A DNA stretch of 64,000 nucleotides from NCBI GenBank assembly GCA_028753945.1, contig JAPNXP010000002.1, positions 15,499,330 to 15,563,329 of the forward strand, written 5' to 3'. The DNA comes from Hexactinellida sp. DTS-2022 (lineage: Eukaryota > Porifera > Hexactinellida). The notes beneath the pieces are model-generated. The model worked only from the letters and a program-made list of their open reading frames with translations. It did no database searches and was not told the DNA's origin. Position 1 is the stretch's first letter. Every line of letters begins with the position of its first letter. This document shows, piece by piece, positions 1 to 64,000 of the stretch. Made by a program: the position numbers and the translations under genes.

Positions 1-56
1 TTTAACTCTAAATAAGTAAGCAACAGTAGAAATAAAGTTATTATAAAGATGTTCTT

Positions 57-190
57 TTCTCCGCTTAATGGGGTCAAAATTACCGGATTTATAGGACGGA
101 ATAACATTTTGACTCAAAATATTTTTGGTTATTTAATTTCTCCGTTTAATCGGTTCAAACTACGGTTAAACAAGCAGAGTCGACTGTATT
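57..190. repeat. Degenerate Tc1/pogo-like MITE (CCGCTTAAT family)
   Basis: The right end reads GAGTCGACTGTA and the left part contains CTCCGCTTAATGGGGTCA, matching the inverted ends of the cleaner copy at 35561-35662. It lies in an EB1 intron. The interior has diverged. Confidence 0.55.
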
Positions 191-211
191 TATAATAGAC
201 CAATGAGGTAC

Positions 212-1079
212 CTCTCTCCTCCTTTGGGTCATAGGCCGAGGGCCACTCTACGAAGTTGGCGTCGTAAAACCATTTGAACCAAACTAGGAATTCGTAGTTC
301 TCCATGAAGTTCCCTTTGCAAAGCTTTTCCAGTGGAATTTTCTAAAATAAATAAAGTAACACCTCTCTATAAGGTCCCATGTCTGCCGTTGCATAGTGAC
401 AGGTAGGTAGGGAAGGAATGTATATTACCTTTTTAACATCCAGCTCCGAGAAGCATTTTTGCAGAACTTTAAAGTTGTCGATGTACTGGTGCTCCACAGT
501 GGCACTCCACCTGACCCGCCGGAGTGATATGTTATCTGTAAACAACAACAACAACAACAGGGTAAACAAGAGTACACATAAGTAAACAAATGTGATGTGT
601 TGGTGAACTTACTGGGAAATAGTACGTGCATGAATTGACAGTATACTGCTCCTATAAAAGAAATATAATAATCTTATTAATTCATACTCGTTTGTTTGTA
701 TGTTTGTTGATTAGTTACTTAGTTAGTTAGTTAGTTAGTTGATTTGTTTGTTTGTTGATTTAGTTTGCTTGTCTGTGTTTGTTTGTTTATTAATTTGTTT
801 GTTTGTTTGTTTGTTTGTTTGTTTGTTTGTTTGTTTGTTTATTTGTTTGTGTATTAGTATATAGTGTATTAGTGTATTTGTGCATTAGTGTGTCTGTTGA
901 TTAGTTAGTTAATTAATGTTAACTAGGTGCGTACCTGTGCACATTTCCTCTATCTTGACGAGGTTGAGTTGGAGAGACCCATTTATCCAGGAGAGATACT
1001 CGGTGCGACCCGTAAGACTCGTGTTCGGCTTAATGAGATTGGTGGGGGGAGGGTTCACAGCTTTGATTGATTTAGACAT
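212..1079 (-). CDS. MAPRE: EB1-family microtubule plus-end protein (partial, N-terminal CH domain)
   Basis: EB1 proteins bind growing microtubule plus ends through an N-terminal calponin-homology (CH) domain and recruit other tip proteins through a C-terminal EB-homology coiled coil. Four exons are visible on the minus strand: 1079-935, 651-613, 535-429 and 341-212, with phases 1, 1, 0 and 1 that all agree. The product starts MSKSIKAVNPPP, then has TEYLSWINGSL, VEHQYIDNFKVLQKCF and NYEFLVWFKWFYDANF, which follow the EB CH domain closely. The last visible exon ends at a GTACCT donor at 211-206. The linker and EB-homology domain must lie beyond the left edge, since the remaining 211 bases hold only a transposon remnant. 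The start is the first Met, with no upstream in-frame extension resembling the family. It could be any MAPRE paralogue; the family call is secure. Confidence 0.9.
700..852. repeat. (GTTT)n / (TTAG)n microsatellite in EB1 intron 1
   Basis: Runs of TTAG followed by at least a dozen GTTT units fill much of the 283-bp intron between EB1 exons 1 and 2. GTTT/AAAC and GTT/AAC microsatellites recur in introns throughout this window. Confidence 0.9.
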
Positions 1080-1467
1080 GGCAACCGGTCTAGTCGATAG
1101 GAATTCAGATAATCTAAATTAGTTCTTTTCGGGAATTTATACTTGCAAAATTTTGCAGGAATACAACACGTAAGTGATTATTCAATTAATTGCGCATACC
1201 TACGCACTAGTTGGTTGCTAGGTTGGCTACATAGATATACGTAAGCTGATTGGCTAATGAGGTCACACAAATTCAGCTATTAAAGTATTGCGACACAACA
1301 AACACTATAAATAGGAATTTAACTGAAACTTAATAGTCATTATATAGCATGCAACATTCCTTGCTTAGTCATAGTAACCATACACATATCTATGTTACGC
1401 TTCAGTGCAATAGGAATGCTAATAACAGAGGAACTCTGCAATGTTAATTGAGTCACCTAGTTGTGTA

Positions 1468-1616
1468 CAGTAGAAACTCGTTAGTAGGAACACTATTTCA
1501 GTGCCCTTGAAAGCCTTTTCAACACAAACGATATTGGTTATTACTTAATACGAATTCCGGATAAGGCGAACACATTTTGACGGTCCCCTGGTGTTCCTAC
1601 TAACGAAGTTCTACTG
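1468..1616. mobile_element. Non-autonomous Tc1/pogo-like MITE with TA duplication
   Basis: The ends are inverted copies: CAGTAGAAACTCGTTAGTAG at the left and the reverse complement of CAGTAGAACTTCGTTAGTAG at the right. TA lies directly outside both ends (1466-1467 and 1617-1618), as expected for Tc1/mariner/pogo transposition. At 149 bp it has no coding capacity. Relatives are at 5257-5405, 9796-9963 and 16808-16947. It lies in the spacer upstream of EB1. Confidence 0.8.
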
Positions 1617-1865
1617 TATTTATAACTAAAGTATAAATGTATGTCCCCTGGGTGACCCTATAAATTGGGAGTGTCTTAAGTAGACACTACTGTTATAAGT
1701 TGTTCTTATTCAGTAAATACATTAATTATACAATAATCAGTATGAATTCCAATATAATTGGAGTCCTAGTGCAAGGTAAAATGCCCTAGCCATAACAACA
1801 TATCGATACAATCGAGATTAATGTATAACGGGACTAAATAATTATCATATTCCAGTTAATTACTG

Positions 1866-2790
1866 TCCCCTATGGGTCTCTATAAGGTCCCCTATAACTA
1901 TGTACTTATGTCCCCTATGGGTCTATATAAGGCCCCCTATAACTATGTACTTATGCCCCCTATGGGTCTATTTATGCCCCCTATGGGTCTATATAAGGTC
2001 CCCTATAACTATGTACTTATGTCCCCTATGGGTCTATTTATGTCCCCTATGGGTCTCTATAAGGTCCCCTATAACTATGTACTTATGCCCCCTATGGGTC
2101 TATATAAGGTCCCCTATAACTATGTACTTATGCCCCCTATGGGTCTCTATAAGGTCCCCTATAACTATGTACTTATGTCCCCTATGGGTCTCTATAAGGT
2201 CCCCTATGGGTCTATTTATGCCCCCTATGGGTCTATATAAGGTCCCCTATAACTATGTACTTATGCCCCCTATGGGTCTCTATAAGGTCCCCTATAACTA
2301 TGTACTTATGCCCCCTATGGGTCTCTATAAGGTCCCCTATAACTATGTACTTATGCCCCCTATGGGTCTCTATAAGGTCCCCTATAACTATGTACTTATG
2401 CCCCCTATGGGTCTCTATAAGGTCCCCTATAACTATGTACTTATGCCCCCTATGGGTCTATTTATGCCCCCTATGGGTCTATATAAGGTCCCCTATAACT
2501 ATGTACTTATGTCCCCTATGGGTCTATATAAGGTCCCCTATAACTATGTACTTATGTCCCCTATGGGTCTATATAAGGTCCCCTATAACTATGTACTTAT
2601 GCCCCCTATGGGTCTATATAAGGTCCCCTATGGGTAAATATAAGTTCCCCCTATGGGTCAATATAAGGTCCCCTATGGGTCAATATAAGTCCCCCCTATG
2701 GGTCAATATATGGCCCCCCTAAGAGTAAATATAAGTTCCCCCTATGGGTCTATTTATATCCCCTATGGGTCAATATAAGGTCCCCTGTAT
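1866..2790. repeat. Composite 45/21-bp minisatellite
   Basis: About 20 units alternate between a 45-bp form (GTCTCTATAAGGTCCCC then TATAACTATGTACTTATG) and shorter units of about 21 bp built on CCCCTATGGGTCTATTTATG. The last 150 bp degenerates into CCCTATGGGTCAATATAAG units. Because 45 and 21 are multiples of three, long open frames run through it, but they encode only the repeat. It fills the spacer between EB1 and the 3' end of the ERM gene. Confidence 0.95.
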
Positions 2791-2921
2791 GTATATGATT
2801 GGGATATAGATTGCGTCATTAATTAACAGGAGTAGCATGGCATACATTGAGAGAGTTTAAGTAATGGGCCTATAACATATGCTATAAATAAAAATGTTAT
2901 AAAATAGTTGTATAAAATAGA

Positions 2922-7506
<4,585 letters not shown>

Positions 7507-7556
7507 ATTAGTTAGCTAGCAACAGAGGGGGCAATTGGAATGTGATATTATAGGTA

Positions 7557-7697
7557 CAGTGAACTCCCGTCATAACCAAGTCGGATATAACGAAATGGTG
7601 ATTTCCCCAGAGCACTAAATGCATTAATTATTATCCGAATATAATGAAGGAATTACAGGTCCCAAGCACTTCGTTATAACTTATAACGAGAGTTGAA
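7557..7697. mobile_element. Tc1/pogo-like MITE (GTTATAACGAAG family) upstream of ERM
   Basis: Starts CAGTGAACTCCCGTCATAAC and ends CGTTATAACTTATAACGAGAG, just 5' of the ERM start codon at 7506. The rest of 7507-8070 is AT-rich and holds one CTATTTATAG word (7994-8003). I see no gene there; it should hold the ERM promoter. Confidence 0.7.
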
Positions 7698-8069
7698 TGT
7701 AACTAGAGACAATTTGAATGTGATATAGGAACTATCTATAATCGGATAGCAAGCAACACACAGGGCAATTGGAATAGGAACTATCCAAATTCGTAACTTT
7801 ATAGAACAGATAGCTCCAATTAGCGCTGCGTGTGGTCTAAATCTCATTAACTGAAATCTGACAATTGTAAATAGAAAGGGAATCCGATCATGTTGCTACT
7901 CTTTCATTCGTTATTTATTCAAAACAACAACATTGTATTTATACCAAACCAGATCAGCTGTTGTCTGGGCAATAGAAATGCTACCATAAGCGTCTATTTA
8001 TAGAACGCACGAATCACAAACGTGTGATAAATTAAATAATTAATTACATAACTCCGTTTGTTGTCAATC

Positions 8070-8886
8070 AGTTGTAAGTGCCTATATGAGAGAGCAATTT
8101 AATTGGTTGCAACTATTATTATAACAAACAAGTGACAGCGGGAATTCAGTGTGCGAAGTACCTATATATGAGAGAGAGCAATTTAATTGGTTGATACTAT
8201 AGCTATTATAACAAACAAGTGACAGCGGGAATTCAGTGTGCCAGGTACCTATATATGAGAGAGCAATTTAATTGGTCGATACTATAGCTATTATAACAAA
8301 CAAGTGACAGCGGGAATTCAGTGTGCCAGGTACCTATATATGAGAGAGCAATTTAATTGGTTGCAACTATTATTATAACAAACAAGTGACAGCGGGAATT
8401 CAGTGTGCCAGGTACCTATATATGAGAGAGCAATTTAATTGGTCGATACTATAGCTATTATAACAAACAAGTGACAGCGGGAATTCAGTGTGCCAGGTAC
8501 CTATATATGAGAGAGCAATTTAATTGGTTGATACTATAGCTATTATAACAAACAAGTGACAGCGGGAATTCAGTGTGCCAGGTAACTATATATGAGAGAG
8601 CAATTTAATTGGTCGATACTATAGCTATTATAACAAACAAGTGACATTCAGTGTGCCAGGTACCTATATATGAGATAGCAATTTAATTGGTCGATACTAT
8701 AGCTATTATAACAAACAAGTGACAGCGGGAATTCAGTGTGCCAGGTAACTATATATGAGAGAGCAATTTAATTGGTCGATACTATAGCTATTATAACAAA
8801 CAAGTGACATTCAGTGTGCCAGGTACCTATATATGAGATAGCAATTTAATTGGTCGATACTAGCTATTATAACAAACAAGTGACAT
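8070..8886. repeat. 86-bp tandem array copying the 3' end of the bL34 gene
   Basis: About nine units of roughly 79-86 bp (GAGAGCAATTTAATTGGT, ATAACAAACAAGTGACAGCG, ATTCAGTGTGCCAGGTACC). On the minus strand every unit contains GGTACCTGGCACACTGAAT, which is exactly the last codons plus stop codon of the neighbouring bL34 gene (Tyr-Leu-Ala-His-stop). The gene-proximal units share a short variant lacking AGCGGGA, also seen at the gene itself, so the array probably grew by duplicating the gene's 3' end. Confidence 0.93.
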
Positions 8887-9087
8887 TCAGTGTGCCAGGT
8901 ACCAGCGGCCCTTGGCGCGCCTCCGCTCCACAATCCTACGACCCGCTGCGGTTGCCATGCGGGCCGTGTAGCCGTACTTCCGCTTGCGCTGGTAGGTGTT
9001 GGGCTGGTAGTTGTTCCCCCGACAGCTGGCCCGCGCCAGGAGGGGCAGGAACAGGGGGCACCGGGAGAGGAGTAGGCTAAGCGACAT
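8887..9087 (-). CDS. MRPL34: Mitochondrial large-subunit ribosomal protein bL34m
   Basis: This is the nuclear gene for the small basic protein bL34 of the mitochondrial ribosome. It encodes 66 residues in one exon. Residues 1-24 are a hydrophobic, Ser/Leu/Arg-rich presequence ([20 protein letters not shown]) suited to mitochondrial import. The mature part [20 protein letters not shown] ... [18 protein letters not shown] is the diagnostic bL34 block (bacterial relatives have a similar TxQPSxxxRxRxHGFxxR pattern). The start codon lies one base after the stop codon of the last upstream minicistron (9088-9407), and the stop codon lies at the head of the downstream 86-bp array. The transcription start is not evident. 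The family call is firm. Confidence 0.94.
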
Positions 9088-9407
9088 GCTATAAATAGAC
9101 TGGGGACAGTAGGCTAACCGACATGCTATAAATAGACTGGGGACAGTAGGCTAACCGACATGCTATAAATAGACTGGGGACAGTAGGCTAACCGACATGC
9201 TATAAATAGACTGGGGACAGTGGGCTAACCGACATGCTATAAATAGACTGGGGACTGTAGGCTAACCGACATGCTATAAATAGACTGGGGACAGTAGGCT
9301 AACCGACATGCTATAAATAGACTGGGGACAGTGGGCTAACCGACATGCTATAAATAGACTGGGGACAGTAGGCTAACCGACATGCTATAAATAGACTGGG
9401 GACAGTC
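9088..9407 (-). promoter_or_regulatory. 37-bp tandem array forming a chain of upstream minicistrons before bL34m
   Basis: Each 37-bp unit on the minus strand reads ATGTCGGTTAGCCTACTG then TCCCCAGTCTATTTATAGC, encoding an 11-residue peptide ([11 protein letters not shown]) and a TAG stop. The stop is followed by one C and the next ATG. Eight such minicistrons precede the real start codon, which is itself the ninth copy (ATGTCGCTTAGC). Three units show substitutions: CTA to CCA in two and one change in ACTGTCCC. Each unit also contains CTATTTATAG, which fits both a TATA-like and a MEF2-like consensus. If transcribed, the array would be a strong translational brake or a reinitiation leader; if not, it is a repeated promoter element. 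Confidence 0.85.
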
Positions 9408-9472
9408 GAAACCGGGTTTCTAACTGTAGTATCTAAACAGTGTAATAACAACAAATGGGTCACTAAGAAGAG

Positions 9473-9742
9473 CTATAGGGAGGGGTCCGTTAGGAGAGGG
9501 GGCCTGGCGGGGGGCCTGTGGTCGGGTCGGTACCCGGGTCTGTCCCTGATCCTGTGTCCGGGCCCCTCCCAGTTCCGGGGGTACAGGTGGTACTTGGCGG
9601 TCCGGAGGCGCCGCTTGTGGCAGAGGGCCGCCACGTGGCGCTTGAACCTCTCTGTGTACCCGCCCCGGGGGGACAGCTCCGTGAAGAGACGGGATAGGGG
9701 GCCAGGGGGCCGCAGGAGGGCGAGGGCTAGGCGCAGGGACAT
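9473..9742 (-). CDS. Small basic protein, unrecognised (possibly mitochondrial)
   Basis: An intronless 89-codon frame, strongly GC-rich against AT-rich surroundings, as for the real exons here. The N-terminus MSLRLALALLRPPGPLSRLF is hydrophobic and Arg-containing with no acidic residues, like a mitochondrial presequence. The middle is very basic (ERFKRHVAALCHKRRLRTAK) and the end is Pro/Arg-rich (DRPGYRPDHRPPARPP). It sits 386 bp upstream of the bL34 gene on the same strand. The sequence around its start (GCCACATGTCC) is partly repeated just upstream (9765-9791). I do not recognise a family. A divergent mitochondrial ribosomal or respiratory subunit is a guess from composition and context only. 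Coding status rests on base composition. Confidence 0.6.
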   Translation of the reverse strand: MSLRLALALLRPPGPLSRLFTELSPRGGYTERFKRHVAALCHKRRLRTAKYHLYPRNWEGPGHRIRDRPGYRPDHRPPARPPLLTDPSL

Positions 9743-9795
9743 GTGGCTAATTATAGAACTACAGGGTATGTGGCTAATTATAGAACTATAGGAGA

Positions 9796-9963
9796 ACCTC
9801 GTTAGTACTGTATAGGGTAATAGGAATTCCGGATAAGACGAACAAACAGTTCCACAAAATAGGTCGCTACAATGGCTAATACTCCGGTTAACTTAATACG
9901 AACTCCGGATAAAGCGAACACATTTTTACCGTCCGTTGGTGTTCGTATTAACGAGGTTATACT
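9796..9963. mobile_element. Tc1/pogo-like MITE, decayed left end
   Basis: Contains GGAATTCCGGATAAGACGAAC and GGTGTTCGTATTAACGAGG, matching the 1468-1616 family. It lies between the small basic-protein gene and the 3' end of the secreted-protein gene. Confidence 0.65.
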
Positions 9964-10102
9964 GAAAGTTGACTAATGGACATGTCACATGTGGCTATTT
10001 ATAGAAATATAGTAATGGTAAGTGGAACTATAATGGGACAGTAATTAAGGAAACATGCATTCTGATTGGATAGGATTATGAATATATTACAACAGAGTTC
10101 AG

Positions 10103-11444
10103 TTAGAATGTTTTGCTGCAACCAAATAGGGTCTTGTACTTGAAATCTACAGCTAAAGTAAACAAGTAGGTAAAGTAAACAAGTAAACAAACAGGTAAAC
10201 AAACAGCTAAAGTAAACAAGTAAACAAACAGCAAAGTAAACAAGTAAACAAACAGCTAAGTAAACAAGTAAACAAACAGGTAAAGTAAATAATAAACAAG
10301 TAAAGTAAATAGTAAATAAGTAAATAAAAGCTAAGTAAACAAGCTCAATAAATAGTAAACAATCAAACAATCAATCAAACTTCAAACAATCAATCAAACA
10401 ATCAAACAATCAATCAAACAAACATCAATCAAACAAACATACAGACAATATACTTACATAAGTTCTTTATAAAGTTCATCATGAGCATAAAGTTATCTCC
10501 GGAATCACAGAGATCTTTGGGAAGATTGGAAATTGAGAATCCCTAAACACACAAATAACACAACTTGTATATCCCTGGTTTCTACAGTACTAGCTAAGTT
10601 AAGCTAACCCGCAGAGTGCTGGTAAGCGAGTAGTTAGAGGCAATTACGAACTGAATGCTGGTGTTAGTGGTGGTTCCAATATGTCGGATCTAAACAAACA
10701 CACAAACAAACAAACAAACAAACAAGCAAACAAACAAACAAACAAGCACACAAACAAACAAACAAACAAACAAACAAACAAACAAACAAACAAGCACACA
10801 AACAAACAAACAAACAAACAAACAAACAAACAAACAAACAATAAACAACAAACAAACAAACAAACACACAAACATTAAATTAATAAATAATAAAATAAGT
10901 GACTTACTTGCATAATATTTCTGACCCCAGAGGGTCTCTCCTCGTCGGTTAAATTCAGAACTTTTATGAGTCTGAAGGCGCCGTCCGGTCCCCCTAGCAA
11001 CCAATGGAATGTTATAATCATCTCAATTAATTAATAGAATTCTCATTTAGCCGACGTAATAAATTAATTTTGGCGCCGAATCTAATTGTCCAATCATTTT
11101 ACAGATTAGGTAGCAACTACGAAAACAGAATCTGATTGGCTAGTACCTTTCATAAGATTATCTCTCATCATGCCTGTCAGGTCATCGCTCTTCTGGTCTA
11201 AAGCACGCATTCGATTGGTCAATACTTATATTTATCCATGGTACTACAAACCACTCACCAACTTGAAATTGCAAAGTACAACAAGCGTTGCCTGGAGAGA
11301 AATGGAATTTAATTAATTAATTATAAACCAACTCAAATGATACTAAATATAGAACTAACCACAAGTGCCACAGTCCGTCTGTGCGGCGAGTTGACCAATG
11401 AGAAAGCAGCTCACAAACAGAACAACCTTTGTATACTCAAACAT
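10103..11444 (-). CDS. Secreted cysteine-containing protein, unrecognised family
   Basis: Seven exons (11444-11360, 11291-11259, 11197-11147, 10993-10908, 10689-10609, 10542-10458, 10146-10103) join in frame (465 nt) to give 154 residues. The first exon is a textbook signal peptide (MFEYTKVVLFVSCFLIGQLAA). The mature protein starts QTDCGTCGNACCTLQF, with five Cys in nine residues, then DDLTGMMRDNLMKGG, GAFRLIKVLNLTDEERPSG, QFVIASNYSLTSTL, NLPKDLCDSG and finishes FGCSKTF. N-linked glycosylation sequons are present (NLT, NTS, NYS). There is no transmembrane segment after the signal, so it should be secreted or lysosomal. Every junction has GT-AG signals and matching phase, which makes the model more convincing than any similarity. 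I cannot name the family. Confidence 0.75.
10157..10445. repeat. AAACA/TCAA-rich low-complexity intron
   Basis: Irregular repeats of GTAAACAAACAG followed by AATCAATCAAACAAT fill intron 6 of the secreted-protein gene. Confidence 0.85.
10691..10875. repeat. (AAAC)n microsatellite in secreted-protein intron 4
   Basis: More than 40 near-perfect AAAC units, interrupted by AAGC and AACACAC. All frames through it are low-complexity artefacts. Confidence 0.95.
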
Positions 11445-12038
11445 CTAACAGCAAATATATCGGCAAAATAACAACAAATAAATTCGCAAAATAACAACAC
11501 TTGCTAATTATTAAATAAATATATAAATACTTTGGCCAATGAACAGTTAGTATACAGCGCCTATTGAATGAGATGTCTTACTGCTGCACTCGACTAGGAA
11601 TACATACTTAGCAACGAATGTGGCAGATAGGAATCAGTTGATACTACCGTCACAGATAGCTAATACTTATCCGCATTCCAGCAGATTATATCGCTGCCAT
11701 GACAACCTACACCGGAATTCACAAATATATTCAACCGATTGGCTCATAGGACCTTATGGTCCCATTTTGCCCCCTGGGGACCTATGGACACCGGATATAA
11801 ACTGACACTAACTGTCTATAAATATCGCAATTACAGTTCCTATAAATCCCATTTCTGATAATGGCAAATGCGCTACTCATTCCATTCTGCAATATGCGTA
11901 ACTAGGTCCGTAAGCAGAATATTGCATAGCAACGCAGAATATAGTAAGAATGTGCTCAGTTAGGCCTAGTATTAGCGACACCCACTCTCTATAAATAAGT
12001 TTGTAATTTGATTTCTGGTATTTTATTACAGCAGAGCA

Positions 12039-15000
12039 ATGATCTCAGGTTAGTGTCATATTATATTAATTTCAGTTCAGATATGTGTAAAGTATTAGAT
12101 TTGAAATACAGTATAGCTAATGTTTGAAACTGGATTTGTAATTTGAACTATAAATACTGAATTTGTTAGTTCCATATTAGTGACACAAACATTATAGAAT
12201 ATTGACAGTTGAAATACAACATTCCAATTCACCACATGGTATCTAGGCTCAGTGCCTAATTGCGTGTTACTATAAATAGCTATTCAAGAGAATGACAACA
12301 ACAACAACGGCCGGGTGTCCCCTGTGCCCATGGGGCAGGTTTCGCACCCCTACCGAGACACGAGTCACTCCCCGGAGATAACCGATGACGTATTCAGTCC
12401 GGAATCCGGCATGCAAACCCAGGAGAGCAGTGAGTATAGTTTCAGTTTCAGTTCTAATTATAGCGCATACCTGGTGCCCCTATGGTATCCAGGGAAATAG
12501 CATTTAATTAGAATACGCAATGCGAGTACAAATATTGTTATTCTTCTTCAAGAAAATAACTCGAATTATGTGGCCAACCCATTGACCGTAGTACAAATTC
12601 TGAGATATTGTGGACACAGTTTGGGATAATTATATAATAGCAAGTCGCATTTTGCACGAAATTTGCTTGTTATTAGAGGAACATAATTAACAGAATTAAA
12701 TTATCGCTTGGGGACTGAAATAACTAGCTAATATAGCAATATTGCTATTAGGCTAACACCATGTATAGACTATAGTATATCTATAATAATAAGGTATATC
12801 CTAGTAACAGTTATGGTCGATAGGAATGTAACCAAGTGTGTCTCCAGAGGCTGGTTACTCCTACAGCGAGGGGACCCGCCCCCCCTCCACAGGCCCAGGG
12901 GACAAGGGGGAGTACTTCTACCCCCCAGGGAGCTACGCAACCAGTCAGGTAGATAGGAATGGGACCGGGGAGGAGTCAGCTGATCCCCTGTCCCCCCAGG
13001 CCTGGCCCCCGGGGGACCAATGTCAGGACTTCGATCGAATCCTGAAAAAGGTAACAACAACACAAACAAACAGACAAACAACAACATAAACAAACTAACA
13101 TACAAACGATCAAATGAACTAACTAACTAACATACAAACGAACTAGTAACAAACAAACAAACAGACAAACAAACAAACAAACAGACAAACAAACAAACAA
13201 ACAAACAAACAAACAAACAAACAGCAGGCAAACAAACAAACGAACTAACTAACAAAGGAACAAACAAATTATCATAATTATCCTAGATACGATATTGGTT
13301 GTTTAGAATGCCATTAATTAATAGAATTAAATTAATTATCTTTTCTGATAATTGTGTAGACATGACACAAAGGTGTTTGCTTGACAACATAAATATCATT
13401 TGGAATGTTTAGGTTATAATTAGAGTAATTTGATTGGGTGATTGATACTATTACAAAATACCGAATTCACAAAAGTGTATCCAAACAATGACGAATAAAT
13501 TAGTATAAATAAATAAGATTTAGAAACAAACAAACAAAACAACAAATAAACAACAAATAAACAAACATTTCTTCAAATCTCAAAATGTTAATGGTGAGCT
13601 GTCTACTATTCCCTAACTACGCCATATCCCAGATGGAATGCGTATTACTACAGGAGAAACCGGTTTATTCTAACTATTAGTGATACAATTTTTTGTAAGA
13701 AATTCCAACTTTACTAGTAATTTTCATCGGTTTTTTTCATAATATTTTATCTGAAAATAACTGTTTAGAATACCGGTTTCTACTGTATATATCTATCTAG
13801 GTTGAGCAGCGCAACAGCCAATCAGAGAGCGTGTTTAGCGACGGCGCCCCGGCCGGGTTTGGCGCCCAGAACCTGGAGCAGCAGTCGCTCTCCTCCTTCA
13901 CTCAGCTGATGAGCGAGAGCTTCAACACCTCCTTCGACCTCACGAGCATAGCCGAGCCCCCCGGGCCCCTCTTCCCGGACCCCCCCGCCCCCAAGGGTTC
14001 CCCCCCCGTCCCCCCCGGACCCTTCTACCGACCCGCGGAGACCGACAGCGGAACCGACAAACCCCCCGCCTCCCTACAACAGCCCCCCTACTACCCGGCC
14101 GCTGTGGACTCAGCCTGCATGTACTATCCAGGTAAGGACAATAGGAATAGGAGCTATAACTAACTAACTAGTGCCTATATTAATACAGTAGATACCGGTT
14201 ATAAGAACATTATATGCAGTTCCCGACGATGTTCTTATAACCGGCATGGCATCCACTAATTATACAAATTATTCCCTTCTATGTCACACTTTCGTTATAT
14301 ATTTTAAAAGTATTCTGTCACATATTTGTAACTGCATAATCCGGAATTTAGCAGAACCTACACTCCTTATATAACTATGAGCATCGGACTATGCATAGCC
14401 TACATACTCCTACTATTCATGATATACTACTGTATGCACCTATTACACTATACCTATAACCTATAACCTATAACCTATCGCTAGGCTATTGGAATCCGTA
14501 CGCTAGCAAGGAGTACCTGAACAGACTGTACTACGCACAGCGCTATTCGCCCTACAGCAAGTCCAGCTCCACCTCTACGCACCCCTACGCCTTCTCTAAG
14601 CCCACCACCCCCTCTGGGTCCACCTCCTCCTTCTCGGGGTACGCAACCACTCCCACCCTGTATCCGGCCTCTCTCAACGGGTACGTGTTGTTGTTTGTAT
14701 TGGTATAAGGCAGCGATTCACAACCTTTTTCAAACGTAGAGCCCTTATAGTCATTATGTGGACCCCAGGTTGGGAACCACTGGTATAAGGTGACTAGTCC
14801 TAGACTAATGAATATTCATTTCCAGGATATTAGTCACCTTATACACGGTATATATAGTTGTTGTGTACAATTACAGTAGAACTCGGTTATAACTTATAGT
14901 ACGTACTCATTTATTTGACAAGTTTATAAGCAGTATGTATTTCTAATAGGGTAACCTCGGACTTATTCCATAACCGAGTTATACGTACTTTGGTTTAATT

Positions 15001-17938
15001 AGAGATGTCATCCGATCCAAACTGAAATGTATTAAATTTCTACTCTAGCTTGAACCATAATACGTAGTCGATTATTCGTCTCAAATAATAACTCCTGCAT
15101 TAACAGCTTATCTAAGTATATCTGTATGTCACAATGCATTAACTGCTTAGCTAAGTATAACCACAAGTCCCCACAGGTCCACCAGTTCGTTTGACGGAGC
15201 CGGCATGTCGCTGGGAACCGGACAGAAGCTCTACGGGAGTTCCGGCAGTCTCAGCCCCGCGGAGAGTCCGGCACCGTCCGGTTTCCTCGGAAAGAGAAAG
15301 TCCGGTCGCAGGAAGAAGCCGGCCCGTCCCGTCAGCTCCGGCACAGAGCCGCACGTCACGGTTAGTTCCGGTACCATAGCCTTAGTTCCGGTATCATAAC
15401 CTTAGTTCCGGTACCATAGCACTCAGTTCCGGTACCATTGTAGTTAGTTCCGGCACCATAGCCTTAGTTCCGGTACCATAGTAGTTATTTCCGGTACCAT
15501 GTCCCATGTTTTCCAACCCCCAAGGGATATCCGATAATGTTATTCTTCAAGATAACTCGAAAAGTGTAATAGGAACTACAGTAAATCCCGGTTATAAGAA
15601 TGTTCTACTGGATATAACGGTTGCCATATGCCCTATATAATTTAAGAACATTATATGCAGTTCCCGACGATGTTCTTATAAACGACATCCACTGTATAGC
15701 AGATCTATTTTCGGGTATTTACTAATAGAAATCCCATAAACAAATAACCCGGGGGTTGACAGAGGTGTTAATGGAACTATGCAGTGAGTTGGTTCCTGTT
15801 TATAGCGGGTGTTCGTGTGGGACCTTGACGAGACCAGCATAATCCTAATTTCGCTGCTTAACGGGATGTTTGCCGGGAAATTCAATCACGAATCCAGCTC
15901 CCTGCAAGAGATAGGACTCTCCATGAACGAGATTATATACACACTCATAAACACGCACTTCTTCAATCGGGAACTAGAGGTAGGTTCCGTAAACAAACTC
16001 GTAAACAACAACAAATTACAGTAAAGTTGTATTATGAACAAGTCCTATGGTACCAAATTAACAACTTACACAGGGTTTGTATTAAGTTGAGTTCGCTTAT
16101 TATAAAGTCTCTATTATGAACATAATTATGGTCCTTTGAATGTTCATAACAGAACCTGACTAGTAAACAACAACAAAACACTAGTAAACAACAACAAAAC
16201 ACTAGTAAACAACAACAGTTTATATTTCCGTGTGTAGGAGTGTGACCAGGTCCACTTTGAAGACGTCTCAGTGGAGGACAACGGAATCGAGCTCAGGTAT
16301 GCATATAACACCTATAGTTCCAGTTCCAGTAGCTACACTCTATATTTAGCTCCTACGACTTCTCGACGGACGGGTTTACCTTTGCGGACATCCAGCCTGC
16401 GCCCCCTAACCACAAGGGCGCCACCAGTGCCACCCAGAGCGCCCCCGGGCCCGCCAGGAACACCCAGGACTGGTGCAAGAAGCTGGCCTACCGATACAGA
16501 CGCATTCAGGAGGTCTACTCAAAGTACGGATGCGACCTAGAGAGTGAGTAGCTATATAGCTATAGTTAGTTAGCTAGTCCCACCACTAACTTATGTTATA
16601 TCATACCAGTGTATTATACAGCCATTTGTAAATACGCTCCTAATCCTGGTATAATACACTTTCCATACGCCTAAATCACAAATAACGTTACGGTATAGGA
16701 GAATATTCCAAATTTTTGTGCTCCTAATTAAAATTTTCCTAAAAATTATACTCCAAAAGGAGTATCTCGCGCTCCTGGATATCCTTGTATCATACTGTGT
16801 GTATAGTATAGTACCTCGTTAGTACGGACACGGATAATACGTACACTATTTCAGTCCCCCTCAAAGCCTTTTCAATACAAATGACATTGGTTAATACGAA
16901 TTCCGGATAAAGCGAACGCATTTTGAAGGTCCCCTGGTGTTCCTACTAAATTATGGCTAACATATGAATTTATCGATTCCCAAACTTTTTAAACCGTGGA
17001 CCCCCCTATAGTAAATACCAAACATTATGTCCATGACCGTAAACAATATTGAGATCCTGTGGACCCAGGTTGGGAACCACTGTATTATTATTTAAACAGA
17101 CTAACTAGTATGTATAGCCCCGGTTATGATTGGTTATTTAACAGCTGTTATTATCTAGCCTTGCTGGGCCAGGAGCAATACACCGCTTGGTACAAACTGC
17201 TGTGCAAACTCGAGGGAATAACTGACCAATGGGTGAGTCAGGCTCGGAAGTGTCTGATGCTCATCCAATCAACGCCCGGGTACGCGAACATTCTGGTCAG
17301 CAGCTGTCCGCTCATTCTTACGCTCGGCAAGTGTCTGCTGTTCGGCCTGAGTCAGGTGTTCCACGTGCAGAATGTGTACTCATCACATAACACTGGGAAA
17401 TCAGCTGTTTTCGAGAGGCTGGCCGGCCGGTTCGGCACCAAATGCACATACGTAAGCATTGGGGACTCCCCTGAAGATGAGGACGCTTCCAAAAAGGTAA
17501 TTGGAACTGGAACTAACTCCGTATAACCTTAGGGATACTTCGTTGATAAGAGCCAGTTATGTTATAGAAATATCTGCCATTATCTATCAAGAGTTACGGT
17601 TGGAAAATGAATGAATAATTTAGGAATATTCCTAATTTGTTAATCAGTGAATCTTCAAATCTGTGAATTCTCGTATTTAATCAGTGAATTATCGTAGAAG
17701 TTCGTTACTTATATTCAAATTATGTTATAGAATATCTGTCATTACGGTTGGAAAATTAATTTATAACGAACAAGTTTACAATCATTAATATAATTCAATT
17801 GGATTAGTCACTTAGGTTATACTTATAAACTTATAATATGTACGTTTGTGTCTGTAGCACAACTTTCCGTTTTGGCGCGTGTCTTCGCAGGGAGATCTGG
17901 TGGCGCTCGAGCGGGCGCTGCAGCTGCAACACCTCTGA
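12039..17938 (+). CDS. EYA: Eyes absent (EYA) transcription cofactor / protein phosphatase
   Basis: EYA is a HAD-superfamily phosphatase and coactivator partner of SIX homeoproteins. Eleven exons (12039-12048, 12280-12429, 12848-13050, 13801-14131, 14485-14680, 15177-15360, 15806-15979, 16238-16296, 16350-16543, 17159-17496, 17858-17938) total 1920 nt and give 639 residues, all phases matching. Residues 1-358 are a Tyr/Pro/Ser-rich transactivation region (PPYYPAAVDSACMYYP, YWNPYASKEYLNRLYYAQRY) ending in a basic patch (GKRKSGRRKKPARP). The EYA domain starts RVFVWDLDETSIILISLLNG and keeps the nucleophile motif DLDET (364-368). It continues WCKKLAYRYRRIQEVYSKYG and VSSCPLILTLGKCLLFGL, then the motif equivalent to GDGxEE appears as GDSPEDEDASKK, and it ends FPFWRVSSQGDLVALERAL. 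The 10-nt first coding exon is inferred from a matching splice phase and is the weakest part. Exon 3 holds a possible 51-nt alternative intron. Confidence 0.93.
12620..12750. repeat. MITE relative of the TTAGCAAC family in EYA intron 2
   Basis: TAATAGCAAGTCGCATTTTGC ... GCTAATATAGCAATATTGC corresponds to the element at 26515-26654 (TTAGCAACTAGCATTTTGC). Ends are diverged. Confidence 0.5.
13078..13262. repeat. (AAAC)n microsatellite in EYA intron 3
   Basis: AAACAAAC/AGAC repeats with ACTAACTAAC interruptions start just downstream of the exon 3 donor. Confidence 0.9.
13651..13785. mobile_element. Tc1/pogo-like MITE (AAACCGGTTTATTCTAAC family) with TA duplication
   Basis: The left end CAGGAGAAACCGGTTTATTC and the right end GAATACCGGTTTCTACTG are inverted copies, and TA flanks both. 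A second copy is at 22290-22434, and a fragment of its end (CAGTCGAAACCGGGTTTC) is at about 9405-9425. It ends only 15 bp before EYA exon 4. Confidence 0.8.
14186..14256. mobile_element. Short MITE (ACCGGTTATAAGAACAT family)
   Basis: CAGTAGATACCGGTTATAAG ... GTTCTTATAACCGGCATGGC with an internal TGCAGTTCCCGACGATG. Relatives are at 15579-15694, 25602-25731, 32169-32309 and 45092-45152. Confidence 0.7.
14711..14782. mobile_element. 72-bp hAT-like MITE with 8-bp target duplication
   Basis: The element runs CAGCGATTCACAACC ... GGTTGGGAACCACTG between two perfect copies of GTATAAGG (14703-14710 and 14783-14790). An 8-bp duplication and CAGNG-type ends are hallmarks of hAT elements. It sits in EYA intron 5, 30 bp after exon 5. 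Confidence 0.85.
15361..15512. repeat. 24-bp minisatellite starting at the EYA exon 6 donor
   Basis: Units of TTAGTTCCGGTACCATAGCC. The first unit is the splice donor of exon 6 itself (GTTAGTTCCGG at 15361), and a full donor-like copy recurs near 15441. Confidence 0.85.
15579..15694. mobile_element. Tc1/pogo-like MITE (ACCGGTTATAAGAACAT family), TA-flanked
   Basis: Starts CAGTAAATCCCGGTTATAAG and ends CGACATCCACTG between TA dinucleotides in EYA intron 6. Confidence 0.75.
16019..16173. mobile_element. Tc1/pogo-like MITE (CAGTCAGGTTCT family), reverse orientation
   Basis: CAGTAAAGTTGTATTATGAAC ... CATAACAGAACCTGACTAG matches the reverse complement of 5779-5972. It lies in EYA intron 7. Confidence 0.65.
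16605..17083. repeat. Cluster of three MITEs filling EYA intron 9
   Basis: Three elements follow one another: a GCGCTCCTGG-family element (about 16605-16795, with CAAAAGGAGTATCTCGCGC), a pogo-like MITE of the 1468-1616 family (about 16808-16947, with AATACGAATTCCGGATAAAG), and a hAT-like remnant (about 16978-17083, ending ACCCAGGTTGGGAACCACTG). Confidence 0.7.
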
Positions 17939-19365
17939 AAAGGTGTGAAAAGGCGCCAATGATTTTAGCTCTACATACGGAATATGGATTTTGATTGGAC
18001 AATATTTTATGTGTAAATATTTTGTTTTGTAAATATCGAAAAGCTCTTTTTGTAAATAGTGTGTATTTCTAGAAATAAATATTCAATTTTATGATTCTAC
18101 TGGCTACGGGTCATGCCACAAAAGGTGTCAACTTAAACACTCCCAAAGTGGATTGTGCCATGCACAACTATTCTGTAGAAATGCAATAATAACGTTATCA
18201 CTCCCTAGCTGCAGTATGACGCATTAGGAATGTGTAGGCAGTATTAATTGCCCGGTAATACTAGGAAATATTATATGTAGCAACCGTTGTGTAACATAGG
18301 AATGTTTTAAATGAGCGAGACAGAATTGAGAAATTCTATCTTTAGCGAATAAGCATAAACCTGTGATCTAGTGTTTCATTGGTTGAATAATCTGCTTATA
18401 TGTCTGTCTGCAATCCGATACACATTTGTGGTCAGGGGTCAGTTGCAGAGGAATGCTGATTAGTATAAATAGAAGCGTTCCGACAATTGTCCCCGCGTCC
18501 GTTCGACTCGGCGTAATTAATAAAATATTTTTAATTAAAATTAATTTAGAATTCCTAAGTGCATAGCAACTAATTCCCCGCCCATTTCTCCCAATCAGAT
18601 CCATGCTCCGACAGAGAAATACAGCAGCTCTGTTAGCCCGCCCCGCACGTGTGTGGCTAGCAACAGTCATGGGCAGAAGGAATGTAGTCATCCTAGCGGG
18701 ATTAAATCGTGATGCCACGTAGTGAGTGTATTATGTATACTCGATTTATTTAAACATGTCTTGAGGGGACAGGAATAAAACCATTCTTATAGAGTGATCC
18801 CTACCAACCGGGCTGTACAATTGGAATGTTCTTAATAGAGTAGATTGTAAGAGAGTATAGTTCCATATACAGCAAACCCCCGCTTATAACGAAGTTATAT
18901 ATTCCCAGATAAAGTAATACTCTGCTTATAACGAAGTTATATATTCCCAGATAAAGTAATACTCTGCTTATAACGGATTAACCAAGGCTCTTGTACTTCG
19001 TTATAACGGGACTATAATGCAATAAATAGAGTCAATTAAAGTATAATGGTAACTCGGATTAAATAATCAACTTAATTATATGACATGGATGCCCTCCAAG
19101 GTATAAATAGAAAAAACTTTCACCTTTACTTGGCAACAAAGATAGTATAACTTATTAAGCATAAACGCAAATGTAAATAATGAGATACAAATATATCCTA
19201 AGGCGTAAACAAATAAATAATTCCATATTCTGATTATATACCAATCTGACACTTCTAACAAAACAACAACAACAACAAGGCTTGAATCATAAAACTAATA
19301 TTTGCATCAATAGTTATAAAATAGTCTCTATGTACACAAGAGTATTCTAAAATAGAATGTTCTCA
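17939..19365. other. Spacer between the 3' ends of EYA and Rab10
   Basis: An AT-rich stretch between two convergent genes. An AATAAA signal for EYA is near 18075. A MITE-like element at about 18871-19020 has two direct copies of CTTATAACGAAGTTATATATTC and ends TTCGTTATAACGGG. A possible AATAAA for Rab10 is not obvious. A minus-strand open frame at 18368-18718 lacks coding composition. I see no gene here. Confidence 0.7.
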
Positions 19366-19440
19366 TTATTTGCAGCACTTTTGCTTTTCCTTTTTGCTCA
19401 TCACCAGCTCCACGCTCTGCTCGGGCTCCTTAAGCGGCGT
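19366..19440 (-). CDS. RAB10: Rab10 distal terminal exon (hypervariable tail B)
   Basis: The acceptor GGTTAG precedes ACGCCGCTTAAGGAGCCC. It encodes [18 protein letters not shown] then KQKCCK and a stop, so the paired cysteines come right before the final Lys. TP-K-EP resembles the tail of vertebrate Rab10 (KTPVKEP). The tail is basic just before the cysteines, as in prenylated Rabs. Confidence 0.85.
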   Translation of the reverse strand, partial: TPLKEPEQSVELVMSKKEKQKCCK

Positions 19441-21444
19441 CTAACCATGGATACGTTAACGTACAAATGGAATTCAAAGAGACTATAATTGTATAGATTG
19501 TTTAGTGAATATTTAATGCGCGCCTAGATTTATACTGACCAGCTTAAACGCGCCTAAATTATAATTTTGTGTAAAGCCTACTTGGAGTATACCTCGATTT
19601 TCGCGCGCCTTTCAAACTAACTTCCTAGCTATCATCATGACTGGCATCTTTTATAACCAGTTCTTACCAAGGTGTGAGAATATTAGACGAAATTAATTAA
19701 TGTTATTATTGATGCGAACAGGTTGCTTATAGGCTAAGTGCGAGATAATATAATATCTGCTATACAGACTGGTTATAATATACAGTCATGTCTGTTTGTT
19801 GTGAACAAGCCCTATGGTCCCGATTAACAACTTACATAGGGTTTGTATTAAGTTGAGTTCGATTATTATACAGTCTATATCATGAACATAATAATTGGTC
19901 CCTTATAAGTCCATAATATAATAACCTGTCAGTATAATAATAAGAACCTTAAAAGTATAAATAAAACCATGGATTAGCAGAGTGGAATGACGTCAATCGG
20001 GGGAACAAGCAATTAATAACAGCTGTCAATAATACAAGCCAAGAACTACAAAGGAAAGAAGCAAACAATATAACAACAGATGTTTAATTTCTAAAAATAG
20101 CACATCTCAGTTCAGGTGCACTTGCAGCCTTTGGATTTGTTTCCGTATTCTCTGTCCTGGTCCGGGAAACTCGGGTTGGAGATCGGGCGCGCTTCCGGCG
20201 TCTACAAACATGACGTCATTCCACAATGCTACTTATGACCATGGGTATGAGTACTTCCACAATGCTACTTATGACGTCATTCCACAATGCTATTGTATTA
20301 AATAGACCATGGATATCAGTAACTGAATGTCAGGTGTCATTAGTTATTAGGGAAGTATTTGTTGTTGTTTAATATTTGTTTGTTTACAAGAATAACAACT
20401 CACCTTCAGTAGGATGGCTCTAGCTAGGCTCTCGAAAGTCTGAAACGAAAATAAATAAATGCGAGACAATTCTAATAGCACTTCTGCGACAACTCACCAT
20501 GTCAATATTAATATTGGATTTAGCTGAGGTCTCGAAAAACCTTATAGTGTACTCATCAGCTATCTAAACAACAAACAATTAATAAACAAACAAACAAACA
20601 AACAGACAAACAAATAAACAAACAAACAAATAAATAAACAAACAAACATCCAAACAAACAAACAAACAAACAAACAAACAAACAAACAAACAACGAACAA
20701 ACAAACAAAGAAGTAAACAAACAAACAAACAACAACAACAACAATACCTTTTGTCCCTGGTCCTTAGAGATGACGCGTTTAGTTTCCATATCGCACTTGT
20801 TGGCTATCAGAGTCTTCTCCACATCTGGAGACGCGTGCTAAACAACAACAACAACAATAAGCTGCCTATGGTTACCAGTGGGTGCATAAGGAATGTGCTT
20901 ACAGTCTCTATGTTGTGCAGCCACTTGGCGATATTGTCGAACGACTTTTGTTGCGTAATGTCGTACACAAGGATGATACCCTAGTTACCAAGGTGGATAT
21001 AAGGAATGCTATAATAAGAATGTAGGCATACCATAGCGCCGCGGTAGTAGGAAGTTGTTATTGTGTGGAACCTCTCTTGACCAGCCGTGTCCCTATACAC
21101 CAGGTGTTGTTGTTGTTGTTGATACGAATAAGTAAACAAACAAATAAACAAACAAACAATAACTCACCAAATTTGCAGCTTTATTTTCTTATTATCCAAC
21201 TCGATAGTTTTGATTTTGAAATCGATTCCTAAATAAATAAACAAACAAACAAGTAAATATAAGGGCATCATCCAACAGGATCATATAATAAACAAACAAA
21301 CAAGTGTTGTTGTTTACCTATTGTTGATATGAACGTTGTGTTGAATGCGTCATCTGAGAATCTGAAGAGAACCGATGTTTTCCCTACGCCCGAGTCTCCG
21401 ATTAGCAGAATCTTGAAAAGCAGATCGTACGCCTTCTTTGCCAT
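19366..21444 (-). CDS. RAB10: Rab10-like small GTPase with alternative terminal exons
   Basis: Rab10 directs vesicles in polarised and insulin-responsive traffic. Seven shared exons (21444-21318, 21228-21168, 21092-21032, 20980-20903, 20837-20748, 20563-20498, 20439-20404) encode 173 residues in continuous frame. The G-box motifs are intact: GDSGVGKTS (P-loop), [14 protein letters not shown] (switch I), [20 protein letters not shown] (switch II), NKCDM and [19 protein letters not shown] and [11 protein letters not shown] favour Rab10 over Rab8. Two terminal exons can follow, both acceptor AG|ACGCCG in the same phase: proximal 20201-20112 (29 residues, ends GCKCT) or distal 19440-19366 (24 residues, ends KCCK). 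Proteins would be 202 or 197 residues. Transcription diverges from TRPA1. Confidence 0.93.
19495..19665. repeat. GCGCCT-family inverted-repeat element in the distal Rab10 intron
   Basis: Contains GCGCGCCTAGATT, ACGCGCCTAAATT and TTTTCGCGCGCCT, resembling the element at 4573-4795. A CAGTCA-family MITE follows at about 19792-19945 (ATGAACATAATAATTGGTCCC). Confidence 0.55.
20112..20201 (-). CDS. RAB10: Rab10 proximal terminal exon (hypervariable tail A)
   Basis: The acceptor TGTTTGTAG precedes ACGCCGGAAGCGCGC. It encodes [18 protein letters not shown] then [11 protein letters not shown] and a stop. The two cysteines are in CXC form one residue from the end, a less usual geranylgeranylation context. 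Perfect TGACGTCA palindromes lie on both sides (19989-19996, 20211-20218 and 20272-20279). Confidence 0.85.
   Translation of the reverse strand, partial: TPEARPISNPSFPDQDREYGNKSKGCKCT
20578..20747. repeat. (AAAC)n microsatellite in Rab10 intron 5
   Basis: AAAC units with AGAC and ATAA interruptions, then AACAACAAC, fill the intron between exons 5 and 6. Confidence 0.9.
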
Positions 21445-22252
21445 AGATAGATAATGCAGCTAATCGAACTGAATGTGGAACTGAATGCGGAACTGAATAC
21501 GGAACTAAATACCGAACTGAATGTGGAACTAAATAAGCTGTAAGAGGTTTTTTGGGGCTGGTGTTTTAAAGCCCAGGGCCCTAAAACGCTGGGTGTCCCA
21601 TAACGGGCTTACAACGGACTAAAAAGCAGCCTTTGCATAAGGCAGAAAGTATTGGGACACATTTTCCTCAAAGAGATTGTGAACCTAACAATAGTTCCTA
21701 ATCGGTGCTATGCATTGTCTTATAAACTAAATACCAATCTACCGAACATATCTCTAGGCCAGGCTAGTTACAGAGCTGGAGATAGGAATGAAGGCATATC
21801 TATTTATGTAACTGGATAGTCGGGTGACCTGTGACTATAGCGTCAAAACTGCAACGCGAGACTACTGATTATAAAAATAAACTAAAAGCAAATCATATTA
21901 TTAGCCAATCAGTTGCGAGGGTTTAGGTTGTAAAGCATATTCTAAAAGCGGTTAAGCAAATGTGTGCGAATTTATTAAATGAATTCCATTTGCTATCCAA
22001 ATGGGATTACGTGACAAAGTTTGATGGAATTCGATTAAAAAACTATTTCTGGAATAATTAGAATTATGGTTAATTAAAGAAAGTTGTTCTAGACAGAAAT
22101 GCGTACAGTGAAGCATAAATACTAACCAACTAGATAGCTTTATAGCGATCCTATGTAGGTAGTTTGTTGTTATCCATGGTACTATAATACTATGGAATTC
22201 TTATTAGATTTGTAGCTAAAATTAGAACAGAAAAGCTTCACAGGATACTACC
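21445..22252. promoter_or_regulatory. Divergent spacer between Rab10 and TRPA1 starts
   Basis: This 808-bp head-to-head region must hold the promoters of both genes. Just upstream of Rab10, 21463-21535 is a degenerate tandem repeat of about 14 bp (GAACTGAATGTGGAACTGAA). At 21588-21661 an imperfect inverted pair GTGTCCCATAA ... ATTGGGACAC marks a small possible element. A TATCCATGGT word is at 22171-22180. No other element is clear. Confidence 0.6.
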
Positions 22253-24256
22253 ATGAGTCTGGTACCAAAGTAAGTGTCGAATAACAACACAGTCGAAACC
22301 GGTTTATTTCTAACCAATTCTTTGCATGGAACTATCGAAGTAAATTAAGAATAAACCAATTGAAAATACATAAAACAAAATTGGAATTTTTTACATAGAA
22401 AAGATAATAAGTTAGAAAAAACCGGTTTCGACTGTAGTGGCGTGTTAATACTCGCATTCCTATCGCCCTCTCTGTCACCAGGGTGCTCGTGCACGGAGCT
22501 ACAATAGAATACGAGGGCCGGGCGTCCCCTGAGCCCGAGCGGGACTCCGAGAGGGTACAGTTCATCCGACGCGACACGCGGACCCCCTCCCCCCCCGTGC
22601 CGGACCCCACTTCTGCTGGGAATGGCATAGGCGGCATAGGGTCCCCCACCCGAGCCAAGGACTACGCTCGCATCAAGAAGGGAGATGTGGAACTAATGCA
22701 GTTAGTGAACGCAGGATATGCAACCGCCTCTCTCATTGATAAGGTACTGTGCAGTGGTGTTTTGCCAAAAAAAGAAGTGGGGGGCGCTCCCTTTTCAAAT
22801 TTAGCATCTTCTTAGAAAACATAGGTGAAAACGGCCCCAAATAATGAATCTATAGATAACTGATAGGAAGGAGCGCCCCCCCTGGGATTAAAGCGCCCCC
22901 CCTAGCGAAATAAGTGGGGGAGCGCCCCCCCCCCCCCCCCCCCCCAAACATCACTGGTACTGTGTATGCCAGTTATCTATTAGCAGGCAGGCTCAGGTAT
23001 ATTGTAAATGGGTCCAGAATATACATGCAGGTTCTTATTGTAAGAACATTCAAAGGAGCAAAAATTGTGTTCATAATAGAGACTTTATAATATGCGAACT
23101 CAACTTAATACAAACCCTATGTAAGTTGTTAAAAAATTTCATATTAGACAGACGAAAAATTGATCACAATAAGCAGATTTGAACTGTACTATAATAATAC
23201 TGATATTGCATCAAATAAAATTTGCCATTAGAAACAAGAATAAGTATAACCTCTAACTTAACTGAGTCTAAAGTATCAATTAGAATGTAAGATGTCAGTA
23301 AACGGTATGGATAGTAACTATGCTTGGTTATATTAACACAGGTAAGTTATAGCCGTCATACAACAGAACTAATACAAACAACAACAACAACAACAACAAC
23401 ACCTCCTGTTTACTAATGTGTCCCTGTAGCCCCGTAAGCAGTCCCTGGACAAGTCCCTGCTGACCCCTGGGGCCGAGAAGGACCCCTCTCCCTTCCGCCG
23501 GTCGGACCGCTCCGCCGCTAAGACCCTGCGACAGACCCGCAGTCTCGACTTCCCCGAGCAGGTAACAGCTGTCTGTTCTATTTATAGCCACATTCCATTG
23601 CGCCTCTCAGGTCGACACGGAGGTTATAATCCGGGACCTGATGTCCCTCTCCAAGAACAGTCCCAGCGGAGCCTCGCCACTGCACTACGCGCAAACCAGC
23701 CGCAGCTTCTCCGCACAGGTATCCCTGGTCCTGGTGGAGACCACACACACAGGTACAGTATTGTATAGTGTTGTTGTGTGTCTGTTTATTGTTTGTTTGT
23801 ATGTTGTATAATTGTTTGTTTGCAACTTGTTTACATGTTGTTTACGTGTTTGTTTGCATGTTATTTAATTGTTTGTTTACTTGTTGTTTACTTGTGTTGT
23901 TTGCATGATAATTATTTAATTGTTTGTTTACCTGGTTATTTACATGTCTGTTTACCTGCCTGTTTACCTGTTGTTTACCTGCCTGTTTACCTGCTGTTTA
24001 CCTGCCTGTTTACCTGTTGTTTACCTGCCTGTTTACCTGTTGTTTACCTACGTGTCTACCCAGATATTAACGTTGTTGACAACGACGGAGACACGCCCCT
24101 GCACTGGGCCGTTACGCACTCGCATCTGGGGAACATAGAGTACCTGGTGTCTCTGGGGGCAGATCCCAACCTCTGCAACCACAAGGAGGAGGCGCCCATA
24201 CACCTAGCCATTAATAGCGGCAATACAGAGTCTGCTAGGATATTCTTCAGGTACTG

Positions 24257-24287
<31 letters not shown>

Positions 24288-27200
24288 ATTGTTGTTATTG
24301 TGTTGTTGTTGTTGTTATTATTGTGTTGCTGTTGTTGTTGTTGTTGTTGTTATTGTATTATTGTGTTGTTATTATCGTGTCGTGTTATTATTATTGTTGT
24401 TGTTATTATTATCGTGTTGTTGTTGTTATCATCGTGTCGTGTTATTGTGTTGTTGTATTATTGTGTTGTGTTCTTGTTATTGTGTTGTTGTTGTTGTTAT
24501 TGCTGTTGTTGTTTTGTTGTTATTGTTATGTTATTATTATGTTGTTATTATTGTGTTGTGTTCTTGTGTTGTGTTCTTGTGTTGTGTTCTTGTGTTGTGT
24601 TCTTGTTATTATTATTGTGTGTTGTTATTATCATGTTGTTATTGTTGTTGTTGCATAGTCTGAAGTCGGATACCCAGATCCTGTTCTCTTACCGGGGGCG
24701 GAACTACCTGCACCTGGCCTGTGAGCAGAACGACCTGGAGATGGTTAAGCTGGTCCTGGCCTGCGCCCCCAAAGGGAGACCCGGGGCAGACATTCTGGAC
24801 CTCTCGGTGCCACTCGTGACCCTCACGGACCACGACAACATGACCCCCATACACACCGCCGCGAGGAGGTGTGATAGCCAGGTACATAGCGCATACCGCA
24901 GGGTTGCTATAGAAACTAGATCAGGGGTTATCTGGCCGGCACTTTCTTAGGAAGATAATTTCGCCCACACCCAATATAACATCTGTTCTATAACAGTTAA
25001 AATCGGCATTTTTGCACTTTCAGACAAACACACGACTATTCACTGATCGTGTTTCTTTTCTACGTAATTAGGCAAATTGTATTGTTCGATATTAATATAA
25101 ACAGGATATACCGGCTTATATTTAAGTGCCGATACACCACCTACTTAAGTGCCGGTGTAGCACCAAAACGAACAAGCGAGATAAACCCTTGTAATAACTA
25201 ATACTGTGTACATATCTAGATACTATACGCCTGTGTACATATGTACATACAATACGACTGTGTACATATGTACATACAATACGCTGTCTGTAGATCCTGG
25301 ATCTGCTCTTGCGGGAGGTGTCCGCCTCTGAGAAGGAGATAACGCTCCTCTCGGAGAGCAGAGAGGGGTTCACGCCTCTGCACTACTCCGTGGACGCGGG
25401 GCGGCTGAGTAACGTTAAGCTGCTCCTGGCGAGCGGGGCCTCCCCTCTCTCCTCCTCCCGACAGCAGCAGATCTCCTCTGTGCACCTGGCAGCGCTCAGG
25501 TGGACTAGCCGGGCACACAACGACATACTCACTGAGCTACTCATGTGGGCTAAAGGTATGTGAGAGTGACGCTATACACCCTAGTACAACACAGTGTACT
25601 ACAGTGGATGTCGGTTATAAGAACATAGTCGGGAACTGCATATAGTTCTTCTTATAACCGGCATAAATTATATAGGGTACGTATATGGCAACCGTTTTCC
25701 AGTAGAATGTTCTTATAACCGATATGATCTGTATTTACACAATGTATTCTCGACAAACACGTCGTGAAGGCTAAACCAGGCTTTCACCCAGGAAAAAATA
25801 CCGCGCTCCTAGATTTTGTTAGAGCTCGTTCAGTTTTCATTTTGTACGCCTAGATTAGTCATCTTGTATTAAGTCTATGGGAGCATCTCCCGATATTGTA
25901 GGTCTAGAATCGATTTTTGTACGCCTAGATAAAAATGGATAACACCCTGGGCTAAACTAATATAATTTTGTGCCGAATGGTGCAACATACTATATATGAT
26001 ATCACAACACGCATTCCATATGCCGCTGCTGTATCCAGGGTACGACCCGGCCGTGGTGGACATCCGGGACTCTCAGGACCGCTCCCCGCTCCACTACGCC
26101 GCCACTTACGACCATCTGCAGTCCGCGACCCTCCTGCAGAGCTATGGGGCCAATCTGGACTCCATAGACAGGGACGGGAACACCCCGCTCATAGTCGCAG
26201 CCTCCAAGGGGGCCAACAAGGTGCTGGCCTTCCTGCTCGCACAGGTGAGTATATTTATAGCTCTGCGGCATTTGAGGGGTCGATAGGAACAGGAATGGTA
26301 ACACCAAGATTATAAATAATATCATAATCAAAATGAATTGATTTACAGTTGATTTTACTATTTGGAAAGCACGAATCTATTACAATCGTAGTTATTTCGA
26401 CGTAGTATTGCAAAGTATAATCACTGCGCAATTCGCAATTGAATAGCTTTCAAACAATTTGAGTTAGTATCTTCATTCCAATCAATGATGTACATTTCCC
26501 GATCAAAATCATTACAGTGGAATTGCTTTATTAGCAACTAGCATTTTGCATGAAATTTAGTTGCTAATAGGCGAAGTTGCTATTAGGGGAACAGAAATAA
26601 CATTAAAAGCTCGCTTGGGACTTAAAATAAACTGCTAATAAAGCAATTCCCCTGCAATCTTAACTTTCTACCCCCCGGCAGGACGCTGACGTCACAGCTC
26701 AGAACCACCGTGGGCAGAGCGCGCTGCTGGTGTCTATAGAGGAGGGCCACTGGAAGACGGCGCGCGAGCTGCTCTCCTGTCCCGAGGAGGAGACCCGCTC
26801 CGTCCTGGTCCTAATCCCGGACGACAGCGGACAGTCTCCGCTGCACGTGCTCTGCAAGGGCGCCGGGGACTATAGGACCGTACAGATGCTGCTGGGCCTA
26901 CACGCGGATGTACAGATGCACGACAAGAACAGACGGGTGCGTACCCCTGTCCCTATAACCAGTGTATTATACAGAAATTTGTAAATACGCTCCTGATCCT
27001 GGTATGATGTAATTATCATACGCCTAATCACAAATTAATGTCACGGTATAGGACAAAATTCCAATTTTTCGCGCTCCTAATTACTTTTTTCCTAAAATCA
27101 TACTCCAAAAGGAGTATGATTTTAGGGCAGTTATAGGCAGGGAATTATCGCGCTCCTGGATAATTCCCTGCCTATCACTACCCCTATAAATACCCCCTAA

Positions 27201-28817
27201 CTATAATTCCCTGCCTGTAGATCCCCCTGCACTACGCGTGCCACTTCGGCTCCTACGCGATGGGGTACCGGCTGCTGCAGGAGGGGGAGTGGGGCACCAT
27301 GCTTAACGAGGCTGACCACAAGGGGCTCACTGGTCTGCACATGGCGGCCCGGAGGGGGCACTACGACCTCCTCAGACTCCTGTTGCAGAAGGGGGCGCAC
27401 ACTACAAAGTCGCTAAGTCACGACTCTCCCTTCTCCCTGGCCTGCAAACACGGACACCTCAAGTGCGCACAGCTACTGTACAAGGTTAGATCCCAGTCTA
27501 TATAGCTATATAGCTATTCTGTACAAGGTTAGATCCCAGCCTATATAGCTATATAGCTATTCTGTACAAGGTTAGATCCCAGTCTATATAGCTATATAGC
27601 TATTCTGTACAAGGTTAGATCCCAGTCTATATAGCTATATAGCTATTCTGTACAAGGTTAGAACCCAGTCTATATAGCTATATAGCTATTCTGTACAAGG
27701 TTAGAACCCAGCCTATATAGCTATATAGCTATTCTGTACAAGGTTAGAACCCAGCCTATGGTATAGGGGCTATTCCTATACAAGGTTAGGCCCCAGTATA
27801 TAGGTATATGGTATTGCTATTCACCTCTGCCAATGATTAATTTAGAATATATTTCGGAACAGTATATATGACAGGATTGCCATTTTCAGTTCACAAAGCA
27901 CCTAATGTGTATACCAGTGGCCCCAACCTGGGGTCCACGGTTGAAAAGGTTGTGATCTCTTGTGTAGACTAACGACACTATGCTGAACTGGCAGAACTCG
28001 GAGGGACACACGGCGCTGCACCAGGCGGCCACCAGCGGACACAAGGACACGGTGCTCTGGCTGCTGGACATACGCAGCATGCTCCTATGGGACAACGCGC
28101 AGAGGTCCTTTGCAGACCTGGCTATAGAGAGGCGGGAGCAGACCCTCATGGCAGCTGTGCTAGAGCACGAGAGGTGATGTGGAACTAACTTATTATAGTT
28201 CCATATTATGGTGTCTGTAGGTGGCGCGAGGTTATGGTGCTAACGTCCCCCATCGCCCCGCCCCCCTTCGTGTCCCTCATAAAGTTCCTCCCGGAACTGG
28301 CCAAGGTAGGACACATTAACCACTTGACACCTTAACACCTGTGATTAATGTTGTGTCAGGTTATTCTAGAGAGAGCTGTCACTAAGTCAACTGAACCACA
28401 CGACCATGTAGACTATTTTGTAAGTTGTTGTTGTTGTTGTTTGTTTGTAGTTTGTTTGCTTACTTGTATGTTTACTAGTGTGTTGTTGTAGTTTGTTAGT
28501 GTGTTGTTGTTTACTAGTGTGTTGTTGTTGTTGTTGTTTACAGTGTGTTGTTGTAGTTTACTAGTGTGTTGTTGTTGTTTACATGGTACGTTTACAAGTG
28601 TGTTGTTGTTTACATGGTGCGTTTGCAGGAGGAGGTGGAGTTCAGCTTTCTGACGGCTAACAGAGGAGAGGAAGAGTTCCACAGAACCTCCTCAGCTGTC
28701 TCCAGACACCACATGCAGAGACTGCAAACCAAGGGAATGACAACACTCAACTGTTAGTTGTTGTTGTTGTTGTTGCTATTGTTGTTGCTATTGTTGTTGT
28801 TGTTGTTGTGTTGTCGC

Positions 28818-28851
<34 letters not shown>

Positions 28852-31800
28852 ATTAGTGTTGGTGTTGATGTTGTTGTTGTTGTTGTTGTTATTGGTGTTG
28901 TTGTTGTGTTGTCGCTGTTGTTGTTGTTGTTGTTGTGTCGCTATTGTTGTTGTTGTTACCAGGTGTTGTCACTAGCTATGTCCAAGGCCCCCAGGCCCGA
29001 GACGAAGAGACCGAGTCTCCTCTCCAGACTCAGGTCCCACTACTCGGTTAACAACCTCATGCGGAACAGATTCGAATACGAGAGGAGCTCCCTATACGCG
29101 CTGCACGTAAGAACTATGTTGTATGCCATTATGATGTCTGTATGTCTGTCTGTTTGTATGTTTGTTGTTTGTTTGTCTGTTTGTTTGTCTGTCTGTCTGT
29201 ATGTCTGTTTGTTTGTTTGTTTGTCTGTTTGTTTGTTTGTTTGTTTGTTTGTTTGTTTGTTTGTTTGTTTGTTTGTTTGTCTGTCTGTTTGTTTGTTTGT
29301 TTGTTTGTTTGTTTGTTTGTCTGTCTGTCTGTTTGTTTGTCTGTTTGTTTGTTTGTTTGTTTATCAGTCTGTTTATGTCTGTTTATGTCTGTTTGTTTGT
29401 CTGATTGTTTGAGTTAATTGTTTGAATTGATGGAGGAACTGACAAAATCTACCTAGGTTTTAAATGTATCAAAGTGCAATCTTAACATCTCCACTCTCAA
29501 AAGGTGAGAAGACCTTTGGTCAATTAATTAGAGGCTTCTTAGCATAGTATCAGCCATAGGCGTCGATATTTTTGGTATCCTTTCAAATCTGGGGGGGCCA
29601 AAAAGTTTATCTCTATACCTCATTATTAATATTCATTACACAATTAACAATAAATGAACAATTTGTTTTTGTAACACCTTGCGAATGAATCTGTAGAATG
29701 AATAATCGCATTCATTGTAAAAAACAATCAATCTATGAAACATCGAGGTTAATAAACTGGGGGGGCCTGGGATACTCGGCCCCCCCAGTTTTCAAAACTA
29801 GGGGGGCCTGCCCCCCCTGCCCCCCCCATTAATGACGCCTATGGTATCAGCTATACAATACTGTATATACTATATACGATACCACTCAATAGCCTGGTCT
29901 TAAGATGTTGTTGGTTACCATTATGCCCCCGTTATGTTTTGTGGTTATATTTTTTTAGAACGCTTTAATAATACAATTAAGGCCGTATAAAATAAATAAC
30001 TTGTTTATCATCCCCGTCCGCCCCAATTTTAACTACCCGTCCGGATCTATTTTATTATTATCTTATGAACCTAATCGTACAAAATATAAGCAATAACTTG
30101 TGTAAAGTACCAACTATGTATTAATTTTTAATAAGTTCTATATTTTAGAGCATTACTTTAATTATATGGCATTGTCATTTTATTTTCTAATTAAATTAAA
30201 TATTTATATTTATTTTTTGGCATAGGATGATGTTATTTGCATATTAATAGAAATAAAAAATAAAAATAAAATCCCGTCCGCCGTCCCAATTTCTCGAAAA
30301 ATATGGATGATAAACAAGTAATTTATTTCATATGGCCTAACAGAAAATATGCAAACGAAACTTAGTACCAGAAGAAGCACAAATAATCTTGTTGTTGTTT
30401 GTCACTGTTATTCCTCTGGGCATTATTCTCCTATCTTCTCCCTGCGTATTTCCCAGTGTGTGTAGCAGAGCTCCTTCTCGAGAGAATACTTTAATGGAAT
30501 TAGCTGCTGAGTCGCTAATGAGGATATTCTGCTGTTTGTCGAAACAGAAGAAGTATCCTCTTACAACTTGTTCGTTTTCCCATCTGCCACTTGTTATGAG
30601 GGAGCGGAGTTTCTCACCAGATTGTGAGAACACATGGACACACGGGTTGTCACTACAGCTGAGAACAAACACCTCATTGCCCAGTAGTTTGACGTCATAT
30701 GGCTTTGTCATGCTGGCATGCGAGATGGACATTTGTAATTCGAGTTTATTTGTCATTACTACTACTCTGTGATTACCGCTATCTGCTACGAACACAGACC
30801 CGTTAGGCGCTACTGTGAGTTGGTGAGGAGAATCGAACTCTCCCTTACCAGTTCCTTGCTTGCCTACCTTAGTTATTAACCGGAAACCTGGCAACTTAAA
30901 GTGGAGAATGGAATGCAGGGCTGAGTCGCTCACATACACCTCATCCCCATTAATGGCTATGCCTTCTGGCTGCTTAACTTGTCCCTTACAGAATGTATTA
31001 ATGTATTCTCCGGTAACAGAGAATACATTAATACAACCACTGAATGGAAATAATGGATATCCGTTCGCTACGTATATGAGCTGAGTTCGCTCATCGAAAG
31101 CTATTCCTTGAGGCCAGAAAAGTTCTCCCGGACCTGTTCCTTGCTTCCCGACTGAGATCCGAGGGTGTAGGAGTGCGGGGTAGTTTGGAATTGGAACTGG
31201 AACTATCTCCCTCTCTGCCAGGTGTCCCAGTGCAGAGATGGTCTCCTCCAGCTGTCGAGTGTGGCACTCAAACAACACCTCCACTTCTCTCTCCGACACC
31301 TCCAGCTGTGCCATCCGAGTCTCGATCTCCGCTACCATTCTCTCCCGCATGGAGCGGAGCAGGTTCTCCTTCATTTGGGTTTGGAGATGAGCTCTCGTGT
31401 CGGCCAGCTCTCTCACCGTCCGAACGCGAGTTGTGGTCGCGGCGCGTCTCTCCTCCTGTCTCTCTCGGTGCTCAGCGATCAGCTGTTCCCGTCTGCGGTT
31501 GAGACAGACGATCAGCTGATCGAACTTCGCGTGAATGCGAGCCTCGATCGGGTCCGTGGGGAGGGGAACTTCTGGGTACCGTTCTGCCATTTGTGCTTTG
31601 TTCGTTGCTTGATTGTTTGTTGAGTATAACTTGTAAGAAACTATCGCATTACTTATACTACATAGGCAACTACCTCGTGACAGAACTGAATGGAACTGAA
31701 AGTACAGATTACACTTAGTGGGGTCGCGTGGCAGTTCTATATTTAATTAATTCTATTATTAGCTAGCTTCCTCTTGCTGGTCAGCTTCCTATAGTTCTGC

Positions 31801-34800
31801 TGCGTGGTGACGTCATCGGGGAACAGCTGGAGAGACCGCGCGTAGCTCTCGGCTGCCAGCTCCGGCTTGTCCCACAAATGGTACAGCACCCCTAGGGGGC
31901 ATATGTATATATTATAGCTATGCCTACTGTATTAAGGCATGCACCATGCAATGTGCATATCAGGAAATTATACAGGACTCAAGTTGAACGCTCCTAATTG
32001 CCCTAAGGTCACTAGAGTATGTATTTTGTACGCCTAAAAGGTTAGTTTTGTATTACTCTACGTGGAGTTTCGGCAGTTTTCGCACTCCTAAACGCAAACA
32101 TAGCCAAATTTATACGCCTCTAGGCGTATGGCGCGCTCCTGGATAAACCCCTGGTGCATATAATATAGTAGTTGGCGGATATACGAACACCGGTTATAAG
32201 AACATTCTACTGGAAACGGTTTCCATATATCCTATATAATTTATTCCGGTTATAAAAGAAAATTATATGCAGTTCCCGACGATGTTCTTATACCTGGCAT
32301 CTACTGTATGTTGCATGAAAACAATTATATTTCCATGCAACAAATTGATAGAACAAGTTGCATTAACTCAACACAGTGCAATAGATTGCACTGTGTGTAT
32401 GTTGTTATTACACGCAGGCTAATACAGCACTACAGTACCTAGATTGCCGTGGTAGTTGTGTTTGTCGGGCCGCATTAGAATCGCCTGTCGGTAGAGCGCC
32501 TCCGCCTCGGGGTAGCGGCCCTGCGCCCCCAGCAGGTTCCCCTTCAGGTACCGGAAGTGGTCTCCCGAGGGGAACAGCCCGATGGCCCTGTCGAGCTCTC
32601 TCTCCGCCTCCTCTACAAGCCCAGAGGTGTGAAGGGACAGACACAGGTTAGCCCAGGCCTCCGCGTGGCTCTCTCGCAGCGAGATGCTCTCTCGGAAGGC
32701 GTCCTGCGCCCCTGGTGCGTCCCCCCGCGCCAGGTACAGGTTCCCTAAGGGGTATAACCGGAACTGACACCGGAACTAAGTTCCTATCAGGGTATTATAC
32801 AGCCATTTGTATGTACACTCCTAATCAGTGTATTATACAGGCGTTTGTAAATAAGCTCCTAATCCTGGTCTGATCCAATTATCATACGCCTAAATCACAA
32901 ATTAATGTTACGGTATAGGAGAGTATTCCAAATTTTTAATTTTCGCGCTCCTAAATACAAATTTTCCAAAAATCCTACTCCATAAGGAAGCTCGGTAGGT
33001 TTTGCCAGTTCCTCAATCAATTCAAACAAACAAACAAACAGACAAACAAACAGATAAACAAACAAACAACAGACATAACTGGAACTATAACCGGAACTAA
33101 CACCTACCCAGGTTGTACAGTGCGTCCGGATATCTCCTCCTGTGTCTGATAGCGGTGCGCAGACTCTCCTCCGATTGGTCCAGCTGTCCCAGGGCCGTCT
33201 CTACGATTCCCTTATTCATCCAGGCGGCTGCGAACCCAGGGGACACCTTAACGGCTCTGCTTAGGAGGGCGTGAGCCCCTGTTAGGGCGCCCCGGTCCCG
33301 GAGGAGGTTCCCTAGGTTGTTGAGCGCCTGGTCGTACTCAGGGTGCAGCCTAAGAATGCTATAACAATAACAGAGTAGGTTGTGTATGCCTATACCTTCC
33401 ATTGCCATTACTCCGTTACTATTAATCAGTTACCGTTGCATCAAGGTAACGGATTAACTGAACAAAGTTTCGGTTACGGGAGAAATATACCTGTTATAAC
33501 CCTATATCTACCTTATGGCTATACAGGTGTGTCTAGCTATAACCTGTCCCTATAACTACCTTATGGCCTCTGTGTACCTCAGCTCCGCCTCCACTTGGCC
33601 CCCCCGCTGCGCCACTACGTTAGCCACGTTGTAGTGCACCTTAGCATTTCCGGGACACACAGACAGTCCGCTGCGGTAGAGACGCTCCTCCGAAGCCCAA
33701 TCTGCGCTCCGGGAATAGGACCTACACAGGACACACCTGTTAGCTAGCAGATAGATAGATATAGCGTAGTAGCAAGTGTATGGAAAGTTTGCATCTATAG
33801 CAAGTTCTATAGCAAATTGTATGGCAAATTCTATTGGAAGTTATATTGACAAGCAAACTTGTAGCATGCGACTTGCTACTACGCTACCACTTTAGTTAGT
33901 TCCCATTCCATTCCCCGGTTGCGTACCTAAGCAGGAACAGCAGACATAGACAGCCCATAGGTCCCTTGAGCCAGGGGGCGCGGCGGGCCCCGAGTGCCAC
34001 CAGAACGCAGCTGCCCATCGAGGGGAGGAACAACGTCCGCTCCGCCAACACAAACCCGACTCGGAAGAGAAGGTTCGAGGCCGGGAAGAACGGAACTATA
34101 ACCGCCACCAACGCGCCCGTTAGTTCCACATTCCTCGCATTCCTGAGACTCCCGACGCATCTCCAGGCTAGCGCCGCTGCTAATACTAACATAGCCAGAG
34201 TAGCCGCATTCCTATGGTCCCATAGCGTAACCACGAGCGGGACGCAGCCCAGCGACCAATCAAAACACAGCCAGAAGGGCAGCGCCAGGAGGTACGCGTT
34301 GAGGCTCCAAATGTATAAATAGGAGAGAGCTCGAGTCGACCAATCGGCTGCGAAGGAAGCTGGGTTGTCTCCTTCCTGTTTGCAACTTGTTGTTGTTGTT
34401 GTTTGTTTCTCTAAGTTAGTCATAACTCACTTGGAATGTCGGAGTCGTCCCTGCCATCACGCGCCATCTGAGCCACAGCAGAGAGGCTCCCAGCGCCGCG
34501 TACACCGCCAGGCGACACAGCTGCCACTTCACACTCCACTTCGCCTTCCCGACGGCCGCAAGCAGTCCCTCCCACACAGCGCAGACCCCCAGCGCCGTGA
34601 GGCCCTGCTCCTTGCTAAGCATGGCCAGCCCGGCCAATAGGATGCCCGCTATTAACCAGGCCATACCCGCAATCCCATTGGTCAGGGAGCGGCGCCAGGC
34701 GAGCACGGCCAGCAGAAACAGCAGCGCGGACAGGAGCTCCGCGCGACCGACCAATCCGCTCACGGGCTCTGTGTGCAGCGGGTGAGTAGCGAAGAGCAGA

Positions 34801-36280
34801 GCCGACCAATCAGCTGTATCGCTGCTGCCAGTCAGTCTACAGAGGTGTCAAGTGGTCAAGTGGTTAGGTGGCGCATCAGAGGTGTCAAGTGTCAAGTGGT
34901 TAGGTGGCACATCAGAGGTGTCAAGTGGCGCATCAGAACAAAGCCTCCTCACACCCGTGGGTCGGAGTCGGATTATTTCATCACCTGCTATAGCTATCAC
35001 TCGATTGGCCGCAGCGCTCTTAGCTCTGCTGCCGGAAGCGGGAAATGGGCGGGTAACAACTCACCTGCTCACCGCGTGTCTGTAGAGCATGCATAGCAAC
35101 GCGTAGAGGCAAATGTTATGCAAGTGAAACACAGCTGGCAGCAGCCGTCCGGCGCCCAAATAGGCGTCCAGTCGGAAACTGAGCACTGTGATTGGTCGGT
35201 AGGACTTGTGGCTGCGGTTGGACCGGATGTCGTTTCCCCAGAAATCGTGCGAGAAGAGTTCCCCTATGGGGCTCTCCCCTGTGACGTCACTGTTCCCCAG
35301 AATCGCCTCCGCGTCGTCGAACACGAATTCCCCGCCCAAACTGGGCGCGTTGCTAAGCACAGCACATACCGCTACCGTTGCTAGGATACGCAGCATGCTA
35401 TTTGCGAGATTATTATTGTTGTTATTGTTATTGTTGTTGTTGTTGTTGTTTAGACTATGATAGAGCAGTACCGCATCGGGCTGCTTACTCACCCCGTCAC
35501 CAAGAGGTACCTGGACTACAAATGGTTAGTTCCTGTTTGGCAGAGGTGCGAGTATTTATACAGTCGACTCCGCTTAATAGAGTCACCTCGGGACCAGGTT
35601 GTTTTGACCCGATTAAGCGGAGAAATGGATTAACAGGTGGCTCTATTAAGCGGAGTTGACTGTAGTATTTCCCTTAGGCGAACCTACGGTCGGATCTACT
35701 ACACGATAAGCATTCTGCCGTTCTTCCTGTTTCTGTTTCTGCTCACCGTGGAGGTGTTCTACGCCTACTACTACACCGCTACGACATTCCGGGACTCCGG
35801 TATGGTTGCCAGGAGCAGTGGCAGCTGTTCTTCCTTCTACCAATTCAATCGAACTAAGCTTATTGAGCGCGGGCACACCGAGGCCAACCTAGCGACCACC
35901 AACTTCCTATGGAATGCACACATCACCGACAACGCGACCATTCTCAGCTCAGAGGATAACCTCACTTGCGAATGCCATCCTGTGATCGCGCTAGTGAGTT
36001 CACACCTGTACAACAACAACAACAACAACAACACAATAACAACAACAACAACAACAATAACAACAATAACAGTCCTAAAATTAGGCACGCGACATATGAT
36101 TTTATAGTCGGGAATAACTATCATGTGTGTTTGGCTAAAACCTTAAGCAAAAACAAACTGTGCAACATCTCGTTTTGTAAGAGGCTAGAATTAAAGTTTT
36201 TCCGTATCGGTACTTGAAAAGTTATTCGTATGTCAGTTTTGCTGTTTTCCATACGATGGCCATATGGACTAAACAACACC

Positions 36281-36345
<65 letters not shown>

Positions 36346-38022
36346 ATAACGCTGTTATTACAGGAGCTGTTTAAACACAAAGAGACGCTTATCGTGATTC
36401 CGCTATTTCTGCTGGCAACTGCTATTCTGCTGTTCCACCTATTCCGGATAGTCAAACAGGTAACTATCAATAGGCCCCCCCCACTTAACAGCTGTTATAA
36501 CTGCCTATAGCCCATTCTCTACTGGCTGAATGCGGTTAATATCATGGAGCTGGGCACGCTACTGGTGACGCTAACTATTCGGGAGTACCTGGGTCTCAAT
36601 CTGGACCGGGCGGCCCTGGCGCTGTTCCTGGGGTACGGGGCCATGTTCCTCTCCTTCAAGAGGTACGCCTGGAGCGGCCTATACGTCACCATGTTCCTAG
36701 AGGTCATCACTTCCATGATAAAGGTCAGTTTAGCCATATTATAGCTAACCGTGTGACGTAATGTTATTATGCTATAGACGATACTGGTGTTCCTGCCCAT
36801 TCTGTTCGCGTACGTAATTATATTCTTTCTGATGGTGAGTCCTGGTAGAGGGTTTGCCACCATTCCAATCTCCCTTGTGCGTATCCCGGTTATGCTGGTT
36901 GGCGAGCTGGACTTCTACGACAGTTTTCTGACGGAAGCGAACTGCTACAGAAATAAGGAAATGGTATACGCGATTCTAATAATATTCATATTCGGGATAA
37001 CCATCTCCCTCGCAAACCTACTCGTGAGTTCCTAGCTACGCATTGGGTAGAATGGAATGCTATGTGCTGTGTAGATCGGATTGGCTGTCGGGGACATAGA
37101 CAACATTCTCAGACAGGCCGTGGTATCCAAGAGCATCGAGCAGGTCAACTGGCTGACCGAGTTTGAGCTGGGACCCATATATCCGCTCTTCCGGAAGTGG
37201 ATCCGCTGGGACCACCTCACCGTGTTCCCGAATCGGAAGAGACAGCTCATATCAAAGGTACACACCGACAAACCGGAACTATAACACATATAAACCGGAA
37301 CTGTAACTATAACACCTATAAACCGGAACTGTAACTATAACACCTATAAACCGGAACTGTAACTATAACACCTATAAAGCGGAACTATAACTATAACACC
37401 TCTTAACCGGAACTGTAACTATAACACCTGCAAACCAGAACTATAACTATAACACCTATAAAGCGGAACTATAACTATAACACCTCTTAACTGGAACTAT
37501 AACTATGACACCTGTATACCGGAACTATAACTATAACACCTCTTAACAGGAACTGTAACTATAACACCTCTTAACAGGAACTATAACTATAACACCTCTT
37601 AACAGGAACTATAACTATAACACCTATAACCGGAACTGTAACTAACAGCTGTCTCTAGGTGATAGCCCCGATAGACGTGTTTGGACTGTTCAGCCAGGTG
37701 TACACCTCTCAGGACAAACTTAAGTCTGACATTTCAGATCCGAACCTGCTCTTCCTGGTCGGACTCAAGGAGGAGAACAACAATCTAAAGATGCAGTGAG
37801 TACCCTTGTTGTTGTTGTTGTTGTTGTTGTGTTTACCATTGCTCTAGGCTGCAGCACGCTACTGACGAGATATCGAATCTACAGACGAGTGTCAACAAGC
37901 TCTCGGGAGTTCTACAGAAGTTGGATGAGAAGATGGACTCGCTTCTGGGGTCCCAATTCGACCCTCGGACCCTCCCACGGTCCCCAATCCAGGAGCGCCG
38001 TCTCAGCAAACACAACAGCTGA
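22253..38022 (+). CDS. TRPA1-like: TRPA1-like ankyrin-repeat cation channel
   Basis: A cation channel for chemical or thermal stimuli with many N-terminal ankyrin repeats. I place 23 exons: 22253-22269, 22482-22743, 23430-23561, 23611-23752, 24064-24250, 24659-24881, 25294-25555, 26039-26244, 26682-26936, 27221-27484, 27968-28173, 28221-28305, 28360-28419, 28629-28752, 28976-29106, 35454-35524, 35678-35993, 36364-36459, 36511-36723, 36778-37023, 37075-37257, 37659-37795, 37848-38022. The frame stays open for 1330 codons. Ankyrin repeats (SPLHYAATYDHLQSATLLQ, TALHQAATSGHKDTVLWLL) run to about residue 720. WREVMVLTSPI...FLPELAKVILE is the TRPA1 pre-S1 region, followed by S1 (ISILPFFLFLFLLTVEVFY), the pore VMLVGELDF and the family signature LIGLAVGDI. 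The C-terminus is a coiled coil. Intron 15 (29107-35453) contains two antisense genes. The exon 14-15 junction is least certain. Confidence 0.92.
22290..22434. mobile_element. Tc1/pogo-like MITE (AAACCGGTTTATT family) in TRPA1 intron 1
   Basis: CAGTCGAAACCGGTTTATTTC at the left and AAAAACCGGTTTCGACTG at the right are inverted. It occupies most of the intron. Confidence 0.8.
22752..22956. mobile_element. 205-bp hAT-like MITE inserted at the TRPA1 exon 2 donor
   Basis: Starts CAGTGGTGTTTTGCC and ends CCAAACATCACTG, between perfect 8-bp copies of GTACTGTG (22744-22751 and 22957-22964). The left copy is the splice donor of exon 2, so the target duplication created two identical donors flanking the element. 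The interior is rich in GGAGCGCCCCCCC and a run of more than 20 C. Confidence 0.88.
23020..23195. mobile_element. Tc1/pogo-like MITE (CAGTCAGGTTCT family) in TRPA1 intron 2
   Basis: Contains CAGGTTCTTATTGTAAGAAC, TTGTGTTCATAATAGAGAC and CACAATAAGCAGATTTGAACTG, matching 5779-5972. Confidence 0.65.
24251..24655. repeat. (GTT)n/(GTTATT)n microsatellite in TRPA1 intron 5
   Basis: Almost the whole intron is GTT, ATT and TGTGTTCTT units. Open frames reading poly-Val, poly-Leu or poly-Cys here are artefacts. Confidence 0.95.
25602..25955. repeat. Two MITEs in TRPA1 intron 7
   Basis: 25602-25731 is a TCGGTTATAAGAACAT element with the right part TTCTTATAACCGATATGATCTG. 25780-25955 is a GCGCTCCTAG-family element with palindromic ends (ACCAGGCTTTCACCCAGG ... 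ACACCCTGGGCT). Confidence 0.65.
26515..26654. mobile_element. MITE (TTATTAGCAACTAGC family) in TRPA1 intron 8
   Basis: CAGTGGAATTGCTTTATTAGC at the left and GCTAATAAAGCAATTCCCCTG at the right are inverted copies. It lies 27 bp before exon 9. A decayed relative is at 12620-12750. Confidence 0.78.
26955..27165. repeat. GCGCTCCTGG-family inverted-repeat element in TRPA1 intron 9
   Basis: ACCAGTGTATTATACAGAAAT ... ATCGCGCTCCTGGATAATTCC with an internal CTCCAAAAGGAGTATGA palindrome. It matches 16605-16795 and 32790-32990 closely. Confidence 0.7.
27485..27800. repeat. 43-bp tandem array duplicating the TRPA1 exon 10 splice donor
   Basis: Units read CTGTACAAGGTTAGATCCCA then a TATATAGCTATATAGCTATT filler. 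The first is the real exon end and donor (CTGTACAAG|GTTAGA at 27485). Further copies of the same junction lie at 27528, 27571, 27614, 27657, 27700 and 27743, with a diverged one near 27786. Confidence 0.93.
27915..27962. mobile_element. hAT-like MITE remnant abutting the TRPA1 exon 11 acceptor
   Basis: CAGTGGCCCCAACCTGGGGTCC ... TTGAAAAGGTTGTGATCTC corresponds to the reverse of the 72-bp element at 14711-14782. It ends five bases before the exon, so it supplies the sequence directly upstream of the acceptor AG at 27966-27967. Confidence 0.65.
28427..28960. repeat. (GTT)n microsatellites in TRPA1 introns 13 and 14
   Basis: GTT tracts lie on both sides of exon 14 (28629-28752). Confidence 0.93.
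29138..29412. repeat. (GTTT)n/(GTCT)n microsatellite
   Basis: About 65 tetranucleotide units begin 30 bp after TRPA1 exon 15. Confidence 0.95.
29555..29843. mobile_element. 289-bp hAT-like MITE with perfect 8-bp target duplication
   Basis: The inverted ends CATAGGCGTC and GACGCCTATG sit between perfect copies of GTATCAGC (29547-29554 and 29844-29851). The interior has subterminal GGGGGGGCC / GGCCCCCCC blocks in both orientations and no coding capacity. It lies in TRPA1 intron 15. Confidence 0.9.
29989..30328. mobile_element. Inverted-repeat element near the 3' end of the NHL gene
   Basis: The left end AATAAATAACTTGTTTATCATC and the right end GATGATAAACAAGTAATTTATT are inverted, with CCCCGTCCGCCCC and CCCGTCCGCCGTCCC inside each end. 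It begins about 10 bp beyond the NHL stop codon, so it probably provides that gene's 3' UTR and an AATAAA-like signal. Confidence 0.65.
30337..31590 (-). CDS. Coiled-coil/NHL-repeat protein (TRIM-NHL-like without RING)
   Basis: A single 417-codon exon. Residues 1-140 are charged and helical (LNRRREQLIAEHRERQEERR, MRERMVAEIETRMAQLEVSE), forming a long coiled coil. From about 145 to the end are NHL beta-propeller repeats (SVGKQGTGPGELFWPQGIAF, KVGKQGTGKGEFDSPHQLTV, VADSGNHRVVVM, ILISDSAANSIKVFS, RGITVTNNNKIICAS). No RING or B-box cysteines precede the coiled coil, so ubiquitin-ligase activity is not expected. NHL propellers usually bind RNA or protein. The intronless structure inside intron 15 of TRPA1, on the opposite strand, suggests a retrocopy or a member of an expanded intronless family. 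I recall close relatives in sponges but cannot check. Confidence 0.88.
   Translation of the reverse strand: MAERYPEVPLPTDPIEARIHAKFDQLIVCLNRRREQLIAEHRERQEERRAATTTRVRTVRELADTRAHLQTQMKENLLRSMRERMVAEIETRMAQLEVSEREVEVLFECHTRQLEETISALGHLAEREIVPVPIPNYPALLHPRISVGKQGTGPGELFWPQGIAFDERTQLIYVANGYPLFPFSGCINVFSVTGEYINTFCKGQVKQPEGIAINGDEVYVSDSALHSILHFKLPGFRLITKVGKQGTGKGEFDSPHQLTVAPNGSVFVADSGNHRVVVMTNKLELQMSISHASMTKPYDVKLLGNEVFVLSCSDNPCVHVFSQSGEKLRSLITSGRWENEQVVRGYFFCFDKQQNILISDSAANSIKVFSREGALLHTLGNTQGEDRRIMPRGITVTNNNKIICASSGTKFRLHIFC
31743..35396 (-). CDS. TMTC4-like: TMTC4-like transmembrane and TPR protein
   Basis: TMTC proteins are ER membrane proteins implicated in O-mannosylation of cadherins. Seven exons (35396-35065, 34836-34431, 34375-33927, 33721-33560, 33349-33108, 32744-32439, 31891-31743) join in phase and total 2046 nt, giving 681 residues. 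The N-terminal half is multi-pass membrane (MLRILATVAVCAVLSN..., ALLFLLAVLAWRRS, AYLLALPFWLCFDWSLGCVP, GALVAVIVPFFPASNLLFRVGF). The lumenal motifs GEFVFDDAEAIL, SHDFWGNDIRSNRSHKSYRP and HPLHTEPVSGLVGRAELLSAL match TMTC4 best. The C-terminal half has TPRs (DQALNNLGNLLRDRGALTGA, AAAWMNKGIVETALGQLDQS, YPDALYNLGNLYLARGDAPG). It is wholly nested antisense in TRPA1 intron 15, and its start codon is only 57 bp from TRPA1 exon 16. Confidence 0.92.
31963..32309. repeat. Two MITEs in TMTC4 intron 6
   Basis: 31963-32155 is a GCGCTCCTGG-family element (CAGGAAATTATACAGGAC ... GGATAAACCCCTGGTG). 32169-32309 is an ACCGGTTATAAGAACATTC element ending TTCTTATACCTGGCATCTACTG. Confidence 0.65.
32790..32995. repeat. 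GCGCTCCT-family inverted-repeat element in TMTC4 intron 5
   Basis: CAGGGTATTATACAGCCATTTG is followed by a second partial copy of the same end (AATCAGTGTATTATACAGGC), then CATACGCCTAAATCACAAAT as in 16605-16795. Confidence 0.65.
34843..34936. repeat. Short minisatellite in TMTC4 intron 1
   Basis: About two and a half imperfect copies of GGTGTCAAGTGGTTAGGTGG then CGCATCAGA. Confidence 0.8.
35561..35662. mobile_element. Intact 102-bp hairpin MITE (CAGTCGACTCCGCTTAATAG family)
   Basis: The ends CAGTCGACTCCGCTTAATAG and CTATTAAGCGGAGTTGACTG are near-perfect inverted repeats flanked by TA on both sides. It fills TRPA1 intron 16, ending 15 bp before exon 17. Confidence 0.88.
36010..36345. repeat. 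(AAC)n microsatellites in TRPA1 intron 17
   Basis: Two AAC/ATA tracts (36010-36069 and 36276-36345), here AAC on the sense strand, opposite in sense to the GTT tracts in earlier introns of this gene. Confidence 0.9.
37268..37645. repeat. 28-bp minisatellite in TRPA1 intron 21
   Basis: About 13 imperfect units of AACCGGAACTGTAACTATAA then CACCTATA fill nearly the whole 401-bp intron. Confidence 0.92.
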
Positions 38023-38190
38023 TCGCAGCTGTAGAATTAGCCGCTTTATAGTGTACATAGCAATGCACCCTTTATGTATCTAGCCAGAATATATTATTCA
38101 TATTTATACTACGGCCCGCGTCCCAATAGAACAATTGACAATCAGCTATAATTGTGGTATCGAATTGCAATCAAATAACATTAACAGCTG
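38023..38190. other. 168-bp spacer between converging TRPA1 and HDAC stop codons
   Basis: AT-rich, with no AATAAA-type signal in clear position for either gene on inspection. The 3' UTRs of the two transcripts are likely to overlap. Confidence 0.6.
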
Positions 38191-41121
38191 TCATGACACC
38201 TCCATTGGTTCCTGTTTGGGATCAGCTGTTTCGCCCGCTTCCCCCGAATCCTGGGATTCTATCGGTCCTGTCTCCGCCCCCGCAGTCTAAGGTACATTAG
38301 TGTCAGTTCCGGTATATGCATATATTCACACCTCTATAGAGACAGTACCTGTTTGCTTGTTGTCTCGGGCGCATCAACTTCGGTAGCGACCGATCTAACG
38401 GAAATACAATAAAACAGGAAGTAATTAAAACAGACCCATATCGAATGTATAATTCCCGCGATTGCTATTCGCAGAGAATAGCAGAGAGACAGCCTGTGAT
38501 GTTTTGGAATTGCCGTTTGAGGAACTCTGGTAAAACAGCTGATTTCTTTGAAACATATCTCGACTGAGGCGCCGTAACTAGGAACTACTCTTGGTATCCA
38601 TTTGATACCAAACTAGGCTCCTTTAATTAACAAAATAGAAATTAATTATAAGCTAGTTGCAGACATAGTTCCAATTGGAACTAACTCACGTGTCTGGGGG
38701 TGTGTCCGCTGGCGGGGGGGAGGGCGGGCTCTCCTCTGGGGAGGGTCTCTGTCCCGTCTCCTGTGCGGGGGTCTAAATAGCGCGGGTAAATAACAACAAC
38801 AACAACAACAGGAGTATATTAACACCTCTACATTCCCGTGTCCCGTGTCGGTCTCCATGGAGTCAGCTGGCTGGGCGGGACTGGGGGCCTCGGGAGATCC
38901 GTCCTCCGGCACCTAGCTACAGGGTAGCAACCTTTGTGGGCGAATGGAATGTGTACTCACGGTGTCGTTACCAGACTCGGAGAGGAGTATTTTCAGCTTT
39001 TCCAGTCCCGTTCCCTCCTTGTCCTCCTCGCCCCTACTTCCGGTCTCCATCTGCTCAGCTGTCAGCTGATCCCCCGAGGAACAGGGCCCTATAGCCTCTC
39101 CTATTGTCTGTATAGACTGTATGGGCTGTATGGGCTGTATAGGCATAGTCTCTATAGGGTCAATAGGCTGTATAGGCTGTATAGGCTCTGCTGTAGGACG
39201 GGCTTCCTTGTCGGAGGCGAGAATCGAAGTTGCTTTCCGTTTCTGTTCGGCGGGCGGAACACTAAACACGCGCATTAACTAGCACCTGCATAGACTAATA
39301 GGATAATAGGATGTTACCTTATGTTGGTGCACTCTTCATCCCCGGAGGCGTAGGGGTCGTCCGTCCGGTCGATCAGCTGATCCGCTTCGTCCTGCGTCAT
39401 CCTCACGTCCGGGTCCGTCTAGGGGCGGGGCTAATGTGTCGCCAAGGTGTCACAATATGGAACTAACCTTTGGCGGGAGTATGGTGACGGCGTCGGGGGG
39501 CACAGGCTGCATTTGGACGGACGGAACGAATGTGAGCTCTTTGAGGTTCTTCAGGAGCTGCACCTTAATCTTGTCTAAGTATTCCTTGTTGTTGTGGTTA
39601 ACCATATTACTGGGGGAGATGTGCAGCTTGAAGTCGGGCCCGAAGTACTCGTAGTAATCGTTGTACGGGAGAACTATAAGGACCATGGATACCGGTAGGG
39701 TAGAAAGGTATGGAACTCACTGTTTGATATCTCAGAGTTGAGGGCAAGCGAGGTTTCGTAGGTCCAGCACCTGGCCACATTCCTTATGGTGTACCCCCCG
39801 CCCCCTAGCAACAGGAGAGGCACGTTGTAATGTCGCAGGAATTCCAGGCACTTCCCGTGTCCCTTGAGAGACAAATTGAAGCAACCGAGTCTGTCCCCTG
39901 CCAGGGAATCCGCGCCGCACTGTAGCACCACTGCCCCCGGGTCGTAGGTCTCCATAACCTTAGATATTATCTAGAGAGAGATCAGCTGAGTAGCTATTTA
40001 TAGCAGAGTTCTATTAGAGTTCTATTAATTTGTAATTTGTAATATCATATCCATGGTTTACAACAGCCCACTTACCGGCTCGAATATCTCTCTATAGGAG
40101 GAGTCCTCGATGCCGTCCCTAAGCGGGAAGTTGAGCGCATAGTAGCGTCCCTGGTTCGCGCCCACGTCCTTGAGGTCGCCTGTCCCTGGGAAGTACTCTC
40201 CGTACTTGTGGAACGAGACAGTCATAACTCGGTCGGTTGTGTAGAAAGCCTCCTCCACGCCGTCTCCATGGTGTATGTCGATGTCCACATACAGAACCCG
40301 CTGGTGGTACCTGTTGGATAACTTATAATCACATTCTGTATATCCGTGGTGTGTGTGTACTAACTTGAGCAGCTCTATGATCGCCAGGACGATGTCGTTA
40401 ACGTAGCAGAATCCTGACGCTTCGGATTTCTTGGCGTGGTGCAGTCCGCCCATCCAGTTAATGGCGATGTCCGTGTTGCCCTTGTTCAGCTTAACGGCAG
40501 ACGCTACAGGACCATGGATAAGCAGAGTTATAGAGTCACGCGTTACAAAGCGGAACTAACCGATAGAGCCGGCTGCCGTTATCTGACAGAACTCGAATAG
40601 TCCCTCAAACACGGGGCAATCCTCTCCCACATTAACTAAACACGAATAGAATAATACTGCATATCCATGGTTCCGATACACTACATTCCTGTCTCACTCA
40701 GCTATAAATAGAAGTGCTATAAATAGAACTCACATCTCTGCTTCTGTTTTATGAACTCGTGCATGTTGTCCGGTTTTATATTTCTTAGGAAATTAATGTA
40801 ATCCTCCGAATGGTACCGAATCATCTCGGCTGCCTCGACTCGGTGCGGCCTCTAAACAACAACAACAAGTAAATAACAACAACAACAACAACAGCACTCA
40901 CGTATATTTCCATTTTCCTGTAGAGTCCGTAGTTAAGCAGGAGATTGTGCGCCATTCTGATTCTGTGAGGTTTCATTGGGTGTCCCTGTCCGTAGTAGTA
41001 GTTACCGACATCTCCTAATGAAATGTATAATACAGCTTAAGGTAAACAACAACAACAACAACAACAAACCATCGTAGTAATAACAAACTCTCCGTCTCCC
41101 GCCACTGCTAGAAGTTGTCAT
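38191..41121 (-). CDS. HDAC1: Class I histone deacetylase (HDAC1/2-like) with long C-terminal tail
   Basis: A zinc-dependent lysine deacetylase of Sin3, NuRD and CoREST-type complexes. Fourteen exons (41121-41070, 41014-40902, 40851-40734, 40635-40561, 40503-40365, 40310-40076, 39970-39721, 39673-39468, 39418-39318, 39261-38961, 38912-38826, 38772-38690, 38394-38349, 38286-38191) total 1902 nt and give 633 residues, all phases matching. Catalytic landmarks are intact: [84 protein letters not shown] and [17 protein letters not shown]. The catalytic domain ends around residue 375. The tail is about 150 residues longer than in vertebrate HDAC1 (482) and contains an Ile-Gln-Pro repeat ([20 protein letters not shown]) and acidic Pro/Ser stretches. 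Introns hold three TATCCATGGT/ACCATGGATA words and three CTATAAATAG words. Confidence 0.95.
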
Positions 41122-41290
41122 TTAGCTAGCAACACAGGAATGTAGACAATAACAGTTCGAATACCAATCAACCAACTGTGTAACTAGGGATATTCCTTAG
41201 AACCGATTGCATCAACAGAGGTGACAATATAGTTTAATATTTATAACAAACATCAATATAGACTGGATAGTACTGTTCTAAATATAGAAT
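41122..41290. promoter_or_regulatory. 169-bp spacer: HDAC promoter region and Syntaxin 3' end
   Basis: Both flanking genes are on the minus strand, so the HDAC promoter must lie in or beyond this short stretch and overlap the Syntaxin 3' UTR. It contains TTATAACAAACATC and no recognisable core element. Confidence 0.5.
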
Positions 41291-43108
41291 CTATTTGTGT
41301 GTGAACACGCCGGCTATGCCCAGTACGATTAGAATCAGAATAACAAGAGCAACGAACACACTAACGATTACGCATATAACTATAACAGTCAGCTTTCTGG
41401 AGCTTTTCTATTGGAAGAGAGCAACAAATAACAACAGAGTATACTCGTATTATAACAACAGAGTATATTCGTATTATAACAACAGAGTATATTCGTATTA
41501 TAACAACAGAGTATATTCGTATTATAACAACAGAGTATATTCGTATTATAACAACAGAGTATATTCGTATTATAACAACAGAGTATATTCGTATTGTAAC
41601 AACAGAGTATATTCGTATTATAACAACAGAGTATATTCGTATTATAACAACAGAGTATATTCGTATTATAACAACAGAGTATATTCGTATTATAACAACA
41701 GAGTATATTCGTATTATAACACCTCTGTTTACCTGATACTTGTGTGCTTTCACCACTTCGCGCTCCCCCTTGTGTACGGCCAGATTTGCGGTTTCCACAT
41801 GCGCCTCTATATTATCTAAGGAGCGCATTAACGGGATTACAGGGCACATTCCAACCTACCAATCATGTCTCCTTGGTCCTGTATCATAATCCCGATGTCC
41901 CGGAACATGTCGCCGAGTCCGACTATGTCTGTCTACAAACAGAATAACAGCTGTGCGAGAATTGCTATAAATAGAAGAGAATACCTCGATTTGTCGGAGA
42001 GCAGTTTCCCGCTCCTCCAGCTGCGCCAACTGCTCCTGGCCCCGCGCCATCGTCTGCGCCTGCGCCATCCTAACAACAACAACAATAATAACAACAATAG
42101 TAAGTTATCACAACAACAACCATCCTAACAACAACACAATAACAACAACAATAACAACAACAACCCTAACAACACAATAAGAACAACAACAACAATAACA
42201 ACAACAATAATACTACACACAATAACAACAACAACAATAATAAGTTATCACAACAACAATAACAACTAGCTACCTGTCCTGGGGTATTAGCAAATTCTTT
42301 TCGTCGGTTTGGTAACTAGGGGACTCAAACCCGGAGCTTGCCCTTTCTCGGGCGATCGACTCTCTCTCTTTGCGAACTAAAGTCTGAATAACAATAAACA
42401 CAAATGTGCTATAAATAGAGTTCTATAAATAGATACCTCTTGAGCGAGCTTGAATCTTTCAATTATTTCTTTGAAGTTCTTCTTTATTCTGTCCAGCTGC
42501 ATCTTACGAGTCTAATAACAAAATAAACAACAACAACAACAACAAATAAGTTGGTATTTACCCTATCGCCGGATTGTCTGACTTGATTCTCGAACTTTTC
42601 CAGATCATCCCTGGTCATTTTGAGGAGAGAGGTTGTATCCTCTTTCAAATAGGAACTATAAACAACAACAACAACAACAACAATATAAGAATAAGAATAG
42701 TTCTATAATTAGAACAGTTCTACCAAACACAACTCACAGTTCCGATCTAATCCTGCTAGCGTCAGCTGTTCCCAACCGCTTTATCATCCTCTCCATTTCG
42801 GCAACTACACAAGTAAATAAACAAACAAACAAACAAATAAGTAAGTAAACAAACACCCAAACGAACGAACAAACAAACACACACACTAACAAACAAACAA
42901 ACAAACATTAAACAAACAAACATTAAACAAACAAACAAACAAACAAACAAATAGACAAACAAACAAACAAACAGACAAACAGACAAACACAATAACAAAC
43001 AAACAAACAAACAAACAAACACATAAACAAACAAACAAACAACAAACCATTGCGTGTGATGTGCTGTATGTTCTGAGACAGGAGATTTGCTAGTCTGTCT
43101 GTATCCAT
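41291..43108 (-). CDS. STX7/12-like: Syntaxin-7/12-like Qa-SNARE
   Basis: A SNARE for endosomal membrane fusion. Nine exons (43108-43048, 42804-42738, 42655-42562, 42511-42437, 42383-42274, 42069-41985, 41932-41860, 41815-41733, 41407-41291) total 765 nt and give 254 residues in continuous frame. The N-terminal part is an Habc-like helical region (MDTDRLANLLSQNIQHITRN, VAEMERMIKRLGTADASR, TRKMQLDRIKKNFKEIIERF). The SNARE motif runs through QLAQLEERETALRQIETDIV, LGDMFRDIGIMIQDQGDMID and NIEAHVETANLAVHKGEREV, with the central glutamine present (IQDQGD). A tail anchor (VIVICVIVSVFVALVILILI) precedes a short lumenal end (VFTHK). The sequence fits the Syntaxin 7/12 group better than plasma-membrane syntaxin 1. 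Intron 8 carries a 24-bp minisatellite. Confidence 0.93.
41415..41726. repeat. 24-bp minisatellite in Syntaxin intron 8
   Basis: Thirteen near-identical units of ATAACAACAGAGTATATTCG then TATT, with single changes in the first (ATACTCG) and in one internal unit (GTAACAAC). It fills almost the whole intron before the tail-anchor exon. Confidence 0.96.
42070..42262. repeat. (AAC)n microsatellite in Syntaxin intron 5
   Basis: AACAACAAT/AATAAC units in several blocks. Confidence 0.9.
42808..43045. repeat. (AAAC)n microsatellite in Syntaxin intron 1
   Basis: AAAC units with AGAC, GAAC and ATTAAAC interruptions fill the intron. Confidence 0.93.
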
Positions 43109-43677
43109 ATCTGAGGTATCTATAGCAACGCTCTGGTATTTATTTATTACAGCGGATTATATTATATTATAATTATCCCGTGTGACTAGTTACTAATCCT
43201 ATCTGCCCAGATACCGTTAGCGTACTTAGGAATGCGATAAGCATAATATAAATAGTACCTCCTCTATCCTGATAAGCAGTATAGTGCATACAATTAACAG
43301 CTAATTAAAGGCACAAATGTAAACCGACAGTTCCCATAAAGTCCTTTCTATTGTTGATAGGCAACAGACAAATGTTATATATAGAACAGAACTAATAGGT
43401 TATTCCTCGTACCCCAGTGTGATAGCAAGATAAGTTATTTAGTTATTAACGTAGGGACCCACTCTCGCACTAATTAAAAATTGACAAAAATCTAAAATTA
43501 GAGCTGTGCCGGACCCACTGTTTCCTTAATAAATTTAAAATATGAAAATACTAAAATATTATATGCAAAACTATAAAAATATTACGTATATGCAAAGCTA
43601 TAGAATATAATACACACACACACTATAAGACAATAGGAATCAGCTAACGTAGTTGCTGCATGGCAGCTATAATAGCA
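43109..43677. other. Spacer upstream of Syntaxin
   Basis: AT-rich. It holds the Syntaxin promoter and the 3' end of the next gene. At 43486-43511 lies AAAATCTAAAATTAGAGCTG TGCCGG, which recurs at 44865-44890 on the far side of the intronless TRAF-like gene. No other structure is clear. Confidence 0.5.
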
Positions 43678-44847
43678 TCAGTTGTAGGGCGTCTTGAACA
43701 GAAGCTGTATTTCGATAGTTCCGTTGTTGTTGTGCTCCTCAGCCAGCAACACCTTAGGGGGAATATTCGTCAATTTGATTGGTTCATTGTCCGTAAACTG
43801 AGAGGTGTTAATCTCTCGCAGCCAATCAGCTTTCCTGTTAGTTGGGTTCACAATAATAACTTCGCACTTTCCTCCCGAAGGCCACTTAGGATTTATCTTT
43901 TTTGCCACATTTTCTGCCACAGGCCTTCCATATTCATCATATTGTCCATGAGGATAATTTGCATTCTGTTGTATTCGATGTGGCTGCATGGTAAACATGC
44001 CTTGCAGTTGCTGCTGCTGTAAGGCAGCAGCAGCCACAGAAACCAACTGAAGAGTTACTTTATCAGCTGACTCTACCACCAGCTGGGGATTCAGCTGAAG
44101 AGAGTCCAGCTCAAAGGTAGGACCAATTAAAGTGTTATTCGCACCGTGCATAGCTCGCCCAGCTGGCATAGCTTTATCGAAAACTTGAAGCATTTGAACA
44201 ATCTGATCCCTCTGGGTAATCCTCCACAAGACCCCATTGGGTCTCAAGTACTCCCTCTCTGCCCACAGGCTATTAACAGACTCCTGCAGGTCCAGAATGG
44301 CCTCCCCCTGAACACTGTTGGCTTTCTCCAGCTGCTCTATCTTGTGTGTCATGTAGGCACTCATGAGTTCTGTGTGGTACTCCTTGCAGTCGCCCCTGTG
44401 GGTGGGCAGGTCCCCGCGTCTCAGGCGCGTCGCACATCCGTACACAGAGTATCCGCAGGCAACCACGAGACACCCACACACATTCAGGTGCACTGCCACC
44501 TGCCCAAGCGAGCCCTCCCAGACACAGCCCCGGGACTTGAGAGGACACACGCACCTCAGATCCGACACCATTGTCCGGACGGTCCCCACGGTCTGGGCCC
44601 CCTTCCCGAGCCCCACGCAGACCTCACACCCCATGGCGGCGCCGGCGGGTGTGTTGCACGCGTCGCGCATAAACCCCGAGCAGAAGTAGCACAATAACAA
44701 TTGTAGCTCTATGCTGGAGAGCTGCTGTGTGACTATCTCCCGTCGGTAGCCGGCCAGCTGGCCCTCCCCGAAGGCCTGCTGGACCAGGGATGGGGTCAGG
44801 TACAGCGCCTCGACGCTGTCCAGTGCCAACAGAGCGTTATCCGCCAT
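43678..44847 (-). CDS. TRAF-type zinc-finger/coiled-coil protein (intronless)
   Basis: One exon of 389 codons. The N-terminus has a degenerate RING-like cysteine set (LLLCYFCSGFMRDACN, GCEVCVGLG). A TRAF-type zinc-finger array follows (RCVCPLKSRGCVWEGSLGQV, VHLNVCGCLVVACGYSVYGC, RLRRGDLPTHRGDC), the pattern by which TRAFs relay receptor signals. A coiled coil comes next (THKIEQLEKANSVQGEAILD), then an unrecognised region with a Gln stretch (AAAALQQQQLQGMF) and a C-terminus (KWPSGGKCEVIIVNP, IPPKVLLAEEHNNNGTIEIQ) that I cannot match to a MATH domain. RING function is doubtful because the spacing of the first cysteines is odd. The lack of introns, unlike most neighbours, and near-direct repeats on both sides raise the possibility of a retrocopy. 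Confidence 0.8.
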   Translation of the reverse strand: MADNALLALDSVEALYLTPSLVQQAFGEGQLAGYRREIVTQQLSSIELQLLLCYFCSGFMRDACNTPAGAAMGCEVCVGLGKGAQTVGTVRTMVSDLRCVCPLKSRGCVWEGSLGQVAVHLNVCGCLVVACGYSVYGCATRLRRGDLPTHRGDCKEYHTELMSAYMTHKIEQLEKANSVQGEAILDLQESVNSLWAEREYLRPNGVLWRITQRDQIVQMLQVFDKAMPAGRAMHGANNTLIGPTFELDSLQLNPQLVVESADKVTLQLVSVAAAALQQQQLQGMFTMQPHRIQQNANYPHGQYDEYGRPVAENVAKKINPKWPSGGKCEVIIVNPTNRKADWLREINTSQFTDNEPIKLTNIPPKVLLAEEHNNNGTIEIQLLFKTPYN

Positions 44848-45251
44848 GTATTCCAGAAACTAATGAAAAATCTAAAATTACAGCTGTGCCGATGCAATTT
44901 TGTTTTGGAGGTACTATCACGGAATTTTTGTCCCCTTGGAAAATTTAATGGAATTTTGATCCCGAATCGATTTTTCGAGGTTGAATTTTCCAGTGACAGG
45001 CTATTCATAAAAGTTTTGGTCGGATATAAACACACCGATTCTAAGAAGATATCGGATTTAACTAAGAACAGTATGTTGAAAAACGTATAAGAACATGTTG
45101 GTTAAAAGCACATTAAGTGCAGTTCCCGACGATGTGCTTATAACCGGGATCCAAAATATACCGATGAATCGCTTAGGCTACTATTCTAGTAATACGGTAA
45201 GTAAATATAGACCAAACTTAGAGGGAACAATTTTCCACAAAAAGATCAAGG
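44848..45251. other. Spacer upstream of the TRAF-like gene
   Basis: It contains the second copy of the AAAATCTAAAATTA repeat (44865-44890) and a MITE fragment (about 45092-45152, CAGTTCCCGACGATGTGC then TTATAACCGGGATCC). No gene is visible. Confidence 0.5.
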
Positions 45252-46010
45252 CCCGTATTCACTAAGATTACTTAGTACTTAAGTACTAAGTATATACTTA
45301 AGGGGAACACTTAGTGAATTTTCAACATTCGAATTTGAGAAAGTTGAAATAGCCATTAATTTACTCTATAACTATCTAGTAAATATCCATAATATTAGAA
45401 GTTGCGAATTCATATATCCTCGGTTATAGCTAATTCAAATTTCTATACTATACTGATCCATACTAGCCAATTATCGACGATTTACTATCTAGAATTAAAA
45501 TTTCGAATAGTAACCTCAATTATGAATTGTTCCTTACTCTATTTAGCGACGTCTGGCCATGTACGATTTTTTATTTTGGACTTAAAATTTTATATATTTT
45601 ATTTTTAGAAATTTATCTATAAAATATACATATTTTTAATACAAAATATGTATATTTTATAGATAAATTTCTAGTCCAAAATAAAAAATCGTACATGGCC
45701 AGACGTCACTAAATAGAGTAAGGTACAATTCATAATTGAGGTTACTATTCGAAATTTTAATTCTAGATAGTAAATCGTCGATAATTGGCTAGTATGGATC
45801 AGTATAGTATAGAAATTTGAATTAGCTATAACCGAGGATATATGAATTCGCAACTTCTAATATTATGGATATTTACTAGATAGTTATAGAGTAAATTAAT
45901 GGCTATTTCAACTTTCTCAAATTCGAATGTTGAAAATTCACTAAGTGTTCCCCAAGTATGTACTTAAGTACACACTTAAATCTTAGTGAATACCAATCTT
46001 AGTGAATACG
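45252..46010. mobile_element. Large palindromic fold-back element
   Basis: Two arms of about 350-385 bp are inverted copies. The left arm starts CCCGTATTCACTAAGATTAC and the right arm ends AATCTTAGTGAATACGA. They are centred near 45640 on the palindrome AAAATATACATATTTTT / AAAAATATGTATATTTT. Both arms contain the same 60-codon open frame on opposite strands (starts MRIHISSVIANSNFYTILIH). The right arm lacks about 27 bases present on the left near the centre and has a few substitutions. No transposase is encoded. Confidence 0.9.
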
Positions 46011-46020
46011 ACTTAAGTCT

Positions 46021-47165
46021 TGACACAAGATAACTCAGAAGTCACTTTGAATGGCGAGAGGTTTCACTAGGACCAAACATTCACACTTTAATTGCAGTGG
46101 ATTTAACCCCGATACATACTAGAAAGTTAGTAAAAGTGATGATTTCTAGTATATCCGATGAACCCTTTATAAGACGATTTTGTTACTCTAAAAAATGCAT
46201 GACGACCCGAAACAAGTTCCTTTTCACGGGACACAATATAACTGACATTAAAAAAAGATAGTTTTCACAAGGCAACCCTTCCAACACAATTCAAATAGCA
46301 CTTCTTTACACCGAAAACTCTCATTATATTCCATTAAAAACATAGATTTTAAATTTCAGCAAATGGACCAGTTAGAAGACGATTTGGTGACTAAAAATAA
46401 TAGTCCAGATTTAGAAAAGGCTATTCTAGACACCAGTTAACCCAGGAGTCACTTAACTATGCGAGTGGTTTACTGGGAGCCATACATTCACACTTTAATT
46501 GCACTTATTTTAACCTTGATCCATACTAGAAAATTAGCAACAGTGATGTTTTTACTATATCCAATGAACCCTTCATAAGATAATTTTGTTACTATAAAAA
46601 AGACAAAACGAACCGGAAAGAGTTCATTTTCACGACGCTGCATAGAACTGACATTGAATAGAGACAGTTTTCACAAGGCAACCGTTCAAAGTCAATACAA
46701 ATAGCAGTCACTGCTTTACCCCGGAAACTCGCATTAGAATACATTAAATACATAGATTTTAAATTTAAGCAAATGGACCAGTTAGAAGACGCTTTGGTGA
46801 TCATAAAAAATTGTCTCGATTTAGAATTGGCTATTCTTGACACTGGAATACACCAAAGTCACTTAACTATGCGAGTGGTTTACTAGGAGCCATACATTCA
46901 CACTTTAATTGCACTTATTTTAACCTTGATCCATACTAGAAAATTAGCAACAGTGATGATTTTAACTACATCCAATGAACCCTTCATAAGACAATTTTGT
47001 TACTATAAAAAAGACATGACGAACCGGAAAGAGTTCATTTTCACGAGGCTGCATAGAACTGACATTGAATAGAGACAGTTTTCACAAGGCAACCGTTCAA
47101 AGTCAATACAAATGGCAGTCACTGCTTTACCCCGGAAACTCGCATTAGAATCCATTAAAAACATA
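46021..47165. repeat. Three decayed copies of a repeat of about 410 bp
   Basis: GTCACTT followed by ATGCGAGTGG-type sequence recurs at 46041, 46448 and 46858 (spacing 407 and 410). Each copy continues through ACATTCACACTTTAATTGCA, AACCCTTCATAAGACAATTT and AAGGCAACCGTTCAAAGTCA to AAATGGACCAGTTAGAAGAC. Copies 2 and 3 are closer to each other than to copy 1. The third breaks into the satellite at about 47166. Confidence 0.88.
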
Positions 47166-50100
47166 GATTCTTTCACTCCCTTCGTTCCCAGCCAATTTTT
47201 AACCAACAAAAAATAGATTTTAAGAATGCTATAAAAGTCCATTTGGAAGGTGACTGTTTGACAATAAACAATCCAGGTCACTTTAAAAAGAGATTTACTT
47301 TTCACCAGACATCCCAAACATCACATAGGATAGCCATCCTTTACAATATATTCCATCAAGACAATTAAATAGAAGAATTCTTTCACTCTCCTTCGTTCCC
47401 AGCCAATTTTTAACCAACCAAAGATAGATTTTAAGAATGCTATAAAAGTCCATTTGGAAGGTGACTGTTTGACAATAAACAATCCAGGTCACTTTAAAAA
47501 GAGATTTACTTTTCACCAGACATCCCAAACATCACATAGGATAGCCATCCTTTACAATATATTCCATCAAGACAATTAAATAGAAGAATTCTTTCACTCT
47601 CCTTCGTTCCCAGCCAATTTTTAACCAACCAAAGATAGATTTTAAGAATGCTATAAAAGTCCATTTGGAAGGTGACTGTTTGACAATAAACAATCCAGGT
47701 CACTTTAAAAAGAGATTTACTTTTCACCAGACATCCCAAACATCACATAAAGATAGCCAGTCCTTTCACTATACCCCATCAAACACAATTAAGAAGAAGA
47801 ATTCTATCACTCCCTTCGTTCCCAGCCAATTTTTAACCAACCAAAGATAGATTTTAAGAATGCTATAAAAGTCCATTTGGAAGGTGACTGTTTGACAATA
47901 AACAATCCAGGTCACTTTAAAAAGAGATTTACTTTTCACCAGACATCCCAAACATCACATAAAGATAGCCAGTCCTTTCACTATACCCCATCAAACACAA
48001 TTAAGAAGAAGAATTCTATCACTCCCTTCGTTCCCAGCCAATTTTTAACCAACCAAAGATAGATTTTAAGAATGCTATAAAAGTCCATTTGGAAGGTGAC
48101 TGTTTGACAATAAACAATCCAGGTCACTTTAAAAAGAGATTTACTTTTCACCAGACATCCCAAACATCACATAGGATAGCCATCCTTTACAATATATTCC
48201 ATCAAGACAATTAAATAGAAGAATTCTTTCACTCTCCTTCGTTCCCAGCCAATTTTTAACCAACCAAAGATAGATTTTAAGAATGCTATAAAAGTCCATT
48301 TGGAAGGTGACTGTTTGACAATAAACAATCCAGGTCACTTTAAAAAGAGATTTACTTTTCACCAGACATCCCAAACATCACATAGGATAGCCATCCTTTA
48401 CAATATATTCCATCAAGACAATTAAATAGAAGAATTCTTTCACTCTCCTTCGTTCCCAGCCAATTTTTAACCAACCAAAGATAGATTTTAAGAATGCTAT
48501 AAAAGTCCATTTGGAAGGTGACTGTTTGACAATAAACAATCCAGGTCACTTTAAAAAGAGATTTACTTTTCACCAGACATCCCAAACATCACATAGGATA
48601 GCCATCCTTTACAATATATTCCATCAAGACAATTAAATAGAAGAATTCTTTCACTCTCCTTCGTTCCCAGCCAATTTTTAACCAACCAAAGATAGATTTT
48701 AAGAATGCTATAAAAGTCCATTTGGAAGGTGACTGTTTGACAATAAACAATCCAGGTCACTTTAAAAAGAGATTTACTTTTCACCAGACATCCCAAACAT
48801 CACATAGGATAGCCATCCTTTACAATATATTCCATCAAGACAATTAAATAGAAGAATTCTTTCACTCTCCTTCGTTCCCAGCCAATTTTTAACCAACCAA
48901 AGATAGATTTTAAGAATGCTATAAAAGTCCATTTGGAAGGTGACTGTTTGACAATAAACAATCCAGGTCACTTTAAAAAGAGATTTACTTTTCACCAGAC
49001 ATCCCAAACATCACATAGGATAGCCATCCTTTACAATATATTCCATCAAGACAATTAAATAGAAGAATTCTTTCACTCTCCTTCGTTCCCAGCCAATTTT
49101 TAACCAACCAATGATAGATTTTAAGAATGCTATAAAAGTCCATTTGGAAGGTGACTGTTTGACAATAAACAATCCAGGTCACTTTAAAAAGAGATTTACT
49201 TTTCACCAGACATCCCAAACATCACATAGGATAGCCATCCTTTACAATATATTCCATCAAGACAATTAAATAGAAGAATTCTTTCACTCTCCTTCGTTCC
49301 CAGCCAATTTTTAACCAACCAAAGATAGATTTTAAGAATGCTATAAAAGTCCATTTGGAAGGTGACTGTTTGACAATAAACAATCCAGGTCACTTTAAAA
49401 AGAGATTTACTTTTCACCAGACATCCCAAACATCACATAGGATAGCCATCCTTTACAATATATTCCATCAAGACAATTAAATAGAAGAATTCTTTCACTC
49501 TCCTTCGTTCCCAGCCAATTTTTAACCAACCAAAGATAGATTTTAAGAATGCTATAAAAGTCCATTTGGAAGGTGACTGTTTGACAATAAACAATCCAGG
49601 TCACTTTAAAAAGAGATTTACTTTTCACCAGACATCCCAAACATCACATAAAGATAGCCAGTCCTTTCACTATACCCCATCAAACACAATTAAGAAGAAG
49701 AATTCTATCACTCCCTTCGTTCCCAGCCAATTTTTAACCAACCAAAGATAGATTTTAAGAATGCTATAAAAGTCCATTTGGAAGGTGACTGTTTGACAAT
49801 AAACAATCCAGGTCACTTTAAAAAGAGATTTACTTTTCACCAGACATCCCAAACATCACATAAAGATAGCCAGTCCTTTCACTATACCCCATCAAACACA
49901 ATTAAGAAGAAGAATTCTATCACTCCCTTCGTTCCCAGCCAATTTTTAACCAACCAAAGATAGATTTTAAGAATGCTATAAAAGTCCATTTGGAAGGTGA
50001 CTGTTTGACAATAAACAATCCAGGTCACTTTAAAAAGAGATTTACTTTTCACCAGACATCCCAAACATCACATAGGATAGCCATCCTTTACAATATATTC

Positions 50101-53100
50101 CATCAAGACAATTAAATAGAAGAATTCTTTCACTCTCCTTCGTTCCCAGCCAATTTTTAACCAACCAAAGATAGATTTTAAGAATGCTATAAAAGTCCAT
50201 TTGGAAGGTGACTGTTTGACAATAAACAATCCAGGTCACTTTAAAAAGAGATTTACTTTTCACCAGACATCCCAAACATCACATAAAGATAGCCAGTCCT
50301 TTCACTATACCCCATCAAACACAATTAAGAAGAAGAATTCTATCACTCCCTTCGTTCCCAGCCAATTTTTAACCAACCAAAGATAGATTTTAAGAATGCT
50401 ATAAAAGTCCATTTGGAAGGTGACTGTTTGACAATAAACAATCCAGGTCACTTTAAAAAGAGATTTACTTTTCACCAGACATCCCAAACATCACATAGGA
50501 TAGCCATCCTTTACAATATATTCCATCAAGACAATTAAATAGAAGAATTCTTTCACTCTCCTTCGTTCCCAGCCAATTTTTAACCAACCAAAGATAGATT
50601 TTAAGAATGCTATAAAAGTCCATTTGGAAGGTGACTGTTTGACAATAAACAATCCAGGTCACTTTAAAAAGAGATTTACTTTTCACCAGACATCCCAAAC
50701 ATCACATAGGATAGCCATCCTTTACAATATATTCCATCAAGACAATTAAATAGAAGAATTCTTTCACTCTCCTTCGTTCCCAGCCAATTTTTAACCAACC
50801 AAAGATAGATTTTAAGAATGCTATAAAAGTCCATTTGGAAGGTGACTGTTTGACAATAAACAATCCAGGTCACTTTAAAAAGAGATTTACTTTTCACCAG
50901 ACATCCCAAACATCACATAGGATAGCCATCCTTTACAATATATTCCATCAAGACAATTAAATAGAAGAATTCTTTCACTCTCCTTCGTTCCCAGCCAATT
51001 TTTAACCAACCAAAGATAGATTTTAAGAATGCTATAAAAGTCCATTTGGAAGGTGACTGTTTGACAATAAACAATCCAGGTCACTTTAAAAAGAGATTTA
51101 CTTTTCACCAGACATCCCAAACATCACATAGGATAGCCATCCTTTACAATATATTCCATCAAGACAATTAAATAGAAGAATTCTTTCACTCTCCTTCGTT
51201 CCCAGCCAATTTTTAACCAACCAAAGATAGATTTTAAGAATGCTATAAAAGTCCATTTGGAAGGTGACTGTTTGACAATAAACAATCCAGGTCACTTTAA
51301 AAAGAGATTTACTTTTCACCAGACATCCCAAACATCACATAGGATAGCCATCCTTTACAATATATTCCATCAAGACAATTAAATAGAAGAATTCTTTCAC
51401 TCTCCTTCGTTCCCAGCCAATTTTTAACCAACCAAAGATAGATTTTAAGAATGCTATAAAAGTCCATTTGGAAGGTGACTGTTTGACAATAAACAATCCA
51501 GGTCACTTTAAAAAGAGATTTACTTTTCACCAGACATCCCAAACATCACATAGGATAGCCATCCTTTACAATATATTCCATCAAGACAATTAAATAGAAG
51601 AATTCTTTCACTCTCCTTCGTTCCCAGCCAATTTTTAACCAACCAAAGATAGATTTTAAGAATGCTATAAAAGTCCATTTGGAAGGTGACTGTTTGACAA
51701 TAAACAATCCAGGTCACTTTAAAAAGAGATTTACTTTTCACCAGACATCCCAAACATCACATAGGATAGCCATCCTTTACAATATATTCCATCAAGACAA
51801 TTAAATAGAAGAATTCTTTCACTCTCCTTCGTTCCCAGCCAATTTTTAACCAACCAAAGATAGATTTTAAGAATGCTATAAAAGTCCATTTGGAAGGTGA
51901 CTGTTTGACAATAAACAATCCAGGTCACTTTAAAAAGAGATTTACTTTTCACCAGACATCCCAAACATCACATAGGATAGCCATCCTTTACAATATATTC
52001 CATCAAGACAATTAAATAGAAGAATTCTTTCACTCTCCTTCGTTCCCAGCCAATTTTTAACCAACCAATGATAGATTTTAAGAATGCTATAAAAGTCCAT
52101 TTGGAAGGTGACTGTTTGACAATAAACAATCCAGGTCACTTTAAAAAGAGATTTACTTTTCACCAGACATCCCAAACATCACATAGGATAGCCATCCTTT
52201 ACAATATATTCCATCAAGACAATTAAATAGAAGAATTCTTTCACTCTCCTTCGTTCCCAGCCAATTTTTAACCAACCAATGATAGATTTTAAGAATGCTA
52301 TAAAAGTCCATTTGGAAGGTGACTGTTTGACAATAAACAATCCAGGTCACTTTAAAAAGAGATTTACTTTTCACCAGACATCCCAAACATCACATAAAGA
52401 TAGCCAGTCCTTTCACTATACCCCATCAAACACAATTAAGAAGAAGAATTCTATCACTCCCTTCGTTCCCAGCCAATTTTTAACCAACCAAAGATAGATT
52501 TTAAGAATGCTATAAAAGTCCATTTGGAAGGTGACTGTTTGACAATAAACAATCCAGGTCACTTTAAAAAGAGATTTACTTTTCACCAGACATCCCAAAC
52601 ATCACATAGGATAGCCATCCTTTACAATATATTCCATCAAGACAATTAAATAGAAGAATTCTTTCACTCTCCTTCGTTCCCAGCCAATTTTTAACCAACC
52701 AAAGATAGATTTTAAGAATGCTATAAAAGTCCATTTGGAAGGTGACTGTTTGACAATAAACAATCCAGGTCACTTTAAAAAGAGATTTACTTTTCACCAG
52801 ACATCCCAAACATCACATAGGATAGCCATCCTTTACAATATATTCCATCAAGACAATTAAATAGAAGAATTCTTTCACTCTCCTTCGTTCCCAGCCAATT
52901 TTTAACCAACCAAAGATAGATTTTAAGAATGCTATAAAAGTCCATTTGGAAGGTGACTGTTTGACAATAAACAATCCAGGTCACTTTAAAAAGAGATTTA
53001 CTTTTCACCAGACATCCCAAACATCACATAAAGATAGCCAGTCCTTTCACTATACCCCATCAAACACAATTAAGAAGAAGAATTCTATCACTCCCTTCGT

Positions 53101-56100
53101 TCCCAGCCAATTTTTAACCAACCAAAGATAGATTTTAAGAATGCTATAAAAGTCCATTTGGAAGGTGACTGTTTGACAATAAACAATCCAGGTCACTTTA
53201 AAAAGAGATTTACTTTTCACCAGACATCCCAAACATCACATAGGATAGCCATCCTTTACAATATATTCCATCAAGACAATTAAATAGAAGAATTCTTTCA
53301 CTCTCCTTCGTTCCCAGCCAATTTTTAACCAACCAAAGATAGATTTTAAGAATGCTATAAAAGTCCATTTGGAAGGTGACTGTTTGACAATAAACAATCC
53401 AGGTCACTTTAAAAAGAGATTTACTTTTCACCAGACATCCCAAACATCACATAGGATAGCCATCCTTTACAATATATTCCATCAAGACAATTAAATAGAA
53501 GAATTCTTTCACTCTCCTTCGTTCCCAGCCAATTTTTAACCAACCAAAGATAGATTTTAAGAATGCTATAAAAGTCCATTTGGAAGGTGACTGTTTGACA
53601 ATAAACAATCCAGGTCACTTTAAAAAGAGATTTACTTTTCACCAGACATCCCAAACATCACATAGGATAGCCATCCTTTACAATATATTCCATCAAGACA
53701 ATTAAATAGAAGAATTCTTTCACTCTCCTTCGTTCCCAGCCAATTTTTAACCAACCAAAGATAGATTTTAAGAATGCTATAAAAGTCCATTTGGAAGGTG
53801 ACTGTTTGACAATAAACAATCCAGGTCACTTTAAAAAGAGATTTACTTTTCACCAGACATCCCAAACATCACATAAAGATAGCCAGTCCTTTCACTATAC
53901 CCCATCAAACACAATTAAGAAGAAGAATTCTATCACTCCCTTCGTTCCCAGCCAATTTTTAACCAACCAAAGATAGATTTTAAGAATGCTATAAAAGTCC
54001 ATTTGGAAGGTGACTGTTTGACAATAAACAATCCAGGTCACTTTAAAAAGAGATTTACTTTTCACCAGACATCCCAAACATCACATAGGATAGCCATCCT
54101 TTACAATATATTCCATCAAGACAATTAAATAGAAGAATTCTTTCACTCTCCTTCGTTCCCAGCCAATTTTTAACCAACCAAAGATAGATTTTAAGAATGC
54201 TATAAAAGTCCATTTGGAAGGTGACTGTTTGACAATAAACAATCCAGGTCACTTTAAAAAGAGATTTACTTTTCACCAGACATCCCAAACATCACATAGG
54301 ATAGCCATCCTTTACAATATATTCCATCAAGACAATTAAATAGAAGAATTCTTTCACTCTCCTTCGTTCCCAGCCAATTTTTAACCAACCAAAGATAGAT
54401 TTTAAGAATGCTATAAAAGTCCATTTGGAAGGTGACTGTTTGACAATAAACAATCCAGGTCACTTTAAAAAGAGATTTACTTTTCACCAGACATCCCAAA
54501 CATCACATAGGATAGCCATCCTTTACAATATATTCCATCAAGACAATTAAATAGAAGAATTCTTTCACTCTCCTTCGTTCCCAGCCAATTTTTAACCAAC
54601 CAAAGATAGATTTTAAGAATGCTATAAAAGTCCATTTGGAAGGTGACTGTTTGACAATAAACAATCCAGGTCACTTTAAAAAGAGATTTACTTTTCACCA
54701 GACATCCCAAACATCACATAAAGATAGCCAGTCCTTTCACTATACCCCATCAAACACAATTAAGAAGAAGAATTCTATCACTCCCTTCGTTCCCAGCCAA
54801 TTTTTAACCAACCAAAGATAGATTTTAAGAATGCTATAAAAGTCCATTTGGAAGGTGACTGTTTGACAATAAACAATCCAGGTCACTTTAAAAAGAGATT
54901 TACTTTTCACCAGACATCCCAAACATCACATAGGATAGCCATCCTTTACAATATATTCCATCAAGACAATTAAATAGAAGAATTCTTTCACTCTCCTTCG
55001 TTCCCAGCCAATTTTTAACCAACCAAAGATAGATTTTAAGAATGCTATAAAAGTCCATTTGGAAGGTGACTGTTTGACAATAAACAATCCAGGTCACTTT
55101 AAAAAGAGATTTACTTTTCACCAGACATCCCAAACATCACATAGGATAGCCATCCTTTACAATATATTCCATCAAGACAATTAAATAGAAGAATTCTTTC
55201 ACTCTCCTTCGTTCCCAGCCAATTTTTAACCAACCAAAGATAGATTTTAAGAATGCTATAAAAGTCCATTTGGAAGGTGACTGTTTGACAATAAACAATC
55301 CAGGTCACTTTAAAAAGAGATTTACTTTTCACCAGACATCCCAAACATCACATAAAGATAGCCAGTCCTTTCACTATACCCCATCAAACACAATTAAGAA
55401 GAAGAATTCTATCACTCCCTTCGTTCCCAGCCAATTTTTAACCAACCAAAGATAGATTTTAAGAATGCTATAAAAGTCCATTTGGAAGGTGACTGTTTGA
55501 CAATAAACAATCCAGGTCACTTTAAAAAGAGATTTACTTTTCACCAGACATCCCAAACATCACATAGGATAGCCATCCTTTACAATATATTCCATCAAGA
55601 CAATTAAATAGAAGAATTCTTTCACTCTCCTTCGTTCCCAGCCAATTTTTAACCAACCAAAGATAGATTTTAAGAATGCTATAAAAGTCCATTTGGAAGG
55701 TGACTGTTTGACAATAAACAATCCAGGTCACTTTAAAAAGAGATTTACTTTTCACCAGACATCCCAAACATCACATAGGATAGCCATCCTTTACAATATA
55801 TTCCATCAAGACAATTAAATAGAAGAATTCTTTCACTCTCCTTCGTTCCCAGCCAATTTTTAACCAACCAAAGATAGATTTTAAGAATTCTATAAAAGTC
55901 CATTTGGAAGGTGACTGTTTGACAATAAACAATCCAGGTCACTTTAAAAAGAGATTTACTTTTCACCAGACATCCCAAACATCACATAGGATAGCCATCC
56001 TTTACAATATATTCCATCAAGACAATTAAATAGAAGAATTCTTTCACTCTCCTTCGTTCCCAGCCAATTTTTAACCAACCAAAGATAGATTTTAAGAATG

Positions 56101-59100
56101 CTATAAAAGTCCATTTGGAAGGTGACTGTTTGACAATAAACAATCCAGGTCACTTTAAAAAGAGATTTACTTTTCACCAGACATCCCAAACATCACATAG
56201 GATAGCCATCCTTTACAATATATTCCATCAAGACAATTAAATAGAAGAATTCTTTCACTCTCCTTCGTTCCCAGCCAATTTTTAACCAACCAAAGATAGA
56301 TTTTAAGAATGCTATAAAAGTCCATTTGGAAGGTGACTGTTTGACAATAAACAATCCAGGTCACTTTAAAAAGAGATTTACTTTTCACCAGACATCCCAA
56401 ACATCACATAGGATAGCCATCCTTTACAATATATTCCATCAAGACAATTAAATAGAAGAATTCTTTCACTCTCCTTCGTTCCCAGCCAATTTTTAACCAA
56501 CCAAAGATAGATTTTAAGAATGCTATAAAAGTCCATTTGGAAGGTGACTGTTTGACAATAAACAATCCAGGTCACTTTAAAAAGAGATTTACTTTTCACC
56601 AGACATCCCAAACATCACATAGGATAGCCATCCTTTACAATATATTCCATCAAGACAATTAAATAGAAGAATTCTTTCACTCTCCTTCGTTCCCAGCCAA
56701 TTTTTAACCAACCAAAGATAGATTTTAAGAATGCTATAAAAGTCCATTTGGAAGGTGACTGTTTGACAATAAACAATCCAGGTCACTTTAAAAAGAGATT
56801 TACTTTTCACCAGACATCCCAAACATCACATAGGATAGCCATCCTTTACAATATATTCCATCAAGACAATTAAATAGAAGAATTCTTTCACTCTCCTTCG
56901 TTCCCAGCCAATTTTTAACCAACCAAAGATAGATTTTAAGAATGCTATAAAAGTCCATTTGGAAGGTGACTGTTTGACAATAAACAATCCAGGTCACTTT
57001 AAAAAGAGATTTACTTTTCACCAGACATCCCAAACATCACATAGGATAGCCATCCTTTACAATATATTCCATCAAGACAATTAAATAGAAGAATTCTTTC
57101 ACTCTCCTTCGTTCCCAGCCAATTTTTAACCAACCAAAGATAGATTTTAAGAATGCTATAAAAGTCCATTTGGAAGGTGACTGTTTGACAATAAACAATC
57201 CAGGTCACTTTAAAAAGAGATTTACTTTTCACCAGACATCCCAAACATCACATAAAGATAGCCAGTCCTTTCACTATACCCCATCAAACACAATTAAGAA
57301 GAAGAATTCTATCACTCCCTTCGTTCCCAGCCAATTTTTAACCAACCAAAGATAGATTTTAAGAATGCTATAAAAGTCCATTTGGAAGGTGACTGTTTGA
57401 CAATAAACAATCCAGGTCACTTTAAAAAGAGATTTACTTTTCACCAGACATCCCAAACATCACATAGGATAGCCATCCTTTACAATATATTCCATCAAGA
57501 CAATTAAATAGAAGAATTCTTTCACTCTCCTTCGTTCCCAGCCAATTTTTAACCAACCAAAGATAGATTTTAAGAATGCTATAAAAGTCCATTTGGAAGG
57601 TGACTGTTTGACAATAAACAATCCAGGTCACTTTAAAAAGAGATTTACTTTTCACCAGACATCCCAAACATCACATAGGATAGCCATCCTTTACAATATA
57701 TTCCATCAAGACAATTAAATAGAAGAATTCTTTCACTCTCCTTCGTTCCCAGCCAATTTTTAACCAACCAAAGATAGATTTTAAGAATGCTATAAAAGTC
57801 CATTTGGAAGGTGACTGTTTGACAATAAACAATCCAGGTCACTTTAAAAAGAGATTTACTTTTCACCAGACATCCCAAACATCACATAGGATAGCCATCC
57901 TTTACAATATATTCCATCAAGACAATTAAATAGAAGAATTCTTTCACTCTCCTTCGTTCCCAGCCAATTTTTAACCAACCAAAGATAGATTTTAAGAATG
58001 CTATAAAAGTCCATTTGGAAGGTGACTGTTTGACAATAAACAATCCAGGTCACTTTAAAAAGAGATTTACTTTTCACCAGACATCCCAAACATCACATAG
58101 GATAGCCATCCTTTACAATATATTCCATCAAGACAATTAAATAGAAGAATTCTTTCACTCTCCTTCGTTCCCAGCCAATTTTTAACCAACCAAAGATAGA
58201 TTTTAAGAATGCTATAAAAGTCCATTTGGAAGGTGACTGTTTGACAATAAACAATCCAGGTCACTTTAAAAAGAGATTTACTTTTCACCAGACATCCCAA
58301 ACATCACATAGGATAGCCATCCTTTACAATATATTCCATCAAGACAATTAAATAGAAGAATTCTTTCACTCTCCTTCGTTCCCAGCCAATTTTTAACCAA
58401 CCAAAGATAGATTTTAAGAATGCTATAAAAGTCCATTTGGAAGGTGACTGTTTGACAATAAACAATCCAGGTCACTTTAAAAAGAGATTTACTTTTCACC
58501 AGACATCCCAAACATCACATAGGATAGCCATCCTTTACAATATATTCCATCAAGACAATTAAATAGAAGAATTCTTTCACTCTCCTTCGTTCCCAGCCAA
58601 TTTTTAACCAACCAAAGATAGATTTTAAGAATGCTATAAAAGTCCATTTGGAAGGTGACTGTTTGACAATAAACAATCCAGGTCACTTTAAAAAGAGATT
58701 TACTTTTCACCAGACATCCCAAACATCACATAAAGATAGCCAGTCCTTTCACTATACCCCATCAAACACAATTAAGAAGAAGAATTCTATCACTCCCTTC
58801 GTTCCCAGCCAATTTTTAACCAACCAAAGATAGATTTTAAGAATGCTATAAAAGTCCATTTGGAAGGTGACTGTTTGACAATAAACAATCCAGGTCACTT
58901 TAAAAAGAGATTTACTTTTCACCAGACATCCCAAACATCACATAAAGATAGCCAGTCCTTTCACTATACCCCATCAAACACAATTAAGAAGAAGAATTCT
59001 ATCACTCCCTTCGTTCCCAGCCAATTTTTAACCAACCAAAGATAGATTTTAAGAATGCTATAAAAGTCCATTTGGAAGGTGACTGTTTGACAATAAACAA

Positions 59101-62100
59101 TCCAGGTCACTTTAAAAAGAGATTTACTTTTCACCAGACATCCCAAACATCACATAGGATAGCCATCCTTTACAATATATTCCATCAAGACAATTAAATA
59201 GAAGAATTCTTTCACTCTCCTTCGTTCCCAGCCAATTTTTAACCAACCAAAGATAGATTTTAAGAATGCTATAAAAGTCCATTTGGAAGGTGACTGTTTG
59301 ACAATAAACAATCCAGGTCACTTTAAAAAGAGATTTACTTTTCACCAGACATCCCAAACATCACATAGGATAGCCATCCTTTACAATATATTCCATCAAG
59401 ACAATTAAATAGAAGAATTCTTTCACTCTCCTTCGTTCCCAGCCAATTTTTAACCAACCAAAGATAGATTTTAAGAATGCTATAAAAGTCCATTTGGAAG
59501 GTGACTGTTTGACAATAAACAATCCAGGTCACTTTAAAAAGAGATTTACTTTTCACCAGACATCCCAAACATCACATAGGATAGCCATCCTTTACAATAT
59601 ATTCCATCAAGACAATTAAATAGAAGAATTCTTTCACTCTCCTTCGTTCCCAGCCAATTTTTAACCAACCAAAGATAGATTTTAAGAATGCTATAAAAGT
59701 CCATTTGGAAGGTGACTGTTTGACAATAAACAATCCAGGTCACTTTAAAAAGAGATTTACTTTTCACCAGACATCCCAAACATCACATAGGATAGCCATC
59801 CTTTACAATATATTCCATCAAGACAATTAAATAGAAGAATTCTTTCACTCTCCTTCGTTCCCAGCCAATTTTTAACCAACCAAAGATAGATTTTAAGAAT
59901 GCTATAAAAGTCCATTTGGAAGGTGACTGTTTGACAATAAACAATCCAGGTCACTTTAAAAAGAGATTTACTTTTCACCAGACATCCCAAACATCACATA
60001 GGATAGCCATCCTTTACAATATATTCCATCAAGACAATTAAATAGAAGAATTCTTTCACTCTCCTTCGTTCCCAGCCAATTTTTAACCAACCAAAGATAG
60101 ATTTTAAGAATGCTATAAAAGTCCATTTGGAAGGTGACTGTTTGACAATAAACAATCCAGGTCACTTTAAAAAGAGATTTACTTTTCACCAGACATCCCA
60201 AACATCACATAGGATAGCCATCCTTTACAATATATTCCATCAAGACAATTAAATAGAAGAATTCTTTCACTCTCCTTCGTTCCCAGCCAATTTTTAACCA
60301 ACCAAAGATAGATTTTAAGAATGCTATAAAAGTCCATTTGGAAGGTGACTGTTTGACAATAAACAATCCAGGTCACTTTAAAAAGAGATTTACTTTTCAC
60401 CAGACATCCCAAACATCACATAGGATAGCCATCCTTTACAATATATTCCATCAAGACAATTAAATAGAAGAATTCTTTCACTCTCCTTCGTTCCCAGCCA
60501 ATTTTTAACCAACCAAAGATAGATTTTAAGAATGCTATAAAAGTCCATTTGGAAGGTGACTGTTTGACAATAAACAATCCAGGTCACTTTAAAAAGAGAT
60601 TTACTTTTCACCAGACATCCCAAACATCACATAGGATAGCCATCCTTTACAATATATTCCATCAAGACAATTAAATAGAAGAATTCTTTCACTCTCCTTC
60701 GTTCCCAGCCAATTTTTAACCAACCAAAGATAGATTTTAAGAATGCTATAAAAGTCCATTTGGAAGGTGACTGTTTGACAATAAACAATCCAGGTCACTT
60801 TAAAAAGAGATTTACTTTTCACCAGACATCCCAAACATCACATAGGATAGCCATCCTTTACAATATATTCCATCAAGACAATTAAATAGAAGAATTCTTT
60901 CACTCTCCTTCGTTCCCAGCCAATTTTTAACCAACCAAAGATAGATTTTAAGAATGCTATAAAAGTCCATTTGGAAGGTGACTGTTTGACAATAAACAAT
61001 CCAGGTCACTTTAAAAAGAGATTTACTTTTCACCAGACATCCCAAACATCACATAGGATAGCCATCCTTTACAATATATTCCATCAAGACAATTAAATAG
61101 AAGAATTCTTTCACTCTCCTTCGTTCCCAGCCAATTTTTAACCAACCAAAGATAGATTTTAAGAATGCTATAAAAGTCCATTTGGAAGGTGACTGTTTGA
61201 CAATAAACAATCCAGGTCACTTTAAAAAGAGATTTACTTTTCACCAGACATCCCAAACATCACATAGGATAGCCATCCTTTACAATATATTCCATCAAGA
61301 CAATTAAATAGAAGAATTCTTTCACTCTCCTTCGTTCCCAGCCAATTTTTAACCAACCAAAGATAGATTTTAAGAATGCTATAAAAGTCCATTTGGAAGG
61401 TGACTGTTTGACAATAAACAATCCAGGTCACTTTAAAAAGAGATTTACTTTTCACCAGACATCCCAAACATCACATAGGATAGCCATCCTTTACAATATA
61501 TTCCATCAAGACAATTAAATAGAAGAATTCTTTCACTCTCCTTCGTTCCCAGCCAATTTTTAACCAACCAAAGATAGATTTTAAGAATGCTATAAAAGTC
61601 CATTTGGAAGGTGACTGTTTGACAATAAACAATCCAGGTCACTTTAAAAAGAGATTTACTTTTCACCAGACATCCCAAACATCACATAAAGATAGCCAGT
61701 CCTTTCACTATACCCCATCAAACACAATTAAGAAGAAGAATTCTATCACTCCCTTCGTTCCCAGCCAATTTTTAACCAACCAAAGATAGATTTTAAGAAT
61801 GCTATAAAAGTCCATTTGGAAGGTGACTGTTTGACAATAAACAATCCAGGTCACTTTAAAAAGAGATTTACTTTTCACCAGACATCCCAAACATCACATA
61901 AAGATAGCCAGTCCTTTCACTATACCCCATCAAACACAATTAAGAAGAAGAATTCTATCACTCCCTTCGTTCCCAGCCAATTTTTAACCAACCAAAGATA
62001 GATTTTAAGAATGCTATAAAAGTCCATTTGGAAGGTGACTGTTTGACAATAAACAATCCAGGTCACTTTAAAAAGAGATTTACTTTTCACCAGACATCCC

Positions 62101-64000
62101 AAACATCACATAGGATAGCCATCCTTTACAATATATTCCATCAAGACAATTAAATAGAAGAATTCTTTCACTCTCCTTCGTTCCCAGCCAATTTTTAACC
62201 AACCAAAGATAGATTTTAAGAATGCTATAAAAGTCCATTTGGAAGGTGACTGTTTGACAATAAACAATCCAGGTCACTTTAAAAAGAGATTTACTTTTCA
62301 CCAGACATCCCAAACATCACATAGGATAGCCATCCTTTACAATATATTCCATCAAGACAATTAAATAGAAGAATTCTTTCACTCTCCTTCGTTCCCAGCC
62401 AATTTTTAACCAACCAAAGATAGATTTTAAGAATGCTATAAAAGTCCATTTGGAAGGTGACTGTTTGACAATAAACAATCCAGGTCACTTTAAAAAGAGA
62501 TTTACTTTTCACCAGACATCCCAAACATCACATAGGATAGCCATCCTTTACAATATATTCCATCAAGACAATTAAATAGAAGAATTCTTTCACTCTCCTT
62601 CGTTCCCAGCCAATTTTTAACCAACCAAAGATAGATTTTAAGAATGCTATAAAAGTCCATTTGGAAGGTGACTGTTTGACAATAAACAATCCAGGTCACT
62701 TTAAAAAGAGATTTACTTTTCACCAGACATCCCAAACATCACATAGGATAGCCATCCTTTACAATATATTCCATCAAGACAATTAAATAGAAGAATTCTT
62801 TCACTCTCCTTCGTTCCCAGCCAATTTTTAACCAACCAAAGATAGATTTTAAGAATGCTATAAAAGTCCATTTGGAAGGTGACTGTTTGACAATAAACAA
62901 TCCAGGTCACTTTAAAAAGAGATTTACTTTTCACCAGACATCCCAAACATCACATAGGATAGCCATCCTTTACAATATATTCCATCAAGACAATTAAATA
63001 GAAGAATTCTTTCACTCTCCTTCGTTCCCAGCCAATTTTTAACCAACCAAAGATAGATTTTAAGAATGCTATAAAAGTCCATTTGGAAGGTGACTGTTTG
63101 ACAATAAACAATCCAGGTCACTTTAAAAAGAGATTTACTTTTCACCAGACATCCCAAACATCACATAGGATAGCCATCCTTTACAATATATTCCATCAAG
63201 ACAATTAAATAGAAGAATTCTTTCACTCTCCTTCGTTCCCAGCCAATTTTTAACCAACCAATGATAGATTTTAAGAATGCTATAAAAGTCCATTTGGAAG
63301 GTGACTGTTTGACAATAAACAATCCAGGTCACTTTAAAAAGAGATTTACTTTTCACCAGACATCCCAAACATCACATAGGATAGCCATCCTTTACAATAT
63401 ATTCCATCAAGACAATTAAATAGAAGAATTCTTTCACTCTCCTTCGTTCCCAGCCAATTTTTAACCAACCAAAGATAGATTTTAAGAATGCTATAAAAGT
63501 CCATTTGGAAGGTGACTGTTTGACAATAAACAATCCAGGTCACTTTAAAAAGAGATTTACTTTTCACCAGACATCCCAAACATCACATAGGATAGCCAGT
63601 CCTTTACAATATATTCCATCAAGACAATTAAATAGAAGAATTCTTTCACTCTCCTTCGTTCCCAGCCAATTTTTAACCAACCAAAGATAGATTTTAAGAA
63701 TGCTATAAAAGTCCATTTGGAAGGTGACTGTTTGACAATAAACAATCCAGGTCACTTTAAAAAGAGATTTACTTTTCACCAGACATCCCAAACATCACAT
63801 AAAGATAGCCAGTCCTTTCACTATACCCCATCAAACACAATTAAGAAGAAGAATTCTATCACTCCCTTCGTTCCCAGCCAATTTTTAACCAACCAAAGAT
63901 AGATTTTAAGAATGCTATAAAAGTCCATTTGGAAGGTGACTGTTTGACAATAAACAATCCAGGTCACTTTAAAAAGAGATTTACTTTTCACCAGACATCC
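47166..64000. repeat. 211/212-bp satellite array, about 80 monomers, runs off the window
   Basis: Head-to-tail monomers share a constant part (CCAGCCAATTTTTAACCAAC, TTTTAAGAATGCTATAAAAG, GGAAGGTGACTGTTTGACAA, TCCAGGTCACTTTAAAAAG) and one variable segment of about 70 bp. Type A (211 bp) has ATAGGATAGCCATCCTTTAC and TCTTTCACTCTCC. Type B (212 bp) has ATAAAGATAGCCAGTCC and TCTATCACTCCC. I count 16 type-B monomers, near 47.7, 47.9, 49.6, 49.9, 50.3, 52.4, 53.0, 53.9, 54.7, 55.4, 57.2, 58.7, 58.9, 61.7, 61.9 and 63.8 kb. A hybrid A/B unit is at about 63.59 kb. Otherwise only rare single-base variants occur (CAATGATAG near 49111, 52069, 52280 and 63261; GAATTC for GAATGC near 55889). Since 211 is not a multiple of three, its repeated open frames are not coding. 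Confidence 0.97.

Follow-up and report, generated by a model that had tools for sequence, protein, structure and literature searches.

Organisation of the bL34m locus

The stretch of DNA analysed here (the window, 64,000 nucleotides) covers the final 64 kb of a chromosome, the genome comprising 18 contigs and 112.4 Mb. A minus-strand coding sequence of 66 aa plus stop (8887..9087, start codon 9087-9085) was identified as bL34m by its match to the Pfam family Ribosomal_L34 (PF00468, E 1.5e-18) and, among bL34m structures, to yeast bL34m (E 1.7e-12); it represents the single match in the 112.4-Mb genome. Its first 24 residues, judged by eye, resemble an N-terminal mitochondrial presequence and may be considered a putative one. 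The gene sits between two tandem arrays, of which the downstream one, directly adjacent, is formed by 9.7 copies of an 85-bp repeat (8083-8885).

On the upstream side, inspection of the sequence confirmed a minus-strand tandem array leading into the bL34m start at 9087. Eight complete 37-bp units (9088..9383) have their ATGs at 9383, 9346, 9309, 9272, 9235, 9198, 9161 and 9124, and each is composed of an ATG and ten further codons (11 codons), a TAG and a single C, directly followed by the ATG of the next unit. The peptide encoded by each unit is MSVS(L/P)(L/Q)SPVYL-TAG, with one substitution in each of three of the eight units (L5P twice, L6Q once); all eight minicistron frames are intact and all ATGs have an A at -3 (context TATAGCATGT). 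TRF reported a period of 37, 9.1 copies and 97% matches (9071-9406), as in a minisatellite made of head-to-tail copies of a 10-100 bp unit. A leading partial unit of 23 nt (9384..9406, minus strand) is probably the original upstream flank, while the first 17 nt of the coding sequence (9071..9087, minus strand) are the gene's own partial copy, identical to the unit at 16 of 17 nt, with G/C in the third codon as the sole mismatch. This identity bears out the proposal of an earlier note that the unit was taken from the gene's own start, and the sequence agrees with its description of 11-residue frames ending in TAG, one C and the next ATG, with the ATG of the gene as the last link. The span it gave (9088..9407) contains the array as described and stops one base short of the ninth ATG (9087-9085); the seven restarts it counted must be corrected to eight for passage of the full chain.

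The 37-bp unit was found at one place only in a search of the 112.4-Mb genome that scores the best candidates and skips very common words, and exact-string searches agree. The last unit contains the element CTATTTATAG (9089..9098, minus strand), one nucleotide before the true ATG, which we propose as a 3' splice acceptor (TAG/C, the slash marking the junction) or 5'-end element; eight further copies follow on the same strand in 37-bp steps, up to 9394.

A unique spacer of 66 bp (9407..9472) separates the array from the stop of an upstream ORF and contains, just upstream of the array, the interrupted palindrome GAAACCGGGTTTC (GAAAC-CGG-GTTTC, 9408-9420), a candidate protein-binding site. The ORF is on the same strand and encodes 89 aa (9473..9742, minus strand), with no family found. 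A 27-bp duplication (9743..9785, minus strand) containing two copies of TTCTATAATTAGC extends to its ATG, the upstream copy having ATA instead of ATG. The likeness between the starts of this ORF and of bL34m was weak, its score being reached by 5 of 500 shuffles, and was not used. An orphan start module, TCTATAAATAGCCACATG, was also detected on the minus strand (9990-10005), its ATG being immediately followed by TGA.

Origin of the array

We infer that the array is a recent minisatellite expansion, by slippage, of the 5'-end module of the gene, which would span the element (TCTATTTATAG/C) and the beginning of the coding sequence, from the ATG through the first codons. The 5' partial unit starts with ACT and the gene's copy ends with CTACT, edges that would derive from a single-copy ancestor with ACT flanking one module, slippage between these short repeats being the likely origin of the duplication. 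Units sharing one substitution sit three units apart (9346, 9235), as block duplication predicts. The stop-start spacing is unusual for a random unit: of the shuffled 37-mers that contain a single ATG, 33% have an ORF that is closed ahead of the following ATG, and in 2.8% the stop comes 0-3 nt ahead of it. Such close spacing would result if a TAG-C-ATG start, without an earlier in-frame stop, were copied with a period of 1 modulo 3, and the uORF chain looks like a by-product of the copied module.

The element at other start codons

TAG-C-ATG is the end of a CTA(W)4TAG-C element that is placed also before other start codons. A genome search with TCTATNNNTAGCN{0,3}ATGTC gave 15 matches at seven places, namely the array, its neighbour and five others; three of the five precede IF1, COX6B-family and PTH2 proteins, and the remaining two precede ORFs of 10 and 59 codons with no evident gene. 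The wider pattern TCTATWWWTAGCN{0,8}ATG gave 100 matches in the genome, compared with 31 for the reversed pattern; these include nine in the array, 18 in a dispersed repeat (dropped), one at the neighbour ORF and one at the orphan module of the window. Outside the array 53 sites were read, 20 further sites falling outside this count. Nine of the 13 sites with a TAAT core, one of these nine (L083) being low-complexity, and 6 of the 40 with other cores were followed by an ORF of 80 codons or more, or by one still open where the sequence read ended. The link between element and gene is strong for the TAAT core and weak for the other cores, including the TTTA core of bL34m itself.

For TTCTATAATTAGC followed by an ATG within 30 nt, 18 matches (16 sites) were obtained versus three for the reversed pattern. 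The ATG was at most 5 nt away at 11 of the 16 sites (null 24%, assuming an ATG chance of 0.018 per base; p 2e-4), and 15 of the 16 were located within 440 kb of a chromosome end, a zone making up 14% of the genome; both the 5-nt and the 440-kb limits were chosen after the data were seen.

Pfam matches above cut-off were found for 6 of the 17 proteins scanned after the element (IATP, COX6B, PTH2, USP8_dimer, PH, HlyIII). A mitochondrial regulon had been prompted by the first matches beside bL34m, IF1, the COX6B-family protein and PTH2, which we take to have mitochondrial roles; since the wider set has USP8_dimer, PH, HlyIII/PAQR-type and other proteins, the element is not specific to mitochondrial genes and this reading was rejected. 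CTA(W)4TAG fits the MEF2 consensus as well, but a MEF2-type site leaves the element at intron ends (see below) unexplained and was discarded. As an orientation control the mirrored element pattern was swamped by a satellite on C2, with 1054 matches versus 33 in its own control, and is not usable. This satellite lies outside the window (C2:6197354-6215154) and its copies, among the matches listed, carry GCTATAAATAGAAAGGACAAATG every ~154 bp or multiples thereof.

Tandem copies of the element recur in the genome. Same-strand pairs within 30 nt were found at 37 places, none being found with the reversed pattern, and form 20 clusters, one of which is CT-rich simple sequence. Eighteen of the 20 are within 440 kb of a chromosome end (a limit chosen afterwards). 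Among these clusters, one pair precedes a PH-domain ORF, an HDAC intron contains a 15-bp pair (40702-40727), and the start of the neighbour has the 27-bp duplication. Of the clusters listed, the bL34m array shows the highest copy number. A further pair lies near 42.4 kb of the window (42409-42433). In the first 46 kb of the window CTA(W)4TAG occurs at 34 sites, nine of them in the array, versus ~2 in shuffles, and in a 200-kb sample at 30 sites versus ~11.

The element as a probable 3' splice site

Protein alignment indicates that the element serves as a 3' splice site in this genome, namely in two introns of the nearby ERM gene. In the first, CTATAAATAG (5708..5717, minus strand) precedes an exon starting with CACAACCTGACG; in the next, CTATTTATAG (5124..5133, minus strand) precedes an exon starting with ACTGACGCC. 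The junctions obtained by tblastn mapping read GTTCTATAAATAG/CACAACCTG and TCCTATTTATAG/A CTGACG, respectively. The mapping of two conserved genes of the window gave ~11 introns, with nine acceptors placed by eye; seven of the nine end in TAG. Against the splice reading, only two of the nine end in the element, and HDAC intron 3 has two element copies away from its end.

A change in base composition points in the same direction as the ERM introns. In the first 46 kb of the window, with the array counted by its last copy only, GC content increases after the TAG/C of the element at 13 of 18 sites (p 0.018), and the rise exceeds that after all 396 TAGC (p 0.0035). No rise was observed at element sites where TAG is followed by a base other than C (up at 13 of 33, p 0.074). 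The shift is reduced to 10 of 15 (p 0.088) when bL34m and its neighbour are left out, which counts against the splice reading.

A third indication comes from gene starts, of which 20 were picked from 84 matches (10 actin, 10 others) and read together with three from the window. Of the 13 non-actin starts, 10 have a YAG no more than 15 nt from the ATG, compared with 4.5 expected (p 0.0014); when four actin representatives are included, the count is 11 of 17 (p 0.0036). The 15-nt limit was chosen after seeing the data; limits of 5, 8 and 10 nt give 6, 7 and 8 of 13 (p 0.006, 0.013 and 0.004). On the contrary, 8 of the 17 starts also have a YAG at 16-31 nt upstream, the two intervals beyond having one in 4 of 17 each, and only five of the ten actin copies have a YAG near the ATG. 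Overall, the element, GC and YAG observations fit a candidate splice acceptor placed directly before the start codon.

The start motif TGTTGCTAGC, common to ERM and HDAC, was tried as a general start signal and rejected, being little enriched (85 matches versus 47 in the control). Actin-like matches in the genome exceed 30, many of them in long open frames, and CTAGCCACAATG is common to five of the ten actin starts read (L092-L101).

Where the 5' end of the bL34m mRNA is probably made

Since this genome uses the element as a 3' splice acceptor, the 5' end of the bL34m mRNA is likely to be made by splicing. In our preferred reading, to which we assign a probability of about one half, a leader is joined to the acceptor of the last module and the minicistrons are mostly excluded from the message. 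The acceptor would lie one nucleotide before the true ATG, leaving all eight minicistrons in the removed RNA, and most productive mRNAs would gain their 5' end, through splicing or transcription start, at the last module, 1-14 nt upstream of the true ATG. As the candidate 5'-end site of each unit is just before its ATG, an mRNA made at the last unit would therefore have no uORF. Frequent use of the last unit is to be expected, since the gene appears functional and no second copy is in view. An mRNA beginning within the last unit, named in the earlier note as the observation fatal to its own model, appears likely on the evidence of the DNA. Conversely, use of an upstream acceptor would give an mRNA starting with 1-8 minicistrons and little bL34m; the extra modules would act at most as decoys.

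The leader, itself presumed, could come from spliced-leader trans-splicing or from a 5'-UTR exon. Reports of spliced leaders exist for the glass sponge A. vastus, where PMC10282587 gives a predicted leader on 4% of long reads, and for the ctenophore Hormiphora, for which PMC8527503 gives 56%. That the present genome belongs to a sponge or a ctenophore is a guess, prompted by its size, its chromosome number, its intronless genes and a Wnt search that gave no match, although none of the 14 controls of that search gave one either. The low figure in A. vastus counts against a spliced leader at bL34m.

A more ambitious form of the preferred reading is unlikely as a whole. According to it, nine modules of acceptor and start codon would compete for the 5' end of the mRNA, with only the last yielding protein and the acceptor TAG doubling as the stop of each decoy; copy number, driven by slippage, would set the productive fraction of this nuclear-encoded mRNA, and the same amplification near chromosome ends would amount to an evolvable expression dial.

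Alternative readings

Tandem core promoters are an unlikely rival. In this model each ATG would have a transcription start ~14 nt upstream; mRNAs begun in the last unit would be uORF-free and those begun earlier uORF-bearing. Each unit contains a TATTTATA box, and the unit after it has an initiator-like CCAGTCT 33 nt downstream of that box, a spacing that follows from the 37-bp period; the position of the element 0-8 nt before other ATGs is also in accordance with this model. Mammalian TISU, as presented in PMC2518114, is an ATG-embedding element acting in transcription and in translation from very short leaders (median 12 nt). In the Amphimedon promoter survey of PMC4773876, a TATA box was present in 26% of promoters, its frequency peaking ~30 bp ahead of the start site; a YY1/Kozak motif was most prevalent ~10 bp after that site, but the same account reports Inr as not enriched. 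Tandem promoters moreover leave the element at intron 3' ends unexplained. A simpler version, with the element as the TATA box of the gene itself, was rejected: located 0-8 nt from the ATG of other genes, it cannot be their TATA box, a point that also counts against the tandem promoters.

That the array is a neutral minisatellite, always removed or untranscribed and with a copy number without effect on expression, seems improbable. The abundance of similar repeats agrees with it: 20 tandem arrays (periods of 15-150, 3.5 or more copies and 80% or more matches) were found in 246 kb, ten of them in the first 46 kb of the window, tandem element copies recur at 20 places, and three of the eight units have a changed residue. 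However, this array abuts a start codon and duplicates apparently functional 5'-end signals, for which reason some decoy effect would be expected.

The least probable reading is the one put forward in the earlier note, of a single mRNA with all eight minicistrons, from which bL34m would be translated by repeated termination-reinitiation or by leaky scanning, copy number acting as a translational rheostat. The intact frames and the A at -3 are compatible with it, and the RNA folds somewhat better than shuffles (z -2.3). Reinitiation dependent on DENR-MCT-1 is described in the review PMC5972666 as independent of the distance between uORF and CDS, but in human cells these factors aided, according to the same review, reinitiation on minimal start-stop uORFs only, and DENR-dependent reinitiation is likelier for uORFs farther from the CDS (PMC6547434). 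Reinitiation after short uORFs generally needs intercistronic distance, as stated in PMC5972666, and the spacer here is 1 nt. Arithmetically, a 50% passage per step would leave 0.4% after eight steps, and bL34m has one match in the genome, with no other copy seen to supply the protein. TAG-C-ATG is accounted for by the shared element, and the TAG need not be there as a stop, since the element occurs before other ATGs and at intron 3' ends. Enforced termination-reinitiation is unsupported, the shared element explaining TAG-C-ATG and 1-nt spacers being expected to reinitiate poorly.

Relation to known systems

Our literature search on uORFs, tandem repeats and reinitiation found no reiterated start-derived uORF chain among the papers listed. 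The nearest analogues found are mlo-11 (self-derived 5' array), TISU (element fixed at the ATG) and the acceptors of Trypanosoma brucei (acceptor choice), and none of the three combines all features of the bL34m array.

Barley mlo-11, as described in PMC4941727, consists of tandem repeats of the 5' portion of the gene itself, followed by an intact copy, and the bL34m array (16/17 nt) has the same arrangement. In the same description mlo-11 copy number (2 versus 11-12) tracks expression, each unit comprises five exons as well as regulatory sequence, and the mechanisms proposed are read-through or methylation; the bL34m unit, in contrast, measures 37 bp, carries a single start codon together with a putative splice acceptor, and is known here from DNA alone. 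TISU is likewise fixed at the start codon and has a very short leader, a feature we presume for bL34m. It has AAS before and GCGGC after the ATG (PMC2518114), whereas the bL34m unit reads AGC-ATG-TCGGTT, with AGC before and TCGGT after, and does not belong to this class; nor is TISU presented as a tandem array in the description given by PMC2518114. In T. brucei the choice among alternative spliced-leader acceptors decides, according to PMC2916883, whether a uORF is present in the mRNA. The candidate acceptors of bL34m differ in being near-identical tandem copies derived from the gene's start, and trans-splicing is only proposed for them. GCN4-type control also involves several short uORFs before one coding sequence, but relies, in the account of PMC5972666, on an intercistronic distance long enough to reacquire initiator tRNA, whereas the bL34m uORFs are near-identical and 1 nt apart, too close for that rule.

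If the preferred reading is true, the start of a gene has given rise to a repeat that creates competing 5'-end sites, and slippage alone could tune expression with the protein untouched. It would also mean that uORF chains can arise as by-products of an architecture with the splice acceptor at the ATG, a warning not to interpret these chains as translational machinery when only the DNA is at hand. The common element offers a handle on how messages gain their 5' ends in this lineage.

Distal to the genes of the window, a 410-bp repeat of 2.8 copies (46018-47169) lies between them and a 211-bp satellite (47167-64000), whose ~80 copies at 98% fill the chromosome end.
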